Below, piece after piece: positions 1 through 64,000 of a stretch of DNA of 64,000 nt. The stretch covers positions 496,001 through 560,000 of the forward strand of contig NZ_QFGA01000002.1 in assembly GCF_004369205.1 (NCBI RefSeq). Direction: 5' to 3'. A program made the position numbers and the translations under genes. The notes below the pieces were generated by a model. The model was not told the DNA's origin. It was given only the letters and a program-made list of their open reading frames with translations, and searched no databases. The stretch's first letter is position 1. Each line of letters starts with the position of its first letter. The DNA comes from Pelotomaculum schinkii. Lineage in GTDB: Bacteria; Bacillota; Desulfotomaculia; Desulfotomaculales; Pelotomaculaceae.

Positions 1-367
1 TTTTATCGGCGGAAGAATCCACCAGATCCCAGTTGTTTATGTACGGTATGTTGTTCAAGTACAAATCCACAATGGCCCTTTGTTCTTCTTCGTCTTTTGC
101 CTTCTCATATTTAAGGACCAGAAGAAAAAGCGCGGTTAAACGGTATTCATGTACGGACTCTTTTAACAATATTTCTATATCATCCAGGCTGACTTCCCGG
201 TAATATTTCCGGGCAACCTTCCTCTGCAGGGGGACCGTTACACCAATAAACTGATCTCCCTCACCATACCCACCCGGGGCAGCTTTAAAATACCTCGGTA
301 AAAATTCAGCCTTCTCAGCATTTTTGTATTTTCCCAACTCGTCTTTGACGGCCTGAATGGATTTCAT
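1..367 (-). CDS. DNA alkylation repair protein, AlkD-like (partial, runs off the window)
   Basis: The first about 122 residues are visible, starting at the ATG at 367. The N-terminal half has the AlkD pattern: a helix-rich start, a GVTVPLQRK segment, and NNIPYINNWDLVDSSADK just before the window edge, which resembles the conserved NNWDLVD stretch of the family. AlkD proteins are HEAT-like-repeat DNA glycosylases that remove bulky or cationic alkylated purines. The C-terminal half with the rest of the DNA-binding groove lies outside the window, so activity cannot be judged. The gene points away from the DUF1848 gene and shares an AT-rich intergenic stretch (368-485) with it. Confidence 0.75.
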   Translation of the reverse strand, partial: MKSIQAVKDELGKYKNAEKAEFLPRYFKAAPGGYGEGDQFIGVTVPLQRKVARKYYREVSLDDIEILLKESVHEYRLTALFLLVLKYEKAKDEEEQRAIVDLYLNNIPYINNWDLVDSSADK

Positions 368-485
368 TGTTTTCACTCCAAATCTGGTTGTTGAATTGAA
401 CCTTTTCACTCAATAAGGTTATTGGTATAATATAATTTTATAAAGCAAATATATTTCTTCAATACGATATTGTTGAGGGATTTTC

Positions 486-1361
486 ATGTCGATATTCGAC
501 GGCAAACCCATTGCAATGAACCCAAAGATAGTGCTGAGCGCTTCGCGCATGACCGACATGCCCAAATTCTACCCGGACAAATTGATGGAAGAGGTAGATA
601 ATAGACTTGCACGTGGTTTGGAAATACACACCCTGGTTTTATGGACAAAGCATCCGGCAAGTTTATTAATTGACCCTTTGCGTTCATATCTCGAAGAACT
701 AAAAAATAAAAATATACAACTCTATGTTCAGCTTACTATAACCGGGTTGGGAGGTTTAAGTATAGGGATAAAAGCAAACGGAAAGCCTTTGGTGTTGGAG
801 CCAAAAGCTCCTTCCCTGCAAGACTCCTTACCGGCATTGCCTGATATTATTTACCTTGCCGGCAGCCCTGATAGAATAAGATTGAGAGTCGATCCAATAG
901 TCAGAATTAAAGATAGTAAAGGAAATACTTTTTCCAGCCTCAAATTCCTGCCGGTTATTATCAAGTCAGCCGCTCAATATGGTATAAAATATTTTAGTTT
1001 TAGTTTTCTTGAAAAGAATATGCATCAGAAGGTAGATAAAAGATTTCGAGAGATGGGATGCCAAATTGTTCCCCCTGATGAGGAGGAACGGCACAGGACT
1101 TTTCATTGGTTAAAGCAAGTGGAATCAGCATACGGAGTTTTTATCAGTGCCTGCTGTGTGCCTGGATTTCCTGACAGCAAATGTATTGACGGTGAATTAT
1201 TACAGCAGCTTCATGACCGTCAGGAACCGGCTGATTCAAGACAACCGAGGAAAAGGCCGCAATGCGGGTGCACGTATTCCATAGATATCGGCGGGTGGCC
1301 TCCCAAATTATGTTATACCGGGTGCGACTACTGCTATGCTCATGCCAATTATATAGACTAA
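486..1361 (+). CDS. DUF1848 family protein with C-terminal Cys cluster
   Basis: A 291-residue protein of the DUF1848 type, whose function is not established. The N-terminal part has the family opening I(V/L)SASRxTDMPxFY at about residues 15-28. The last 35 residues carry the conserved signature CGCxxSxDIGxxPxxCxxGCxYCYA, with Cys arranged as C-x-C ... C-x3-C-x2-C. The final CxxxCxxC is reminiscent of a radical-SAM-type iron-sulfur site but sits at the C-terminus, so a cluster there is inference. The start at 486 is preceded by GAGGGA at a good distance. A second in-frame ATG ten codons later is closer to where many family members begin, so the start may be ten residues too early. Monocistronic; the next gene is convergent. 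Confidence 0.8.
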   Translation: MSIFDGKPIAMNPKIVLSASRMTDMPKFYPDKLMEEVDNRLARGLEIHTLVLWTKHPASLLIDPLRSYLEELKNKNIQLYVQLTITGLGGLSIGIKANGKPLVLEPKAPSLQDSLPALPDIIYLAGSPDRIRLRVDPIVRIKDSKGNTFSSLKFLPVIIKSAAQYGIKYFSFSFLEKNMHQKVDKRFREMGCQIVPPDEEERHRTFHWLKQVESAYGVFISACCVPGFPDSKCIDGELLQQLHDRQEPADSRQPRKRPQCGCTYSIDIGGWPPKLCYTGCDYCYAHANYID

Positions 1362-1405
1362 ATCAAAGATCGGCCAAGAAAACTATCTGTATTCAAAGAC
1401 GGAAT

Positions 1406-2467
1406 TCAGTTATCCTCACTCACCATCAGAGGGAAAGTAACCTGCCATCTACCCTCGGTATGAAGACCGCTTGTGTAGAAGGAGCCATACAGGGTGTAGT
1501 CTCCGATTTCATCCTTCGGAATGTCGAACACAAACTCCTGATAGTCCATTCTGTCGTTGCTGTCCATGCCTTCAATGAAAGATACGCTGTAGTCGTATTG
1601 AGTCTGATTGCCGTCTTTATCAACGAGGTAGAAATACCCGTGATTGTCCAAAGTTCGTTTTTCGGAGGTTGCCAACTGAATATGGAGCATTCCATCAATA
1701 TATCCAATTGCGGTCACATCAAGGCCGCTTATTGGAGCACAAATAGACATCCCCGGATTCAGCACAACAAAGTCATTTGTCGCGCTTGTATATTTGGAAA
1801 GATTTATGCCGCTTTTACCTACAGCGTATATGGTTTGCGTTGCCGAGGACTCTTCCACTCTAGCAAGGTTTATATCAACCGGAACATCCTCCAATGAAGT
1901 TTTATGGCTGATAAACTCCCGCACCGAGAAGGTGAGCTTGCTTCCCGAGATATCATGGTCACCCCACTCGGTAATTAGAATCAGAAATGTGGCCGTTTTG
2001 CTTTCCGAGTCATAGCCCACACGCTGACATGTGGCAGATGAATCAAATGCGCGATGGATGGAATAGCTGTCAAACAGATCTGTCGTTTCGTCAACGCGGT
2101 CACCGGTAAGGTCTTGAAGTGTAATATATATCTCTGCCGTATTATCGTGGAGATACGCCGACACCACCTCCATGCGGATTCCGTTGTCCTCACAGGCTTC
2201 CTGTACCGGCATAAATAATTGGGCAACCTCCGGCGACACCAAATACATAAGTTCATATATGGCAGGTATCCTTGCAGCCAGAACCGGCGTTGCAAGAACA
2301 ATGCATAGCGCAAGCATTGCTGCAATCATAAACAGCCTGCGATAAAATGGTCTGGATTTGCATCCTTTGGGTCTGTGGTGGCTTTGTATCAGCTTAACTG
2401 TATCGGCTACCAACGACGGGGTGGGTGTAATCTGATCGTTCATACTCTTATATGTTTTTTCAAACAT
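1406..2467 (-). CDS. anti-sigma factor-like membrane protein (DUF4179 type)
   Basis: A 353-residue protein translationally coupled to the upstream ECF sigma factor: its ATG overlaps the sigma stop codon by one base (TAATG). It has a short cytoplasmic N-terminus (about 45 residues), one hydrophobic segment at about residues 46-65 (FMIAAMLALCIVLATPVLA) and a long extracytoplasmic part rich in beta-strand-like sequence. This is the layout of DUF4179/RsgI-like anti-sigma factors in Clostridia, which hold the sigma factor at the membrane until an envelope signal is sensed. No zinc-binding ZAS motif is seen. Assignment rests on topology and gene order; the signal sensed is unknown. Confidence 0.7.
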   Translation of the reverse strand: MFEKTYKSMNDQITPTPSLVADTVKLIQSHHRPKGCKSRPFYRRLFMIAAMLALCIVLATPVLAARIPAIYELMYLVSPEVAQLFMPVQEACEDNGIRMEVVSAYLHDNTAEIYITLQDLTGDRVDETTDLFDSYSIHRAFDSSATCQRVGYDSESKTATFLILITEWGDHDISGSKLTFSVREFISHKTSLEDVPVDINLARVEESSATQTIYAVGKSGINLSKYTSATNDFVVLNPGMSICAPISGLDVTAIGYIDGMLHIQLATSEKRTLDNHGYFYLVDKDGNQTQYDYSVSFIEGMDSNDRMDYQEFVFDIPKDEIGDYTLYGSFYTSGLHTEGRWQVTFPLMVSEDN

Positions 2468-2946
2468 TAGATTTCTCCTTTCAGCATGTTGGATAGCTGC
2501 GTTCTTGCTCTTGTAAGCTGTGTTCTGACGGTTGATTCCTTGATACTGAGGATTTTGCCGATTTCGCTGATAGAGTACCCCTCGTAGTAATATAGGTGTA
2601 TTACCGAGCGATACTTGGGAGCGAGTTTTCTGAGTACCTCATCGAGTTCATTTTCTTCCGGCATTAAGAATCTATAATTGTCATCCAACGGTACCGTATT
2701 TCGCTGCCATGCCGATGACCAATACTTTTTTGCGCAGTTGATTGTGACGCGTATCAGCCAAGCTTTTCTGTGTTCTTCGCTAACAAAGGCCGGATTGTTT
2801 CGGACATATCTCAGAAAGACCTCCTGAAAAATATCGTCAGCATCACTCTTTGAGCGAACCTGCGCGAACGCAAGCCGATAAACCATATCGGCATATTCTC
2901 TCACAACTGACGCTATCGTCGCCGTGCACTGCGACTCGAAATCCAT
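2467..2946 (-). CDS. ECF-type RNA polymerase sigma factor
   Basis: A 159-residue sigma-70 family protein with only regions 2 and 4. Region 2 holds the core-binding stretch with DADDIFQEVFLRYVRN, and region 4 holds the helix-turn-helix YYYEGYSISEIGKILSIKESTVRTQLTRAR near the C-terminus. ECF factors redirect RNA polymerase to a small stress regulon and are kept silent by a cognate anti-sigma factor, here the overlapping downstream gene. I chose the ATG at 2946 because AAAGGAGG lies 6-9 bases upstream; a longer version starting at 2982 would bury that site. Self-regulation is usual for the class, but I could not identify its own promoter motif. Confidence 0.85.
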   Translation of the reverse strand: MDFESQCTATIASVVREYADMVYRLAFAQVRSKSDADDIFQEVFLRYVRNNPAFVSEEHRKAWLIRVTINCAKKYWSSAWQRNTVPLDDNYRFLMPEENELDEVLRKLAPKYRSVIHLYYYEGYSISEIGKILSIKESTVRTQLTRARTQLSNMLKGEI

Positions 2947-3205
2947 TCGGCAAAACCTCCTTTCACTACGAATACCTTGCAACCCTCCGAAATGCTACAA
3001 AGGATTTGAATATTTATTATATCAAATTGACATCGTCTCCATCTCGGAAATGAATTGCTTTGAAGAGTGCTGGAATGACTGGCTGTCATGTGACAATCCA
3101 TATGCAATTTCAGACCGTCGCGCTATGAATGCCGGAGCCGGCAAATATATGAACTTTATTTCCGTCATATGCAGGCGTATTTAGCGGACTAAATTTATAA
3201 GCTAT

Positions 3206-3247
3206 AAAAAAGGTCGGGAATATAATCATAGATGCCCGGCCTTTTTT
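3206..3247. terminator. bidirectional rho-independent terminator in a gene-poor stretch
   Basis: Inverted repeat AAAAAAGG(T)CGGG ... CCCGG-CCTTTTTT with a 16-base loop, flanked by A and T runs, so it could work on both strands. It is the only clear structure in 2947-3343, a stretch of about 400 bases in which I see no convincing gene. Confidence 0.65.
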
Positions 3248-3343
3248 ACTACTACATACCAAGTATCTGCCGTCAATCCTTGCATAAAGATGGTAGAAAC
3301 GTGTCGCAATGTATGATAGGCAAGAATTTAACTTACTAATTAT

Positions 3344-3666
3344 TTATATAACCTTTGGAAATATGAGTTGAATACCAAACCCTTGGCCAGATGACGATAT
3401 TGGTTCAATATTTACCACAACCGATAATGCTTCGGCATATTTTTTTACGAGGTATAAACCCATCCCTGTTGCGTCCTGTCGATCTGGATGGTTTCCGGTA
3501 AACCCCTTAGCAATGTTGTTTTCCCGGAGCCGCTAGCCCCCATTATGCCCAAAAACTCGCCTTCAAGCACATCAAAGCTGATTCCTCTGAGGGCTTCTGT
3601 CTTATTGTCTCCCTTACCGTAGACTTTTGTGATACTCTCGACTTGTAAAACTCTATTTGAATTCAT
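3344..3666 (-). pseudogene. fused remnant: N-terminus of BceA-like ABC ATPase joined to C-terminus of BceS-like histidine kinase
   Basis: From the ATG at 3666 the reading frame gives about 52 residues of a MacB/BceA-type ATPase up to and including Walker A (GASGSGKTTLL). It then breaks into nonsense, stopping at 3445. In another frame, from about 3525 down to a stop at 3344, the sequence encodes the end of a GHKL histidine kinase: KGFTGNHPDRQDATGMGLYL and VKKYAEALSVVV, ending FGIQLIFPKVI. This is the usual C-terminus of intramembrane-sensing BceS kinases. In intact loci the order is bceR-bceS-bceA-bceB, so one deletion (or paired rearrangement) has fused the outer parts of a peptide-antibiotic resistance module. 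The product cannot be a working ATPase or kinase. The join lies around 3510-3530. Confidence 0.75.
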
Positions 3667-4086
3667 TTTATGGCCTCCTGACTTTCTTAATCCTAATCAT
3701 AGCAAGTGCCGCAGAGGAATAACACTTACAGTTGGTGTAAGAAATCGCGTATGCTATGCATGGTCAGACACAAATATTAATTGAAAGATTGAAAACGCAC
3801 CGAGGCTATGAGCGACATCACTGCTTGCTGCCTTTAATTTTAGTTATTTCAGGAGGTTCGATGTGCCTCCAATTTTCTTGAAACAGGAAGACGTTTCACT
3901 GGCCACGACACGCATTATCTCCATGCATATCAATCCCGGCAAATCTCAGGACAAAGTAAATAATCCAATTTCCTAATCCGTATAATAATGAATTTGGAGA
4001 GCAGACCGACTCCGTAAAGCAAGGAGGCGGCCTTCTCACTCCCTTACATGCCGAGAATAGACCAGGCAAATCTTGCATAAAGACGG
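3667..4086. other. intergenic region, no gene found
   Basis: About 420 bases between the bce remnant and the BlaI promoter. It has a short inverted repeat (CTTACA gttgg TGTAAG) near 3725-3745 just upstream of the ATPase remnant, possibly its old operator. I see no coding signal, RNA gene or transposon end in the rest. Confidence 0.4.
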
Positions 4087-4131
4087 TTGACATTTGTTAT
4101 CCTGTTCTACTATACTAAGGGTAACAAATGT
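4087..4131 (+). promoter_or_regulatory. blaI-blaR1 promoter with palindromic BlaI-type operator
   Basis: TTGACA at 4087-4092 and TATACT at 4111-4116, 18 bases apart, make a good sigma-A promoter. Ten-base arms ACATTTGTTA (4090-4099) and TAACAAATGT (4122-4131) form a perfect inverted repeat that overlaps the -35 box and lies just after the -10 box. A dimeric BlaI/MecI-family repressor bound there would block polymerase. The arms contain the ACA...TGT core common in BlaI operators, but binding is inference. Confidence 0.65.
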
Positions 4132-4155
4132 TAACTAATATTGGAAGGATTTATT

Positions 4156-4542
4156 ATGGCTCAAAATATCGGCCTGTCCGATGGCGAATGGAAACTGATG
4201 AATCTTTTATGGGAGGAAGCGCCGCGTACGATTGCGCAGCTTGTTTACGCTTTGAAGGATGATACCGGATGGACGAAGGGAACCATTTTTATGATGCTCT
4301 CCAGAATGAATGACAAGGGTGCGGTTCGCTTTGAAACTGGAGAGCGCTCCAAGCTCTATTATCCTGTATTGAAAAAGGAGGATGCAACCTCCTACGAAAC
4401 CGGGAGCTTTCTTAGTAAGGTCTTCGGCGGCAGTATCGGGCTGATGGTGGCGTCCATGGCAGGGCAAAAGGAGCTGACCAAAGAGGACATTGACGAGTTG
4501 TACGCCATCTTGCGCGAGGCGGAAAAAGAGGCGGGCAAATGA
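4156..4542 (+). CDS. BlaI/MecI family transcriptional repressor
   Basis: A 128-residue winged-helix repressor. The N-terminal motif LSDGEWKLMNLLWEEAPRTIAQLVYAL and the recognition helix region WTKGTIFMMLSRMNDKGAVRFE match BlaI/MecI. The C-terminal helices mediate dimerisation in the family. These repressors are inactivated by proteolysis when the membrane sensor BlaR1/MecR1, here the next gene with a 4-base ATGA overlap, detects a cell-wall stress. I use the ATG at 4156 because GGAAGG sits eight bases upstream; a TTG five codons earlier is unlikely. It probably represses its own operon through the inverted repeat directly upstream. No beta-lactamase gene is visible here. Confidence 0.88.
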   Translation: MAQNIGLSDGEWKLMNLLWEEAPRTIAQLVYALKDDTGWTKGTIFMMLSRMNDKGAVRFETGERSKLYYPVLKKEDATSYETGSFLSKVFGGSIGLMVASMAGQKELTKEDIDELYAILREAEKEAGK

Positions 4543-6980
4543 TCGAGTGTATCATCACCTCGTCCGTGCTGATTGCGGTTATGATTGCTTTGCGTTTCCT
4601 GTTCCGTGGAAAAATCAGCTGCAGGCTGCAATATGCCTTGTGGGGGTTGGTTTTGCTCCGACTGCTGATGCCGTTTCCGCTGCTTGGAAGCCAGCTCAGC
4701 GTAATGAACGCAATACCGGACAGCATGCCAATTTCAGGACAGCATATCAGCGGAACGTCCGGCGGTATTGGAGACACTGCCGACAACTCTGACAATTCAG
4801 TTTTAGCGGGGAACGCAACCGGCGTCCATTACGCTGAAACGATGAGCGCAAATGAGATATTGCGCCTTATTTGGATAGTCGGTGCCATCGTGGCTGGGTT
4901 GTGGATTCTCGGCACAAATTTTGTATTTTACAGGCGGCTTCATAAAGCACGCAGAGCTTATGACGCCGCTGACTTCAAACTGCCGGTCTATGTCAGCGGA
5001 CATATCGCTTCGCCCTGCCTGTTCGGTATCATTCATCCGGGGGTTTATCTGACGCCGAAAGCGGCGGAAGACGAAAACAATGCCAGCTATGTCCTCGCGC
5101 ATGAGCTGTGCCATTACCGCCATGGCGACCATATCTGGTCAATTCTGAGGGGCGTATGCCTTGTGGCTTACTGGTGGAACCCGCTTGTCTGGGCCGCGGC
5201 AATCCTCTCTCGCGCTGACAGCGAGCTGGCCTGCGACGAGTCGGTGATCAAACAGATTGGTGAGGAAAAGCGCCTGGCTTACGGGCATACGCTTGTCGAT
5301 ATGATTACCGTCAAAAAAGCTCCTTCCGGTATCCTATATGCTGCAACCACGATGATTTCCGGAAAACGGGGCATCAAGGAGAGACTGAATATGATTATTA
5401 AGAAACCAAAAACTTTTATACCCGCTATGGTTACCGTTCTCCTGGCCGTCGCCGTATGCGTTGGCGGCACCTTTACCGGGGCGAAAGCTGCTTCCCTTTC
5501 CGCTGAGGAAGCGCTTACACAGCTTGCGGCAAGCGCCTACCATACAAAAGACGAAGTAAGCTTCCGAATCCCGCAAGGCTATGAAAAGCCTGAAAAATGG
5601 AATATTCATATAGCTGGCAGACTTGAATCGGACGGGTTTTCACAAAGCGTCCATCTGCTTGAAGATGTAAACGATTCTAAAACATGGAAACCGGGAGAGC
5701 GCTACAGCCTCCCCTTAAATGATCATTATACAGAGCTGACGCTTACAGCATATCTGCCCGGTGAAAACGGGAAAACGCTGGAAAAGACCGTTAATCTGCT
5801 GAACACACCTTCTTTTTCCGTGTCCTACTCATTGACCCAACTCAAAAACGGCAAGGTCCAATCGTCCCTTTCGCCGCTGTCGGGTGACAAAGCAAAGCTT
5901 GCTGAAGATTTAATCTTTGATTATATGGTAAAATCCGCCGCGTGGCCGGGTGTTGATATAAAAACGCTCAACGAATGTTATCTGCTGCGCGCAACCTATC
6001 CGGATGGCACGGCAACCGATTACTATGCCTATTTGCATGACGGAAAATCCGTCATGCAACAGGGTACTGACGGGTATTACAGCCGGATAGATGACGGGCT
6101 TTATGAAAAACTGGCTGATCTGGCGCAGGGCATTACGGCAGCGGCCGGCAGCGTGGAGGGATCAACCAACACCACTGTAAACATTGACCGCAGCGACCTT
6201 AACGCCTGCGTCTCCGACGCGATTATTACCGCCAATACCGATCAATACCACAGCGGCGATTTTTCAGCCGAAGCCCATACGGTTCTCAAAACCGTGGAAA
6301 GCGGTAACACAACCACGGTCTACGCAATGGCGCTCTATATGGAGTTCGGCTACGCGAACGGCGGTTTTTCAGAAACTGGCGGAAGCCACATGCCGGTAGC
6401 GGTCACCTTTGAGAAAAATGCCGCCGGAAAATACGATCTGAAAGAATACTGGATGCCGAAGGACGGAACCTATTACGCTCCCTCCATTAAAGAGAAATTC
6501 CCCTCCGATATTTATAAGAACGCGCTTGACACACAGAAATACATCCTGGCTCAGACACAGGCCTGCTACGCACAGGCGGTTAAATATAGCGAGGTGAACA
6601 CGGATGCCGTCCTCTCAAAGCTCGTTGATACCATCTGTTCATCTCCCGCCGAGGCGTCAAATCCGGGAGCCTATATCGAAGAGCACCCGATCGAGTACAG
6701 AGCGCTTCTGTACTACGGCGATTACACGCTAAGATACGCGTATGCCGAGTTTCTAAAGGGCGGGCAGACAGACCTTCGGGGTCAAATTCTGCTGTCCGCC
6801 ATGCGTGAGCTGCTCGGCGAGGAGAATATTGGAAAGGATATCGGCCCGGCGCAGAAATGGTTTGACAAATGGAAAGATAACGCATTGAGTCTGCGCGATG
6901 CAAACTCAATGGAGTTTATGGAAAAGAATTATCCCAAAACCGCCATTTTACTGCAAATGTTGGATAAGAATATTTATTGA
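4539..6980 (+). CDS. BlaR1/MecR1-type M56 metallopeptidase sensor with unusual C-terminal region
   Basis: An 813-residue membrane protein. The N-terminal third has several transmembrane helices and the M56 zinc-peptidase motif HELCH (His188, Glu189, His192), followed by ELACDESV with the third zinc ligand. This part would cleave or signal to the BlaI repressor encoded just before it. A further membrane segment lies near residues 288-310. The remaining roughly 500 residues are extracellular. They do not show the SxxK/SxN/KTG penicillin-binding motifs of true BlaR1, so beta-lactams are probably not the ligand. The tail begins with a beta-rich segment (about 330-430) and ends with a helical segment. 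The ligand is unknown; another wall-active compound is a guess. Confidence 0.82.
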   Translation: MIECIITSSVLIAVMIALRFLFRGKISCRLQYALWGLVLLRLLMPFPLLGSQLSVMNAIPDSMPISGQHISGTSGGIGDTADNSDNSVLAGNATGVHYAETMSANEILRLIWIVGAIVAGLWILGTNFVFYRRLHKARRAYDAADFKLPVYVSGHIASPCLFGIIHPGVYLTPKAAEDENNASYVLAHELCHYRHGDHIWSILRGVCLVAYWWNPLVWAAAILSRADSELACDESVIKQIGEEKRLAYGHTLVDMITVKKAPSGILYAATTMISGKRGIKERLNMIIKKPKTFIPAMVTVLLAVAVCVGGTFTGAKAASLSAEEALTQLAASAYHTKDEVSFRIPQGYEKPEKWNIHIAGRLESDGFSQSVHLLEDVNDSKTWKPGERYSLPLNDHYTELTLTAYLPGENGKTLEKTVNLLNTPSFSVSYSLTQLKNGKVQSSLSPLSGDKAKLAEDLIFDYMVKSAAWPGVDIKTLNECYLLRATYPDGTATDYYAYLHDGKSVMQQGTDGYYSRIDDGLYEKLADLAQGITAAAGSVEGSTNTTVNIDRSDLNACVSDAIITANTDQYHSGDFSAEAHTVLKTVESGNTTTVYAMALYMEFGYANGGFSETGGSHMPVAVTFEKNAAGKYDLKEYWMPKDGTYYAPSIKEKFPSDIYKNALDTQKYILAQTQACYAQAVKYSEVNTDAVLSKLVDTICSSPAEASNPGAYIEEHPIEYRALLYYGDYTLRYAYAEFLKGGQTDLRGQILLSAMRELLGEENIGKDIGPAQKWFDKWKDNALSLRDANSMEFMEKNYPKTAILLQMLDKNIY

Positions 6981-6986
6981 AATTGA

Positions 6987-7023
6987 AACGGGATAGCCGG
7001 CAATACTTGCCGCTATCCCGTTT
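6987..7023 (+). terminator. rho-independent terminator after blaR1-like gene
   Basis: Stem AAACGGGATAG-(cc)-GGCAA with complementary TTGCC-(g)-CTATCCCGTTT around a short loop, directly after the TGA at 6980. It also lies at the end of the convergent lanG-like gene. Confidence 0.7.
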
Positions 7024-7087
7024 CCAAATCACATCCCCAAGACAGTCCAGTCAATACTAAAGACAGTAAATAATCTGCGTCTGCCAA

Positions 7088-7822
7088 TTACCCTGCTGAC
7101 ACATCTCGTTTTTTTAGCCATATAACAGCAAATAGAATGCAAACCATAAGATAGAAAATGCTGTTGAGAACAAACTGTTCCGTACTGCACTGCATTGCTC
7201 CGCCAGGTTGGTTTGCGCGCATGCCCAGGCATAAAAGGGAATACGGAAACCATACACCATAACCCTTGGCCAGCGCCGCCAACCCCGCGACACCGCCGAT
7301 CAGCGCGATTCCCACCGGTACGGCGAAACTGCGGATTATAAGCGAAACACATAACTGGAGAGCACAGATCACGATCCCGCCGACAGCGCCGCACAGAAGC
7401 CAAACCGGAAGCTCCGGCGGAACCGGAGCGGCCAGACCCGAAAGCCTGCCGGAAATCACAAACAGCATACCGATCCATACCTGTGTCAGCAGAACCATAA
7501 CGGAGGCGGATATGAGCTTTGCAAGATAAACATACGAAACCGGTACGGGCGCCGTCATGACAGCATTCCAGTTGTGATTGCTATGTTCCAGGCGGCACAA
7601 ATAAGAGCAGTAAACACCTATAGTGGCAGGGAGAAAAAAGTAACAGGTGAAGATGGTGTGCTGCGTCCACAGGCTGTACCACTGATTTTGTAAGATGCCG
7701 ATATTTTGCAGATAATTAAAGGTGCCCATGACAGCGGGCAGGATGGGAATAATTAAAAAAGCAAGCCAGACCGGGCTGTGATGAAGCTTCATCCTTTCGG
7801 CCAGAAGCGTCCGCAGAAACAT
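7088..7822 (-). CDS. lantibiotic-protection ABC transporter permease (LanG/MutG-like)
   Basis: A 244-residue protein with six hydrophobic segments. It begins with MFLRTLLAERMKLHHSPVW, the short amphipathic start followed by the first helix that is typical of LanE/LanG permeases. Length and topology fit the ABC-2-type immunity permeases EpiG/MutG. It lies three bases after the companion permease and is third in the operon ATPase-permease-permease. Such transporters expel nisin-type lantibiotics or bacitracin-like peptides from the membrane. No lantibiotic precursor or LanBC/LanM enzymes are nearby, so this is resistance without production. Last gene of the operon, converging on the blaR1-like gene. 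Confidence 0.8.
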   Translation of the reverse strand: MFLRTLLAERMKLHHSPVWLAFLIIPILPAVMGTFNYLQNIGILQNQWYSLWTQHTIFTCYFFLPATIGVYCSYLCRLEHSNHNWNAVMTAPVPVSYVYLAKLISASVMVLLTQVWIGMLFVISGRLSGLAAPVPPELPVWLLCGAVGGIVICALQLCVSLIIRSFAVPVGIALIGGVAGLAALAKGYGVWFPYSLLCLGMRANQPGGAMQCSTEQFVLNSIFYLMVCILFAVIWLKKRDVSAG

Positions 7823-7825
7823 ATT

Positions 7826-8578
7826 TCACATCTCCTTTCGAATAAACAGCGCGCGGCCAATGATATACATCACACAGAAGACGATGATCAGGGTGACAAA
7901 CCCGGCCCAATCAATCGGCACATAGTAAAAATCGGTGACGCGCGTCGCCCTGTCCCAGTTCATGCCCACAAACATCAGCACGCCGTAATATCCCCAAAGG
8001 AGAAATCTTTCCAGGCTTTGCGGAAAATACAGGATAAAAAGTCCGGCAAAGCTCCCGATAATGCCCACGGCAAGAGCAATCATCTGGTTTCTGAATAGAA
8101 GCGACAGAACCTGCTGCAGCAAAAGAATGGTCAGGTTTACGGCCGTGGTAAAGAGGAGATAATAAAATAACTTAGCGAGCGGCGGGCTTCCTGCAAACCC
8201 GACCAGGCGCCCCACGGCAATAATGACAACAACCTGTAAAAGAACCGCGGCGAGCATGTACAGAGAGCCGCATAAAAATTTGGCCGCGAACAAACGCCCG
8301 GCGGGCATTACGGTATTCAAAAGCTTCAGCGTCTGCCCCTTGTGCTCGATATCGCAGAGCCGCGACGCAACCACGGCCGCGATGACCGGCATCATGATGG
8401 AGTTTAAGAGCGGGAACTGATATAGAAAATACATCCAGCCCTGAGAAAGGTCGTGCGCGTCCATTCCTCTGACTCCCCACAGTGACCACAATATTTGCAC
8501 GATAATCAGGGCGGCGACTATCAGCCAGACCCTTCTGCGGCGGATTTTCTGAAATTCCATGGCAAGCGCCTTGATCAT
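7826..8578 (-). CDS. lantibiotic-protection ABC transporter permease (LanE/MutE-like)
   Basis: A 250-residue integral membrane protein with about six helices. Its N-terminus MIKALAMEFQKIRRRRVWLI is typical of EpiE/MutE, a basic stretch entering the first helix. It overlaps the end of the ATPase gene by four bases and is followed three bases later by the second permease. Together with that permease it forms the hydrophobic channel pair served by one ATPase dimer. Function by family: removal of pore-forming peptide antibiotics from the membrane. No odd features; codon use matches the neighbouring operon members. Confidence 0.8.
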   Translation of the reverse strand: MIKALAMEFQKIRRRRVWLIVAALIIVQILWSLWGVRGMDAHDLSQGWMYFLYQFPLLNSIMMPVIAAVVASRLCDIEHKGQTLKLLNTVMPAGRLFAAKFLCGSLYMLAAVLLQVVVIIAVGRLVGFAGSPPLAKLFYYLLFTTAVNLTILLLQQVLSLLFRNQMIALAVGIIGSFAGLFILYFPQSLERFLLWGYYGVLMFVGMNWDRATRVTDFYYVPIDWAGFVTLIIVFCVMYIIGRALFIRKEM

Positions 8579-9489
8579 AAGCTCACCGCCGTTCCGGTCA
8601 GTTCGAGGAAGATATCCTCAAGGCTCTTGCGCCGTTCTTCGATGCGTACAACGCCTATGTTTCTTTCAAAAAGCCGGGAGATATGGACGACAAGCTCGTT
8701 GTCGGAAAGCCTGGGCAACAAGAGATAGTGATCCTGCGGCTGGCAGGAAACGCCCCGCTCGCCGAGTATTTTTGCCGCCGCCTCGTTATCTTGCGTGCGG
8801 ACGGCAATGTTGGTTCTGCTTTTTTCATAAAGTGTTGCTAAACTGTCCTGAAAAATAAGCTCGCCGCGACTGATGATTCCGACATTTGTGGCGATCTGGT
8901 CGATCTCGCTGAGCAGATGGCTTGAGACCATCACCGTCATTCCGTACTGCTGCGGCAGGGAGCAAATCAGCTCGCGCATCTCCTGCATACCCGCCGGGTC
9001 AAGGCCGTTTGTCGGTTCGTCGAGAATCAAAAGCTTCGGGTTGCCCAGCAGCGCGCAAGCAAGCCCAAGTCGCTGCTTCATGCCCATCGAGTACTGCGAG
9101 ACCTTTTTCTCCTTCTGGTTTTCCAGTCGGACAATGTGCAGGACCCTGTTTATATCCTTATCCGGCACACCCTTGAGCACACAGATAATCCGGAGATTTT
9201 CCGTTCCCGTCAGGTGTCCGTAATAGCTGGGTGATTCGATCAGGGATCCTACGTCCTTCAGGATGGCGAGCCTGTTCCGTCTATTAAGCTGTTTGCCAAA
9301 CACGGTAACGGTTCCGGCTGTCGGCCTCGCAAGTCCCAGGATCATTTTCATTGTGGTGGATTTGCCCGCGCCGTTCGGTCCGAGAAAGCCGTAAACAGTC
9401 CCTTCCGGCACTTTCAGATCCAGGTCCTTCACCCGCAGTACCTTGCCGTACTGCTTGCAAAGGCCGGTTGTTGCGATAATATCAGACAT
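8575..9489 (-). CDS. lantibiotic/bacitracin-protection ABC transporter ATP-binding protein (LanF/BcrA-like)
   Basis: A 304-residue ATPase with Walker A GPNGAGKST (about residues 38-46), signature YSMGMKQRLGLA and Walker B LLILDEPTNGLD. The C-terminal 80 residues are the accessory domain seen in BcrA/LanF. It is first in a three-gene operon with two permeases in overlapping or abutting frames. An AAGGGGGG Shine-Dalgarno precedes the ATG at 9489. The operon diverges from a response regulator and kinase, the arrangement of CprABC/CprRK and related peptide-antibiotic resistance loci of Clostridia, so induction by antimicrobial peptides is likely. Confidence 0.88.
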   Translation of the reverse strand: MSDIIATTGLCKQYGKVLRVKDLDLKVPEGTVYGFLGPNGAGKSTTMKMILGLARPTAGTVTVFGKQLNRRNRLAILKDVGSLIESPSYYGHLTGTENLRIICVLKGVPDKDINRVLHIVRLENQKEKKVSQYSMGMKQRLGLACALLGNPKLLILDEPTNGLDPAGMQEMRELICSLPQQYGMTVMVSSHLLSEIDQIATNVGIISRGELIFQDSLATLYEKSRTNIAVRTQDNEAAAKILGERGVSCQPQDHYLLLPRLSDNELVVHISRLFERNIGVVRIEERRKSLEDIFLELTGTAVSL

Positions 9490-9539
9490 TTTGATGCCCC
9501 CCCTTTTTTTCAGGCCGGGAACATCATAGCAGGCCTGCC

Positions 9540-9627
9540 TTACATGAGCCTGTACTTAAGCTTACATTTACCTTAAGATCGCGGAAAAACATCCAATTTG
9601 TTCTGTATTTATACTATAATGGATCGC
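9540..9627. promoter_or_regulatory. divergent regulatory region between transporter operon and two-component genes
   Basis: Two TTACAT direct repeats start at 9540 and 9562, 22 bases (about two helical turns) apart, and CTTAAG occurs on both sides of the second. A TATAAT-like box lies near 9614-9619 toward the regulator. Spaced direct repeats are the usual target of OmpR-family regulators. That this is the binding site of the regulator at 9638 is inference. Confidence 0.35.
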
Positions 9628-9637
9628 AGTGATAACA

Positions 9638-10357
9638 ATGGACGATATTTTTGCCTGTAAGCTTCTTATCATAGACGACGAGCCGGAGCTGCGCAGGATG
9701 GTAACTGAAATACTGCGGCGGGAAGGTTTTATGCGGATCATTTCCGCCGCCGACTGCAAAGAGGCGCGCCGGCTCTTTGCGTCGGAGAAGCCGGACGGTG
9801 TGATTCTGGATGTTTCCCTGCCGGACGGAGACGGTTTTTCCCTGATGCGGGAATTTCGCGCCGCGTCGGCTGTTCCGGTATTGTTTCTTTCCGCGCGCGA
9901 CGAGGATGAAAACCGCTTGCTCGGACTTGGTCTCGGCGCGGACGACTATATCACGAAGCCCTTTTTACCCCGCGAACTGACGCTAAGACTCCGCGCGGTG
10001 TTAAGCCGCGCCTATTTTCCGGTCGTGCTAAAGCAAAATAAAAAGCCGGTCTTCCGTTTGGGCGAAACGGAAATCGACTTAAACAGCGGCTCAGTTACAA
10101 CAAAAAAAGACCAGCTTATGCTCACCGCAAAGGAATTTGCACTGCTTGAAAAGCTCTATGAAAACCGGGGAAACATCGTCACCGGCGACAGCCTGTGCCG
10201 CGCCGCGTGGGGTGACGACCTGTACGGATATGAAAACACGCTGATGGTGCACATCCGCCGTCTGCGCGAGAAGATTGAACCAGAACCGTCTTCCCCACGT
10301 TATCTTCTCACTGTGCGGGGACTTGGCTACAAGTTGACGGGGGCTGAAGGCAAATGA
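9638..10357 (+). CDS. OmpR-family response regulator
   Basis: About 239 residues: a receiver domain (LLIIDDEPELR; phospho-acceptor Asp in VILDVSLPDGDG at about residue 58; conserved Lys in YITKPF) followed by a winged-helix DNA-binding domain (LTAKEFALLEKLYENRGNIVT ... MVHIRRLREKIE ... VRGLGYKL). It overlaps the kinase gene by four bases. The gene is transcribed away from the LanFEG-like transporter operon, which is its most likely target. I prefer the ATG at 9638 to the in-frame GTG at 9629; neither has a strong ribosome binding site. Confidence 0.88.
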   Translation: MDDIFACKLLIIDDEPELRRMVTEILRREGFMRIISAADCKEARRLFASEKPDGVILDVSLPDGDGFSLMREFRAASAVPVLFLSARDEDENRLLGLGLGADDYITKPFLPRELTLRLRAVLSRAYFPVVLKQNKKPVFRLGETEIDLNSGSVTTKKDQLMLTAKEFALLEKLYENRGNIVTGDSLCRAAWGDDLYGYENTLMVHIRRLREKIEPEPSSPRYLLTVRGLGYKLTGAEGK

Positions 10358-11745
10358 AAAGCATGATGAAAATCCTGTCCCGTTATGTGCTCTCGGCTGC
10401 CGGGGTAGCGCTTATTCTGCTCATCATCAATTTTGCGGTATTGGCAGCGTGGTTGGTTCAGGCTGCCAAAATAGAGCAAAGGGATTACAGTGTCTCACAG
10501 ATCGCGGATGGTCTGACCAAATCAGACGGCGTTTACACGCTTTCCGAATCCGCAGGGGAGACGATTGACAAGCGGTTTCAGTGGGCGATGCTGCTGGACG
10601 ATGACGGCAGTGTGATATGGAGCAAAAATCTGCCCGGCGACGTGCCGCTTAAGTTTACCGTTTCCGATGTGGCCGGCTTTACCCGCTGGTATTTAAACGA
10701 CTATCCGGTTTATGTCTGGCGGCATCCGGACGGTCTTTTTGTGCTGGGCCGCGCCAGGGGCAGTGTGTGGAAGCATGATATTGACATGCCGCAGAAGGTA
10801 ATGGATAATACTCTGGTGTGGATTCCGGCTGTTTTAATTCTCAACGTCGTCACGGCCGTTCTGCTTGCCCTGCTGTTCGGCCTGCGGCTGTTCCGTTCCC
10901 TGAAGCCGCTTGCAAAGGGCATTGAGGATATGGCCGAAAAACGTCCGGTAGAGCTTTCCACACGTGGTCTTCTCGGCGATCTTGCCGCCGGGCTCAACAA
11001 AACTTCTGCCCAGCTAACAAAACAGGAGGCCGCTCTCAATAAGAGGGACAATGCCCGCACAACATGGATTGCCGGCGTGTCCCACGACATCCGCACACCG
11101 CTTTCTCTGGTCATGGGTTATGCAAGCCAGCTTGAGGACGACTCAGAGCTGCCGCCGGCCAAGCGGGAACAGGCGGGTATTATCCGCAGGCAGAGCGAAC
11201 GGATCAAGGTGCTGGTCAGCGACTTGAATCTTGCTTCCAAGTTGGAATACGACATGCAGCCGCTGCGTCGAAACTCCGTTGGGCTGGCTGCGCTCTTGCG
11301 TGGCGTTGTCGCCGATTTTTTAAACGGTGGACTTGATCATCGCTATGCAATGGACGTAACGATCGGTAAAGAGGCACAAAATGCCGCAGTCACCGGCGAT
11401 GAGGAGCTTTTGCGACGCGCGGTTGCCAATTTGATCGCGAACAGCATTCGCCATAACCCAAAGGGTTGCGCGATAAAAGCAGCTCTGGAAAAGGGCCTGG
11501 GCAATTGCTTTCTCACTGTTTCCGACAACGGAGCAGGCTTCCCGCAGGAAATTCTCGAAAACCTGAATCATCCTGAAGGTTCTGCCGGGCTGCAAAACCA
11601 TGGCTTAGGCCTCACCATCGTCCGGCAGATCATAAGAGCGCACGGGGGAACCACGCAATTTCATAATCTGCCCGAAGGCGGCTGCACAGTTGTACTCTGC
11701 CTGCCCGTAAGCGTTGCGGACGTAAGCGGTCCAAAAAATCGATGA
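10354..11745 (+). CDS. sensor histidine kinase, partner of the upstream response regulator
   Basis: A 463-residue kinase with two membrane helices (about residues 11-35 and 149-175) enclosing an external sensor domain of about 110 residues, then a HAMP-like linker. The H-box VSHDIRTPLSLVMGYA holds the phosphorylated His244. The ATPase part shows the N box (LIANSIRHN), G1 (DNGAGF) and G2 (GLGLTI). The medium-sized external domain with two helices resembles CprK/NsrK-type peptide-antibiotic sensors. It is co-translated with the regulator (ATGA overlap) and likely controls the divergent LanFEG-like transporter. Its ligand cannot be read from sequence. Confidence 0.87.
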   Translation: MKSMMKILSRYVLSAAGVALILLIINFAVLAAWLVQAAKIEQRDYSVSQIADGLTKSDGVYTLSESAGETIDKRFQWAMLLDDDGSVIWSKNLPGDVPLKFTVSDVAGFTRWYLNDYPVYVWRHPDGLFVLGRARGSVWKHDIDMPQKVMDNTLVWIPAVLILNVVTAVLLALLFGLRLFRSLKPLAKGIEDMAEKRPVELSTRGLLGDLAAGLNKTSAQLTKQEAALNKRDNARTTWIAGVSHDIRTPLSLVMGYASQLEDDSELPPAKREQAGIIRRQSERIKVLVSDLNLASKLEYDMQPLRRNSVGLAALLRGVVADFLNGGLDHRYAMDVTIGKEAQNAAVTGDEELLRRAVANLIANSIRHNPKGCAIKAALEKGLGNCFLTVSDNGAGFPQEILENLNHPEGSAGLQNHGLGLTIVRQIIRAHGGTTQFHNLPEGGCTVVLCLPVSVADVSGPKNR

Positions 11746-12163
11746 GTCTGGAATCCCAGACAATTAACGGCAAATTTGTACGCAGTGAAGGAAGTCGCCG
11801 CGATGCAAAACAGCGCAGAGTAAAACACAGCAGACAACAGGGCTTTTCCCCGTTCTCCGCGAGTTATTCTCATATGAGGATTATGAATAGCAAATTATCT
11901 GAAGCCCAAAAAAGAAACCCCATGTAAGCAGAGGCTACGTAGGGCTTCAGATAATTTGATTGAACGGAACCGCCGATGTCGGTAGGTGCTATGGGGAAAA
12001 AGGAACTGTATAAGTTGCAGAATTTCTGGCGCTAAAAGGGTTCCGATGTTATGGGGCGAAATCTCAGTCAAAGAACAGGGTCATTATTGGGAAATTCGCC
12101 TGTCGATGGGCATAGTTTCCCCCTCCCCCATAGAAGGGGCTTTTTTGTATAAGGAATTTGTTT
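11746..12163. other. intergenic region with 17-bp perfect inverted repeat; border of the mobile-element zone
   Basis: No convincing gene. Perfect 17-base inverted repeat CAAATTATCTGAAGCCC (11891-11907) and its complement (11942-11958) around a 34-base loop, a strong hairpin without a T tract. Further right, a CCCC...GGGG hairpin followed by TTTTTT (about 12120-12147) could be a terminator or the distal end of the IS91-type element. The exact end of the element could not be fixed. Confidence 0.45.
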
Positions 12164-13285
12164 TTACGGAAGAGGAGATGCGCGTATCATCATTCCTATT
12201 CTGCAGCAGGGACATTTACGAAATGTATCATTGAACTTGTCAATGAGGATTTCGAATAATGAACGCGGCTTAGAGAGTATGCTAAAAGGTGTATTCGTAA
12301 GTTGCCGGCATAACTGTATCCGTTTGGTTTTCCCTCCGGAAGCCAAAAGTCCGTAGTGTCGTATCTTCCGGAATCCTCGAGGCAGTACATGGAGCATAAA
12401 GCGGCGGATAAATTCTTCGGCTGTAATAGTCATCTGCTTGACCTTGTTATGGTCGGCATAGTCCCGCCAACTAAATGTGACTTTATCATCTTGAAGCGCC
12501 AGAATCCGATTGTTGGAAATAGCCACGCGATGTGTGTAGCGGCTTAAATATTGAATCACCTTGCCGGTATTGCCGAAGGGCGGTTTGCAATAGGTTACCC
12601 AGTCCTTGTTATACAAATCCTGCAGAAAGAGGGCATATTCTCTCGAACTATTGAGTTTGTTCGTAGATTCATCGAAGCGTAATTGAGCCGCACGCATGAG
12701 AGCGAGAAATTTCCCCCGGAATTTCTTGGACAATACCTTAACCGGAATGAAGAACTTCTTGCGCGAGTTTTTCCAATGACCGGCGCTGGTCAACCCGCCG
12801 CCCGGTACAACACAATGGATGTGGGGATGATACAGAAGGTTCTGCCCCCATGTGTGGAGAATTGCGGTTACTCCGAGTTTGGCGCCGAGATATTTTGGAT
12901 TTTGGCCTAACTCTAACAAGGTTTCCGAGACAGCTTTGAAGAATAAAGTGTACATCGTTTCCTGGTTCTGCCGGAATACCATATACAATTCGTTCGGCAC
13001 CGTAAACACGACATGGAAATAGCCAATGTTAAGCAGGCAACGTTCCTGGCTTTCGATCCATTGTTCTTTGGCAAGCATTTGGCATTTGGGGCAATGTCTG
13101 TTTCGGCAGGAATTATAAGAGATACGTTGATGGCCACATTGGTCACATGTATCTATATGCCCGCCCAAAGCATGAGTCCGGCAGTTCAAGATAGCGCGAT
13201 ATGCCTTTATTTGAACGGTATTAAGCGGATGCTGGCGCAAGTATTCATCGCCATGTTCCCGAAAGATGTCCTGCACTTCAATCAT
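12164..13285 (-). CDS. IS91 family transposase (HUH, rolling-circle type)
   Basis: A 373-residue protein. The N-terminal zinc-binding region has CDQCGH and NRHCPKCQ (about residues 47-76). The HUH metal site is HPHIHCVVPGGG (about residues 153-164), and the catalytic tyrosine lies in the QYLSRYTHRVAISNNRI segment further on. This enzyme nicks one strand at the origin end and drives rolling-circle transposition. Its start overlaps the stop codon of the upstream tyrosine recombinase by four bases, so the two are co-translated. All catalytic motifs are present and the frame is intact, so the element may still be active. Confidence 0.88.
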   Translation of the reverse strand: MIEVQDIFREHGDEYLRQHPLNTVQIKAYRAILNCRTHALGGHIDTCDQCGHQRISYNSCRNRHCPKCQMLAKEQWIESQERCLLNIGYFHVVFTVPNELYMVFRQNQETMYTLFFKAVSETLLELGQNPKYLGAKLGVTAILHTWGQNLLYHPHIHCVVPGGGLTSAGHWKNSRKKFFIPVKVLSKKFRGKFLALMRAAQLRFDESTNKLNSSREYALFLQDLYNKDWVTYCKPPFGNTGKVIQYLSRYTHRVAISNNRILALQDDKVTFSWRDYADHNKVKQMTITAEEFIRRFMLHVLPRGFRKIRHYGLLASGGKTKRIQLCRQLTNTPFSILSKPRSLFEILIDKFNDTFRKCPCCRIGMMIRASPLP

Positions 13286-14154
13286 AATGGGCAGTCCACA
13301 AACTTCTGAGGCATGTTGTCCGCCGGACTGGTTATTCCGTTCGTGGTGTTTGCCAGATGAAGATAGATCGTGGTTGAGGAAATGCTGGCGTGTCCGAGCA
13401 AAGCCTTTATTTGGAGTAGACTTAGCCCGTCCTCTAATAAGTGAGTGGCGAAACAGTGCCGAAGGGTATGCGGCGACACACTCTTTTGGATAGCTGTCTT
13501 GGCAAGCGCTTCTTTAATCGCTCGTGCTACTGCGCTTGTTGTGATATGCCCAACATTTTTGATTCCGGGAAAAATGTATCCATCTGAGCTTTTCGGGCGG
13601 TACTTGCGCCAATAGTCACGCAACGCGAATAAAGCGCTTTCGGGCAGAAGAGTATAGCGATCCTTTTGGCCTTTCCCGCCGCGCACCAAAACCCGCATGG
13701 ATGCCGAATCAATATCCGTCGTTTTGAGACTGGCAAGTTCGCTGACTCGTAAGCCGGAACCGTACACCATTAAGAGCAGGGCTTTGTGTTTGGCATTCGT
13801 TGTCTGGGAAATTAGTTCTGCAACTTCATTCCGCGTTAAAATCTCCGGTAGCTTCTTAGGCCGCTTAAGGCGTGGAATTTGTAGATAGTTCATCGTCCGG
13901 TTCAGCGTAACTGCGAAGAAGAAGCGAATGGAAGCACTGTAAACATTGACCGTGCCTGGCGATAATTTCTTTTCGACAATCAAGTGTCCCAGGAAACTTC
14001 GAACGTCCATTTCATTGAGTTTCTCGATAGGTTTTTTGCAGTGATTAAGGAAGATCCCAACATGAGTCGTATAGGAATCGAGTGTGTTTCTGGATAGCCC
14101 CCTAAGCTGGATGTCAGCTTTCAGGCGTTGCAGCGCCTGACGGTTAGTCATCAT
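13282..14154 (-). CDS. tyrosine recombinase / integrase associated with the IS91-type transposase
   Basis: A 290-residue XerD-like recombinase with an N-terminal SAM-like core-binding domain (about residues 1-95) and a catalytic domain bearing all active-site residues: Arg in GSGLRVSEL, Lys in GGKGQKDRY, HTLRH, GHASIS and the nucleophile Tyr in STTIYLHL. It is encoded just ahead of, and overlapping, the transposase gene. Integrase-transposase pairs of this type occur in a subset of IS91-like elements, where the recombinase role (perhaps resolving intermediates) is not well settled. This is one of four tyrosine recombinases in a row; the other three belong to the neighbouring RIT element. Confidence 0.85.
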   Translation of the reverse strand: MMTNRQALQRLKADIQLRGLSRNTLDSYTTHVGIFLNHCKKPIEKLNEMDVRSFLGHLIVEKKLSPGTVNVYSASIRFFFAVTLNRTMNYLQIPRLKRPKKLPEILTRNEVAELISQTTNAKHKALLLMVYGSGLRVSELASLKTTDIDSASMRVLVRGGKGQKDRYTLLPESALFALRDYWRKYRPKSSDGYIFPGIKNVGHITTSAVARAIKEALAKTAIQKSVSPHTLRHCFATHLLEDGLSLLQIKALLGHASISSTTIYLHLANTTNGITSPADNMPQKFVDCPL

Positions 14155-14324
14155 TAAATAAACAACCCCTTTGTTTGATATTGCGGACAGGCCGCATTCT
14201 CATTTTAAAGGGGTTGTTTTGTGTTAGCCATGACTTTTGTATCTACTATGAGCAGATCGGATCATTTCGCTTTGATACTATCTTGGGTTTCTATCCACCG
14301 CGGAGCGGTTTCGTTCAATTATCG

Positions 14325-14405
14325 TTATCCCCAGGAATATATAATCCTCAGGATTGTATGAAAGCAGCTTAAAACAAGAGGTTTTTTGTTCAATCCTGAG
14401 GATTA
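14325..14405. repeat. RIT left terminus: 32-bp inverted repeat plus internal inverted core
   Basis: The outer repeat at 14325-14356 matches 18424-18455 base for base in reverse complement. It contains the 13-base palindrome AATCCTCAGGATT. A second core lies at 14391-14405 in opposite orientation, about 35 bases further in. The ritC stop codon follows directly at 14410. Confidence 0.9.
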
Positions 14406-14409
14406 ATTT

Positions 14410-15447
14410 TTATCTTAAACCACACAGCATAGCCATTTCTTCTTCGCAACATTTAGACCACAATGGTTCTTCGTTTGCTTGTTCCGGTGTTTCTACGGAT
14501 TCGATTGCTTTTCTAAGCATTTCTAATGATGGTTTTGCATAGACTTTTGTTGTTTCTGTAGATGAATGCCCGAGAATTCTTGACACAAGTTCAAGTTCCA
14601 CGCCACTTTGGTAGAGATCGGTTGCTCTTGTCCGCCTAAACATATGTGGATGTACTTTTAACGGTATTTGAATACATTTTTTTCTTGCGCTTTCTGCATA
14701 TTGTTTAATAAAACGTTCTACATTTCCGGGAGACATCCTGTCTGTGATTCCTTTGATTTTAGTAATGAATACATATTCGTTCACGTTTAATTCCTTTTTA
14801 TGATATACCGACAAATATTGCTTCAGATGATCTGCTGTTTTCGGAGTGATAGCAACTATACGTTCTTTGTTCCCTTTTCCTGAAATTCGGATATAAGGAT
14901 TATCAGTCTGCAGGGAAAGATCCTTTAGTGTAAGGCATAGCAGCTCATCCAATCTTACTGCAGAATCGTAAAGAAGTATCATAATAACACGGTCACGTAA
15001 TCCCATTTTCGTATTCGGGGGTTGCTGCAGGATGGTAGTCAGAGCTTCTTCGCTTAATGTTTCTTTTTCCTTTTTAGGAACTTTGCATTGTGGTATTCTG
15101 GAAATGCTCAACGCAACTGACTGGACTGCAATATTTCTATCAGCAGCAAACCATAGATAAGACTTTAATGCGGTAAGTCTCTGATTGCAGGTTCCGGGGC
15201 TATTTCCATTATCCTTTAGATATATGATAAATTCCTGGATGCATTTCTGACTGCAGTCATCAAATTTAAAGGTGCCAACGGATATGTGGCATTCATCATA
15301 CAGATACCGCCTAAAAACAGTCAGAGAATCTCTGTATGATTTAATGGTTTTAGGGCTTCTTCCTAATTGGCGTGGAAGATATGTTTGAAGGAACTCTAAA
15401 GTCATTGAAAAAAACAATGTTCCGGTCTGCATTCCTTTATTCTTCAT
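14410..15447 (-). CDS. RIT tyrosine recombinase, third gene (RitC)
   Basis: A 345-residue tyrosine recombinase. N-terminal core-binding domain about residues 1-120; catalytic domain with Arg in DSAVRLDELLCL, Lys in GKGNKERIVAIT, HMFRRTRATDL, GHSSTETTKVY with the nucleophile Tyr. The start overlaps the end of the second recombinase gene by eleven bases. It is the last gene of the trio and ends against the left terminal repeat. In RIT elements all three recombinases are thought to be needed for movement; their division of labour is unresolved. Confidence 0.88.
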   Translation of the reverse strand: MKNKGMQTGTLFFSMTLEFLQTYLPRQLGRSPKTIKSYRDSLTVFRRYLYDECHISVGTFKFDDCSQKCIQEFIIYLKDNGNSPGTCNQRLTALKSYLWFAADRNIAVQSVALSISRIPQCKVPKKEKETLSEEALTTILQQPPNTKMGLRDRVIMILLYDSAVRLDELLCLTLKDLSLQTDNPYIRISGKGNKERIVAITPKTADHLKQYLSVYHKKELNVNEYVFITKIKGITDRMSPGNVERFIKQYAESARKKCIQIPLKVHPHMFRRTRATDLYQSGVELELVSRILGHSSTETTKVYAKPSLEMLRKAIESVETPEQANEEPLWSKCCEEEMAMLCGLR

Positions 15448-16411
15448 AAGGAACCACCTCCGGAATCACTCTGCCTGACAAGAAGTCTTTCTGGCGCACA
15501 ATTTGAAACGCCTTGTCCACCTGATGATAATAGTAAAAGGTGTCTTCCACACTGGAATGACCAAGGTATCTGCTCAAGTACGGCATCATGGTGTTCAAGC
15601 TGATTCCCTTAAGCATCCATTCGTTCATCCTGTTGACAACAAAAGTATGCCTTAATGCATGTATGGTAGGAGCTTTGTCACAGGAATCCGCAAACGGTGT
15701 CATGTTCCAGAACTGTTTGAACTTCTTATCCATGCTTGTTTTCCGGATTGGTTGCCTCGGGACTCTGCCCGGGAAAAACCATTCAGAACCGGGCAGTAAG
15801 GACGCCATCCTTTTATGATAATTCCTGCACAGATTGGTAACGTCGTCTGCCATGTATACCAGCCGGTCCTTGTTTCCTTTCGACTGTATGATTTTTAAAA
15901 TACCATCATCAAGATTTACATCCTTTACTCTAAGATTACATACTTCTGCCAGCCGTAAACCGCAGCAGTAATAAAGCCTCAAGATGACTTGGTACTCCAT
16001 GGAAAAACGGTGCCATTCTTCATTATCGGGAAGATAGGAATCGACTACCTGATATAAGCTCTTTAATTCGTCTGCACTTAATATATGAGGAACTGTGGTA
16101 GCTGTTGATGCTGTCTGTCGGGGTATGTATGAGTTGATTCCGAGAGAATTCATATATAGGGATAATTGCCGGATGAAAGAAACCCTTTGGTTGCGATAAT
16201 TAACTCCTTCTGTTGGTCTTTGGATAGCCCATTCCATTACCAGATCCCTTGTTATGACTGGCTCACAGAATCCTTTATCTATACAAAAGTCATCAAAAGT
16301 TTTCAGGATATATGCTTCATACTCATATAGGAAACCATCAGCCCTTTTCTGACAGATCAGTACTTCGATATATGGAGCAAGGCTGCTATGATAAACATAG
16401 TTTTTATTCAT
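15437..16411 (-). CDS. RIT tyrosine recombinase, second gene (RitB)
   Basis: A 324-residue integrase. Catalytic residues in order: Arg in CGLRLAEVCNL, Lys in SKGNKDRLVYM, HALRHTFVVNRM, LGHSSVEDTFYYY with the nucleophile among the tyrosines. Its ATG overlaps the stop of the first recombinase (ATGA), and its end overlaps the start of the third, so the three are translated from one message. The HALRHTF motif and overall length fit the middle gene of RIT trios. The nucleophile cannot be assigned to one residue because three Tyr are adjacent. Confidence 0.88.
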   Translation of the reverse strand: MNKNYVYHSSLAPYIEVLICQKRADGFLYEYEAYILKTFDDFCIDKGFCEPVITRDLVMEWAIQRPTEGVNYRNQRVSFIRQLSLYMNSLGINSYIPRQTASTATTVPHILSADELKSLYQVVDSYLPDNEEWHRFSMEYQVILRLYYCCGLRLAEVCNLRVKDVNLDDGILKIIQSKGNKDRLVYMADDVTNLCRNYHKRMASLLPGSEWFFPGRVPRQPIRKTSMDKKFKQFWNMTPFADSCDKAPTIHALRHTFVVNRMNEWMLKGISLNTMMPYLSRYLGHSSVEDTFYYYHQVDKAFQIVRQKDFLSGRVIPEVVPYEE

Positions 16412-18312
16412 GACAGCATTCCTCCCTTTACTTCAATGCCTTTGAGGGAAAGAGCACACTGCCTCATGGTATCACCATCTGTTGCCAGGTATTTAAGGAC
16501 GGTCGAAGTGTTGCTATGCCCGAGCGAATCTGCTATCGTATCGGTATTTGTTCTACTCTTGAGCATTCGGGATGCAAATGTTTTTCTAGTAATATGAAAG
16601 CCTTGTTTCTGTTTATTCAATGCTTTGTTTAACGCACGGCGGCAACAGCTTGTGTCAAGTTTTCCGTAAGGAACCCTGTGGGTAATAAATACATTATCGG
16701 AATCCACGCGGGGCCTTCCGTTCATGATATACCTGTACAGACTGTTTCCAACATCCACCGGCATGGGAAGTTTTACAAACCTGTCGGTTTTCTGCTGCTG
16801 TACAGAAATTGTGCGTTCCTCCCATGAAATATCCGCAAGTTTCATTCCTGTAATATCAGAGGCACGCAGTCCCATACGAAGCCCAATGAGAACCATGGCC
16901 GTATTTCTTAACTCCATAGGTTTTTCTGCATTTGTTCTGAAACTGTAAACAGAAGCGACTTCTTCTTCCGTAAGTGTTTCCACTATTTCTGTTTTTTGTG
17001 CGCATTCAGTGGTCAGAGCTAACTGAAGCGTTACAGGCAAATATCCCATGTCGGCAAGATAATCCAGAAACCCACGTATCCTCACACTGTAAGCATTTCT
17101 TGCTTCTGCTGTTGAATGAGGATCTGAAATATGGAATTCCTTTATGATTTCAGGGCTTATCATAGCACAGCACCTGATTTCTTTCCTATTAAGAAATTTC
17201 AAAAACCTCAGACACGAAGAACGGTACATACTGACTGTGGAGACGGAATTTCCTTCTTTCTGCTTCTTTGACAGAAAGCCGAGAAGCAGGCTACGGCTCC
17301 ACTCGGGTAGTATGTTAATGGAATCTTCTTTATACGAATATACGATATTTGGCTTTATATCCCCATATGCCCTATACTGTTCAAAAAGTTTTATGGCACG
17401 CCTGTAAGATTTCCACTGGACAGTGTAGTTTTTAAGGCAGATACACCAGTATTCTGCTGTTTCGTATGAATAACTAAGTCCGTTTGCCTCCAGAAAAATA
17501 TACAATTCTCTCCATGCTTTACGGAATATTTTCTTCATTGTTTTTGAATAATTATGACGGTCAAGATAAGTATCTCCCAATTTCTTAGCAATGGAATAGT
17601 ACTCAGTTGCGGAAATTTTGCCTGAAGTCTGGTCTAAGCAATGTATATAAGCTTCTTTTTTCTCATCAGGAAGTTCATCTATGATAATTATCCTCGGAAC
17701 GATAAATCGATCCAATGAATACTTTAGCGATGCAGGTATCAAATCTTTATCGGCCAGATATTTAAGGAAATGCCGTATGTTACGATTGTATAAGTTTTTA
17801 GCCTGCACAGTACTGTGTTGGCTTTGGTAATAATACCCTATAACGTTTTTGTGGTTGATATCCTCTGTATTCTTTCCGCCAATGCTGCTAATGTAAATCA
17901 GGAATTTAGAACAGGCTACCCTGTGTTCTACTACATAGCCTTCACTAAATGAATGCGAAAGATCATTCAGGTAACCATCCAGCAACAATCGGCACCACTC
18001 AGGAAGCCTGTCATAGTTGCAGGAATTTTCGTATACATAGCTATCGGTAGTAATACACCCATTTTTCATGACATCATTAAGCCGAAAAAGTGAAAGTCTA
18101 GACATTTTAAATTTAGAATGCTTCCAGCCCGGTCTGTTATTGTTTAACCACTTTTCCGCTTCTTTATGTGAATAAGGAAGCTGTTTTTCTTCCAGATACT
18201 GTTTGAACGAACGATAACAATGTAAATGACCGTAAATGACAGACGTTGAAAAATGATTTTCGATAAGATATTTATTTACCTTACCAACTGCGTTGTCATA
18301 ATCTTGATACAT
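16408..18312 (-). CDS. RIT tyrosine recombinase, first gene, long form (RitA)
   Basis: From the ATG at 18312 (GGAGGTAA just upstream) this gives 634 residues, about twice the length of its partners. The C-terminal 200 residues hold the catalytic domain: Arg in LIGLRMGLRASDITGM, Lys in QQKTDRFVKL, HITRKTFASRM, GHSNTSTVLKYL. The N-terminal 400 residues contain what looks like two tandem SAM-like core-binding repeats; similar WCRLLLDG/WSRSLLLG motifs occur near residues 90 and 340. Such a long first recombinase is uncommon and may bind the paired cores at each RIT end. A longer frame from 18426 starts inside the terminal repeat and is not favoured. Confidence 0.85.
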   Translation of the reverse strand: MYQDYDNAVGKVNKYLIENHFSTSVIYGHLHCYRSFKQYLEEKQLPYSHKEAEKWLNNNRPGWKHSKFKMSRLSLFRLNDVMKNGCITTDSYVYENSCNYDRLPEWCRLLLDGYLNDLSHSFSEGYVVEHRVACSKFLIYISSIGGKNTEDINHKNVIGYYYQSQHSTVQAKNLYNRNIRHFLKYLADKDLIPASLKYSLDRFIVPRIIIIDELPDEKKEAYIHCLDQTSGKISATEYYSIAKKLGDTYLDRHNYSKTMKKIFRKAWRELYIFLEANGLSYSYETAEYWCICLKNYTVQWKSYRRAIKLFEQYRAYGDIKPNIVYSYKEDSINILPEWSRSLLLGFLSKKQKEGNSVSTVSMYRSSCLRFLKFLNRKEIRCCAMISPEIIKEFHISDPHSTAEARNAYSVRIRGFLDYLADMGYLPVTLQLALTTECAQKTEIVETLTEEEVASVYSFRTNAEKPMELRNTAMVLIGLRMGLRASDITGMKLADISWEERTISVQQQKTDRFVKLPMPVDVGNSLYRYIMNGRPRVDSDNVFITHRVPYGKLDTSCCRRALNKALNKQKQGFHITRKTFASRMLKSRTNTDTIADSLGHSNTSTVLKYLATDGDTMRQCALSLKGIEVKGGMLS

Positions 18313-18375
18313 GAAATTACCTCCTTGATTTTTTGGTAATTTCAGTATCATGCAATCTGTGGAGTGGTACAATAA

Positions 18376-18455
18376 AATCCTCAGGATTGAGGGGAGACTT
18401 CCTTGATTTAAGCTACTTTCACCCAATCCTGAGGATTATATATTCCTGGGGATAA
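18376..18455. repeat. RIT right terminus: 32-bp inverted repeat plus internal inverted core
   Basis: The outer repeat at 18424-18455 is the exact reverse complement of 14325-14356. The inner core AATCCTCAGGATTG lies at 18376-18389, facing the outer one. The ritA start lies 64 bases further inside, so the promoter of the trio must lie within or beside this terminus. Confidence 0.9.
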
Positions 18456-18553
18456 TGCTATGTTTTTATCAATAATACGATCATTTCGCGCTTGCCAATT
18501 CAACCTTACTTGAGATTCTTACGTCTAAATATAAAACACTGCAGGGAGGGAAC

Positions 18554-19447
18554 ATGATGAATAAGACTTACGCTGCTATCATTTTACTGGCGGTACTGTT
18601 GTTGTTGGGCGGATGCGGCGCCCCCAAACAGGGTGCGGCGCCGGTGGCAAGTGAAAAATCCTATGAGAATGGAGCTGTTGCCGGCGCAGGCTCAGAGTCC
18701 TTTTCAACCGTAGCAAATGATGCCGACGGACAAGCGCCGGTGGAGCGAAAAGTTACCAGGAAAGCATCCCTGGTCATGGCCGTATCCAATGTTACCGAGT
18801 CTTATAATCAGATTCAGGTCATAGTTAATGAAAGTGGCGGCTATTTGCAAAATGCCGACATTCATTCGGCAGACGGACAAATGCGGAGCACGTTGACCTT
18901 AAGGGTGCCGGCAGCAAAACTGGAAGAAATTTTGTCTGCCCTGGAACCCCTGGGTAAGGTTGAAGGCAAAAACATTTCCGGACAAGATGTCACCGAGGAA
19001 TATTATGATGCGACCGCCCGCAAGGCAAACCTGGAAAGACAGGAAAAAAGACTCTTAGAGCTATATAACAAAGCTGGGACAGTGAAAGACATCCTGGAAA
19101 TTGAAAACGAGCTGACCAGGGTGCGGGGCGAAATAGAGTCCCTGCAGGCACGGCTCAATGTCCTGGATAATCTGATCAGTCTGGCTACAATAACGGTTGA
19201 ACTACGGGCGCCCGGAGGTATCTCCACCGGTTCAACGCTAAAGGAGCCCCTGGGCACACGTTTGAAGGCTGCCTGGCAAATGGGCGTCAACGGGCTGGTG
19301 AACTTTTCGGAGGGCCTTTTACTGCTCGGAGTGGTTCTTCTGCCTTATACTCCTTTTCTGGCGGCGGCTTATTTGCTGTTCTACTACATAGTCAGGAAAA
19401 GAAGACTTAAGAGTAAAGACAGCCCCACCGATAGGGGGGCGGTTTAG
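18554..19447 (+). CDS. DUF4349 domain lipoprotein
   Basis: A 297-residue lipoprotein: signal peptide with lipobox LLGGC (Cys about residue 22), then a low-complexity linker. The DUF4349 domain (about 65-230) begins VTRKASLVMAVSNVTESYNQI and includes a coiled-coil stretch (TARKANLERQEKRLLELYNKA ... IENELTRVRGEIESLQARL). A C-terminal membrane helix (about 245-275) precedes a basic tail. So it is anchored at both ends in the membrane with the coiled coil outside. DUF4349 proteins are widespread in Gram-positives and of unknown function. GGGAGGG lies just before the ATG. It stands alone between mobile elements. Confidence 0.8.
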   Translation: MMNKTYAAIILLAVLLLLGGCGAPKQGAAPVASEKSYENGAVAGAGSESFSTVANDADGQAPVERKVTRKASLVMAVSNVTESYNQIQVIVNESGGYLQNADIHSADGQMRSTLTLRVPAAKLEEILSALEPLGKVEGKNISGQDVTEEYYDATARKANLERQEKRLLELYNKAGTVKDILEIENELTRVRGEIESLQARLNVLDNLISLATITVELRAPGGISTGSTLKEPLGTRLKAAWQMGVNGLVNFSEGLLLLGVVLLPYTPFLAAAYLLFYYIVRKRRLKSKDSPTDRGAV

Positions 19448-19479
19448 TCGCTAGCTGCGGATTCTCAAACAGACATTTT

Positions 19480-19905
19480 CTAATCTTTACCCTTGATTAC
19501 CGCCAGCGGCAATAACCTTGCCGCCGGGCGGGTCATACCGATTTCAGTTAGGGTGTCCACGACCTGGTCGATATCCTTGTAGGCGCCTGGAGCTTCGTCC
19601 AAAAGGTCTTTGTAGTTCCTGCTGTTGTAAATAACCCCGGCCATGCTTTTCTCAAACTGCTCTCTGGAGATATTCTTTATTGCGGCCGAACGGGACAGCG
19701 TCCGGCCGGCGCCGTGGTTGGCCGAATAAAATGACTCGGCGGCTTTTTCGGGGCCTGTCAATACATACGAGGCCGTGCAGGGACTTGTCCCCTTTTACCA
19801 ACGGCAAGAGGTGGTGATTACATACACAATGCCCTCTACAAGCATTTTGCCCTGACGTCTTAAGATGTACCGGTTGCGGCCTTCCCGCACAAGTTCCATA
19901 GTCAT
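19480..19905 (-). pseudogene. rtcB: rtcB RNA ligase remnant: N-terminus and C-terminus with the middle deleted
   Basis: From the ATG at 19905 about 27 residues resemble the start of clostridial RtcB (MELVREGRNRYILRRQGKMLVEGIVY), then the frame breaks. From about 19785 to 19480 another frame encodes the C-terminus: SYVLTGPEKAAESFYSANHGAGRT holding the HGAGR histidine of the guanylylation site, and about 75 further residues to the stop. The middle 300 or so residues with the metal ligands are missing. RtcB joins 2',3'-cyclic phosphate and 5'-OH RNA ends; this copy cannot. A GGGACTTGTCCCC palindrome sits near the junction. Confidence 0.75.
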
Positions 19906-19979
19906 CTTATCCAAATGCAACCTGGTTTCTGAAAGCTAAACATATCTGATTTATACAAGATAATCCAGAAATATTTAGA

Positions 19980-20200
19980 TTTCTCTCCCGCCGACTAACG
20001 GGAGGCAGTGTCACAGGATTCAACTGCTTAGCTATGGACTCTCGTCCATATTCCGGGTGGCTTACCTATCAATTTACCGCCTGGCCCGGAGGCCAGTGCT
20101 GCCCGGAAGGGGGTGTTGCCCACCGCCTGGTCTTGACTTGCGACAACAGCCTTTCGCTGCGTGTACTGTGCCGCATCGCAAACTTATGGCAAAGGGTTTA
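19980..20200 (-). ncRNA. putative omega-RNA-like structured RNA 3' of tnpB
   Basis: The 220 bases after the tnpB stop, read on the minus strand, contain several tight helices closed by stable tetraloops. These are TGGCC-TCCG-GGCCA (UNCG type), TGGAC-GAGA-GTCCA (GNRA type), GGTGGGCAACACCC and a last CTCCCG...CGGGAG hairpin. There is no reading frame of note. TnpB nucleases of IS605/IS607 elements use a guide RNA transcribed from exactly this position, with the guide taken from the flank beyond the element. Assignment is by position and fold; the guide would begin around 19975 and read toward rtcB. Confidence 0.5.
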
Positions 20201-20202
20201 CC

Positions 20203-21633
20203 TTAGTTCAACAGTTGTTTTTTATGGTGCTGCCAGGAAACCAGACTCTTCACTTCCCTTTCGGTTTGTTTTTTAATCGCAGCAATTGCCGATTTTTTTA
20301 TTGCACTCCACTGCTTCCAGTTGGTTAACAACGCGAAGGTATCTCTTTTCTTGACAAACCTTTGTACCAATTGTTTAGGAACCTTTTCATTTCCGTATCC
20401 CAAGCCGTGCCGGGCTATGGTATATGCCGCTGCTTCGTGGCTTGAGATCCCGTACTGTTGTTGATATTTCAGGATGCCGATGACTGAGGTGAACGGTGGC
20501 GGTATTTTTACCAGGGGCACTCCCTCGCGGGCGGTCCTACGCTCTACCTGTTTTAAAAAGCTCGACCAGACGAACCCGTGGCTCATCCGGTTAAATTTTG
20601 CTGTCACAGACTTGTCGTTTTTGAACTCCAGGTCCTCAACAGCAAGGGCACAATTGAACTGTTTCGCCATAGCCACCACCAGGACGGCGGTTTCTCCAAT
20701 CAGGTTGTCCCGCCGGTTACTTCGGGCGTATGTCCATTCGCCCTGCGGCAGCCACAGGCTTTCTTTGAACCGGCTCAGATAGTCTGCATGGGTTATTCCC
20801 AACCCGTCGGGGTTGGTGTCCACTCCGATTGCTCCGTTATGGGCTGTGTATGGCGCCGGCACTTCTTCTTCGATGGTAACGTGGACGTAATAGCGGCCGT
20901 TCTCCCGGATGATTTCCACCTGATAGGCGCTGCCGGTTTTAAGATATTCCAACACCATCTGCCGGTAGTTGCGCCCGTTGATTAGTCCGGTCTTCTTGGA
21001 AGGCTTACAGGCCAGGTAGACCGGGACTGTGATCCGGCTGTAGCGGACGGACTTTTCTGTCCCGACCGGCTCTGCAGCTATGTCCAGGTAGATGTTGCAG
21101 TCTTTGGTGTATAGCCGGGTGTTCAGGTTGCCGCCCTTGGTCTTATCACCCCTGGAAAGGTAGCGGTTGCTCCGGGCTTCTTGCCATTCTTCGCGGGTAA
21201 TATTGCCCTTGCATCTCTCACGGAAGAGTTTCTTACCACCAAATACCACGGGAGGAAATGTGCCGGCGTCAATATGCTTCTGCCAGAATGCCAGCTTCCT
21301 TTCTTCTTTGCCCAGGCGTCTTTTTAGATTTGCCTTTTTCCCGAAGAACTTGGCTTTCTCAAGACGCTTTCGGGTGAATTCCACTTTGTTTGCGGCGCCT
21401 GCGTGGTTAAGCTTAACCAGTTCTTTCTGTGATTTCACTGTTGCACTGGCATCATATACAGCATCGTTAGCCTGGCGGGAGTTAAGACTGAAATTACTTT
21501 GCACGGATAGTCGTATGTCCTGGGTTTTCCAACCATCCAGCAGCCTTTTAAACGACCATCGCACTGCGGCACAGTAGCATTCCAAGAGGTTATCGAGGAA
21601 AACTTTCTGAATATCCGTGAGCTGGAGGATCAC
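20203..21633 (-). CDS. TnpB-related protein without zinc ribbon (IS607-associated)
   Basis: About 476 residues from a GTG at 21633; a TTG at 21675 adds 14 and numbering below uses that longer form. The start is uncertain because AGGAGG is not well placed for either. RuvC-like motifs: GVDTNPDG with Asp286, and ALAVEDLEF with Glu347. The usual TSQxCSxCG...CxxCG zinc ribbon is absent; instead the protein reads PPPFTSVIGILKYQQQYGISS. The third motif, normally DRDxNAAxNI, reads HEAAAYTIARHGLG, so the third acid is not obvious. This is the pattern of the TnpB-related accessory family. It may be an RNA-guided nuclease with a changed active site, or a non-cutting regulator. It overlaps the TnpA gene. 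Confidence 0.75.
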   Translation of the reverse strand: MILQLTDIQKVFLDNLLECYCAAVRWSFKRLLDGWKTQDIRLSVQSNFSLNSRQANDAVYDASATVKSQKELVKLNHAGAANKVEFTRKRLEKAKFFGKKANLKRRLGKEERKLAFWQKHIDAGTFPPVVFGGKKLFRERCKGNITREEWQEARSNRYLSRGDKTKGGNLNTRLYTKDCNIYLDIAAEPVGTEKSVRYSRITVPVYLACKPSKKTGLINGRNYRQMVLEYLKTGSAYQVEIIRENGRYYVHVTIEEEVPAPYTAHNGAIGVDTNPDGLGITHADYLSRFKESLWLPQGEWTYARSNRRDNLIGETAVLVVAMAKQFNCALAVEDLEFKNDKSVTAKFNRMSHGFVWSSFLKQVERRTAREGVPLVKIPPPFTSVIGILKYQQQYGISSHEAAAYTIARHGLGYGNEKVPKQLVQRFVKKRDTFALLTNWKQWSAIKKSAIAAIKKQTEREVKSLVSWQHHKKQLLN

Positions 21634-21637
21634 GCCT

Positions 21638-22285
21638 CTAACCGTGGTTTTCGCAAGACTCCACCTCCTGCTCAATAAGTTCAGTTAGCTTTTTTGCCAC
21701 ACGCCCGCCGCGCTTGCCGTAAATCCTGGCGGAAAAACTGGTTACTATGGCGATCATATCTTCTACCAGTTCTTCTTGAGGTGATTTCTCTTCGTCAAAT
21801 TCCATGATATCGATTTCAACACCGCATGACCGGTAGTATTGCTCCAAATACTTATAGCCAAAACGGGCCAATCGGTCTTTGTATTCGATGACAATCACGT
21901 CTATTTCACCTTTTGTGGCTACTTTGGCTATTTTGGCAAGCTCCCGCCTGTTCTCGTTCAGACCGGATGCGATTTCGGTATATACTGCTTTAACCTGATA
22001 ACCTTTTTCTACCGCATAGGCTATTAAACGTTCTTTTTGCCGTTGAAAATTTCCGGCTTCGGCTTGTTTTGCTGTGGATACGCGGGCGTAAATAGCGCAT
22101 TGTTTTGTTCCGTTCACAGTAATCTCTTCGCCTATTAAAGCCATTATTTGTGATTCTTTGTAGCGCCTGTGTCCGCCGGGTGTGCGCAAAGGAATTAATT
22201 TTCCTTCTCTTTCCCAGCGGCGCAATGTTTCAGGCCAAACATTCAATAGTTTAGCTAGCTGGTGAGAGGTTAATAATTTTTCCAT
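21638..22285 (-). CDS. IS607-family serine recombinase (TnpA)
   Basis: A 215-residue protein with an N-terminal MerR-like helix-turn-helix (TSHQLAKLLNVWPETLRRWEREGKL, RTPGGHRRYK) and a serine-resolvase catalytic domain. The nucleophile Ser70 lies in IYARVSTAKQ, and the downstream Arg-rich motif reads YKDRLARFGY. IS607 TnpA inverts the usual resolvase order by carrying its DNA-binding domain first, which is seen here. It catalyses excision and insertion with a dinucleotide crossover. The ATG at 22285 follows AGGAG at about ten bases. Intact and probably active. Confidence 0.88.
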   Translation of the reverse strand: MEKLLTSHQLAKLLNVWPETLRRWEREGKLIPLRTPGGHRRYKESQIMALIGEEITVNGTKQCAIYARVSTAKQAEAGNFQRQKERLIAYAVEKGYQVKAVYTEIASGLNENRRELAKIAKVATKGEIDVIVIEYKDRLARFGYKYLEQYYRSCGVEIDIMEFDEEKSPQEELVEDMIAIVTSFSARIYGKRGGRVAKKLTELIEQEVESCENHG

Positions 22286-22399
22286 TAACACCATCTCCTG
22301 TTAATAGCTTAACAGGAACACCTGTTTGGTGTCAATGAATTTATCATTTTTTATATAATTATATCTAATTATTTAGTAGCTGTTTCAACCTCCACCAAC

Positions 22400-23287
22400 C
22401 TAAAGCAATTCTCCTCTGGCGACCATTACAACCTTACCGCCCACGGACACATCTATAGCCTCATTTTTTTCTTCAGCATGCAATAAGAGTAACGACGGCC
22501 TGGCAACTTCATAACCCTGCTCAACCCTGATGTCAATCCGGTCTGTTCCAAAATACCGGTATTTTACCAGGTACCCGGCCAGGCAGCCGTTGGCGCTGCC
22601 CGTTGCCGGGTCTTCCGGTATACTGTAACAGTCAACAAAGGCCCGCGCATTCAAGTCGTTTTCCCGGTTGTACGTCTCCGGACAGAAAATGAATATCGCC
22701 TTGGCATGCGTATTCTTGATTAACTCGAAGTATTTGTCCCTGTTTATACTGGCTTTTTTCACAGCAGCCAGCGATTTCAAGGGAACGATAAAGAAAGGCA
22801 GCCCTGTAGAAACATCCTGAATAGGGAATCTGGAGTCAATCTCACTTTCTTCAATGTTTAAGACTTGAGCAACCGGCCCTGCTTCAAGGACCCGGCCAAA
22901 AACGGGCTGCTTTTGCTTCATCCACAAAGTATCCGGGTCTTTGCTGCTGGAGTCAAATGTAACGGGAATTTGCCCGACTTTCAGATTCAATATAATTTTT
23001 TCTGCGGGTTCTTTTTGTATCTCGTGTCGGATAACATAGGCCGTGCCTAATGTAGGGTGACCGGCGAAAGGCACTTCTTCTGCCGGTGTAAAAATCAGCA
23101 CGTCATATCCGCCGTCTTTTATGTCGTCAGATAAAATAAAGGTTGTTTCTGAATAATTCATCTCCCTGGCAATCCGCTGCATTTCGGCGCCGGAAAGTGT
23201 CCCGGCAGCTCTAATCACGGCCAGCTGGTTGCCGGCATATTTTTCTTCAGCAAACACATCCACAATGTAAAAGGCGCGCTTCGCCAT
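22400..23287 (-). CDS. PhzF family isomerase-like protein
   Basis: A 295-residue PhzF/DapF-fold protein. N-terminal hallmark VDVFAEEKYAGNQLAV; catalytic-type Glu47 in NYSETTF; FAGHPTLGTAYV; and DPATGSANGCLAGYL in the second half. PhzF in phenazine pathways isomerises trans-2,3-dihydro-3-hydroxyanthranilate, but most family members in non-producers act on unknown small molecules. No phenazine genes are near, so only the fold and likely isomerase chemistry are supported. Single gene between the IS607-type element and recG. Confidence 0.85.
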   Translation of the reverse strand: MAKRAFYIVDVFAEEKYAGNQLAVIRAAGTLSGAEMQRIAREMNYSETTFILSDDIKDGGYDVLIFTPAEEVPFAGHPTLGTAYVIRHEIQKEPAEKIILNLKVGQIPVTFDSSSKDPDTLWMKQKQPVFGRVLEAGPVAQVLNIEESEIDSRFPIQDVSTGLPFFIVPLKSLAAVKKASINRDKYFELIKNTHAKAIFIFCPETYNRENDLNARAFVDCYSIPEDPATGSANGCLAGYLVKYRYFGTDRIDIRVEQGYEVARPSLLLLHAEEKNEAIDVSVGGKVVMVARGELL

Positions 23288-23331
23288 TTAATTACCTCCC
23301 CGGATATAAAAATAAAACAAAGTTGTTGACC

Positions 23332-25404
23332 TCAACCAATCCCCATGTAACCGCCAGACCCGCTATATCTGGCTTTTATCTCGGCCGGCAGCCTGCTGTT
23401 CTCCGGCCGGGTCAGGTTTGGGTCGGACCCGGCCAGGGCGATCGCTTCCTGGCGGGCGGTCTGGAAAACTTGAACATCGCGCAGGAGATCGGCAATTTTC
23501 AACTCCGGCAAGCCGGACTGGCGGGTGCCCTGAAATTCCCCCGGCCCCCGCAAGCGCAGGTCCTCTTCAGCCAGGGCAAAGCCATCCGCGGTCAGCGTCA
23601 TCGCTTTCAGGCGGGCCTTGCCTTCCTCCGTCCGGGGATTGCCGGTGAGGATGCAGTAAGACTGGTGGCCGCCCCGGCCGACGCGTCCCCGTAATTGGTG
23701 AAGTTGGGCCAGGCCGAAGCGATCGGCGTCGAGGACCACCATCATCGTGGCATTCGGGACGTCCACCCCCACCTCAATGACCGTGGTGGCTACCAGGACA
23801 TCGACCTCCCCCTGCCTGAAGGCGGTCATGATTTCCTCCTTCTCCCCTGCTTTCATCCTGCCGTGCAAAAGCCTGACCCGGTAGTTGCGGAATTCACCCG
23901 CCGCCAGCTTTTCTGCAATATCGGTGGCTGCCTGCAAATCAACTTTTTCCGACTCTTCGACCAGGGGACAGACAATATAAACCTGCCGCCCCAGGCGAAG
24001 CTGGTCTGCCGCCAGCTTATAGGCCTTATGAAGCGCGCTGGGAAGGACCGCGTAGGTTTTGACCGGCAGCCTGCCCGGAGGCGTCTCACTGATCACCGAA
24101 AGATCCAGGTCCCCGTACAGGGTCAAGGCCAGGGTGCGCGGGATCGGGGTGGCGGTCATAACCAGGGTGTCGGGGCAGTTTCCTTTGTACTGCAGGGCCG
24201 CCCGCTGGCGGACGCCAAAGCGGTGCTGTTCGTCAACCACCACCAGTCCCAGCCTTTGGAAAGAAATATCCTGTTGAATCAGGGCGTGCGTCCCCACCAG
24301 CAGTTTCAGGTCACCCTCCGCCAGCCTTTGCAGCAGTAATTCCTTTTCCTTTTTAGGGGTGCTGCCGGTCAACAAACCGGCCTCAACGTCAATAGATGAA
24401 AGCGCCCTCTTCATGACCAGATAATGCTGTTCGGCCAGGATTTCAGTGGGCGCCATCAAGGCGCCCTGCAGGCCGTTTTCCACTGCCTTAAGCAGCGCAA
24501 GTATGGAAATTACCGTTTTACCGGACCCGACATCCCCCTGGAGGAGACGCTGCATGGGAGAAGAGGACTCCATATCGGCTGCGATCTCACCCCACACTCT
24601 GACCTGGTCTCCGGTCAGGCGATAAGGCAGATTATTGATAAAGGAACTGGTCAGCCTGCCGTCCGGCCGGCAGCGGTATTCCTTGTGACGGGGTGCGACA
24701 GTTGCCCGCCGGACCGCCAGTCCCAACTGCAGAAGAAAAAGCTCTTCAAAGATAAAGCGTCTTCTGGCTTTTTCCAGGTCCTCGCGGCATTCCGGGAAGT
24801 GTATACTTGCCAGGGCGTCCCCAAATACCGGCAACTTATATTTTCCAAGCAATTCAGCAGGCAGAAATTCACCTGCATTTGAGCGTGCCTCATCCAGAGT
24901 TGTTTTTACGACGGCACGCAATAGTCGCTGGGTCAGCTGCCCGGTCAGCGGGTAGATGGGGACCAGCCTTCCTGCGCCCAGAGGGTCGCCGCCTTCCGCA
25001 ACCTCGTAATCCTCGACCATAACCTGCACCGGCCCAAAGCTCTTGTCAACTTTGCCGGTTACAAAAAGTTTGGTTCCTGTAGACAGGTTTTTCTTGACGA
25101 ATGGCTGGTTGAACCATACCGCGTAGAAAATACCCGTCCCGTCATGCACAGCCAGCTTGGTAACAGTTAAGCCGCGCCTTGGCTTTAAATCCTGCGCGGC
25201 CAGCACGGTCCCCCTGATGGTGGCCGTCTCCCCATGGGGGCAGGCGCCGGCCGCCAGAAGCCTGGAGCGATCTTCATAACGCCGTGGAAAATGATACAGC
25301 AGATCCCGCACCGTAAAGAGGCCGAGCTTTTGCATGGCTGCGGCCCGCCGGGGTCCGATCATCTTGAGGTACTGTACTGGTTTTGCGAAAAAGTCAGCAG
25401 GCAT
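23332..25404 (-). CDS. recG: ATP-dependent DNA helicase RecG
   Basis: A 690-residue RecG. N-terminal wedge/OB domain (about 60-160) contains GTVLAAQDLKPRRGLTVTKL. Helicase motifs: I GDVGSGKT, Ia APTEILAEQH, II DEQHRFG, III TATPIPRT, V VATTVIEVGVDVPNAT, VI QLRGRVGRGGHQSYC. RecG reverses stalled replication forks and processes recombination junctions. Full length with no frame breaks. It lies divergent from rpmB, a common neighbour in Clostridia. Confidence 0.95.
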   Translation of the reverse strand: MPADFFAKPVQYLKMIGPRRAAAMQKLGLFTVRDLLYHFPRRYEDRSRLLAAGACPHGETATIRGTVLAAQDLKPRRGLTVTKLAVHDGTGIFYAVWFNQPFVKKNLSTGTKLFVTGKVDKSFGPVQVMVEDYEVAEGGDPLGAGRLVPIYPLTGQLTQRLLRAVVKTTLDEARSNAGEFLPAELLGKYKLPVFGDALASIHFPECREDLEKARRRFIFEELFLLQLGLAVRRATVAPRHKEYRCRPDGRLTSSFINNLPYRLTGDQVRVWGEIAADMESSSPMQRLLQGDVGSGKTVISILALLKAVENGLQGALMAPTEILAEQHYLVMKRALSSIDVEAGLLTGSTPKKEKELLLQRLAEGDLKLLVGTHALIQQDISFQRLGLVVVDEQHRFGVRQRAALQYKGNCPDTLVMTATPIPRTLALTLYGDLDLSVISETPPGRLPVKTYAVLPSALHKAYKLAADQLRLGRQVYIVCPLVEESEKVDLQAATDIAEKLAAGEFRNYRVRLLHGRMKAGEKEEIMTAFRQGEVDVLVATTVIEVGVDVPNATMMVVLDADRFGLAQLHQLRGRVGRGGHQSYCILTGNPRTEEGKARLKAMTLTADGFALAEEDLRLRGPGEFQGTRQSGLPELKIADLLRDVQVFQTARQEAIALAGSDPNLTRPENSRLPAEIKARYSGSGGYMGIG

Positions 25405-25448
25405 GGCAATCCTTTCGGAAAATAACTGGAATTTAACTTAAGCCGGCC

Positions 25449-25477
25449 TTGCGGCGCCTTTTGTTTTTTGATAGAAT
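25449..25477 (+). promoter_or_regulatory. predicted sigma-A promoter of rpmB
   Basis: TTGCGG at 25449-25454 and TAGAAT at 25472-25477 with a 17-base spacer, about 30 bases before the rpmB start. Predicted from consensus only. Confidence 0.45.
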
Positions 25478-25507
25478 GTAGTGGTGATGCAAAGGAGGTG
25501 GTTATCT

Positions 25508-25699
25508 ATGGCTAGAGTATGTGCCGTTTGCGGCAAAGGCGTTAGCGTCGGTATGAATATGAGCCACTCACACATTCGTACTAAAAGGACCTGGATGCCC
25601 AACCTGCAGCGCGTCAAAGCCATCATAGACGGTAGTCCCCGTAGAATTCTGGTATGCACCCGTTGCTTGAGGAGCGGCAAGATACAGCGTGCTATATAA
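25508..25699 (+). CDS. rpmB: 50S ribosomal protein L28
   Basis: A 63-residue L28: MARVCAVCGKGVSVGMNMSHSHIRTKR, then RRILVCTRCLRSGKI. Two CxxC pairs (C5/C8 and C52/C55 approximately) make it the zinc-binding form. It sits on the large ribosomal subunit near the E site. AAAGGAGG lies ten bases upstream of the ATG. Followed at once by a terminator, so monocistronic. Confidence 0.96.
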   Translation: MARVCAVCGKGVSVGMNMSHSHIRTKRTWMPNLQRVKAIIDGSPRRILVCTRCLRSGKIQRAI

Positions 25700-25715
25700 G
25701 CAAAGAAGTTTTTAA

Positions 25716-25740
25716 AAAGCGGCCGTGGGGCCGTTTTTTT
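25716..25740 (+). terminator. rho-independent terminator of rpmB
   Basis: GCGGCC-gtg-GGGCCG stem followed by seven T, 17 bases after the rpmB stop. Confidence 0.8.
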
Positions 25741-26295
25741 GTTACTTCTGCATTGTATTGGCCAATACCTTTTGAGTATAGCCAAATTTATGAAGCGATT
25801 ACAAAACCCCTGATTTTTACACCTCAGGGGTTTTGGACAAACTCGGACCGGCCTAATAACAAAAGACTTCAAATTCTTCCACCCACCGTGTTTACTTCAG
25901 GGTTATTATAGGACCGGGTTAACCAAAAGTCAACAATATACGCTGGGTTATATACCTGTTTATCGCCCTGGCGCGGCAGCCAATTCAACGGTATAAAGCC
26001 CAATAATTATCTGCCCTAGTAAGCCTTTTCCAAAATATCGAGAATGTCTTCTTTGCTGGCTTCCCTTGGATTAAATAATGTCACTAAAAAATTTCTAACT
26101 GCCTGGTGGTATTGTAAACCTGCTAAGCAGGTTATAGCCTTATCTCTATTCTTTTTGGGGGGGGAGCGTGGCTATGGGTACGACAAAAAAACGCTTAATT
26201 CTCTGATGAAAAATAAGCGTTGTTCTAAAGCGGGCTTCATGGTCAAAGCTCTCCGAGGCAAAAGACAGCATTACCGGAGGCCTGAGCGAAAAATC
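25741..26295. other. intergenic region with three hairpins and a short gene relic
   Basis: Over 500 bases without an intact gene. AAAACCCCTGA (25803-25813) / TCAGGGGTTTT (25824-25834) and AACGCTTA (26190-26197) / TAAGCGTT (26214-26221) are terminator-like inverted repeats. AACCTGC-taa-GCAGGTT near 26117-26133 is a third hairpin. A relic of an alcohol dehydrogenase end lies at 26016-26110. A run of eight G occurs around 26157-26164. Confidence 0.5.
26016..26110 (-). pseudogene. possible relic of the C-terminus of an iron-containing alcohol dehydrogenase
   Basis: Minus-strand frame ending in a TAG at 26016-26018 encodes NPREASKEDILDILEKAY. This matches the C-terminal pattern of iron alcohol dehydrogenases and resembles NPRKVTAADVLAILEKAY of the intact dehydrogenase at 35385-36551. 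Only about 18-25 residues are recognisable and no start is present. It may mark an older copy lost from the edge of the catabolic island. Confidence 0.45.
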
Positions 26296-26499
26296 TCACT
26301 TGTCCTCAAGAGACATTTCTACTTCAGTTACTTTTCCCTTGACCAGTTCCTCCGACAGGTACATCTGCCCGCAGACCGGGCACCTTGGCAGCTCGGTATT
26401 GAAGTTAAAGCCAAGATAGGTAAAGAAGGCTTTGCGCAGCTCAAGCTGGACATTGCATTTCAGGCAGATCAGCGCCGGCTTCTCTAACGGTGCACTCAT
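26296..26499 (-). CDS. small zinc-ribbon/redox protein, DVU_1557-like
   Basis: A 67-residue protein with two CxxC pairs: CLKCNVQLELRKAFFTYLGF and LPRCPVCGQMYLSEELVKGK, ending EVEMSLEDK. This is the pattern of a small rubredoxin-like or zinc-ribbon family found beside Mop-type aldehyde oxidoreductases (DVU_1557 and relatives). I recall the family from annotation, not from a search here. Its ATG overlaps the stop of the flavin/dicluster gene (ATGA), so it is third in the Mo aldehyde oxidoreductase operon. A role in electron transfer or in cofactor insertion is plausible but unproven. Confidence 0.75.
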   Translation of the reverse strand: MSAPLEKPALICLKCNVQLELRKAFFTYLGFNFNTELPRCPVCGQMYLSEELVKGKVTEVEMSLEDK

Positions 26500-28790
26500 G
26501 TGACATGCTCCTCTATGTTCAACCTGTGACTGTAGATGCTTTCCAGCCTGAACCCATCTCCTTCCGGCCTGTACACAACCCAATAGGTGATCACTTCGTT
26601 CTGCAGGTGACCTATCAGGTTCCCGGTAGAGGTATCCTGTATTTTGTTTCCGGTGGACTCGCAATAATGGATTGTCCTCTGGGCATCTTCGGCAACGATC
26701 AGGTTTCTGTCCATCTTCTCAATAACTTCGGGAGATATGAAAACTTTTATCCTGGAATAATCGCTGACTGACGGCTGCATCTCCCTTCCCCCGATCTGCT
26801 TAAGAAGCTGTTTTTTGAGCTGAATCCGGTTTTCCCTGCGCTGCGTAAGGGTAGGGGGCTTTCTGGCTGCACGGGCTTTGATATTGTCGTAGAACATCAG
26901 ATCAAGCATATGAACCGCCGGTTTTTGGGCGTTGGCAAAGGTGTCGCGGCAGTTCGTGCAGTAGGTAATGTAATCATAAGGCGTCCCCTTCACCCTGTTG
27001 CTGACGATCTCATCAAGGAGCGGCAGGTTTACCGCATGAATCTGGCCTCCATATCCGCAACACTGCGCGCGCTCTCCGCTGTATGCCAGTTCCTCCAGTT
27101 GATAACCGGAATTTTTTAGGATGGCTCTTACGCTGCGCCGCACATCAGGCTCGTGGCGGCTGGCGCAGGAATCAAAAACAGTCACCGTTTGGCCCTCACC
27201 GCTCTTTTTGTTCTCCGGCATACCCTTCTCCGCCACAATAGTCCACAGCGATGTAACCGTAATGTGGGGAAGATATTGCGCAAACATCTTCTTACAGGTC
27301 GGACAGGCGAGTATCACCCCCGGACTCCCCATTGCCTCCCAGTTCTTCTTAATCTGGGCAATAACAGCAGAATGTTCCTCTTCCCTTCCGGCCCACTCGG
27401 CAGGGGCGCCGCAGCACCCGACCATGATGGATACGCCGCCTTCAAGCCGCTGCAGCAAATAATCATAGGTGGCGGTGACATAACCCGGGTCGGAGCCGCC
27501 CAACTGACAGCCGGGAAAAAACAAATATCTGCTTGTATCCTTACCCAAGGGATTTAGGACAAGAAAAGCATCCTCCGAGTTGGAAAAGTCCATATCTCTC
27601 ATCCAAAAATCGTGAAAAGCCAGGGGAAGGCTTCCTCCCCTGTGCAGTTCTCTTCGACTGGCCAGAAATATCTCTTCAAAATCAAGACTGGTTGGGCATA
27701 CCTCTTTGCATAGTCCGCAGAGATTGCAGGAGTTGATCTGGCGTGAGGCTACTCTTTTTGTAATTGCTTCAACCTTATTCAAAGTGGCGTTAACATCTTC
27801 AATAATTTTTTTGGGCTTCTTTTTATAATACGCTATCAGTTCACAAGCTGCCGCACAAGCTTTGCACTCGCAGCGCAGGCATCTTTTTGCCTCTTCGACA
27901 GCCTCCTCGGGGGTATATCCGGCCGGTCCGGCAGGCTTTACGCCGGCTTTATTTTTCACCCCGGCTATATCCGCACTGAGCCGCGATGGAACCACCTCGT
28001 GATTGCCCGCCTCACCGCCCATCCTCCCTGCCTTTAAAAAGGACTCAATTGACTGGGCTACCCTAATCCCCTCTCGTATAGGAATGAGGACCGAACTTTC
28101 CTCTCTTCCTGCCGTCTTTCCGCTCATAAACACGCCGTTTTGAGCGGTAGCAAGAGATATTGGGTCAAATCCCCCCGCAAGCCCGAATGTTTCCCCTCTT
28201 CTTCCTGTAGCAATATACAAAGCATCAAACGCAAGCGCATCAAGAGAGCCTACTTTTGTATTTAAATGCAGTTTGATATCATCGTTACGGGTAATGCGGC
28301 CAAACTCTTCTTCAAGGACCTCCGGGGCTATATGGCTGCCCGGTTCCCAAAGGCTTCCCCCCAGCCTGTCCTTTTCTTCGTACAGGTGCACATCATAGCC
28401 TTTGCGGACAAGTTTTACGGCGCAGCTTAGGCCGCCCAAACCTCCGCCGACTACGGCAATGCGTTTGTTTTTGGGCGGCATATAAAAAGAGGGAATGTCT
28501 TTGGTGGCGGTAAAATCACAGCACGCTTTTTCTAGCATCCTCACCGAGATGGATTCATCAATATTTTTTCTCAGGCAGGCGCTTTTACACGGCTCGTCGC
28601 ATATTTTGCTGACAATACCCGGAAAAAGCACCTGACTGCTATAGTTTTTATAGGCCCCTGTAAAATCGCCGGCATTGAGCTTCGCCCCCATCCCTTTTAC
28701 GTCGACGCCAAGCGGGCACTGATTTGTGCAAAATACAGGCTCATCCCGGGTGCAGAGGCTCCCCCAATTTTTAAAATCCTTTAATTCCAT
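26496..28790 (-). CDS. FAD-dependent oxidoreductase with iron-sulfur dicluster and HdrD-like CCG domains
   Basis: A 764-residue fusion. N-terminus (1-105): Cys-rich GltD-like iron-sulfur region (CTNQCPLGVDVKGM; CDEPCKSACLRK). Flavin domain from about 108 with the dinucleotide-binding loop IAVVGGGLGGLSCA. Middle (about 300-380): two 4Fe-4S motifs, CLRCECKACAAAC and CNLCGLCKEVCPTSLDF. C-terminal half: two CCG-type cysteine domains like HdrD/GlpC (FFPGCQLGG ... GCCGAPAEW; DSCASRHEP ... QCCGYGGQ). A last 65-residue helical piece follows. Placed between the Mo aldehyde oxidoreductase and the small redox protein, it likely carries electrons from aldehyde oxidation to an unknown acceptor, perhaps a thiol/disulfide or quinone pool. 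Confidence 0.82.
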   Translation of the reverse strand: MELKDFKNWGSLCTRDEPVFCTNQCPLGVDVKGMGAKLNAGDFTGAYKNYSSQVLFPGIVSKICDEPCKSACLRKNIDESISVRMLEKACCDFTATKDIPSFYMPPKNKRIAVVGGGLGGLSCAVKLVRKGYDVHLYEEKDRLGGSLWEPGSHIAPEVLEEEFGRITRNDDIKLHLNTKVGSLDALAFDALYIATGRRGETFGLAGGFDPISLATAQNGVFMSGKTAGREESSVLIPIREGIRVAQSIESFLKAGRMGGEAGNHEVVPSRLSADIAGVKNKAGVKPAGPAGYTPEEAVEEAKRCLRCECKACAAACELIAYYKKKPKKIIEDVNATLNKVEAITKRVASRQINSCNLCGLCKEVCPTSLDFEEIFLASRRELHRGGSLPLAFHDFWMRDMDFSNSEDAFLVLNPLGKDTSRYLFFPGCQLGGSDPGYVTATYDYLLQRLEGGVSIMVGCCGAPAEWAGREEEHSAVIAQIKKNWEAMGSPGVILACPTCKKMFAQYLPHITVTSLWTIVAEKGMPENKKSGEGQTVTVFDSCASRHEPDVRRSVRAILKNSGYQLEELAYSGERAQCCGYGGQIHAVNLPLLDEIVSNRVKGTPYDYITYCTNCRDTFANAQKPAVHMLDLMFYDNIKARAARKPPTLTQRRENRIQLKKQLLKQIGGREMQPSVSDYSRIKVFISPEVIEKMDRNLIVAEDAQRTIHYCESTGNKIQDTSTGNLIGHLQNEVITYWVVYRPEGDGFRLESIYSHRLNIEEHVT

Positions 28791-28839
28791 CGCATTATCC
28801 TCACACGCTTTACCTGAAATGAACTATTTGCATAACCGT

Positions 28840-28878
28840 CATCCGGACTGCGGCCTTTTTTTGGCAGCAGTCCGGATG
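28840..28878. terminator. strong intercistronic hairpin between the Mo oxidoreductase and its flavin partner
   Basis: Perfect 12-base arms CATCCGGACTGC (28840-28851) and GCAGTCCGGATG (28867-28878) with a 15-base loop. Read on the minus strand there is no long T run after it, so it may slow or trim the message between the two genes rather than end it. Confidence 0.5.
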
Positions 28879-28932
28879 CGACACGACTCATCTATTAGGC
28901 GCCACTAGTTTCAGGGTAATAATGTCTTGAAA

Positions 28933-31764
28933 TTAATTTTTGGGTGTAAAAGGATTGGCTTTGATATAGTCAATCTTTTCATGCAGGTCGCCACCCATAT
29001 AGTACTTCCTGGGCTTGATTTCTTCACCTCTGGCTTTAGCCTCAAGCGCCGCTTTCACTTTTTCAGGCCTGGCAGGCAATTCGTAAATTCGAACACCGCA
29101 AGCGTTATTGATTGCATTGATTACCGCAACATGAGGCGACGATTGGAATAGTTCCGCACAGCCGGATGAGCCGTGAGGTCCGCTGGGTCTTGGGGTTTCA
29201 ATGTATTCAGTCGTCAGATTGTCCGGCGTCGCATCGATAAACGTAAAGCCGCTGCCGGCAAGGTTGGTATGCTTTTTAAAATCGTCATAGTCTTCGGACA
29301 GCGCCATTCCGATACCCTGCATCATACCTCCGAGCGCCTGACCGTCAACATTTACTATGTTTCCGATGACACCTACGTCAGCAATGCACTTCATCCTCAG
29401 CACTTTGGTTTTCCCCGTGGCGACCTCTACCTCTACCTCCGCCAGGAATGTGCCGAAAGTATATTCAGCAGTCGGGCTCCCCTGTCCAGTGTTCGGATCA
29501 AGGTCGGACGTCATCCCGGTGGTGTCAAATACGCCTGTGTATTTTGTGGGAATCCCTTCGGCAACCATTTCATCGTAAGTACGATAAGTTCCGTCGGGTT
29601 TACGCATAGCGTTCATCAGCTGCTCAGCGGCGTGGATGGTAGCATTTCCGATCATATAATGGGAACGGCTTCCCGCAGAGGGACCGTGCATAGGAGCCAA
29701 AGCCGTATCATTCATGCACAGCTTAATCTGATCCGGACGCAATCCAAGCGGCCTCAGGGCTTCATAGGTATGAACAACTGCGCCGGCATCCGCGCCTTGT
29801 CCCTGATCCTGCCAATTGTTATAATGCGTCACAGTACCATCCGGATTTAACCCAAGAATAATTTCCGTATGGTCGTTTGGCGCGCTGGTTACATTGTATT
29901 CGCCGCAGGCGATACCAACGCCGCGTTTTCTCTCAGGCGTAGACTCTCTCTTTGCTCTTTCCAGAGCTTCTTTATAATATGGACGCAGCCTGTCCAGTAT
30001 TTGGGGCATCGGGTAAACGGAGAACTTGTTGCCGTTTATGCTCTCGTCGCCTTCACGATAGACATTGATATACCGGAACTCCAACGGATCCATTCCGATT
30101 TTCTCCGCCATCATATCCATGAGCTGTTCCGAGCAGGTGTAGCACTGCGGCGAACCAAAACCTTTATAAGCTGTAGAAACCGCATTGTTGGATATAACAG
30201 TTTTGCAAAGACCAATCGCATTGGGGATTTTATACGGAGCGCCCACGAAACGAAGTCCTTTCTGGGCGATCACGTCTGCAGATTCGGTATAGGCCCCTTC
30301 ATCATAAGCAATTTCATATTCCAAGGCCGTAATCTTCCCTTTCTCGTCGCATGCCAGCCTCGCGTTTGAGAAAGAAGGAGCGCGTTTCCCTGTAATATGC
30401 TGATGTTCTTCATAACTCAAGGTAATAGTAACCGGCTTTCCGGTTGCCAGGGTAGCAACCGATACTATGCCCGGCATATAAGGGGATAGCGAATATCCGA
30501 AACTTGCGCCGGTCGGGTTTTCAATAATCCTGATTTTTTCGGCGGGATGACCAACACCAGGAGCTAATGTAAATATATTAATGTGCAGGAAAAGACTCTT
30601 GCAATGGATGGTAAGAACCCCGTCAGCATCAACATACGCCTGGTCGGTATCCGGTTCGAGAACCAGATGTGGCTGGCGTTGGGAATAGAAGCTGCCTTCA
30701 ACAACATAAGGGGTTTTTTCAATGATCTTCCTGGTATCCTGTCCCTTAATTAAAGGAGCTTCAATATAAATATTGGGGTATTCTTTGTTTACCTGCGGCG
30801 CGTCAGCAGCCATTGTTTCCAGAATATTTAAGTATTCAGGCAGCTGCTCCAGTTCAAACTTAACCTTTTTTGCTGCTGCGCGCGCTTCAGCTCTGGTCCT
30901 GGCGGCCACTACAGCAATAACATCACCACGGTGATAGATCATATCCTCAGCCAGGATCGGGCGATCAAAACCGTCCGCTTTGGCGAGTATATGGCCACAG
31001 GGCCACATAATACGGTTGTTCCCCTTCACATCTTTATGGGTAATAACCTTCTCAACGCCCGGCATCTTTTCCGCTTCCGAAGTATCTATAGAAAGCAGCC
31101 TGGCATGGGAAACCCCGGGAAGGACTACAGCCAGGTGCAGGGCGTCAGGCATTTTCATGCCGATATCGTCGCCGTAATCGCAGGTTCCGGTTACTTTAGC
31201 CAGGGCAGCCGGTCTGGGATATCCCGTACCGTATATTCTCCCGTCTGCCGGTATTTTGTAATTAAGGTCCTCCATGGTCATTTCACCGCGCATCACCTTG
31301 GCGGCCGCCATGACCGCATCGACCAGCGGCTTATAGCCGGTGCAACGGCAAGCATTGTGGTTCTTCCGGAACCATTCGCGAACTTCCTGCCTTGTGGGAT
31401 TGAGATTGGTATCAAGCAACGCTTTTGCAGAAACAATAAATCCGGGCGAGCAGAACCCGCACTGCACTCCACCATGTATGATCCATGCCAACTGCAGAGG
31501 ATGCAGATTTGTCGGGGCGCCTATCCCTTCAATGGTTGTAATCTTGCTGCCGTCTTTAATGTTTTTCATTTTTTTAACGCAGGAGCGAACAACTGCGCCA
31601 TCCAGTATGACGGAACAGATGCCGCACTGTCCAACGCGGCAGCCCACCTTCGTACCGGTAAGGCCAAGACGTCTTATAACGTCGGCAAGAGTATCTGTCT
31701 CGGGATCGCAAACCAACATACGTTCGGAGCCGTTAATATACAGCATCATCTTCTTTGTTGCCAT
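28933..31764 (-). CDS. molybdenum aldehyde oxidoreductase, Mop type (2Fe-2S plus molybdopterin domains in one chain)
   Basis: 943 residues from the ATG at 31764. N-terminal 2Fe-2S domain with Cys42, 47, 50, 62 (CRVGQCGICSVILDG ... C). Second 2Fe-2S domain CGFCSPGF ... CRCTGYKPLVDAV. The molybdopterin parts follow from about residue 180 (GTGYPRPAALAKVTGTCDYG; GFGSPQCYTCSEQLMD; GQGADAG). The active-site Glu is retained near the C-terminus in GSSGCAELF. This one-chain layout is that of Desulfovibrio Mop, which oxidises aldehydes to acids with the molybdopterin-cytosine dinucleotide cofactor. It has no flavin domain; electrons leave through the iron-sulfur domains, likely to the next gene product. 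A sigma54 promoter at 32016-32030 precedes it. Confidence 0.88.
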   Translation of the reverse strand: MATKKMMLYINGSERMLVCDPETDTLADVIRRLGLTGTKVGCRVGQCGICSVILDGAVVRSCVKKMKNIKDGSKITTIEGIGAPTNLHPLQLAWIIHGGVQCGFCSPGFIVSAKALLDTNLNPTRQEVREWFRKNHNACRCTGYKPLVDAVMAAAKVMRGEMTMEDLNYKIPADGRIYGTGYPRPAALAKVTGTCDYGDDIGMKMPDALHLAVVLPGVSHARLLSIDTSEAEKMPGVEKVITHKDVKGNNRIMWPCGHILAKADGFDRPILAEDMIYHRGDVIAVVAARTRAEARAAAKKVKFELEQLPEYLNILETMAADAPQVNKEYPNIYIEAPLIKGQDTRKIIEKTPYVVEGSFYSQRQPHLVLEPDTDQAYVDADGVLTIHCKSLFLHINIFTLAPGVGHPAEKIRIIENPTGASFGYSLSPYMPGIVSVATLATGKPVTITLSYEEHQHITGKRAPSFSNARLACDEKGKITALEYEIAYDEGAYTESADVIAQKGLRFVGAPYKIPNAIGLCKTVISNNAVSTAYKGFGSPQCYTCSEQLMDMMAEKIGMDPLEFRYINVYREGDESINGNKFSVYPMPQILDRLRPYYKEALERAKRESTPERKRGVGIACGEYNVTSAPNDHTEIILGLNPDGTVTHYNNWQDQGQGADAGAVVHTYEALRPLGLRPDQIKLCMNDTALAPMHGPSAGSRSHYMIGNATIHAAEQLMNAMRKPDGTYRTYDEMVAEGIPTKYTGVFDTTGMTSDLDPNTGQGSPTAEYTFGTFLAEVEVEVATGKTKVLRMKCIADVGVIGNIVNVDGQALGGMMQGIGMALSEDYDDFKKHTNLAGSGFTFIDATPDNLTTEYIETPRPSGPHGSSGCAELFQSSPHVAVINAINNACGVRIYELPARPEKVKAALEAKARGEEIKPRKYYMGGDLHEKIDYIKANPFTPKN

Positions 31765-32015
31765 TGTTTTCCACCCTTCATGCTTATCACCATAGATAAT
31801 TCTGTACTCCTTTCCACACTGGAGGGCATGCCGGTTTCCCCGCACACCTGACGTCCTGGCAGTCGTAGCATAGCATTAGCCCGCCAAGATCGGAGCTATA
31901 AAATTAGAATCAGACCCACTGCATCGCCAATGTCAAACGCCAAAATTATAACCCGGCCTATAAGAAATAGATGGGGAATGTTTCACTATCACCTCCTCGC
32001 CCGGCTCTATAAAGA

Positions 32016-32030
32016 GCAAGTTGCATGCCA
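32016..32030 (-). promoter_or_regulatory. sigma54 (-24/-12) promoter of the Mo aldehyde oxidoreductase operon
   Basis: On the minus strand TGGCATGCAACTTGC gives the invariant GG and GC separated by exactly ten bases, within the consensus TGGCAC-N5-TTGC. It lies about 250 bases upstream of the ATG at 31764 and is oriented toward it. The sigma54 activator gene is divergent and adjacent. Confidence 0.75.
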
Positions 32031-32170
32031 GTAAAAGCTTTTTATGAAAAATGAATATCTTCAATCCAGGATAGAGCCTATTTTTTTGACTAAATTAATT
32101 CTTCGAAAATTACATCCTGGTTTTTTACTTATAAAAAGGCTACTTTTTATTTTTGAGTTATCTAACCGAG

Positions 32171-32207
32171 GTATAAATCTTTTTTACACTGTAAGAAAAA
32201 TTTATAC
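32171..32207. promoter_or_regulatory. candidate enhancer (activator-binding) palindrome
   Basis: Eighteen-base arms around one central base, matching at 16 of 18 positions (GTATAAATCTTTTTTACA and its near complement). It lies about 140-190 bases upstream of the sigma54 promoter at 32016-32030, the usual distance for an activator site, and upstream of the divergent activator gene. The remainder of 31765-32565 is AT-rich and holds no gene that I can support. Confidence 0.4.
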
Positions 32208-32565
32208 ATCTTCGAATATTATCAGCTTTCCAAGTCAACGACCTGCTCCCCAATGGCAATCTCCAGAGCAGCTTTGGGAAGCAAAGATTTCTTTTTAAGG
32301 GATTGGAACTAATATTCGGGAAGCTCTTTGTATTAATACTTTTTGCAATTATTACACAATAGAGTATACTTATATAAGGTAGAAGGAGAAACAGAAAATA
32401 AATAATAGAATTTCTTACAAGAATAGGTAATATAGACGTTGCCAAGGTATAATCTTTTAATTATTACAATATAAGGATGACGCAGAAACTCCTTACATGT
32501 ATTTTTGGACTAATCCGTGAACTAACCTTCCAGTATATTGACATATTTTACAAGGATGTGAAAGT

Positions 32566-34623
32566 ATGGAAGCTGAAAGTTCTATAAGTCTGCATAATTG
32601 TTTTAATGAATTAATGAAAAAGACAGATATGGTTATTGATGATCTAACATTGCCCAAGCTCTACAAAATAGAATATGAATGGGAAAAGTTTATTCATGGC
32701 AAACCAATAAATAAAGATATAGTTCCCAAGCTAATTTATGAATCCTGGCAGAGAAGTGTGGAATATGGGGTTAATCCTAACCTAAACAACAGAAAAATTT
32801 TATCTCCAGAAGAGATAAAAAAACAAATATCAGATAGTAAGGGCATGATCGATAGATTTGGCAATATTGTTTTGGCCTTACAAAGAATGGCCAGAAAAAA
32901 AGGTTTGAATATACAACTTTTCGATAACCAAGCCAGGAATGTCCAAGTGCTTGCTTCAAGTTATTTGCATCAAGGGTTAGAACTTCGGGATATGTTTCCC
33001 GTTCCAGCCAGCTCATCTGAGATGGATATTGGAACTACTGCAATTAGTATAGCTTTACGTGAAAATAAATCTGTGCAGGTGCTAGGACCTGAACATTTCA
33101 ATAAATATCTTCATGATACTTATTGTTCGGCAGCTCCTGTCCATAACAGCAGTGGAAAGGTAATCGGCGCTTTAAATATTGCCAGTTACAGTTATAAACA
33201 AAACAAAATAGATACTTTAGTCTTGGTAACATTTTTAGCAAGAATACTTGACAATGTATCTTTTACCATGGATACCCTGGATAAATTGGGTATCTATGAC
33301 TTAGCTATAAGTAAAACCTTTGAGTATTTACCTCAAGGTGCTGTTTATATTAATGATAAAAACTCAATTAACCGTTATAATGATAAAATAATTGATATGT
33401 TGAACATTAACGAACAAGATATCGTACCGGAACTTTTAAAATATGTTTCCACGCTGCTACAATATGACAATAATGATTGTGTAGAAAAAAAAGAAATTAT
33501 TTTAGATATTAAAGGCAAAAGAAAATCATTTTTGATGTCTACTAGAAAAATATTTAATAAAAAGTATGAAGATAAAGTAATATTACTGGAAAATATAGAT
33601 CAAAATTTACCAGGCAATAGGGCTAGTTATACATTTGATGATATTGTTGGTAGCAATGAAAAATTCGACGAAATGAAAATGATAGCGCAAAAAGTTGCTA
33701 AATCCCATGGTTCAGTTTTAATATTTGGGGAGAGTGGAACGGGTAAAGAATTATTTGCTCAGGCTATTCATAATGCCAGTCCAAGAAAGGGTAAACCCTT
33801 TGTTGCAATAAATTGTGGAGCTATACCTCACGATTTAGCCGAGAGTGAATTGTTTGGTTATGAACCGGGCGCATTCACAGGAGCTTCAGCAAATGGGAAA
33901 CCGGGTAAAATAGAAATAGCTTTCGGAGGCACCCTGTTTCTGGATGAAATTGAAAGTATGCCTTTAAATACCCAAATAAAATTATTACGGGCTCTTTCAA
34001 CAAGTAAAATCTGTAGGGTTGGTGGAATAAAAGATATACCCATCGATATTAGGGTTATCTCAGCAACAAAAAATGATTTGCTAAAAGAGGCTGATAAAGG
34101 AAATTTTCGTGAGGATTTGTATTATAGAATTGGTACAATCACACTAAATCTACCATCTTTGCGTGAAAGAAAAGATGATATACCTGTATTAGCAAAATAC
34201 TTTATTGATATTTATTCTAAAGAATATGGCTTAAAAAAACTTCAAGTGGAAGATGACTTCTTTACAGCATTATCATGCTATCACTGGCGAGGTAATATCC
34301 GTGAACTAAGAAATGTAATTGAAAGATCAATTATTTTGTTGGATGATGGACAGAAATTGTCTCTAAACCAATTGCCGGAAAAAATAGTTAAAGCCTATAG
34401 CTATAAAGATTTAAAGGACAAATTAAGATCAATTAAAGATAAGAAAAGCAACAACTTAATGAAGCTAGGTGAGGAAATAATCATTGAAACAGTATTAAAC
34501 GAGGAAAATGGTAATCTCAGCAGAGCTGCCAATCGCTTAGGTATTAGTAGACCAACTTTGTGTAATAAAATTAATAGCAATGAAAAACTCAAAAACACGG
34601 TTTTAAAATTTAGATTAGAATAA
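32566..34623 (+). CDS. sigma54-dependent transcriptional activator, AcoR-like
   Basis: A 685-residue activator. Residues 1-240 hold a GAF-type sensor region (IVLALQRMARKKGLNIQLFD; SSEMDIGTTAISIALRENKSVQV), and about 245-350 a PAS-like segment (PQGAVYINDKNSINRYNDKI). The AAA+ domain follows, with Walker A GESGTGKE (Lys394), the sigma54-contacting loop GAFTGA at 435-440, and Walker B GGTLFLDEIESM. The C-terminal Fis-type helix-turn-helix is LSRAANRLGISRPTLCNKIN. Such proteins melt sigma54 promoters in response to a small molecule. Canonical sigma54 promoters lie on both sides, before the Mo oxidoreductase and before the alcohol dehydrogenase. The gene is markedly more AT-rich than the rest of the window. 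Confidence 0.92.
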   Translation: MEAESSISLHNCFNELMKKTDMVIDDLTLPKLYKIEYEWEKFIHGKPINKDIVPKLIYESWQRSVEYGVNPNLNNRKILSPEEIKKQISDSKGMIDRFGNIVLALQRMARKKGLNIQLFDNQARNVQVLASSYLHQGLELRDMFPVPASSSEMDIGTTAISIALRENKSVQVLGPEHFNKYLHDTYCSAAPVHNSSGKVIGALNIASYSYKQNKIDTLVLVTFLARILDNVSFTMDTLDKLGIYDLAISKTFEYLPQGAVYINDKNSINRYNDKIIDMLNINEQDIVPELLKYVSTLLQYDNNDCVEKKEIILDIKGKRKSFLMSTRKIFNKKYEDKVILLENIDQNLPGNRASYTFDDIVGSNEKFDEMKMIAQKVAKSHGSVLIFGESGTGKELFAQAIHNASPRKGKPFVAINCGAIPHDLAESELFGYEPGAFTGASANGKPGKIEIAFGGTLFLDEIESMPLNTQIKLLRALSTSKICRVGGIKDIPIDIRVISATKNDLLKEADKGNFREDLYYRIGTITLNLPSLRERKDDIPVLAKYFIDIYSKEYGLKKLQVEDDFFTALSCYHWRGNIRELRNVIERSIILLDDGQKLSLNQLPEKIVKAYSYKDLKDKLRSIKDKKSNNLMKLGEEIIIETVLNEENGNLSRAANRLGISRPTLCNKINSNEKLKNTVLKFRLE

Positions 34624-34781
34624 GAATAGAAAAAGATCTAAAGGATTACTCTGGTTAATCATCCAGGTCTCTTTTGCACTATGCAAGATAGACATACAAA
34701 TTAACGGATGTTTTCTGGATTAGATACTGTTACCAATTTTAAATCTTTTTTCTTTTATAAGTATTATTTGTAATAGTTAAG

Positions 34782-34819
34782 CACTTACTATTCTAACGGA
34801 AGAAGGTAAGTGTTTTTTT
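34782..34819 (+). terminator. rho-independent terminator after the sigma54 activator
   Basis: CACTTAC (34782-34788) pairs with GTAAGTG (34806-34812), followed by seven T. It lies about 160 bases after the activator stop. Confidence 0.6.
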
Positions 34820-35302
34820 CTTTTAACAAATTGAATAAAAAAAAGCTTATAAATATCACACATAAATTTATAGGAAGATAGCAAATTAATTTTATATACT
34901 CGAAATTGCAAAGATTTTTTATACTTGCAATGGTCGATATGAGCTAAAAATTATAATCTTGTCATGGTAATAATAGTAAAATCTGATTGTATCATCCTTT
35001 GTAGATTGACCATATCATCCTTTTTATGGTAATAAACTGACTTTTATTTTATTTTTCCGATAAATTTAATTTCATCTATCACCAATTCTTTCATCGGCTG
35101 ATTTCAGAAAATCATATTTTTCTAGGGAGATGTCAGCCAAGGTAGTAAAAAATTAATGATGCATTAAAATTAGTAAAGAAGTTTAACACATAAGATTGGC
35201 AAGACAAAAAAGAAACCGTTCATTTTTAAAAAGTCGAGCTTCCCTTTGTTAAAATTTTGAAAACTTGTTATTATATTAGGCTATTGAATATGGAATTACT
35301 GT

Positions 35303-35318
35303 TGGCATGTATCTTGCT
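35303..35318 (+). promoter_or_regulatory. sigma54 (-24/-12) promoter of the alcohol dehydrogenase
   Basis: TGGCATGTATCTTGCT: GG and GC are separated by ten bases, an almost exact match to TGGCAC-N5-TTGCW. It is about 70-80 bases upstream of the dehydrogenase start, in the right orientation, and shares TGGCAT...TTGC with the promoter at 32016-32030. Confidence 0.8.
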
Positions 35319-35384
35319 TTTATATGCTGGTGGAGGTGACAAGGCAAGGTTATCCAGTAAAAAAATATTGTCAAAAAATAATGA

Positions 35385-36551
35385 ATGGGGGCTATGTTTA
35401 TGTTAATGCAACAACGTATGTTTAATCTTCCACCGGTTATCCATTTTGGTCCGGGAGTCTCAAAAAACGTTGGGAAAATCGCGCTCGAATACGGAGCAAA
35501 GAAAGTTTTCTTTATTTACGACAAGGCGCTCGGGGAAATGCCCAAGGGTATTGCGAAAATTCTAAAAGATGATGGCCTCGATGTTTTAGAATTTAACGAA
35601 ATTGTCCCGAATCCTCCGGAAGAAATGATGGAAGAGGCAGCTAAAATTGGCCGGGACGCTAATGTTGATCTAGTCCTTGCTGTTGGCGGGGGCAGTACAA
35701 TTGACACGGCAAAAGGGGTCAAGGTTTTATTGACAAACCCGGCGCCACTCTATCAGTACTTCGGCATGGGTACCGTCAAGAACCCCACGCCGCCATTAAT
35801 TGCCATTCCGACTACATCGGGGACCGGCAGCGAAGTAACAAGCATGACAATTATCACTTCACCAAAGAATTCAAGAAAATATGCAGTTGGCGGGCGACAT
35901 GTTCCCTGCGAAGCTGCTATTGCTGATCCGGAGCTGCTCATACCTTTGCCCGCTCCCGTGACTGCTTCAACTGGTATGGATGCCTTAACACATGCTATTG
36001 AGGCCTATACCTGTAAATTAGCCACTCCTATTTCAGATATTTTTGCTATAAAGGCAATCGAGCTGATTTCTAACAGCCTTGTTAAAGCAACTTATGATGG
36101 TGAAAACCTCGAAGCAAGATCCGATATGTTAATGGGAAGTCTAATGGCTGGTGTAGCGTTTGATAACGCAATGGTGGCATTAACACACTCAATTGCCCAT
36201 CCTTTAAGCGCCCGTTGCGGGTTGGGTCATGGTGCGGCCAACGCTGCTGTTCTGCCTTATGTCATGGAGTACAATGCCCCGGTGTGTCCTGAAAGAACTA
36301 TTGATGTCGGTGTTGCTATGGGACTTAATTTACAAGGGTTGTCCAGAGAGGAAGCCTGTAAAAAGGTTGTAGATGCAATTTTCGATCTGAATAAGACACT
36401 CAAGATCCCCACTTTGAAGGAAGCAGGGGTGCAGAAATCAGTATTCCAGGATATTGTTAACGATGCTATGACCTATGAACCCCCAACACAATTTAATCCA
36501 AGAAAAGTAACTGCAGCAGATGTTCTCGCAATACTTGAAAAAGCTTATTAA
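35385..36551 (+). CDS. iron-containing alcohol dehydrogenase
   Basis: A 388-residue group III (iron) alcohol dehydrogenase. NAD-binding GGGSTIDTAKG (about residues 103-113); IPTTSGTGSEVT; metal-binding region DALTHAIEAY, then LTHSIAHPLSARCGLGHGAANA with the conserved His ligands. Family members reversibly reduce aldehydes such as acetaldehyde, propanal or 3-hydroxypropanal with NAD(P)H. Several ATGs are crowded at the start (codons 1, 4, 6, 8); no ribosome binding site decides between them. A sigma54 promoter lies just upstream. In this island it is the likely reductive exit for aldehyde made by the glycyl radical enzymes. Confidence 0.92.
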   Translation: MGAMFMLMQQRMFNLPPVIHFGPGVSKNVGKIALEYGAKKVFFIYDKALGEMPKGIAKILKDDGLDVLEFNEIVPNPPEEMMEEAAKIGRDANVDLVLAVGGGSTIDTAKGVKVLLTNPAPLYQYFGMGTVKNPTPPLIAIPTTSGTGSEVTSMTIITSPKNSRKYAVGGRHVPCEAAIADPELLIPLPAPVTASTGMDALTHAIEAYTCKLATPISDIFAIKAIELISNSLVKATYDGENLEARSDMLMGSLMAGVAFDNAMVALTHSIAHPLSARCGLGHGAANAAVLPYVMEYNAPVCPERTIDVGVAMGLNLQGLSREEACKKVVDAIFDLNKTLKIPTLKEAGVQKSVFQDIVNDAMTYEPPTQFNPRKVTAADVLAILEKAY

Positions 36552-36916
36552 GCCTGGTACTCCCAGGGCGGTATTTTAGCGGTAATCCGGGTGACTGCAT
36601 AAGAATTTCTTATTCAAGTTAATAGCAGCAATGAGTACCGTGTGGTGCAGGTTGTGGACATTCTGACAGCTAGATGGTATGCTCTCATCCTGCACCTCTA
36701 CTCGGTTGTACCCTTTTATACTGCTATAGGCAAACTGGATAGCGTACGTTGTTCTTTTTTAGTGGAGCACCAAAGTTCAATGTTTTAAGAAGGAAGTGCG
36801 GTTGTGAAGGGTGTTGATAATATAATTATTTGAATATTCAAATTCTTTATTCTTGCAACCAATGCCTCGATCAACAAAATTTACCTTTTAATTATTTCGA
36901 TTAGGAGTGTAATGCT
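36552..36916. other. intergenic region, no gene or promoter recognised
   Basis: 365 bases between the alcohol dehydrogenase and the tungsten oxidoreductase. I looked for a GG-N10-GC sigma54 signature and did not find one. No terminator with a T run was seen either, so read-through from the dehydrogenase is possible. TTAGGAGTG before 36917 is the ribosome binding site of the next gene. Confidence 0.4.
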
Positions 36917-38620
36917 ATGTCAAAATTTTTACGGGTAAAGACAGATACAAAATCAATTTTAACCGAAGTTGTTAATGAAGAATATGCAATGTATGGCGGT
37001 CGTGGCTTAATCGCTAAAATATTAAATGATGAGGTCAATCCAAAATGCAATGCATTAGGGCCCGAAAATAAATTTATTGTATGTGGCGGCCTGTTAAATG
37101 GAACAACGTTTCCCTGCAGCGGCAGGTTGTCGGTGGGCGGGAAAAGCCCGTTAACCGGCGGGATCAAAGAAGCTAACTCCGGGGGTACAGCCGGCCTGAT
37201 GTTGGCTAGATTGGGGATTAAGGCGATTATTATAGAGAATCAACCTCTAAACAATGAGTGGTCCATTTTGAAGATCGATAAAGATAAGGCAGAGCTTTTA
37301 CCGGCGGATCAATATGTCGGGATGAACACCTACGCTTTGAGCGCACAATTGCGCAATGATTTCGGTGAAAAAATTGGGATGATTTTGATCGGTACGGCGG
37401 GCGAAAGAGGGTACCGGATGGCTTCTGTACAGGTTACCGATATGGAAGGCCGTCCCTGCCGGTCAGCAGCACGTGGGGGCCTTGGAGCAGTTATGGGCTC
37501 AAAGGGAATCAAAGCTATAGTGCTCGATGCAGCGGGCCCTGCTCAGGTAGAATACACCGATAAGAAAAAATTTGCAGCCGCTACCCGGACTTATGTTAAA
37601 GCCGTTAAGGCAGATCCTGTAGGAGGACAACTGTTTCCTGCAATAGGCACTGCGGGGCTGGTGAATATGCTTAACGGTCTGGGTGCGATGCCGACGCTTA
37701 ATTTCAGCGACGGAAGATGGGATAAGGCGGAAAATATCTGTGGAGAAAAACTGGCAGAGATCCAAAAAAGCAGAGGGGGAAAAAATGGCCACAAATGTAT
37801 GCCTGGTTGCATAATCTCATGTTCAAATTTAATTAACGATGAAAACGGCGACTACGTGACAGGCAGCCTTGAATACGAAACAATCGCCCTGAATGGCTCC
37901 AATTTAGGGATTGATTCCCTGGATGCAATTGCTACGATTGACAGGCTTTGTGATGACTTGGGCGTAGATACCATAGAAACAGGCGGTATGCTTGGTGTAT
38001 GTATGGAGGCTGGAAAAATACAGTTTGGTGATGACAAGGGAGCCATTCAATTAATACAAGAAATGATGGATGATACGGAATTTGGAAAAATCCTCGGCAA
38101 TGGTGCGGAATACGCCGGCAATTACCTTGGGGTTAAACGGATTCCGGTAGCCAAAAGTCAAACAATGGCGGGTTATGATCCAAGAGGGCTAAAGGGAATA
38201 GGCGTTACCTATGCCACCTCGCCCATGGGCGCTGATCACACAGCAGGCAACCCGATCGGAAATCCCACGGTTGATCCATACAAAAAAGAGGGGCAGGTTG
38301 AAGTATCTGCCTTTTTGCAACCGTTTATGGCCACCTGCGACAGTCTGGGTCTTTGTATGCATATATATATGCCTTCCCAGGATCCTGCGAATTTAACGTT
38401 ACTTCTTGAACTGATGGGCGGAAGATTTGGTGGCGAATGGGATGCCGGTAAGCTATATCAGATCGGCAAACAGACGTTGGCCCTGGAGAAAGCATTCAAT
38501 AAAGGCGCCGGCTTCACGGCTAAGGATGACAAATTGCCGGATTTCATGTACAAAGAAGTTTTGCCGTCAACTGGTTGTAAATTTGATATTTCCCAGGAAG
38601 AGATGACACAGGCTGTATGA
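36917..38620 (+). CDS. aldehyde:ferredoxin oxidoreductase, tungsten type
   Basis: A 567-residue AOR family protein. The N-terminal domain has YGGRGLIAKIL and SGRLSVGGKSPLTGGIKEANSGG. The 4Fe-4S cluster ligands appear as Cys294, Cys298, Cys302 (KCMPGCIISCSN) and Cys480 (SLGLCMH). SLEYETIALNGSNLGI follows the cluster. AORs hold a tungsten bis-pyranopterin and oxidise aldehydes to acids while reducing ferredoxin. The protein is about 40 residues shorter than the 600-residue archaeal enzymes, but both halves are present. A MoaD-like protein at the far end of the island may serve its cofactor synthesis. It likely removes aldehyde oxidatively and yields low-potential electrons. Confidence 0.92.
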   Translation: MSKFLRVKTDTKSILTEVVNEEYAMYGGRGLIAKILNDEVNPKCNALGPENKFIVCGGLLNGTTFPCSGRLSVGGKSPLTGGIKEANSGGTAGLMLARLGIKAIIIENQPLNNEWSILKIDKDKAELLPADQYVGMNTYALSAQLRNDFGEKIGMILIGTAGERGYRMASVQVTDMEGRPCRSAARGGLGAVMGSKGIKAIVLDAAGPAQVEYTDKKKFAAATRTYVKAVKADPVGGQLFPAIGTAGLVNMLNGLGAMPTLNFSDGRWDKAENICGEKLAEIQKSRGGKNGHKCMPGCIISCSNLINDENGDYVTGSLEYETIALNGSNLGIDSLDAIATIDRLCDDLGVDTIETGGMLGVCMEAGKIQFGDDKGAIQLIQEMMDDTEFGKILGNGAEYAGNYLGVKRIPVAKSQTMAGYDPRGLKGIGVTYATSPMGADHTAGNPIGNPTVDPYKKEGQVEVSAFLQPFMATCDSLGLCMHIYMPSQDPANLTLLLELMGGRFGGEWDAGKLYQIGKQTLALEKAFNKGAGFTAKDDKLPDFMYKEVLPSTGCKFDISQEEMTQAV

Positions 38621-38712
38621 TTTTATCGTTCATGCCAGATTTAGGGCAAGACATACGATCAGCCTAAAACTATCTTCATCAAATTAATCTATAAAACTTC
38701 GATCGGGATTCG

Positions 38713-38754
38713 CCATTTACATTGCATCGTATCAAACCAATGCAATGTAAATGG
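38713..38754. terminator. perfect 15-bp inverted repeat between AOR and MFS genes
   Basis: CCATTTACATTGCAT (38713-38727) and its exact complement (38740-38754) with a 12-base loop. No T tract follows, so it may be an RNA-processing or attenuation hairpin, or an operator. Confidence 0.5.
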
Positions 38755-38887
38755 CCGGCAACCCATAATGGCTTCGACTAGAACAACGGCAGCGTTTGCT
38801 CAGGGCACTGCATGGCTTCATAAATGCAGAACTGGTATTTATGGCTGGGACTCCAAGTAATGTTGCAAAATAGAAAGGAGCAGGATC

Positions 38888-40066
38888 ATGGAAAACGAAA
38901 AAGGTAAAATCAAATTAGCCATATTAAGTTTTTCCATTTTGTTGATGGGCATCATCGGTATTGCCGGCGGACTTAGTGTTATTGGTAAACATTTTAGCAA
39001 TTTGCCTCAGACATCTATCCAGTTGCTCATATCGCTCCCATGTATTCTGATTATTGTTTTTAGCTTTTTAGCAGGCAAGCTTCAAGAATATGTGTCAAAA
39101 AAGACGCTTGTTATAATTGGTATCCTTTGCTTCATCGTAGGTGGTACACTTCCTGCATTCATATCATCATTCACAGTAATACTGGTACTTAGAGCAATCC
39201 TCGGAGTCGGCATCGGAATTACGCAGCCGTTATCTTCGGCTCTTGTAGTAGAATACTTCGAGGGCGACGAATGTTCAAAGGTTATGGGGCAGCAAACTGC
39301 GGCCCAAATGCTGGGCTGCGCTGTAATGGTTCTTTTAGGTGGCTATCTTGCTGTAATAGGTTGGCAGACTATCTTTTATTTGCACCTTATCGGTATAATC
39401 TCACTAATTATAGTTCTGATATGTTTGCCGCATGACAAGCCAGCCCGAAATGCAGCAGCGGAGGGTGCACCGGCCGGTAAGGTTAATCTTTCCGGAGTGT
39501 ACGGCTGGGTAATCACGATGTTCTTATTCTTTATATCCGGTCAAATATTTTCCGTATTTATTTCCTTCCTTGTAGAAAGTCAAAAGCTGGGAACTCCCGC
39601 ACAGGCCGGACAAACACTCATGTTCTTTGCTTTAGGCGGATTTTTAATGGGTCTGGTTTTCGGAAAGGTAGCGACCTCAGCGAAAAATTTCACACTTTCA
39701 ATTGGTCTTTTCCTGCTCGGTATATCGTACCTGATGATGGCTTATGCACCAAACATTGCTGTGGTATATGCCGGCAGTTTAGTTTGTGGTTTTGCCTTCT
39801 CCATCGTTATGCCCTGCGTTATCGTTGGGGCATCGCAATCAGTTGATGCATTTTCTGCACCTATGGCTATTTCAGTTGTACTATGCGCCCAGAACCTTGC
39901 ACAGTTCGTGAGCCCTTATATCGCGACGCCTATTGCAGCAGCGATGGGTGGAGACGTCAATAAATCAGCTTATCTATTTGCCGCAGCCCTGGGCATTGTC
40001 ATGGCTGTCTGGGCAGTATTCTGGGGTATTGCAAAAGATAGAAAGCAGCAGCATTTAGCTGCTTAG
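38888..40066 (+). CDS. MFS transporter
   Basis: A 392-residue major facilitator with about 12 hydrophobic segments. The loop after helix 2 reads GKLQEYVSKKTLVIIG (a variant of the family A motif), and the central cytoplasmic loop is at about residues 190-205 (HDKPARNAAAEGAPAGKV). It resembles the CynX/NimT-like branch only loosely; the substrate is unknown. Lying directly ahead of the first glycyl radical enzyme gene, it probably brings in the substrate. AGAAAGGAGC precedes the ATG. A 75-base segment of it (39691-39765) recurs with two changes at 47825-47899, a relic of a second copy. Confidence 0.85.
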   Translation: MENEKGKIKLAILSFSILLMGIIGIAGGLSVIGKHFSNLPQTSIQLLISLPCILIIVFSFLAGKLQEYVSKKTLVIIGILCFIVGGTLPAFISSFTVILVLRAILGVGIGITQPLSSALVVEYFEGDECSKVMGQQTAAQMLGCAVMVLLGGYLAVIGWQTIFYLHLIGIISLIIVLICLPHDKPARNAAAEGAPAGKVNLSGVYGWVITMFLFFISGQIFSVFISFLVESQKLGTPAQAGQTLMFFALGGFLMGLVFGKVATSAKNFTLSIGLFLLGISYLMMAYAPNIAVVYAGSLVCGFAFSIVMPCVIVGASQSVDAFSAPMAISVVLCAQNLAQFVSPYIATPIAAAMGGDVNKSAYLFAAALGIVMAVWAVFWGIAKDRKQQHLAA

Positions 40067-40371
40067 CCTGTATTTAAAAACTGTCTAAAAAAACGAATTT
40101 TATATATTCTCTTGGTTAAATAAGATTATTTGGCATAGAGGGAAGTAAGATTGTTTTTTAGCAAAACAATTCGGAACCAATAACATAACGGGATATTGCG
40201 GAACAATTAAATTTTTAGATTCTTAAGCTACCCTTGTATAGAGATTTTTACTATGTTTTCCTGGTTAATGGAGACCCGGCAAAGAATAACATAGGTACCC
40301 TCTATGTCAAGGGTAGCTTGTTTTACCAAGGAACTGCACAAATTTAACTAATTCTTAGGGAGGGAAAAATA
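40067..40371. other. intergenic leader of the first glycyl radical enzyme gene
   Basis: 305 bases. The first 150 are AT-rich without recognisable signals. The second half is dominated by the nested inverted repeat at 40225-40319. AGGGAGGGA at about 40357-40365 is a strong ribosome binding site for the ATG at 40372. Confidence 0.5.
40225..40319 (+). promoter_or_regulatory. large nested hairpin in the leader of the first glycyl radical enzyme
   Basis: Outer arms AAGCTACCCTTG-TATAGAG (40225-40243) and CTCTATG-TCAAGGGTAGCTT (40300-40319) pair over 19-20 bases with one small bulge. Inside, CTATGTT (40251-40257) pairs with AACATAG (40288-40294), leaving a loop of about 30 bases rich in GG/CC. The ATG follows 53 bases later. 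This could be a leader RNA that senses a ligand, an mRNA-stabilising structure for a highly expressed enzyme, or a small transposon-derived insert. Confidence 0.5.
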
Positions 40372-42903
40372 ATGTGCGCTATTGAGAAATCATTTTATGC
40401 CGGACCTTGTGGTGTTGAACCCTATGACAAGGAATGGGGAGTCGGTGTTTCCGGTATGGTGGACAACCCGTCACCGTATCCCAGGATCAATAGGATGCTT
40501 AAATGGTTGGATGCAGTTACGCCCGGCGCGGACCACGAAAGAGCCTGCCTGGTCACTGAAGCGTACCAAAAACACAACTATAAGCCGCAAATTGTCAAGT
40601 GTGCTGAGGCGCTTTCCAACGTACTGAGGAATGTAACCGTACGAATTTATCCCGACGAACTGATTGTTGGCGAAATAGCCGCTCCGGCCAAGAGTGCCTC
40701 GGTATTCCCCGAGTTCTCCTTCAATTGGATTGTGGATGAAATCAAAAACAACCCCTGGGAAAATAGGACGCATGACGTTCATGTAATATCAGAAGAAACG
40801 GAAAAGCGGCTGCTTGAATTGGCCGACTACTGGTCCGGCAAGACGGTGGAAGAACAGATCAAGGGCACTTGCACCGACGAAGAGTTGAAGGGCTGCCAAA
40901 TGGGAAAGGGAGTTTATTTCTCGGACCTTTATATGTACGGCGGGGTCGGGCATGTTTGTGCTAACTACGAAATGCTGTTTAAACAAGGTTTCGGCGGGCT
41001 TAAAAAAAAGGTTGAAGAAAAGCTTGCCGGCATCAACCCGAGTTTACCTGAAGATATTAAGAAAAGAAATTTCTACCAGGCCCAATTGATAGTCGTGGAT
41101 GCTTCAATTGAATTTATCAAAAGGTATGCCTGGCTGGCCCGTGAGATGGCTGTAAAAGAACAGGACGCAACCAGGAAGAAAGAACTGCTGCAAATAGCAG
41201 ATAACTGTGCATGGGTATCGGAAAACCCGCCCAGGACCTTCTGGGAAGCAATTCAGCTCTATCACCTTGCCACCAATATTATTCTTATCGAATCCAATGG
41301 ACACTCCGTTACCTATGGCAGATTCGACCAGTTGTTTTATCCGTTCTACAAGAACGACATGAAGAATGGAACCGTGACGAAGGACTTTGTACAGGAACTG
41401 ATCGAGAACTTTTTCATTAAATTGCATGAGCTAAATAAACTCAGGGATACCGGAAATACAATGGTCGCCAGCGATACCAGAATGGGCGGAACGGCTCTGG
41501 ATGTAGGTGGGGTCGATAGGAAAGGACATGACGCCACGAACGATCTCAGCTTCATGGTGTTGGACGCCCATGCCCACACAAGAATACCCAATCCCTGGAT
41601 GGCGGTCAGATTTCATGCCAATACACCGGTTGAGTTCAAAATTAAGGTGTTCAATGTTATTAGAATTGGAACCGGGGAGCCCAAGATTCTCAATGATGAG
41701 GTTAACATTCCCGCTGCCATGGCTTATGGTAGAACGTTGGAAGATGCCAGGGATTATGTGGGAATTGGCTGTGTAGAGCCTGATGCTGCGGGGAAAGAAT
41801 ATGGTTGGCATGATGCAACTTATTTCAACATGGCCAAAGTGTTCGAAATGGCCATAAATAACGGCAGGTGTATAGGGTGCGGTTCAACTTGCCCGCGCTG
41901 GGAAATATGTGGCAGCGTAGGCAAGAGGCTTGGAGCCCCAACCGGCAGCCTTGCTGATTTTAAATCGTTTGATGAAGTACTGGACGCCTATGATAAACAG
42001 ATGAACTACTGGTGCGACAGACTAGTTAGTATGGTTAACATCATGGATTTAACCCATCAGGCTCTTAAACCGCTGCCCTACCTGTCATTATTGATTGATG
42101 ATTGTACAGAAAAGGGTGTTGATGTGACTGCCGGTGGAGCAAGGTATAACTTCAGCGGACCTCAGGGTGTAGGTACAGGCACCGTCGGGGACGGACTGTC
42201 TACCATCAAGCAACTGGTGTTTGAAGAAAAGAAGGTTACCGGAGCGGAACTTCTTAAAGCAGTGGAAAACAACTGGGAAGGTTATGAACCCCTGTATGCC
42301 CTGGTAAACAGCAAGAAGGTGCACCATTACGGCAATGACGACGATTATGCCGACGAACTTGCAAATTTCGCCCTGAGTACCTACTGCAAAAATTTGGGAA
42401 AAAGACCCAATGCCCACGGCGGTGTATTTGTACCGGGTGTCTTTTCCGTATCGGTTAATGTTGGGGCAGGCTTTTTCTGTGGGGCATCTGTTGATGGCAG
42501 GAAAGCCTTTGAACCGGTTTCTGACTGCCTGGGACCGGTTCACACATATGCCGGGTCTCACGATGTAAATGGTCCTACTGCGATTGCCAACTCCGTATCA
42601 AAGTTGGATCTTGAAAGAGTCGGTAACGGAACTATTCTCAACTGGAAATTTACACCTACCTGCCTTACCGGCGAAACCGGACGGGATAACCTGATTTCCG
42701 TGATTGACGGATTTTTCGAGAAAAAGGGAATGCAGAGCCAGTTTAACGTTGTAAGCCGCGAAACACTTTTAGCCGCTCAAGCCAATCCGGAAAGATACAA
42801 GGGCCTGCTGGTCAGAGTTGCCGGTTACAGCGCTTACTTTGTACAACTGAGTAAAGAGCTGCAGGACGATATTATTGGGAGAACCGAGTTGTCGTTTGAT
42901 TAA
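40372..42903 (+). CDS. glycyl radical enzyme, dehydratase/lyase type (paralogue 1)
   Basis: An 843-residue pyruvate-formate-lyase family enzyme. The thiyl radical Cys467 lies in GIGCVEPDAAGKEYGWHD; Cys-Val-Glu, with Glu469 as general base, is the signature of 1,2-eliminating members (glycerol and propanediol dehydratase, choline and isethionate lyases). The glycyl radical site is Gly818 in LVRVAGYSAYF. Unlike the glycerol dehydratase I remember, it carries an insertion with four Cys (500, 503, 507, 513; C-x2-C-x3-C-x5-C) about 30 residues after the active Cys. The product is probably an aldehyde. It shares an activase with the paralogue at 43590. The substrate is not assignable. Confidence 0.9.
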   Translation: MCAIEKSFYAGPCGVEPYDKEWGVGVSGMVDNPSPYPRINRMLKWLDAVTPGADHERACLVTEAYQKHNYKPQIVKCAEALSNVLRNVTVRIYPDELIVGEIAAPAKSASVFPEFSFNWIVDEIKNNPWENRTHDVHVISEETEKRLLELADYWSGKTVEEQIKGTCTDEELKGCQMGKGVYFSDLYMYGGVGHVCANYEMLFKQGFGGLKKKVEEKLAGINPSLPEDIKKRNFYQAQLIVVDASIEFIKRYAWLAREMAVKEQDATRKKELLQIADNCAWVSENPPRTFWEAIQLYHLATNIILIESNGHSVTYGRFDQLFYPFYKNDMKNGTVTKDFVQELIENFFIKLHELNKLRDTGNTMVASDTRMGGTALDVGGVDRKGHDATNDLSFMVLDAHAHTRIPNPWMAVRFHANTPVEFKIKVFNVIRIGTGEPKILNDEVNIPAAMAYGRTLEDARDYVGIGCVEPDAAGKEYGWHDATYFNMAKVFEMAINNGRCIGCGSTCPRWEICGSVGKRLGAPTGSLADFKSFDEVLDAYDKQMNYWCDRLVSMVNIMDLTHQALKPLPYLSLLIDDCTEKGVDVTAGGARYNFSGPQGVGTGTVGDGLSTIKQLVFEEKKVTGAELLKAVENNWEGYEPLYALVNSKKVHHYGNDDDYADELANFALSTYCKNLGKRPNAHGGVFVPGVFSVSVNVGAGFFCGASVDGRKAFEPVSDCLGPVHTYAGSHDVNGPTAIANSVSKLDLERVGNGTILNWKFTPTCLTGETGRDNLISVIDGFFEKKGMQSQFNVVSRETLLAAQANPERYKGLLVRVAGYSAYFVQLSKELQDDIIGRTELSFD

Positions 42904-42974
42904 GCTTTAAAAATAAGTTATGTGGTGCTGCAGTGCCCTATCCAGGTGATAGTAAGTTAGGAGATGCAATCATC

Positions 42975-43491
42975 ATGGGAGAACATACTCAAATAATTAT
43001 AGCTCCCGGTAGATATGTTCAAGGCAGGAACGCTATCTATGAAATTGGGGAACATGTTTCTTTATTGGGTGACAGGGTATTGGTTATTGGGGGAAAGAGA
43101 GGACTGGCAGTAACCAGAGAAGGTCGAAATAAAAGCTTTACTGAAAAAGAAATTTTTCAGGTAGAAGAATTGTTTCGCGGAGAAGTTTGCAATTCAGAAA
43201 TTGAGCGGTTAACCGGTATTGCCAAACAGCATAACTGCAATGTGCTTGTTGCCTGTGGTGGAGGTAAGGCAATAGACGCAGCTAAAGCAGTCGCAAATAA
43301 TTTGAAAATACCAAGCGTTATGCGCTAAGGTTGGCGCGGAAAAGCTTATGGAAGCGGCCTTTATTACAGCCGAACCGGGCAGGCCTATTCATAATCATAC
43401 TTTCCCTATTACAGGTCAGATGATCTATGAAGCCGTAATTAGCGCAGATGCCATGGGTAAAAGAATTAAGGCCGGGTTACCGGTAATGTAA
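42975..43491 (+). pseudogene. gldA-like dehydrogenase with internal deletion
   Basis: From the ATG at 42975 (TTAGGAG upstream) the frame encodes the N-terminus of a glycerol-dehydrogenase-type enzyme: IIIAPGRYVQGRNAIYEIG, then NVLVACGGGKAIDAAKAVAN, stopping at 43328. Directly after, in another frame to a TAA at 43489, comes the C-terminus: KVGAEKLMEAAFITAEPGRP and IHNHTFPITGQMIYEAVISA. The middle of about 200 residues with the zinc ligands is gone, so no enzyme is made. GldA-type enzymes oxidise glycerol or vicinal diols, which hints at a diol-like substrate for the cluster. Confidence 0.8.
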
Positions 43492-43589
43492 AACTGTTTT
43501 TGGAGGAGAACCAATGGAAGGGAGGTGTTGTAAAGAACACGACGTTTTTAAATTATATTTAATCTAAACCTAAACCCTAAGGAGGAACG

Positions 43590-46136
43590 ATGATGAGTGT
43601 TGCTGAGAAATTAATCGGTACGGAACCTTGTGCTATTGAGCCCTTTGATAAGGACTGGGGTGTCGGCGTTTCAGGTATGGTCGATAACCCTTCACCTTTT
43701 CCACGTGTTAACAGAATATTAAAGGATACTGCAAAAACCACCAGCGGGACAATTGACGCTAACAGGGCATTATTGGTAACTGAAGCATATAAAAAATATG
43801 CAGGATATCCCCAAATTGTTAAGGTTGCCCATGGCGTCTCCAATATGCTGAGAAATACTCCTATTTTTATTTACCAGGACGAATTGCTGGTTGGGGGATT
43901 GGGTGTCCCTAAAAAACATGCACCGGTGTTTCCGGAATTCGGCCTTGATTGGCTTTTAGGTGAAATTGATAACGGTCTTTTGAACTACAGCGAAAAGAGA
44001 ACCCACGACTTTTTTGATTATACTGCTGAGACTGAAAAAAGCCTTAAGGAAATAAGAGACTTTTGGCACGGGCAGTGTATTGAAGATGTAACACTTCCCA
44101 TGTTAACTGATGAAGAAATAAAAGGTTCCTATTTGGGCAAAGGCCTGTTCTTGCCCAATGCCTACATTTACTCAGGAGCCGGCCATACAAGCATCAATTA
44201 TGAAAAGTTATTCAAGTTAGGTTTCGGTGGTATTAGAAAGCAGATTGAGGAGCAGATGAGAAAGCTTGATTTATGCTTGCCGGAAGATATCAAGAAAAAC
44301 AATTTTTATGAGGCAACGTTAATAACCTGTGATGCAGCAACAGAATATATTATGAGGTTCTCCCGCTTGGCAAGGAAAATGTCAGCCAGTGAACCATCTG
44401 CTGGCAGGAAAAAGGAATTGCAACAAATGGCAGATAATTTAGCATGGATATCAGCAAACCCGCCCAGAACTTTCTGGGAAGCAATTCAACTTCAACTACT
44501 TGCTAATAATATGGTTCAGATGGAGTCAAATGGACATTCAATTTCTTACGGCAGATTTGATCAATACATGTATCCTTTTTATAAGAACGACATTAAGAAT
44601 GGCACAGCAACCAGAGAATTTATGCAGGAATTGATCGAGTGTTTCTTTATCAAAATTTTTGAGCAGAACAAGGTCAGGGATATTAACAGTATTACCGTTT
44701 TCGCCAATGGAGGAATTGGCGGACCTTGCCTGACGGTTGGCGGTATTGGTAAAGATGGTTTGGATGCAACCAATGATCTTACTTTCATGACCATGGACGC
44801 GCACGTCCACACCAGAATACCAACCCCATGGATGGCGGTAAGACTTCATAACAATACTCCCTGGGAGTTGAAAGTCAAGCTGGCCAATCTAATCAAACTG
44901 GGAACTGGTGAACCCAAGATCTTTAACGATGAAGCTACCATTCCCAGCATGCTTTCCAATGGCAGATCCGTTGAAGATTGCCGTGACTACCAGGTTGTTG
45001 GCTGTGTCGAGCCTGATGCAACAGGTAAAGAGTATGGCTGGCATGATGCTGCTTATTTTAATATGGCCAAGGTTCTGGAATTAGCCATCAACGACGGTAG
45101 ATGTCTGGAATGCAGTTCCACTTGCCCCCGTTGGGAAAAATGCGGAAGTGTAGGCAAACGACTAGGACTTCAGACCGGAAGTTTAGCCGACTTTAAGACC
45201 TTTGATGAGGTTCTTGAGGCTTATGATAGACAGATGAAATACTGGTGCGACAGGATGGTTAAATTCCTGAATGCTATTGACATTGTCCATCAGGAAATAA
45301 AACCATTACCGTATTTGTCCTTGTTGAACGAAGACTGCATTGAAAAAGGTATGGATGTCACTGCCGGCGGCGCCAAATACAACTTTAGCGGGCCCCAGGC
45401 GGTTGGCATAGGGACGGTAGGCGATGGACTGGCAACAATAAAACAGCTGGTATTTGAAGAAAAAAAAGTAACCGGTGAAGAACTGCTCACTGCAGTGAAA
45501 AAGAACTGGGAAGGCTATGAGCCTCTTTATGCTCTGGTAAACAGCGATAAAATTCACCATTATGGCAATGACGATGACTATGTAGATAAACTTGCCAAAT
45601 TTGGACTGGATACCTATTGTAAACACATTGAAAAAAGACCAAATGCGCATGGTGGCTGGTTCCAGCCGGGTTCCTATTCCGTAGCGGTTAATGTTGCATT
45701 TGGCGGGTTCCAGTGGGCATCGGTTGAAGGCAGAGAAGCTTTTGAGCCGATTTCAGACTGCATGGGAGCGGTTCATACCCACAAGGCATGTCATGATACT
45801 GAGGGTCCGAGTGCAATATGTAAATCAGTAACCAAACTGGACCATGGCAGGTGCGCCAACGGAACCCTGCTCAACTGGAAGTTTACACCAACAACTCTAA
45901 CCGGTGAAACCGGCCGTGATAACCTCATCTCATTACTGGAGACCTACGTGCAAAGAAAGGGTATGCATAGCCAGTTTACAGTTGTAAGCCGGGATACCCT
46001 TCTAGATGCTCAGGCCCATCCGGATAATTATAGAGGTTTGCTGGTACGAGTAGCCGGATATAGCGCTTACTTCGTAGAACTGAGTAAAGAGCTGCAGGAC
46101 GATATTATTGGAAGAACCGAGTTGTCTTTCGACTAA
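43590..46136 (+). CDS. glycyl radical enzyme, dehydratase/lyase type (paralogue 2)
   Basis: An 848-residue paralogue of the enzyme at 40372, similar along its whole length (for example EPxDKxWGVGVSGMVDNPSP at the start). Active-site Cys472 and Glu474 in GCVEPDATGKEYGWHD; glycyl radical Gly823 in LVRVAGYSAYF. It keeps the same Cys insertion (505, 508, 512, 518), so that feature is under selection. Differences between paralogues cluster in the first 200 residues and around the FANGGIGGPCLTVGG stretch, where the substrate pocket may differ. AAGGAGGAA precedes the start. The last 55 bases of the gene are almost identical to those of paralogue 1. Confidence 0.9.
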   Translation: MMSVAEKLIGTEPCAIEPFDKDWGVGVSGMVDNPSPFPRVNRILKDTAKTTSGTIDANRALLVTEAYKKYAGYPQIVKVAHGVSNMLRNTPIFIYQDELLVGGLGVPKKHAPVFPEFGLDWLLGEIDNGLLNYSEKRTHDFFDYTAETEKSLKEIRDFWHGQCIEDVTLPMLTDEEIKGSYLGKGLFLPNAYIYSGAGHTSINYEKLFKLGFGGIRKQIEEQMRKLDLCLPEDIKKNNFYEATLITCDAATEYIMRFSRLARKMSASEPSAGRKKELQQMADNLAWISANPPRTFWEAIQLQLLANNMVQMESNGHSISYGRFDQYMYPFYKNDIKNGTATREFMQELIECFFIKIFEQNKVRDINSITVFANGGIGGPCLTVGGIGKDGLDATNDLTFMTMDAHVHTRIPTPWMAVRLHNNTPWELKVKLANLIKLGTGEPKIFNDEATIPSMLSNGRSVEDCRDYQVVGCVEPDATGKEYGWHDAAYFNMAKVLELAINDGRCLECSSTCPRWEKCGSVGKRLGLQTGSLADFKTFDEVLEAYDRQMKYWCDRMVKFLNAIDIVHQEIKPLPYLSLLNEDCIEKGMDVTAGGAKYNFSGPQAVGIGTVGDGLATIKQLVFEEKKVTGEELLTAVKKNWEGYEPLYALVNSDKIHHYGNDDDYVDKLAKFGLDTYCKHIEKRPNAHGGWFQPGSYSVAVNVAFGGFQWASVEGREAFEPISDCMGAVHTHKACHDTEGPSAICKSVTKLDHGRCANGTLLNWKFTPTTLTGETGRDNLISLLETYVQRKGMHSQFTVVSRDTLLDAQAHPDNYRGLLVRVAGYSAYFVELSKELQDDIIGRTELSFD

Positions 46137-46209
46137 ATCGGATAAGTACTGATAGATTTTTATGGGCGTACTGCGGTGGAATAGTATTCTGCCGCCCTTT
46201 TTGCAAAAA

Positions 46210-46305
46210 TGTAGGTGCGAATTCATTCACACAGACACACAAAGGATGCAGTTGAAATCCCTTAAATTGCTACGCAGTTTTTGTGCGATGAAATCGCACC
46301 CACAT
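46210..46305. repeat. REP/MITE-like repeat, copy A
   Basis: One end reads TGTAGGTGCGAATTCATT; the other forms the hairpin GTGCGATGAAATCGCAC followed by CCACAT. The same two ends in the same relation recur at 57693-57780 in opposite orientation, with an unrelated middle. It lies between the second glycyl radical enzyme and the GlcG-like gene. The rest of 46137-46402 shows nothing else. Confidence 0.6.
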
Positions 46306-46402
46306 CAAAACCAGCTTAAAGATGATGATATGGGTGCATATAAACTTAAAAATAATAACTTAGGTACCAGGTACAAACTGAAGTACATGAGGAGAACAAG
46401 AA

Positions 46403-46816
46403 ATGAAAATAACCCTGGAAAATGCGTTAAGCATGATCAAGGCGAGCGAAGAAAAGGCAAAGACTATCGCTGTTCCATCTGTTGTTACTGTAGTTGACCA
46501 AGGAGGCCACTTTATTGCCGTGCATCGTATGGATAACGCCCCGATTGGATGTATTCAGATTTCAACAGGCAAGGCTTACACGGCGGCTGTGCTAAAGCTG
46601 CCAACCCATGTGTTTGCCAACCTCTGTCAACCCGGACAGGAACTCTATGGAATTAATACCATTAACGGGGGCCGGTTTATTGTCTTTGGCGGCGGCTTTC
46701 CTATTGTTGACGGAGATGAGGTTATTGGAGCAATAGGTTGCAGTGGAGGTACTGTAGAGCAGGACATGCAAATTGCTGAAGCAGGATTGAAGAGTTTCCA
46801 AAAAGGAGCGGTATAA
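46403..46816 (+). CDS. GlcG/HbpS family protein
   Basis: A 137-residue protein of the GlcG/HbpS (PduO C-terminal domain) family: VVTVVDQGGHFIAVHRMDNAPIG, GKAYTAAV, and the glycine-rich GGRFIVFGGGFPIVDGDEVIGAIGCSGG. Members bind haem or cobalamin-like cofactors in some cases and are often found in glycerol, diol and glycolate operons; the actual job is unclear. AGGAGA precedes the ATG. It ends seven bases before the activase gene, so the two form an operon. Its place between the radical enzymes and their activase suggests a service role, perhaps in protecting or repairing the enzyme. Confidence 0.85.
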   Translation: MKITLENALSMIKASEEKAKTIAVPSVVTVVDQGGHFIAVHRMDNAPIGCIQISTGKAYTAAVLKLPTHVFANLCQPGQELYGINTINGGRFIVFGGGFPIVDGDEVIGAIGCSGGTVEQDMQIAEAGLKSFQKGAV

Positions 46817-46822
46817 ATTAGC

Positions 46823-47800
46823 ATGAAAAATGATTTTGGGATAGAGGGAACCGTATTTAACATCCAAAGATATACAATTCATGATGGCCCCGGAATAAGA
46901 ACAGAAGTGTTTTTTAAAGGATGTCCGTTACGGTGCAAGTGGTGCAGCAACCCCGAAAGCATGAAAACAGAACTTCAGGTGGGGGTATATACCGACCGCT
47001 GCATTGGAGTTGATAAATGTGGCTATTGTTTATCTACCTGCCCTCAATATCAAGATCGGATTATTATTACAGCTGATAATAAGGTTGCAGGAATTGACCG
47101 GCAGAAGTGTACAAATTGCAACAAATGTACGGAAAGTTGTCCGGCAAACGCGTTGATGACCTGGGGTCAAAAAATGTCCATTCCTGATGTGATGAAGGTA
47201 ATTCTAGCCGATCGCGAGTTTTATCGAAAATCTGGCGGCGGGGTTACTTTATCTGGTGGCGAGGTTCTCATACAATGGGAATTTGCCCGGGAGCTCTTAA
47301 AAGAGTGCAAAAAAAATTACCTGCATACTTGTGTTGAGTCAGCCTTACATTGCAGAACTAATATTTTGGGGCTGATTTATCCTTATGTGGATTTAGTGCT
47401 CACTGACATCAAACACATGGATCCGGTGAAACATATGGAATTCACGGGAGTAGGCAACGAGCTCATTTTAAAGAACATAAAGAAAACTGTTGAACTGAAT
47501 AAACCCCTTGTGATTCGTATCCCTGTGGTGCCGGAGCACAATAACAGCGAAGAAAATATCAGGGCAACAGCTGAATTCATAGTTAAAGAATTGAACAACC
47601 GGGTTAACCAGGTACAGTTGTTACCGTACCGGCAATTGGGAACAGAAAAGTATACCTCTCTGGGCATCGAATATCCTATGGCTGATTTTAAACCCGTGGA
47701 AAGAAGTGTATGGGAACAAAATATCAAGCATCTGGTGGAGATAATGAAATCATACGGTATTCCTGCGGTACCCGGTACCACAAATAAAATTAATATGTGA
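46823..47800 (+). CDS. glycyl radical enzyme activating enzyme (radical SAM)
   Basis: A 325-residue activase. The opening IQRYTIHDGPGIRTEVFFKGCPLRCKWCSNPES contains the radical SAM motif CxxxCxxC. An inserted ferredoxin-like region carries two more 4Fe-4S motifs (CIGVDKCGYCLSTCP; CTNCNKCTESCP), as in activases of the glycerol dehydratase and choline lyase type. SGGGVTLSGGEVL binds S-adenosylmethionine. It abstracts hydrogen from the conserved glycine of the partner enzymes (Gly818 and Gly823). It is the only activase seen, so it probably serves both paralogues. The ribosome binding site AAAGGAG lies 15 bases upstream. Confidence 0.92.
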   Translation: MKNDFGIEGTVFNIQRYTIHDGPGIRTEVFFKGCPLRCKWCSNPESMKTELQVGVYTDRCIGVDKCGYCLSTCPQYQDRIIITADNKVAGIDRQKCTNCNKCTESCPANALMTWGQKMSIPDVMKVILADREFYRKSGGGVTLSGGEVLIQWEFARELLKECKKNYLHTCVESALHCRTNILGLIYPYVDLVLTDIKHMDPVKHMEFTGVGNELILKNIKKTVELNKPLVIRIPVVPEHNNSEENIRATAEFIVKELNNRVNQVQLLPYRQLGTEKYTSLGIEYPMADFKPVERSVWEQNIKHLVEIMKSYGIPAVPGTTNKINM

Positions 47801-47802
47801 AG

Positions 47803-47950
47803 TTGCGGCGTCGGCTAAGAATCCCACACTTTCAATTGGTCTTTTCCTGTTCGGCATATCGTACCTGATGATGGCTTATGCACCAAACATTGCTGTGGTG
47901 TTTTCATGCTATGGGGTGCCCCGGCGGCATGGACAACTACTTATGCACAC
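47803..47950 (+). pseudogene. relic of a second MFS transporter gene
   Basis: The translated segment VAASAKNPTLSIGLFLFG and ISYLMMAYAPNIAVVF matches residues of the MFS protein at 38888-40066. At DNA level 47825-47899 equals 39691-39765 except for two bases. Similarity fades before and after, and no start or complete frame exists. It shows that a transporter-plus-radical-enzyme unit was once duplicated here and partly lost. Confidence 0.7.
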
Positions 47951-48018
47951 CTTATGTGAAATAATCAGGAAATAATAAGGTTAAGGCCATAATTTATGTT
48001 TCCCGGGAGGTAAGTCAT

Positions 48019-48279
48019 ATGTCCCAAAATAATTTCATTACTGTAACCCTTAGATCACACGTGGCTCCATCAGCTAATATTAAGGATTTCGAACTTGGAA
48101 AACCATTTCAAATCAGGGTGGAATATAATACAACTTTAGAAGATTTTTTACAACAATTATTTTTTGAAAATAGAAATGCTATTGGGTTTATTGCAATTAA
48201 TGGGAAACTTGCTAAAGAAAACAGTACTTTATCAGATGGAGATATTGTATATGCATATAGTTTAATTGGGGGAGGTTAA
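48019..48279 (+). CDS. MoaD/ThiS-like sulfur carrier
   Basis: An 86-residue ubiquitin-fold protein ending in GlyGly (SLIGGG), with SDGDIVYAYSL before it, as in MoaD-like carriers. These are thiocarboxylated at the last Gly and donate sulfur to the pterin of Mo/W cofactors. Its site at the end of an island holding one tungsten and one molybdenum aldehyde oxidoreductase suggests a dedicated cofactor-supply role; MoaD-like genes often accompany AOR genes. GGGAGG lies ten bases before the ATG. The N-terminal 30 residues are longer than in plain MoaD. Confidence 0.8.
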   Translation: MSQNNFITVTLRSHVAPSANIKDFELGKPFQIRVEYNTTLEDFLQQLFFENRNAIGFIAINGKLAKENSTLSDGDIVYAYSLIGGG

Positions 48280-48412
48280 GTAACATCAAACAAGAACAAT
48301 CCTAAATTTAATATGGTTATGGCATTTCCATTTTCAATGAGCATTGTTGGGTTACATTCTATTGTCCTTTTTTTGGTTTAGTCATGAAATGCGGGGGGCC
48401 GCCTATTATACA

Positions 48413-48434
48413 GGCCCCGGCTTTTTCCGGGGCC
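48413..48434 (-). terminator. terminator of the riboflavin operon
   Basis: GGCCCCGG (48413-48420) and CCGGGGCC (48427-48434) around a six-base loop, in the gap between the MoaD-like gene and ribH. It has no clear T run; it could end transcription from either side. Confidence 0.5.
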
Positions 48435-48508
48435 TTCGGCATTTCATCTTTGAATGATTAAATCATTATCTGTTCTCCTATTTGTCAAGAAAAAGCTTTT
48501 TAAGACTT

Positions 48509-48979
48509 TCAGCCGGCGATATTGCGCAATAAATTAGCCATCTCTATCGCGGTTACCGCGGCGTCCCAGCCCTTGTTGCCGGCCTTGGCGCCGGCGCGCT
48601 CGATGGCCTGTTCAATGGTGTCTGCTGTAATCACCCCGAAAATGGTAGGGATCCCGCTGTCCAGACCGACCTTGGCCACGCCCTTGGTCACCTCGCTGGA
48701 GACGTAGTCAAAATGTGGGGTTGCCCCGCGAATTACCGCGCCCAGGCAGATCACCGCGTCGTATTTCTTGCTTAAAGCCATTTTACTTGCTACTAATGGT
48801 ATTTCAAAGGCTCCGGGCACCCAGGCCACCTCTGTATCCTCGTCAGCCACGCCGTGCCGTTTGAGAGCATCAAGCGCACCGCTCAAAAGCTTGTTGGTGA
48901 TAAATTCGTTAAAGCGGCCGGCAATCAGCCCAAACTTCAAACCCTGGCCTAAAAGGTGCCCCTCGTATACTTTTGGCAT
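48509..48979 (-). CDS. ribH: 6,7-dimethyl-8-ribityllumazine synthase
   Basis: 156 residues from the ATG at 48979 (GAGGGGGA upstream). Family motifs: [40 protein letters not shown], and [16 protein letters not shown], with the catalytic-type His in the HFDYV stretch. It condenses the RibA-derived pyrimidine with 3,4-dihydroxy-2-butanone 4-phosphate and forms an icosahedral shell in many bacteria. Last gene of ribD-ribE-ribBA-ribH, controlled by the FMN riboswitch upstream of ribD. Confidence 0.95.
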
Positions 48980-49022
48980 CAATAATCCCCCTCGTATCAT
49001 ATCATATAATTAGCGGCAGGTT

Positions 49023-50231
49023 TTAACGTATTTCGCTGATGTGTAAAAGGTGCCCCATTTTCTTTTGCTTGGTGCTGAGGTAAAAACTGTTGGACCTGCC
49101 CGGTTTAATTTCAATCGGTACCCGCTCTACAACTTCCAGGCCATGACCTTCCAGCCCGGCGATCTTGCGCGGGTTGTTGGTTATCAGCCTGATTTTTTTC
49201 AGTCCCAGATCGGCCAGGATTTGGGCGCCCAAACCGTAGTCCCTGAGGTCTGCCGGGAAGCCCAGGGCCAGGTTCGCTTCTACCGTATCCTTGCCTTTGT
49301 CCTGCAGGTTGTAGGCCCTGATTTTGTTAAGCAGGCCAATGCCGCGGCCTTCCTGCCTCATGTAAAGAAGTACGCCTGTGCCCTCCCCGGCGATCATCTC
49401 CATAGCGTGCCTCAGCTGGTCACCACAGTCACAACGGAGCGAGCCGAAAACGTCACCGGTCAAACATTCAGAGTGAACCCGTACCAACGGCGCTTCAACA
49501 TTTTGAAGATTGCCAATGACCAGGGCAAGATGCCCCTTTTGGTCCAAAAGGCTCTCGTAGGCGACTGCTGTAAATTCCCCGTATTTGGTCGGCAGCTTGG
49601 CCGTATCTACCTTGCGGATGAGTCGCTCGTTACGGCGCCTGTATTCAATTAAGTCAGCGACGGTGATGATTTTCAAGTCGTGTATGAGAGCGAACTCTAC
49701 CAGTTCCGGTGTCCTGGCCATGGTACCGTCTTCATTCATGATCTCGCAGATTACCCCGGCAGGATAAAGGCCGGCCATTTTGGCCAGGTCCACGATTGTC
49801 TCGGTATGTCCGGCCCGCCTTAGAACCCCTCCGTCTTTGGCGCGTAAAGGAAAAATATGGCCGGGCCGGCGCAGGTCGGTGGGCTTGGTGTCGGGGTCAA
49901 GCACGGCCCTGACCGTCATGGCCCTTTCATGGGCCGAAATACCGGTGGTAGTGTCCTTGGCGTCAATGGAGACGGTAAAAGCTGTTTCGTGGTTGTCGGT
50001 GTTGCGGGTGACCATGGCCGGCACTTCCAGTTCATCCAGGCGCTTGCCGTCAATGGGCAGGCAGACCAAGCCGCGGGCATTTGTCACCATGAAATTTATT
50101 GCCTCCGGTGTCACCTTTTCGGCGGCCATCATCAGGTCGCCTTCGTTCTCCCTGTCCTCATCGTCAACGGCGATAATCATTTTGCCCTGTCTGATATCTT
50201 CGATTGCCTCTGGTATGCTGCTGAATTTCAT
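49023..50231 (-). CDS. ribBA: bifunctional DHBP synthase / GTP cyclohydrolase II
   Basis: A 402-residue fusion. Residues 1-200 are the butanone-phosphate synthase domain ([40 protein letters not shown]). Residues 205-402 are GTP cyclohydrolase II with zinc ligands in [18 protein letters not shown] and the motif RQEGRGIGL. Together they supply both precursors for riboflavin. Both catalytic sites look complete. Third gene of the rib operon. Confidence 0.96.
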
Positions 50232-50249
50232 AACGTGCGCCTCCTTCGT

Positions 50250-50900
50250 TTATAAAAAGCCATGTTCGGTAAGAAAACTCATATTAAGCCTGGACTCCCT
50301 CCCGGCTTCCTCTTTGGGGGAGACCAGTTTTTCAACGTATTTTCCAATGATATCGGCTTCCAGATTGACCGTGTCCCCCACCCGTTTAAGGCCCAGTACG
50401 GTAGCATGAGCGGTGTGAGGGATCAGGGACACCCGAAAATATTCAGTTTCCAAATCAACCACGGTAAGGCTGGTTCCGTCAATGGCCACCGAGCCCTTTT
50501 TGATCATGTAGCGCATAATCTCTTTGGGCGCCCTGACCGTTACCAGAGTGGCGATGTCGTGTCTTTCCTGCCTGGTTATGGTCCCCACCCCGTCGATATG
50601 GCCGCTGACCAGGTGGCCGCCAAGCCTGTCCCCCAGGCGCAAAGCCCGTTCCAGGTTGACCTTGTCTCCGCTGTGCAAGAGGCCGAGGTTGGTTTTGTCC
50701 AGCGTCTCCGCCATGACGTCGGCGGTAAACCGGCCGGTTTCAAAACGAACAGCCGTCAGGCATACTCCGTTAACAGCGATGCTGTCGCCGACCTGACTGC
50801 CCTGCAAAACTTTTTCTGCCTCTATGACCAGCTGGGCAGAATCAGAGCCGCGCCTGATGCTGCGCAGAGTCCCGATTTCCTCAATGATCCCGGTAAACAA
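50250..50900 (-). CDS. ribE: riboflavin synthase, alpha chain
   Basis: 216 residues composed of two homologous lumazine-binding halves: MFTGIIEEIG ... VNGVCLTAV, and HLVSGHIDGVG ... IDGTSLTVV. It dismutates two molecules of dimethylribityllumazine to riboflavin. It lies two bases after ribD and 18 bases before ribBA, firmly within the operon. Confidence 0.95.
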   Translation of the reverse strand: MFTGIIEEIGTLRSIRRGSDSAQLVIEAEKVLQGSQVGDSIAVNGVCLTAVRFETGRFTADVMAETLDKTNLGLLHSGDKVNLERALRLGDRLGGHLVSGHIDGVGTITRQERHDIATLVTVRAPKEIMRYMIKKGSVAIDGTSLTVVDLETEYFRVSLIPHTAHATVLGLKRVGDTVNLEADIIGKYVEKLVSPKEEAGRESRLNMSFLTEHGFL

Positions 50901-50902
50901 AT

Positions 50903-52003
50903 CTATCCACCTCGATATTTAAAATACCCCTCCAGGTAAAAATCCTTACCCAGTCGCCTCATCTTAACCCGTTCCAATTCCGGAGCCTCTGCCGGGTCGT
51001 CAACGCCAAACCCGCCAACCGGGCCGGGCGCCTCGCTCCCGCCGATAATTTTCGGGGCGATGAACCAGGCCGCTTTGTCGAGAATCCCGGCCTCGAGGGC
51101 GGAGCCGTGCACACCGGCTCCTCCTTCGATCAGGACCGAGGTAATCTCCCTTGCGCCCAAGAGCTTCATTAACGCAGGCAGGTCGACACGGGGTCCCTCA
51201 CTAACCACCAGCACTTCCGCCCCTGCTCCCCGTAATGCCGCAATACGCTCAAAAGGAGCTTCTTTGGTCACGGCAATAATGGTGGGGGCCTCTGAACTCT
51301 GGTTTAAAACCTTCGCCCCCGGAGGAGTACGGCCCCTGCTGTCAAGCACAACCCGCACCGGGTCACGGCCTCTACCACCCGGCAAGCGGGTAGTCAGAGC
51401 AGGGTCGTCGGCCAAAATCGTGCCGATGCCGACCAGGATAGCGTCGTACCTGTCTCTCAGCAGATGGCCGTAAGCCCTCGCTTCGGGGCCGGTAATCCAC
51501 CTGGACTTGCCTGAACGGGTGGCAATCTTGCCGTCAAGGCTGACAGCAGCCTTGGCCACTACAAAAGGCAGCCGTGTGGCTATGTATTTGAGAAAGACCT
51601 CATTTAACCGGCGGGCCTCTTCTTCCATTACTCCAAGTGTCACGCTGATCCCGGCTTCTTCAAGCCTTTTCAAACCTTTCCCGGCTACAAGAGGGTTGGG
51701 ATCGGCCATGGCGACAACCGCCCTGGCAATACCGGCCTGGATTACCGCCTCGGAACAGGGACCGGTGCGTCCGTAATGACAGCAGGGTTCCAGGGTCACA
51801 TAGATGGTAGCTCCCCTGGCCTCTGACCCGGCCTCTCTTAGAGCATGGATTTCCGCGTGAGGCGTACCGGCCTTCTGGTGGAAACCGCGTCCCACAATAT
51901 TGCCGTCTTTAACGACCACAGCTCCCACCATGGGATTGGGACTGGTCCGGCCCCGCGCCCTGGCCGCTAACTTGAGGGCTAATTTCATATAGCTTTTGTC
52001 CAT
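50903..52003 (-). CDS. ribD: bifunctional diaminohydroxyphosphoribosylaminopyrimidine deaminase / reductase
   Basis: 366 residues from the ATG at 52003; an earlier in-frame GTG at 52021 overlaps the ribosome binding site. N-terminal deaminase: HAEIHALREAG and PCCHYGRTGPC bind zinc. C-terminal reductase: KAAVSLDGKIATRSGKSRWITG, DAILVGIGTILADDP, and LIEGGAGVHGSAL. First gene of the operon, about 40 bases after the riboswitch terminator. Confidence 0.95.
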   Translation of the reverse strand: MDKSYMKLALKLAARARGRTSPNPMVGAVVVKDGNIVGRGFHQKAGTPHAEIHALREAGSEARGATIYVTLEPCCHYGRTGPCSEAVIQAGIARAVVAMADPNPLVAGKGLKRLEEAGISVTLGVMEEEARRLNEVFLKYIATRLPFVVAKAAVSLDGKIATRSGKSRWITGPEARAYGHLLRDRYDAILVGIGTILADDPALTTRLPGGRGRDPVRVVLDSRGRTPPGAKVLNQSSEAPTIIAVTKEAPFERIAALRGAGAEVLVVSEGPRVDLPALMKLLGAREITSVLIEGGAGVHGSALEAGILDKAAWFIAPKIIGGSEAPGPVGGFGVDDPAEAPELERVKMRRLGKDFYLEGYFKYRGG

Positions 52004-52040
52004 ATTAATATAGAGCCTCACTGTTATTATAAAGGGTCGT

Positions 52041-52075
52041 AAAAAAGCCCTGAGCTCGTCGCCTCAGGGCTTTTT
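52041..52075 (-). terminator. terminator controlled by the FMN riboswitch
   Basis: Read on the minus strand: AAAAAGCCCTGAG, seven-base loop, CTCAGGGCTTTTTT. It lies between the riboswitch and ribD, so FMN binding would favour it and stop transcription of ribDEBAH. Confidence 0.85.
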
Positions 52076-52129
52076 GGACAATAAAGGAAAACAGACCCGG
52101 AAAAAGTCTTTTCTCGCGGCCGGCTTCCA

Positions 52130-52251
52130 CCTTCTCCCATCCAGACTTTACTGTCGGCCCCGGCATCTCACCGGATCAGCCCCATGCAAGGGCTCGCGGG
52201 CTCGGCTTGGCAGCCATACCGCCGGTAGGGAATTACACCCGTCCCTGAAGG
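52130..52251 (-). promoter_or_regulatory. FMN riboswitch (RFN element)
   Basis: The minus strand shows the conserved core in order: CTTCAGGGACGGGTGTAATT, CCCTACCGGCGGTA, a variable P4 arm with GAGCCCGCGAGCCC, GATCCGGTGAGATGCCGGGG, and CCGACAGTAAAGTCTGGATGGG. These are the invariant joining segments of RFN elements. It senses FMN and controls the downstream rib operon through the terminator at 52041-52075. Confidence 0.95.
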
Positions 52252-52341
52252 TCCACCGTATTCACTTATAGTGTTATTATATGAGACATTCTGTCGAATG
52301 TCAACAGTAAGCAATTCGATAAGGCCTATAGTCTGATTGTA

Positions 52342-52758
52342 TCATATTTTGTGTTTTGCCGAAAGGATGCTGGAGATATATTCCAAAAGCTCTGTGGTAA
52401 GATGCTCAATTTTAGCGTTTAATTGGTTGCGCTCCAAGACCATCCTGGCGAGACGCTCCTGCATTTCCTTGACCACCTTATATTGGCCGGATTCAGCCAG
52501 GTAATCCCGCGCCGCCTCTACAGAATTTACATGCACACCTGCCCCCGGCAGTACCCTCACTACGTCCGCCTCCTGCAGCAGGGTCAGAGCCCGGCGCACG
52601 GTTTCCGGTGAGACATTATAAAGGCCGGACAGAGTGGATCGTCCTGAGATTTTCTGACCCTCTTTGTAGTCACCCTTAAGCACTCTCTCCGCAATATCCA
52701 TGGCAATGGTGATATAGCGGGCGGTATGCAGGGGTGATGTTGTGTTCCCGTTTTCCAT
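52342..52758 (-). CDS. GntR-family transcriptional regulator with coiled-coil C-terminus
   Basis: 138 residues. N-terminal GntR winged helix: ITIAMDIAERVLKGDYKEGQKISGRSTLSG (helices 1-2) and NVSPETVRRALTLLQEADVVRVLPGAGVHV (recognition helix and wing). The C-terminal 55 residues are a heptad-like helix (VVKEMQERLARMVLERNQLNAKIEHL), so it probably dimerises by a coiled coil instead of a ligand domain, as in small YtrA-like regulators. It is divergent from the secreted propeller protein gene 190 bases away, a possible target. No operator was identified. Confidence 0.82.
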   Translation of the reverse strand: MENGNTTSPLHTARYITIAMDIAERVLKGDYKEGQKISGRSTLSGLYNVSPETVRRALTLLQEADVVRVLPGAGVHVNSVEAARDYLAESGQYKVVKEMQERLARMVLERNQLNAKIEHLTTELLEYISSILSAKHKI

Positions 52759-52947
52759 TACTCACCTTTCCTTTTATTTTAAAAATCCGTATTAAATTAT
52801 ACAGCCAATTAAGGCAAAAAAATAGCTATATTTTTACTTTGGTGTTAAAAAGCTGCCAGCCGGATAAAGAATTAATTCCAGCAGCTTGAACCAAACCATT
52901 GCGCCCGTTGTCTAACAGATAAAACCATTTAAAGTGAGGTTCTTTTC

Positions 52948-55335
52948 ATGAAAAAACTGTTACCTGTCGGAGTCCTGGTCCTGGCCCTCACTGCGGCAAT
53001 CATATTAAACCAGCAGCGGGGCGCAAGCGCGGCGCCGGACCATAACGCCAGCTTTGTGGTTAATCAGGCGACATTCATAGCAGACGGGCAGGCCAGAGCA
53101 ATGGACGTAGTTCCCTTTGTTGAGGGCAACCGCACTTACGTCCCGGCGCGCTACCTGGCCTACGCCCTGGGTATCCCGGAGAACGGTGTCATTTGGGACG
53201 CTCTTAACCAATCAGCAACCCTCACTTCCACAGATGGGAAAACAATCATCATTACCGTTGGACGGGCGGTCCTGACCGTGGACGGCAGTGAACAGGCTAT
53301 AGATGCGCCTCCCCTCCTCAAGGAAGGGCGGATATTTCTGCCGGTCAGATGGTTGGCGCAAGCCCTGGGGTATGAGGTGGGTTGGGATGAGGCCACCTCG
53401 ACCGTTCTGGTGGGTCCGCCCGGCAGTATAGCGCATAAACCGGCTAATGAAGCCGCGCCTCTACCCTCCATAGGCTCCTACGAAAACTTAAAAGACCTGC
53501 TGGCAAATGCACAGTCACGCAGCGGAGGCTTTTACAACGAAGTTCTTGTTGATCAGGCCCTCACGTTAAGGGCGCCGCAGTCTGCCAACCAAAAAGCTGA
53601 ATCTTCGGCAACCGGGGCCGCCGCCCCGCAGTCTGACGCCGATTATTCTAAAACCAATATTCAGGTTGAGGGTGTGGACGAAGCGGATATCGTCAAAACC
53701 GACGGAGTCTACATCTACCAGGTTAACCGGGAGCGGGTAGTGGTCACCAGGGCGCAGCCCGCCGCAGATATGACGGTGGCCGGCACCCTCGACTTTACCG
53801 GCAAGGACTTTTCTCCCCTGGAGATGTATGTGGATGCAAAATACCTGGTGGTGATCGGGACCACCCACAGCCAGGTGTACGAGCCCATGTATAAGGATGA
53901 AAGACAGAAAAGAATCGGGATTATGCCCCCTTACTCCCGGAATACGGTCAAGGCTATCATTTACAACATCGAGGATAAGTCCGGTATTAAACAACTGCGC
54001 GAACTGGAGCTGAACGGCAGCTACATATCCTCGCGCAAGATCGGGTCATCCTTTTACCTGGTCACCAACCAGCACCTCTATTATTCCCCGGGGAGTGAAA
54101 TTGAAAACCCCAGGCCTTTATACCGCGACACAGCGGTAAAGGACAGCTTCATCGAAATCGACTATCCCAACATAAAATGCTTTCCTGATTTCATCCAGCC
54201 AGGTTACCTGCTCGTGGCCGGGATCAATTTGGACCAACCGGATCAGGAAGCCAGTGTCTCCAGTTACCTGGGTTCCGGCGATAATATCTACGCCTCCACC
54301 GCAAACCTCTACGTCGCGGTGACCGGATACCGGCAATTTAAAGAAGCAGACCAGGAACTGCTGCCGGCGCCCTATAGCAGCAATGTCACCAGAATTTACA
54401 GGTTTACGCTCAGTGAAGGCCGGGTGAGCTACGCGGCTAAAGGAGAGGCGCCGGGCCATATCCTGAACCAGTTTTCCATGGATGAGCACCTCGGCAATTT
54501 CAGGATCGCCACTACCCAGGGTGATATTTGGCGGACCGACCAATATACCTCCCGTAACAATGTCTTCATCATGGATGAAAACCTTAACATTACCGGCAGG
54601 CTGGAAAACATCGCGCCCGGTGAAAAGATTTATTCCGCAAGGTTTATCGGTGATCGCGGGTACCTGGTAACTTTCAAAACCGTAGACCCGTTCTTTGTGC
54701 TGGATTTAAAAGATCCGGGCAACCCCGCCATCCTCGGCGCCCTGAAGATACCGGGCTATAGTGACTACCTCCACCCGTACGACGAAAACCACGTCATCGG
54801 ATTCGGCAAGGACACGGTCGAGCTAAGCGGCGGCAACGCTTTCAGCGCAGACGAGAGCATGGCGTTCTACACAGGCATGAAAATGGCGCTTTTTGATGTG
54901 ACCGATGTCAATAACCCGGTTGAGATGTTCAGGGAAACAATCGGAGACAGGGGCACGGACTCCGAGCTCCTGCACAACCATAAAGCGCTGTTGTTTGACA
55001 AAGACAAAAACCTGCTGGCTTTCCCGGTCAGGGTGATGGTTGTGGACGATAGCCAGGCGGCGCCTGACAGCGCAATACCCCAGTACGGGACCTTCGCCTT
55101 CCAGGGGGCGTATGTTTACAACCTGGATTTGACCCACGGCTTTTCCATGAAAGGGAAGATTACCCACCTTTCTGCGGAAGACTACCTTAAAGCAGGCAAT
55201 TACTGGTATGACAGCGACAAGAACGTTGCACGCATCCTCTATATCAATGACGACCTTTACACGTTATCCAACAGTTATATCGCGGCGAACCGGCTGGATG
55301 ACCTTCAGGAGATAAAACGGCTTGAGATTAAATAA
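52948..55335 (+). CDS. secreted beta-propeller protein with copper-amine-oxidase-like N-terminal domain
   Basis: A 795-residue exported protein. Signal peptide residues 1-30. A copper amine oxidase N-terminal-like pair of repeats lies at about 35-165 (VVPFVEGNRTYVPARYLAYALG; PPLLKEGRIFLPVRWLAQALGY), a wall-associated module common in Clostridia. After a linker comes a C-terminal beta-propeller domain, announced by SKTNIQVEGVDEADIVKTDGVYIYQV, the hallmark of the Beta_propel family distantly related to WD40. Function unknown; probably a cell-surface scaffold. AGTGAGGTTC precedes the ATG. Confidence 0.88.
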   Translation: MKKLLPVGVLVLALTAAIILNQQRGASAAPDHNASFVVNQATFIADGQARAMDVVPFVEGNRTYVPARYLAYALGIPENGVIWDALNQSATLTSTDGKTIIITVGRAVLTVDGSEQAIDAPPLLKEGRIFLPVRWLAQALGYEVGWDEATSTVLVGPPGSIAHKPANEAAPLPSIGSYENLKDLLANAQSRSGGFYNEVLVDQALTLRAPQSANQKAESSATGAAAPQSDADYSKTNIQVEGVDEADIVKTDGVYIYQVNRERVVVTRAQPAADMTVAGTLDFTGKDFSPLEMYVDAKYLVVIGTTHSQVYEPMYKDERQKRIGIMPPYSRNTVKAIIYNIEDKSGIKQLRELELNGSYISSRKIGSSFYLVTNQHLYYSPGSEIENPRPLYRDTAVKDSFIEIDYPNIKCFPDFIQPGYLLVAGINLDQPDQEASVSSYLGSGDNIYASTANLYVAVTGYRQFKEADQELLPAPYSSNVTRIYRFTLSEGRVSYAAKGEAPGHILNQFSMDEHLGNFRIATTQGDIWRTDQYTSRNNVFIMDENLNITGRLENIAPGEKIYSARFIGDRGYLVTFKTVDPFFVLDLKDPGNPAILGALKIPGYSDYLHPYDENHVIGFGKDTVELSGGNAFSADESMAFYTGMKMALFDVTDVNNPVEMFRETIGDRGTDSELLHNHKALLFDKDKNLLAFPVRVMVVDDSQAAPDSAIPQYGTFAFQGAYVYNLDLTHGFSMKGKITHLSAEDYLKAGNYWYDSDKNVARILYINDDLYTLSNSYIAANRLDDLQEIKRLEIK

Positions 55336-55360
55336 CAGCATAGCTTTCGTTTATAGAGAA

Positions 55361-55392
55361 CAAGCGCCGGGGTTAATCACCCCCGGCGCTTG
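55361..55392. terminator. bidirectional terminator between convergent genes
   Basis: CAAGCGCCGGGG (55361-55372) and CCCCGGCGCTTG (55381-55392), a perfect 12-base stem with an eight-base loop between the propeller gene and the radical SAM gene. Confidence 0.75.
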
Positions 55393-55396
55393 CAAC

Positions 55397-56659
55397 TTAA
55401 AATTTGCCGCCTGACAAATAACTCTGGGCACCCATGCGTATCATTTTTGACAGCCTCTTGGTTTCCTGGCAAACCACCCAGAACAGACAGTTTTCCTCGG
55501 ATGCGGTAAAATGGTCACCGGTCTGCTCAAAGTTTACGGCGTAGCAACCCCCGCTGCATTTCCTTGTACACTGCTTACAGTGCCTCGGCTGCCTGGTGAT
55601 TGGATTGCGAAAAGGTTCCAGCATATTAACATCAACACCGGTATTGACATTGCCGGCTATATATTTACCTTCCGCACTGGTCAATCCCAGCAGTTTTGAA
55701 CAGGGACTTACATCCCCGTTGGGCGCCACGGCCAATGAGGTACTGCCGGCACGGCAGCCCCACCCTGTGTACTCATTCTCATCCTTTTCAAATTCCTCTA
55801 TAAATATGGGGATTCCCCTGTGTTTTAACTCATGGTAGTCCCTAAGTATATCTACGAGGTTAAGCCCGTACTGCCTGATCTGCTCTTTACTCCAGCACAT
55901 TGCGCCCTGAGCCGGAGCAATAATAAACTGGTTGACACCCAAACCCACCAACTGCTTGAAATCGTCTCTCATATCGCTTATGGCCTCGGTGCTGACAGTC
56001 ATCCTCACACCAAGCCAGGGCTGGTACATTTTTATGAGCGGTATCATTTCAGCGATTTTATGCCATGTACCCTTGCCGCTCTTCGTCCTGCGGTAGCGGT
56101 CGTGGGTTTTTTCCCCACCGTCCATGCTTAAAAGCATGTTGATTTTATTTATGGCAAAATATTTTAGGATTTCTTCGTTGATCAGCGTCCCGTTGGTGGT
56201 AACGGACCAGGTGACAGTAAGGCTGCGCTTTCCCGCAGCCGCCTGGGCATAGGGTACAATTTGTTTAATTAAATCAAACTCCAGGAGGGGCTCGCCGCCG
56301 ATTAATGTTATGTTTACCGCCGGAAATGCCGCCCGCTCCAGCAGGAGGTCAATTGCATTTTTAGCTGTAGTCAGGGTCATTCTTTCCAGGGGGTCTTTTT
56401 CATGAATAAAGCAATAGGCGCAGGTTAAGTTGCAATTAAAGGTCAAATTCAACTCAATAGCAGCCAGGCCAAGTTTTCTCTTGGCCAGTTCTTTCTCCAC
56501 AATATTGACGAGTTTTCCGGCATCCTCCGGTCCTATGAAAAATTTTGCCTGCAAAACCCCGGTTAAATCCAGGGGAGAGTAAACCGGATTTGTTCCGGTG
56601 TACTCTCCGATAAAGTCAACGATATGGTTTAACCAACCGCCCCGGCTTTTTTTACTCAT
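55397..56659 (-). CDS. radical SAM/SPASM peptide-modifying enzyme
   Basis: 420 residues. Radical SAM cluster Cys76, Cys80, Cys83 (NCNLTCAYCF), glycine-rich SAM-binding loop LIGGEPLLEFD and WSVTTNGTLIN. The C-terminal SPASM domain is rich in Cys (302, 320, 361, 364, 368, 372, 391, 397), enough for two auxiliary 4Fe-4S clusters (CRAGSTSLAVAPNGDVSPC; CKQCTRKCSGGCY). An N-terminal domain of about 65 residues could be the peptide-binding part. It resembles the Cys-rich peptide maturases (thioether-forming) of Clostridia. The gene begins two bases after the Cys-rich repeat protein, its evident substrate candidate. Confidence 0.88.
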   Translation of the reverse strand: MSKKSRGGWLNHIVDFIGEYTGTNPVYSPLDLTGVLQAKFFIGPEDAGKLVNIVEKELAKRKLGLAAIELNLTFNCNLTCAYCFIHEKDPLERMTLTTAKNAIDLLLERAAFPAVNITLIGGEPLLEFDLIKQIVPYAQAAAGKRSLTVTWSVTTNGTLINEEILKYFAINKINMLLSMDGGEKTHDRYRRTKSGKGTWHKIAEMIPLIKMYQPWLGVRMTVSTEAISDMRDDFKQLVGLGVNQFIIAPAQGAMCWSKEQIRQYGLNLVDILRDYHELKHRGIPIFIEEFEKDENEYTGWGCRAGSTSLAVAPNGDVSPCSKLLGLTSAEGKYIAGNVNTGVDVNMLEPFRNPITRQPRHCKQCTRKCSGGCYAVNFEQTGDHFTASEENCLFWVVCQETKRLSKMIRMGAQSYLSGGKF

Positions 56660-56661
56660 AA

Positions 56662-57591
56662 CTATTCCTTGTGATCTTTATTTTGCTTATGCACAGCAAA
56701 GTCAGCAGGCGGCAGGGGCGGTTCCTGAGACTTTGTTCCTGTCATTGGCGCCACACCTATAAACTGCTGGCCCGGGCAAACAAATCCGCCTGGAACGCCG
56801 CATTGCGAACCGCCGAAGACAAAGGGACTGCAGGGCTGCCCAAATACGAAAGGACTGCACGGCTGTCCGAACTGGAAGGGACCGCAGGGTAGTCCGAATT
56901 GGAAGGGACCACACGGCTGCCCGAATTGGAAGGGGCCGCAGGGCTGCCCGAACTGGAAGGGGCCACAGAAGAAGATGGGACATGCTCCGCCACCGGATGG
57001 GAAACTAGGCACATAGCTGCCCGGGCAGGCAAACGAGAAAGTACAGGTATCCGGGGGCCTGCAGATATAGCTCCTGGCGCAGGAGAAACCGGGGAAGCCG
57101 GTGCAGGCGATCTCAGCTTTAGGCGCTTCACCGGCATACGTTTGCCCGCTTCCCTGCGGCCCTGCAAAGCCGTAGAACTGTGCGCTCCCACAACCAAAGG
57201 TAATGGGGCACTGAGAACCTCCCTGGGAGGGCGCGTAGCCGCCCGGGCAGCCAAAGGCGCTTGTGCAGAAATCCGGCGGCCTGCAGATGTACGATTGCCG
57301 GCAGTTGAATTGGAAACCGGAACAGGCGATTTGAACCTGAAGTTTATCCTTTAGCTGTTGGGCTAATTGCTCCATATCCTCCCCGGTTAAAGATCGCTTC
57401 AAAGTGTCCCAGATAATTTGAACAGCGCTGACAGGGATGATCCCGACTCCCTCTTCTGTTTCCATACGTAATAAAGTTTCATCTACTGCTACAATGGTCC
57501 CGCCTATTATTCTTCCGTTAACCAGTTCAAGAACAATTTTTTTCCCTTGACTGGCTTTCAATTGTTCCAACAAGTTGAGCCACTCCTTCAA
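56662..57591 (-). CDS. Cys-rich repeat protein, candidate substrate of the adjacent radical SAM enzyme
   Basis: 309 residues in four parts. (1) Residues 1-85: an Sm-like/DUF2642-type segment (KKIVLELVNGRIIGGTIVAV) resembling small spore-coat-associated proteins. (2) Two imperfect Cys-rich repeats, 88-135 and 161-210, sharing RSYICRPPDxCT and ACPGxY, with Cys spaced C-x6-7-C-x5-C-x5-C. (3) Six tandem nine-residue units C-[GS]-P-F-[QV]-F-G-x-P at 209-262. (4) A Pro-rich tail and polar end. I do not recognise a described family for the whole. Position directly ahead of the radical SAM/SPASM gene suggests Cys thioether formation. The Sm-like start could act as leader or recruit it to the spore or cell surface. 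Confidence 0.82.
   Translation of the reverse strand: MKEWLNLLEQLKASQGKKIVLELVNGRIIGGTIVAVDETLLRMETEEGVGIIPVSAVQIIWDTLKRSLTGEDMEQLAQQLKDKLQVQIACSGFQFNCRQSYICRPPDFCTSAFGCPGGYAPSQGGSQCPITFGCGSAQFYGFAGPQGSGQTYAGEAPKAEIACTGFPGFSCARSYICRPPDTCTFSFACPGSYVPSFPSGGGACPIFFCGPFQFGQPCGPFQFGQPCGPFQFGLPCGPFQFGQPCSPFVFGQPCSPFVFGGSQCGVPGGFVCPGQQFIGVAPMTGTKSQEPPLPPADFAVHKQNKDHKE
56806..56967 (-). repeat. six tandem 27-bp units encoding Cys-Gly-Pro-Phe repeats
   Basis: Within the Cys-rich protein, the unit Cys-Gly/Ser-Pro-Phe-Gln/Val-Phe-Gly-x-Pro is repeated six times without spacers (Cys at 209, 218, 227, 236, 245, 254). The first four units are nearly identical, and the last two use Ser and Val. This points to recent unit duplication and possible length variation between strains. 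Confidence 0.9.
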
Positions 57592-57902
57592 ATAAATTCA
57601 TCCTTCTGCCAGAATATGTTTGCAGCTATGATTTGGTGTAGGATAGTCGCCATGCCGGCAGCGGCGCCACGTATCATGAAAACACCAGCGATTTAGGTGC
57701 GATTTTAATCGCACACGGCGCGCCAGCGCCAAACTCGTGTGGCTAATGTCATATTTGCGCAAATGAATTCGCACCCACATTTTTGGGATATCGCTCCATA
57801 TGCTTAACACATTTTCAGAGTTGGATGGATTACTATTGCATTGTTTTAAGTGCAAAAAAAATACACCCGGTGGGTGTGTAATCAAATACTATGGTTGCGT
57901 AA
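57592..57902. other. intergenic region containing a REP/MITE-like repeat
   Basis: About 310 bases upstream of the Cys-rich gene. The only structure is the repeat at 57693-57780. Near 57880-57915 the sequence AATCAAATACTATGG occurs twice about 20 bases apart, just after the end of the kinase-phosphatase gene. No promoter for the Cys-rich gene could be picked with confidence. Confidence 0.4.
57693..57780. repeat. REP/MITE-like repeat, copy B
   Basis: One end forms the hairpin GTGCGATTTTAATCGCAC after TTAG; the other reads AATGAATTCGCACCCACAT. The two ends are arranged as in copy A at 46210-46305, reversed. The ends are partly complementary (GGTGCGAxTT / AATTCGCACC), as expected for a small element mobilised in trans. 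Confidence 0.6.
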
Positions 57903-59228
57903 TCAAATACTATGGTAAGGCTGCTCCTCATATTTGGACCGATCCTCACCGGTCTCAACAGCTTCACTGTTAAAACCGGCCCTTTCATAGTAGGCGGCCA
58001 GCGCAGGGACCTGGACCACTGCCATTTCCGGGTAACGGAGCGCCGTAAGTTTGCCGCCCAATACGCAACCCTGGTCAATGTCTATGGTATTGTTCACAAA
58101 CACCGCCTCAGGCACGGGGGTATGCCCGTAGACAACCAGAGCATCCCCCGAGTAATCCCCGGCCCAGTCTCGCCTGACCGGAAGGCCTTCGTCCGTGACC
58201 TCCCCGGTGGTATCTCCGAAGAAACAGAAGTTTTTCACCCGTTCCGTGACCTTCCCAATCATTTCTTCTGTGATACCCCCGTGCGACACCACGAGTTTAC
58301 CATTATCAAGAACCAGGTACGGAGGAGCCTGGCGGTACAGGGAGAGGAAGTTTTCCTTCAAATGCCGCCTTTCATCCTCCGGCAGTTCTTTTATTTCAGC
58401 TACTGTTTTTTCCAGGCCGTGGGCAACCTTGATGTTTCTTCCTTCCAGAAAGCGAGCAAGTTTCCGGCAGTGATTGCCCGGCACATAGAGGGCGCTGCCG
58501 GCGTCGACCATGGCCTTCACCAGCCAGAAGCATTTCAGGCTGTGCGGCCCTCGGTCGGTCAGGTCACCCAGAAACACAATCCTGCGGCCTGCCGGGTGAA
58601 AAAAACGGCCGAAACGCCTGAGATAACCCAGTTTACCCAGGAGCATAATCAGTTCATCATAGCAGCCGTGCAGATCTCCAATCAAGTCAAAAGGCCCCGG
58701 ATAAGTTACCTCAAAGCTTCGTATATCCACCTTGAAATCAGGGTCCTGCAGGTCCTCCCAGGAAAGCGTTAAGACCTGGTTAAAGCCTTCTTCCTCCGCT
58801 GTTTGCAGAGTTCTGCCAAGCTGCCTGCTCATAGCTCCGATCACCTTGCGGGGCACTTGCCGCTGCCGGCCCGCATTGCATTCCAGACAGACCGGCTCAG
58901 GAGTATTGAATATCAGGAGCGCCACGTGGAATTTGTATTTTCTGCCTATGGCCAGGAGTTCACTGCGGGCCCGCCGGGTCAAGGCGGTGGAGTCAGCGAC
59001 CGTTAAGCGCCCGAGAGCCAGGCGGTATTCAATGAGAGAGCGGAAGAGTTTGAACGCCTCTTTAGAGGCGGAGATATTTGTCTCATCATCGCTGACGAGA
59101 AGTCGACAGCGGTCGGAGGATACTACAGCCGTCTCCTCAAAGTGGCTCAAGGCAAAAGTAGATTTACCGCAACCCGGCGGCCCGCTTAAAACCAGGAGGG
59201 TGTTGTTTGGTATAGATATGGACGGCAT
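57903..59228 (-). CDS. polynucleotide kinase-phosphatase (Pnkp-like, without ligase domain)
   Basis: 441 residues. Kinase domain (about 1-165): P-loop GPPGCGKST, VVSSDRCRLLVSDDE and VADSTALTRRAR, as in the 5'-OH polynucleotide kinase half of bacterial Pnkp. Phosphatase domain (about 175-410): metallophosphoesterase motifs GDLHGCYDE, GDLTDRGPHS, GNHCRK and VVSHGG. Full-length Pnkp adds a C-terminal ligase of about 400 residues, absent here. It would heal RNA ends by adding 5' phosphate and removing 2',3'-cyclic phosphate, leaving sealing to another enzyme. The only RNA ligase gene in the window (rtcB) is broken, and RtcB uses unhealed ends anyway. Confidence 0.82.
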   Translation of the reverse strand: MPSISIPNNTLLVLSGPPGCGKSTFALSHFEETAVVSSDRCRLLVSDDETNISASKEAFKLFRSLIEYRLALGRLTVADSTALTRRARSELLAIGRKYKFHVALLIFNTPEPVCLECNAGRQRQVPRKVIGAMSRQLGRTLQTAEEEGFNQVLTLSWEDLQDPDFKVDIRSFEVTYPGPFDLIGDLHGCYDELIMLLGKLGYLRRFGRFFHPAGRRIVFLGDLTDRGPHSLKCFWLVKAMVDAGSALYVPGNHCRKLARFLEGRNIKVAHGLEKTVAEIKELPEDERRHLKENFLSLYRQAPPYLVLDNGKLVVSHGGITEEMIGKVTERVKNFCFFGDTTGEVTDEGLPVRRDWAGDYSGDALVVYGHTPVPEAVFVNNTIDIDQGCVLGGKLTALRYPEMAVVQVPALAAYYERAGFNSEAVETGEDRSKYEEQPYHSI

Positions 59229-59290
59229 CTTATGCAGCCTCCCCTTATATGCCTTAAGTTTTGCCTAAAGTCCGCAAGTCTATCCAAAAA

Positions 59291-59361
59291 GGAAGCAAGG
59301 GGACGGTTCTCCTGCTTCCAAAGCAATGCTTTGGAAGCAGGAGAACCGTCCCCTTGCTTCC
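59291..59361. repeat. perfect 34-bp inverted repeat with 3-base loop (REP-like palindrome)
   Basis: Arms 59291-59324 and 59328-59361 are exact complements, including GGGGACGGTTCTCCTGCTTCC. This GGGGACGGTTCTCCTG type of palindrome recurs in many Firmicute genomes and resembles targets of REP-associated Y1 transposases; no such transposase gene is in the window. Transcribed, it would form a very stable hairpin just after the small rubredoxin-like gene and so act as a terminator or mRNA protector. Confidence 0.8.
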
Positions 59362-59366
59362 CGAAC

Positions 59367-59492
59367 TTAACCTTTTTTTGGGGCGGCTTCCTTGACCAGC
59401 TTGTCCTTTTCGGCGCCGCAGCTTTTACATTTGGCGGGCTTACACCTTGCCTCCAGGATAGCGCCGCACGCAGCGCATTTAAAAACTGCCAT
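59367..59492 (-). CDS. RCKP-type rubredoxin-like miniprotein
   Basis: 41 residues: MAVFKCAACGAILEA, then RCKPAKCKSCGAEKDKL and a Lys-rich end. Two pairs of Cys (C6/C9 and C22/C25, plus C17) fit a one-metal rubredoxin-like knuckle of the RCKP type, a family I recall from annotation. Its ATG overlaps the rpe stop by one base, and GGAAGGTGG precedes it, so it is translated with rpe. Probably binds iron or zinc and transfers electrons; no partner is evident. Confidence 0.75.
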   Translation of the reverse strand: MAVFKCAACGAILEARCKPAKCKSCGAEKDKLVKEAAPKKG

Positions 59493-60157
59493 CAGAGTTC
59501 ACCACCTTCCGCTGCTCTTCTAATCTCTTTGATCGACCGCGCTATGTCTCTCCCGCCGAATACGGCTGAACCGGCCACCAGCACAGTAGCCCCGGCTTTG
59601 ACCACAGCCGCTGCCGTTTCGCGGTTAATGCCCCCGTCCACCTGGATTTCGGCGGCCAGGCCGCGCTCCTCCAGCATCTTTTTGACGGCCCGTATTTTTG
59701 GCAGCACCTCGGGTATAAAGGTCTGTCCGCCAAAACCCGGGTTTACCGTCATCAATAAAACCAGGTCAACCAGCGGCAGGATATATTCAATGGCTGAGGG
59801 AGGAGTGGCCGGATTCAAGGCTATACCGGCAAGAGCGCCTTGACCCTTGATCAAAGACAGCGTCCGGTGGAGATGCGTTCCTGTCTCCGCGTGGACGGTG
59901 ACCAGGTCCGCCCCGGCCTTGATAAAGTCTCCTATATAAAGGTCCGGGTTCTCAATCATCAGGTGCGCGTCCAGGCACATCTTTACTTTTGGCCGCAAAG
60001 CTTTAACTACCAGCGGCCCGATCGAAATATTGGGCACGAAATGACCGTCCATAACGTCAATGTGCAGGTACTCCGCCCCGGCTTCCTGCGCTTCCAGCAC
60101 GTCTGCCAGCAGCGCTGTGAAATCGGCGGACAAAATAGAAGGGGCCAGCTTTACCAC
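59492..60157 (-). CDS. rpe: ribulose-phosphate 3-epimerase
   Basis: 221 residues with all family motifs: LAPSILSADF, YLHIDVMDGHFVPNISIGP, VNPGFGGQTFIPEVLPKI, and VDGGINRETAAAVVKAGATVLVAGSAVF. TIM-barrel metalloenzyme of the pentose phosphate pathway, interconverting ribulose 5-phosphate and xylulose 5-phosphate. It follows rsgA by two bases, the usual order in Firmicutes. Confidence 0.96.
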   Translation of the reverse strand: MVKLAPSILSADFTALLADVLEAQEAGAEYLHIDVMDGHFVPNISIGPLVVKALRPKVKMCLDAHLMIENPDLYIGDFIKAGADLVTVHAETGTHLHRTLSLIKGQGALAGIALNPATPPSAIEYILPLVDLVLLMTVNPGFGGQTFIPEVLPKIRAVKKMLEERGLAAEIQVDGGINRETAAAVVKAGATVLVAGSAVFGGRDIARSIKEIRRAAEGGEL

Positions 60158-60159
60158 GC

Positions 60160-61026
60160 TTAGTATCTCCTCCTTTCCTTTAAATCATTTAAAAACTCCA
60201 GGTACTGCAGGTAACGCGACTGCTGGATGGCGCCGGCATCAACGGCCTTTTTAACCGCACAGCCGGGCTCCTGGTCATGCAGGCACCCGGTGAAGTAGCA
60301 CTCCCCCTGCAATTGGGCTATTTCCGGAAAATGACCCGCCAGGTCCTCCAGCTTCATATCAGGTAAATCAAGGCTGGAAAAACCCGGTGTATCAACCACC
60401 AGACCCCCTGCAGGCAGGCTAATCAATTCCACATGCCGGGTTGTGTGTTTTCCTCTTTTGGTCTTATCGCTGATGGTCCCTGTTTTAAGCCTGAGGCCTG
60501 GTATTAGAGCGTTAAGCAGGGTGGACTTGCCGACTCCGGACGGCCCGGCAAAAACCGAAACCCTGTTCTGGAGCGCCTGAAGCAACTCGTTTAAACCATC
60601 ACCGGTTTTGGCGCTGGTCACCAGGACACGAAAAAGATGCCCATACCTGGCAACAAACTCAAGCTGGGTATCCCCGCCAAGGTCTGATTTGTTAAAACAG
60701 AGTATGGGTTCTATATGGTTAACCGAAGCGGCGATGAGAAAACGATCTACCAGACCCGGGTTGGGCTCGGGCTCTCTGAGGGCAAAGACCATCACGGCCT
60801 GGTCGACGTTGGCTACCGGCGGCCGCACCAAAGCGTTGGTCCGGGGCAGCACTTTCTCAACCACTCCGGCCCGCCCGTGGCGCGGGGTCAATTCTACCCG
60901 GTCACCCACCAGCACCTGCTGTTTCTCGTGGCGGAAACGCCCCCTGAGCGAGCACTCCCACTCTGTTTCACCGGCAAGGACGTAATAGAAACCACCGTAG
61001 GCTTTGACAACTATTCCTTCCATCAT
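60160..61026 (-). CDS. rsgA: ribosome small subunit-dependent GTPase A
   Basis: About 288 residues from the ATG at 61026 (or 61023). N-terminal OB fold (IVVKAYGGFYYVLAGETEWECSLRGRFR). Circularly permuted G domain: G4 CFNKSDLGG and G5 TSAKTGDG precede G1 GPSGVGKSTLLNAL and G3 VDTPGFSS. A C-terminal zinc knuckle contains CYFTGCLHDQEPGC. It assists late 30S maturation. A longer upstream extension to 61215 overlaps the kinase gene and is not credible. Confidence 0.95.
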   Translation of the reverse strand: MMEGIVVKAYGGFYYVLAGETEWECSLRGRFRHEKQQVLVGDRVELTPRHGRAGVVEKVLPRTNALVRPPVANVDQAVMVFALREPEPNPGLVDRFLIAASVNHIEPILCFNKSDLGGDTQLEFVARYGHLFRVLVTSAKTGDGLNELLQALQNRVSVFAGPSGVGKSTLLNALIPGLRLKTGTISDKTKRGKHTTRHVELISLPAGGLVVDTPGFSSLDLPDMKLEDLAGHFPEIAQLQGECYFTGCLHDQEPGCAVKKAVDAGAIQQSRYLQYLEFLNDLKERRRY

Positions 61027-61036
61027 TCTGCCGCTG

Positions 61037-62935
61037 CTATTCAATTGTTTTCTTGGAAAACGGCTCATTATCGATATACACCTGGACCTCCGCTTTTCCG
61101 TAGCACTGAATATCTCTAACGACTTTTTTCCCCGGTTGCTCGGTATCGACGTAGACAGTGCTGCTTCCTCTGACGTCATTGACCACGATTTTAACCTCAT
61201 GGGTTTTATCGTCATCCGGAACTCTGAATTCCACCCTGTACGTGCGCGGGGATGGGCCAGGCCCGTTGCTGACAGTTACCTGGACCGTGGAGCCTTCTAC
61301 CACAGCTGTACCTTTGTCCGGGCTCTGGCTGATAATCTGCCCCTCCATGTAGGCAGCACTGGAAGCCTTGGTAAAATTGTCGTCCAGCTTTAGCTTTACT
61401 TTATCCAGTGCCGACCGGGCCTGTTCGACGGTCATGCCTGCCAGGCCGGGCACCTGAATGTCGGACGGCTGTGGTCCTTTGCTTACATACAGGGTAACCC
61501 CGGAGCCTCTGGACAGTTTGGTGTTGGGTTCGGGGTCCTGGTCCATCACCACCCCCTCCGGGTATTCGTCGGAATAGCGTTCCTGCTGGGGTTCGGCAAC
61601 ATTGAGCTCATTTTGACTGATTTTGATTCTGGCATCGCTTACAGAGTACCCTACAACATCAGGGACAGTCCTGACTTCCGGACCCTGGCTGACCGTAAGG
61701 GTTACGGTACGGGTAACCTTGACGCTTGTTTGCGCGGGAGGGTCCTGGGAAATCACCCGGCCCGCCTGTACGGTCGGGTGGGCGCTCAAGGTAATCTGAA
61801 TATTTTTTTCTTTTATACCCTTGGCCAGGAGTTCGCTCTTCGCCTCTTCCTGGGTCATTCCTTCCACCGCGGGCATTGGAATCTCCGGAACATTTATATA
61901 AAGCTGAAAGGCGGCAACTCCTGCAGCCAGTAATCCCAGGGCCACCAGCGCCGCCCACAACCAGGCCGTACGGCGTCTGCCCGGATTATTCTGTTCGGGC
62001 GCCGGCGCAGCGGAAGCGGGTTGGGGAGATAAGTTTCCTCTGGTTATTGTCGGGATCACTCTGGTGGCAAATTCATCGTCTGTATCAGCTTTGACCGCCT
62101 TTTGGAAAACCGGTTTAGCTACCTTATCCAGATCCAGGGACAGCTGCCTCGCCGTCTCATAGCGCTCCACCGAATTTTTAGCCATTGCCCGCGCAATGAT
62201 GCTTTCAAGCATCGGTGAAACTGCCGGGTTAAGGCTGGAAGGGCGGGGCGGAGCCTCCCGGATATGTTTGAGGGCTACGCCGATGGGCGTTTCTCCCTCA
62301 AAAGGAAGTGCGCCGGTAACCATTTCATATAATACTATACCCAAAGAATAGATATCGGAACGGGGACCCGCGGTTTCTCCCCGTGCCTGCTCAGGAGAGA
62401 TGTAATGGACTGATCCTACGATAGTGTCGGTTTGGGTCAGTGTGGCGGTTGTCGCCTCCTTGGCAATACCAAAATCAGTCAGCTTGGCCCGCCCTTCCCT
62501 GGTGATCAAGATATTCTGGGGCTTTATGTCCCGGTGCACAATATTGTTTTCATGGGCATGCTGGAGGGCGTCACTAATCTGCCGGGCAATTTCCACCGCC
62601 CGCTCCGTCTGGATTGTACCCTGCGCCCTGATTAAATTCTTCAGGTTGTCTCCTTCAATATACTCAATGACCAGGTAGTGGACCTTGTCCTCCAAGCCAA
62701 CGTCGTAAATACTCACTATGTTCGGGTGGGAAAGACTGGCAATGGCTTGGGCCTCCCTGCGAAACCGTTGAATGAAATCCTCATCGCAAGTGAATTCAGG
62801 CCGGAGAACTTTGATGGAAACCAGGCGGTTCAATAAGGTATCCCGTCCCTTATAAATGATAGCCATACCACCGCCGCCCAACTGTTCCAGGATTTCATAC
62901 CGGTTCCCCAATAGTGTCCCGATCAATCTATTCAC
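61037..62935 (-). CDS. PASTA-domain serine/threonine protein kinase (PrkC/PknB-like)
   Basis: 632 residues. Kinase domain (1-270): LGGGGMAIIYKGRD, catalytic loop HRDIKPQNIL, DFGIAKE and SPEQARGE. Then a linker, one membrane helix (about 325-348), and three extracellular PASTA domains (about 352-560), each ending LxVSxGP. A last beta-rich domain of about 70 residues follows (YRVEFRVPDDDKTHEVKIVV). PASTA domains bind muropeptides or lipid II and tie the kinase to wall growth and spore germination. It sits between the class B PBP and rsgA, as in most Firmicutes. Confidence 0.94.
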   Translation of the reverse strand: MNRLIGTLLGNRYEILEQLGGGGMAIIYKGRDTLLNRLVSIKVLRPEFTCDEDFIQRFRREAQAIASLSHPNIVSIYDVGLEDKVHYLVIEYIEGDNLKNLIRAQGTIQTERAVEIARQISDALQHAHENNIVHRDIKPQNILITREGRAKLTDFGIAKEATTATLTQTDTIVGSVHYISPEQARGETAGPRSDIYSLGIVLYEMVTGALPFEGETPIGVALKHIREAPPRPSSLNPAVSPMLESIIARAMAKNSVERYETARQLSLDLDKVAKPVFQKAVKADTDDEFATRVIPTITRGNLSPQPASAAPAPEQNNPGRRRTAWLWAALVALGLLAAGVAAFQLYINVPEIPMPAVEGMTQEEAKSELLAKGIKEKNIQITLSAHPTVQAGRVISQDPPAQTSVKVTRTVTLTVSQGPEVRTVPDVVGYSVSDARIKISQNELNVAEPQQERYSDEYPEGVVMDQDPEPNTKLSRGSGVTLYVSKGPQPSDIQVPGLAGMTVEQARSALDKVKLKLDDNFTKASSAAYMEGQIISQSPDKGTAVVEGSTVQVTVSNGPGPSPRTYRVEFRVPDDDKTHEVKIVVNDVRGSSTVYVDTEQPGKKVVRDIQCYGKAEVQVYIDNEPFSKKTIE

Positions 62936-63117
62936 CCCTAATTCATTATGTAAAGAGTCCTGTGCCCATTGATCCGGTTATGCGATGCGCCATTATGCAT
63001 TCTGATGTAATCTTACCACGACTCCCGCCAAAGCAGAAGGCTGTTGCTATTTTAACTTAAAGCTCTTGGAGACAATCTCTGTTTTACGAAACAGTCCTCT
63101 TTTCTCCAGCCGGCTTG

Positions 63118-64000
63118 CTAGTAGCCGGCCGCCACGGCGGCCGCAAGGAGACTTCCCGCCACAGGCGCGGCCACTGCGCCGCCCGGACCGGCATTTTCCA
63201 ATATTACCGCCACTGCCAATCTCGGCTGGTCAGACGGGGCAAAACCGATAAACCAGGCGTGTGTTTGTCCCTGGGGGTTTTGGGCGGAGCCGGTCTTGCC
63301 GGCCACCTGCATGCCGGAAACAGCCGCGGCCTGGGCAGTACCGTTTTTGACCGCGCTTGTCATCCCGGCTTTAATTTTTTCCGCTATCTCCGGGGTGGTC
63401 GCAGTCAACCAGGTTCGCGCCACTTGCTGCTTTACCGTTGTTCCCAGAGAATCTTTGACTGTATCGACCAGATAGGGCTGCATGATGATACCCCTGTTGG
63501 CTATGGCCGCGGCAGAAAGCGCCATCTGCAGCGGGCTTACCAGTACTTCCCCCTGGCCGATGGCGCTGCTGGCCAGTTCGGTGGGGGTCATCGCCCCGGC
63601 GGCGGCCATTGTCCCGGCACGGGCGGGAATACCTACCGGAGGCTCCTGGAGCAATCCGAAAGCTTTGACAGCCCTTTGAAGACCTTCCGCCCCGGCTATT
63701 AAACCGAGCTGGGCAAAAGTTGTGTTGCAGGAAACAGCAAGCGCTCTGGTCAAGTCAACCTCGCCGTGCGCGGCTGTATCATCGAGCTTGAAGCCGTTCA
63801 CCACCAGATAGCCGGGGCAGTCAAACCTTTTTTCAGCCAGGCTCAGGTCGGTCGCCAGCGCTGCAGCCGCGGTAATGATTTTAAAAGTCGATCCGGGCGG
63901 ATAGGCGCCCTGGGTTGCTCTGTTGATAAGGGGCGCCTGGGGATCCTGCAGCAGCTGGGGCCAGATATCTTCCAGGCGGTTGGGGTCGTAGCTGGGGCTC
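63118..64000 (-). CDS. class B penicillin-binding protein, transpeptidase part (partial, runs off the window)
   Basis: The visible 294 residues are the C-terminal transpeptidase domain. The active-site serine lies in AYPPGSTFKI (SxxK), then SCNTTF (SxN) and GKTGSAQNP (KTG). INRATQGAYPPGST is typical of PBP2/PbpA-like proteins paired with FtsW/RodA and located before a PASTA kinase gene. It cross-links peptidoglycan outside the membrane. The N-terminal membrane anchor and dimerisation domain lie beyond position 64000. Confidence 0.92.
   Translation of the reverse strand, partial: SPSYDPNRLEDIWPQLLQDPQAPLINRATQGAYPPGSTFKIITAAAALATDLSLAEKRFDCPGYLVVNGFKLDDTAAHGEVDLTRALAVSCNTTFAQLGLIAGAEGLQRAVKAFGLLQEPPVGIPARAGTMAAAGAMTPTELASSAIGQGEVLVSPLQMALSAAAIANRGIIMQPYLVDTVKDSLGTTVKQQVARTWLTATTPEIAEKIKAGMTSAVKNGTAQAAAVSGMQVAGKTGSAQNPQGQTHAWFIGFAPSDQPRLAVAVILENAGPGGAVAAPVAGSLLAAAVAAGY

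Follow-up and report, generated by a model that had tools for sequence, protein, structure and literature searches.

Radical SAM peptide chemistry is known mostly from small peptides, and SCIFF, for instance, is a short peptide with six Cys residues. QhpD, a protein cross-linking maturase, shows that a radical SAM/SPASM enzyme can have a protein as its target, one unrelated to the substrate considered here, and proteins are also what the anaerobic sulfatase maturases modify. Therefore, the statement in an earlier note on the DNA studied here that known thioether-forming systems act on short precursors is too strong as a universal. The maturase PapB links Cys to Asp at position +4, and a carboxylate acceptor is suggested to be needed (PMC9413430). 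Here we analyze a gene pair for a radical SAM/SPASM enzyme and a Cys-rich repeat protein, located in a stretch of 64,000 nucleotides of Pelotomaculum schinkii (contig NZ_QFGA01000002.1), which we call the window. Among the matches listed in the literature searched, no description of this system was found, most subscription papers being outside its coverage.

Results

The radical SAM/SPASM gene and the gene for the Cys-rich protein, termed Sm-Cys, lie two bases apart on the minus strand, like all window features given below with coordinates, with the enzyme gene second, just as the earlier note had it. The start it had proposed for Sm-Cys (57591, 309 residues) was moved by 18 nt to the TTG at 57573, because a ribosome-binding site (AAGGAGTG type) is common to the homologues; in the window this site is GAAGGAG (57583..57589), and the starts of homologues are preceded by similar elements. 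After this correction, and on comparison with homologues, Sm-Cys (56662..57573) is a protein of 303 amino acids with 21 Cys, composed of an Sm-like domain, two Cys-rich modules, six nine-residue Cys/Phe units and a short charged tail. The enzyme (55397..56659) has 420 amino acids and was studied by its motif, Pfam matches, homologue alignment and a tree.

The CxxxCxxC motif previously reported for the enzyme is indeed present as CNLTCAYC (residues 76-83), and the scores for Pfam Radical_SAM (PF04055; 51.8, cut-off 29.5) and SPASM (PF13186; 26.1, cut-off 21.5) both satisfy superfamily membership. All eight SPASM Cys residues claimed are found in the enzyme; however, 16 homologues agree throughout on only seven of them (302, 320, 361, 364, 368, 372 and 391), the remaining one (in VVCQET) being Gly in 3 of the 16. 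Membership in any of the NCBIfam peptide-maturase families looked at had to be rejected, as every cut-off was unmet. The best match was PapB (NF047865) with 209.6 bits at a cut-off of 340, and three other enzymes of the group reached 207-228 bits, also below 340. Lower scores were obtained for QhpD (TIGR03906; 169.3, cut-off 453), SCIFF (TIGR03974; 156.8, cut-off 425), CcpM (TIGR04068; 147.9, cut-off 500), the CXXX-repeat family (TIGR04115; 126, cut-off 350) and CefB (NF038107; 94.5, cut-off 600), and models of anaerobic sulfatase maturases were also among the profile matches. By sequence, the nearest solved structure is PDB 5wgg (E 4e-32), which we take to be the thioether-forming SPASM maturase CteB. 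No Pfam match at E<=1 was obtained for a PqqD-like recognition domain; the predicted structure shows a three-helix N-terminus, but with a mean pLDDT of only 59, a confidence too low for assessing such a domain. In a tree with 18 distant relatives, drawn from the best 80 of 327 relatives and omitting truncated and frame-broken enzyme copies as well as several close copies, the enzymes with an Sm-Cys partner form one group (19 rows, support 100/100).

The N-terminal domain of Sm-Cys with its additional helix (57322..57573; helix, five strands, helix) had been called Sm-like, and structure prediction agrees with this, although the Pfam LSM score of 19.3 bits stays below the cut-off of 23.4. LSM was matched in 22 of 26 Sm-Cys homologues at E<=0.1. 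The AlphaFold model has a core pLDDT of about 90 (mean 76.5), and the best Foldseek matches of the predicted fold are Hfq structures, with TM by target of up to 0.85. An N-terminal helix followed by a five-stranded small barrel, as required for an Sm/LSM fold, is thus predicted, and the domain is likely to be a carrier or oligomerisation domain.

Two long Cys-rich repeats described earlier are recognizable as module 1 (IACSGFQFNCRQSYICRPPDFCTSAFGCPGG..., from residue 88; 57181..57330), mostly with Cys at every sixth residue, and module 2 (IACTGFPGFSCARSYICRPPDTCTFSFACPGS..., from residue 161; 56968..57111). From residue 209 onward, six nine-residue units C-G/S-P-F-Q/V-F-G-x-P follow (56806..56967), as had been noted, the sixth closing with GGS and not with GxP. 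The tail motif differs by lineage (CGPFQFGQP, CFERFGQP or CRERFGPP), and unit number and sequence vary in homologues. In 32 proteins with 571 Cys, an aromatic residue occurs at +3 to +5 after 486 Cys, compared to 41.5% (maximum 47.6%) in shuffled sequences; positions -3 to -5 show a slight excess of aromatics too (49.7% versus 41.5%). The commonest Cys spacings are 6, 8, 9 and 7, with Pro/Phe in between. The count of 571 Cys omits L069, L073, L077, L079, L066 (both frames), L056, L063 and L078. In one lineage, 69 of 74 Cys have an aromatic residue at exactly +4. Position +4 mainly holds an aromatic residue or Gln; in the window protein Asp stands there for only 2 of the 21 Cys, and the CX3D/E pattern of PapB ranthipeptides is not fulfilled. 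An aromatic acceptor would be without precedent in PapB, since a carboxylate is suggested to be needed there (PMC9413430). An Sm paralogue at L078 has just two Cys.

Sm-Cys is encoded in 19 of 113 genomes of the order and a close enzyme in the same 19, neither gene being found alone among these 113; homologues of the repeat protein regularly lacking the enzyme, which would have refuted the earlier reading, were therefore not encountered. A profile of the Sm domain gave strong matches only in the 19 carriers and weak ones in three other genomes. Together with three genomes (G218, G478, G161) from a 398-genome sample of the phylum and Sporomusa malonica, 23 genomes were found with this enzyme, and in all 23 Sm-Cys lies directly upstream of it. 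Within the order the carriers are confined to two families, and in genera g9 and g38 the two genes are both present in some species and both absent from others; the 23 carriers span four numbered families plus Sporomusa, inside and outside the class of the window genome, and the surroundings of the pair are of at least three kinds. Extra Sm-Cys copies occur in 9 of the 19 genomes, with up to four per genome on separate contigs, and there is one dedicated enzyme per genome. The pairing of enzyme and Sm-Cys is well supported by these data. Accidental juxtaposition, or a hitch-hiking operon whose products are not enzyme and substrate, was rejected as very improbable: two-gene operons are common and the order's carriers belong to only two families, but order and adjacency are kept 23 times out of 23 across differing surroundings, and a strict promoter motif (see below) precedes 6 of the 9 unlinked paralogues scanned.

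A sporulation promoter, which had been proposed as a check, is present: a sigma-K-type site, ACCAAATCATAGCTGCAAACATATTCTG (57610..57637; -35 AC, 17 nt, -10 CATATTCTG), ends 36 nt before TTG 57573. The sigma-K elements, -35 AC and -10 CATA-N3-T, are described in PMC3789822 and PMC517825. With near-fixed spacing, AC-N17-CATA-N3-T(A/G) was found upstream of 25 of 29 Sm-Cys genes, as compared to a mean of 0.35 and a maximum of 3 in shuffles and to 4 of 252 control genes, and other spacers from 12 to 21 yielded only 0-4 of the 29 regions. The motif was read from and then counted on the same 29 regions, which are related and do not include contig-cut or broken frames (L069, L073, L077, L079, the second frame of L066) or the near-duplicate L056. 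Across 16 promoter sites that share no more than 60%, similarity over the 25 nt preceding the -35 is 28%, and the distance from -10 to start is 32-43 nt in 22 of the 23 genes where it was measured. Six fresh genes from other lineages showed AC-N16-CATATAAT in three cases, a spacer of N17 in two and no site in one; one of the six is atypical in placing its site 254 nt upstream of the anchor. For yabG, which is controlled by sigma K in C. difficile (PMC3789822), AC-N17/18-CATA-N3-T was found upstream at 18 of 20 loci (several spacers allowed, no matched control), while yabG of the window genome has the -10 and lacks the AC. The -35 reads AC rather than ATA, the feature by which sigma K is told from sigma E in PMC3789822, and sigma E was not considered further on that ground. 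Control of the pair by sigma K is therefore likely, but transcription is inferred from promoter sequence without expression data.

Full-length sigma K scored above cut-off in 11 of the 19 carriers, in two pieces in 6 and as the first piece only in 1, and it was not found in carrier G098. The presence of sporulation genes was rejected as evidence and says nothing on the pair, because sporulation is almost universal in the order (SpoIVA in 104 of 113 genomes). Of 23 loci, 4 have the sporulation gene yqfD at 1.4-3.1 kb from the enzyme gene, and 5 have a gene for a SigK-type sigma factor some 2 kb behind the enzyme gene.

Discussion

Pairing, co-inheritance, the predicted Sm fold, the Cys-aromatic periodicity and the promoter signature are direct results of computation. 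Our main reading, to which we give a probability of roughly 0.6, is that Sm-Cys proteins are late mother-cell proteins of the spore envelope, made under sigma K, the Cys residues of which are bridged by a dedicated radical SAM maturase. The earlier view of the pair as substrate and modifying enzyme is supported; thioether chemistry, acceptor residues and spore location remain inferences in the absence of expression, proteomic or mass data. In the mechanism proposed, both genes would form one transcription unit, activated by sigma K at a late stage in the mother cell. The upstream gene would encode a structural protein of coat or exosporium, in which the Sm-fold domain probably provides self-assembly of copies and recognition and is followed by the long Cys-aromatic tail. 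While this protein is still inside the reducing mother cell, the maturase would convert repeat Cys to intramolecular thioether bridges with acceptors about four positions downstream, mostly Phe/Tyr and sometimes Asp. Unlinked paralogues of the same genome may be served by the same enzyme, and the stiffened proteins would end up deposited on the spore. Neither protease nor exporter would be needed, since what the mother cell makes is assembled on the forespore or set free by lysis.

An unlikely, though still credible, alternative is that Sm-Cys are coat proteins held by disulfides and aromatic packing, and that the enzyme alters them in some other or lesser way, perhaps at a single residue, or forms no bridge whatsoever. 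Disulfide-linked Cys-rich spore coat and appendage proteins do exist, and the free drift of tail motifs between lineages is what one would expect if only Cys and aromatic content count. However, such proteins would not account for one dedicated enzyme per genome, for a tail family never seen without it in 113 genomes or for a Cys-to-aromatic spacing of 3-5, and the closest enzymes make Cys thioethers.

It is rather improbable that the product is a ribosomal peptide, an antibiotic or signal, with Sm as leader and the tail, whole or cut, as a cross-linked peptide leaving the cell by export or on lysis of the mother cell. The enzyme is nearest to ranthipeptide maturases, and the nine-residue repeats could be cut into units, at cleavage sites that are hypothetical. 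Absence of adjoining protease and export genes, as stated in the earlier note, holds for the window but not throughout, for in 4 of 23 loci (G099, G100, G101, G091) the enzyme gene is followed on its own strand by a NodI/NodJ-like ABC-2 exporter, 34-46 nt away in three of them, and a 58-aa permease remnant occurs at a fifth. A secreted product is thus not excluded, and lysis would make an exporter needless elsewhere. On the other hand, the exporter occurs in genera g4 and g8 only, 18 of the 23 loci yielded none (some of them on short contigs), and up to four Sm-Cys copies on separate contigs speak against a peptide product. Little indeed recommends a third possibility, that the tail is a ligand for metal or iron-sulfur clusters, or a thiol reserve in anaerobic spores, with the enzyme tuning the site: the hosts are anaerobic and Sm-Cys proteins contain up to 27 Cys, but the Cys spacings are unlike CxxC metal sites, and metal binding needs no aromatics at fixed spacing.

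Returning to thioether-bridged spore proteins, a more far-reaching version is put forward only tentatively, at slightly under even odds: one mother-cell radical SAM enzyme would install strings of thioether rings, possibly Cys-to-Phe/Tyr, in spore-envelope tails, with an Sm-fold scaffold in place of a leader peptide. The structural, polymer-like product would be without precedent among radical SAM enzymes of the peptide-maturase type, and so would such chemistry in a spore coat. If this is true, radical SAM peptide chemistry also hardens a structural protein, and anaerobes would have a covalent mechanism of spore toughness where oxygen-dependent cross-linking is unavailable. That the carrier domain stays fixed while the Cys-aromatic tail evolves freely would explain how one enzyme treats the repeats of many lineages, and a bridge-forming enzyme, tolerant and with many natural substrates, would be at hand for comparison.

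Among known systems, PapB/PapA (NF047865) gives the best curated match and shares the Cys-to-+4 spacing, several bridges per substrate and tolerance of motif context (PMC9413430). In contrast to PapA, Sm-Cys is a 303-aa Sm-fold repeat protein with a sporulation promoter and not a short precursor, and its acceptor positions are mostly aromatic or Gln and not Asp/Glu. SCIFF (TIGR03974) is the system closest by solved structure (5wgg), and its peptide is unlike Sm-Cys in size. The Cys-every-fifth CefB (NF038107) and CXXX-repeat (TIGR04115) families have, judging from their names, similarly repetitive Cys substrates, and we know of no Sm domain or sporulation link for them. Armatimonadota/planctomycete-type cousins (L095-L099) have PapB-like enzymes 33-36% identical and Cys-rich proteins within 4 kb, but in three of these substrates there are C-x4/5-C tails along with a TAT-like SRREFL/CRREFL stretch, an Sm domain was not seen, and the four of these enzymes that the tree includes lie outside the group with Sm-Cys partners. 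For CotB of the Bacillus subtilis coat, N-terminal homology with Sm-Cys is not established (DUF2642 matches 2 of 26 members, best E 0.0089), and CotH is a kinase acting with Ser-rich CotB repeats; nevertheless, CotB-CotH resembles the present pair in layout, with a self-interacting N-terminus, a repeat tail that is modified many times and an enzyme encoded nearby (PMC7821199).

Gene pair in the window

The radical SAM/SPASM enzyme (420 amino acids) is encoded at 55397-56659 on the minus strand, and the gene for its Cys-rich partner, on the same strand, ends 2 bases before it, an arrangement that the earlier note had already recognized. The partner start assumed there, TTG 57591, had to be replaced. 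In 23 of the 23 homologue regions printed, a ribosome binding site precedes a start codon located 14 codons ahead of the Sm core motif, and since the same arrangement falls at TTG 57573 in the window, the partner comprises 303 residues. Its proposed architecture of an Sm-like domain, two Cys-rich modules and six nine-residue units was confirmed. In the enzyme, the CxxxCxxC motif occupies residues 76-83; seven C-terminal Cys are invariant among 16 homologues, whereas an eighth that had been counted with them is not. A Pelotomaculum genome encodes an enzyme with 93% identity to that of the window. The gene at 52948-55335 (plus strand), which converges with that of the enzyme, encodes a large protein combining a beta-propeller with a copper amine oxidase N-terminal-type domain. 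An AAA_33 kinase fused to a calcineurin-type phosphoesterase, encoded at 57903-59228 (minus strand), is similar to polynucleotide kinase-phosphatase enzymes of bacteria.

Co-inheritance of enzyme and partner

The Cys protein is present in 19 of the 113 genomes of the order, and the enzyme occurs at E<=1e-60 in those same 19 genomes; a twentieth match, at E<=1e-40, shares just 33% identity. Strong matches to the Sm-domain profile are restricted to these carriers, with weak matches (E 2e-5 to 2e-4) in three non-carrier genomes. The Cys gene lies directly upstream of the enzyme in all 19 carriers, which include a draft genome with both frames broken (G052) and one in which the enzyme runs off the contig end (G094). 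Five species of genus g38 and two of genus g9 have both genes and four species of each have neither, and therefore gain or loss affected the pair jointly. A phylum sample of 398 genomes yielded three further carriers. Among the best 80 of 327 relatives in a scan of named genomes, carriers were Pelotomaculum and its relatives, Desulforamulus aeronauticus, Desulforamulus aquiferis and Sporomusa malonica, the last of which belongs to another class. The partner is upstream of the enzyme in the three phylum-sample carriers and in Sporomusa malonica alike. The 19 enzymes with an Sm-Cys partner in a 37-enzyme tree (one per genome, a set different from the 19 carriers of the order) form one group (100/100).

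Promoter and sigma K

The motif AC-N17-CATA-N3-T(A/G), derived from these upstream regions before being counted on them, precedes 25 of 29 Cys-protein genes. With other spacer lengths it was found in 0-4 of the 29 regions, in shuffled upstream sequences in 0.35 regions on average, and for control genes of the same stretches in 4 of 252 cases. Over 78 nt, similarity among sixteen of the sites does not exceed 60%, and it is 28% in the 25 nt preceding the -35 element. The -10 end lies 32-43 nt from the start codon in 22 of 23 placeable regions and 89 nt in the remaining one. The four misses are two one-base variants, a second gene just behind the enzyme and a site with TC for AC; the strict motif is present at six of nine unlinked copies tested. 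Among six fresh genes from the phylum-sample carriers (G218, G478 and G161), three have AC-N16-CATATAAT at an unchanged -10-to-start distance, two have N17, in one of them at an unusual distance, and one has no site. In Clostridioides difficile, sigma-K promoters have AC and sigma-E promoters ATA at -35 with similar -10 elements, the -10 element of sigK P2 is CATATAAT, and a yabG-like gene is under sigma-K control (PMC3789822). When several spacers were allowed, without a matched control, AC-N17 or N18-CATA-N3-T was found at yabG in 18 of 20 genomes, the misses being the window's own genome (-10 only) and a gene whose start could not be placed.

Full-length sigma K scored above cut-off in 11 of 19 carriers, the window genome included. 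It is in two pieces in six others (G095 C1:1160156-1165067, G101 C43, G051 C36 and G059 C61, and on separate contigs in G100 and G105), the first piece alone is found in one (G099), and none was found in one. Where one contig holds both pieces, they are 4-6 kb apart. The split resembles a skin-type insertion that would be excised in the mother cell.

Several putative substrates per enzyme and divergent tails

Extra Cys-protein copies, mostly on other contigs, occur in 9 of 19 genomes, and each carrier has one close enzyme at E<=1e-40, the second match in G052 being a further fragment of its broken gene. Tails consist of CGPFQFGQP units in Pelotomaculum, CxCQYQQP or CTFNFQQP in other carriers, CFERFGQP and CYQAYAQP in G218/G478, and CRERFGPPPP and CPQYQYGPP in G161; the Sporomusa protein has eight Cys only. 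Phe, Tyr or Trp stands at +3, +4 or +5 after 486 of 571 Cys in 32 proteins, which are related to each other, versus 41.5% in shuffled sequences (200 shuffles, maximum 47.6%). Aromatic residues are below the shuffled level at +1/+2 and +6 to +8 and somewhat above it at -3 to -5; in G218/G478, 69 of 74 Cys have one at +4. What is conserved across the divergent tails is a Cys plus an aromatic residue behind it. A rival explanation is that these Cys are held by disulfides only.

Among the paralogues, that at L076:2004-2630 (minus strand) has a His/Tyr/Asn-rich tail with Cys at about every sixth residue, unlike others seen. A short Sm paralogue at L078:5333-5692 (plus strand), preceded by a near-match to the promoter motif, has two Cys only and no linked enzyme; the Sm domain can exist without a Cys tail.

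For the N-terminal 94 residues of the partner a helix, five strands and a helix are predicted, with core confidence near 90, and in a Foldseek comparison Hfq structures make up nearly all of the top matches (E 2e-4, TM by target up to 0.85). Since Sm proteins usually assemble into rings, we infer from this model a possible role for the domain in assembling the protein and holding its tails.

Enzyme kinship and likely chemistry

Compared with the best 25 of 82 curated families, the enzyme is nearest to PapB and falls below every maturase cut-off: PapB (209.6 bits versus 340), QhpD (169.3 versus 453), SCIFF (156.8 versus 425), CcpM (147.9 versus 500), CXXX (126 versus 350) and CefB (94.5 versus 600). 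No NCBIfam or Pfam family scored above cut-off for the partner. The enzyme N-terminus is predicted to be helical with low confidence, and Pfam did not detect a PqqD-type recognition domain. PapB links Cys to Asp at +4 and accepts spacings of 0-6 (PMC9413430), and the Cys-aromatic spacing thus fits a PapB-like enzyme; an aromatic residue as bridge acceptor is inferred and has no PapB precedent.

PapB-like enzymes, 33-36% identical, also occur near Cys-rich proteins (L095:5410-5985, L096:8710-9234, L099:8577-9083 and L098:1809-2789) in Armatimonadota-type and planctomycete genomes. In three of these proteins, C-x4/5-C tails occur along with a TAT-like stretch (SRREFL or CRREFL), and one protein contains 31 Cys among its 326 residues; the pairs may represent another unnamed family.

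Surroundings of the pair

Neighbourhoods were surveyed at 23 loci, some on short contigs. In three, yqfD and the enzyme gene are 1.4-1.5 kb apart, with the Cys gene between them; in a fourth the distance is 3.1 kb, with two other genes between, one encoding an Amidase_6 protein. In five of five family-f9 carriers a second, SigK-subfamily sigma gene follows the enzyme gene in the same orientation at a distance of 1.9-2.2 kb (L061:10873-11595, plus strand; G051 C16:106218-106883; G059 C49:17355-18020; L062; L066), and the L061 copy, from G058, reaches 268 bits for PRK05803 versus a cut-off of 252.

A metallo-beta-lactamase-fold gene lies opposite the Cys gene in six loci of genera g4 and g8, and in four of these (L052, L056, L057 and L058; 4/23 overall) a NodI/NodJ-like ABC-2 exporter stands behind the enzyme, after a gap of 34-46 nt in three and 534 nt in one; its genes score below the Nod cut-offs. 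L082:6101-8042 is recorded with these exporter regions, and a fifth locus, L060, retains a 58-amino-acid permease remnant. Its presence argues either that the product is exported in those lineages or that an unrelated gene shares the operon, and we count the exporter against our preferred reading of a cross-linked spore-envelope protein. A peptide product is a further rival explanation, and a metal-binding tail is another.

Proposed mechanism and comparison with known systems

Our preferred explanation remains a spore-envelope protein cross-linked by a dedicated maturase. Protein and enzyme would be produced together, late in the mother cell, the enzyme would bridge Cys to nearby residues, and the stiffened proteins would join the spore envelope. 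In the literature searched on radical SAM enzymes with spore coat, exosporium, ranthipeptide or the hosts, no description of the pair was found. The enzyme superfamily and, probably, the bond type are already known; we rate the substrate class, the carrier fold and the biological setting as new. In CotB-CotH of Bacillus subtilis, a neighbour-encoded kinase modifies a repeat tail many times, the tail being carried on a self-interacting part (PMC7821199). The Sm-Cys pair has a similar layout, and it is this likeness that we claim, not kinship.
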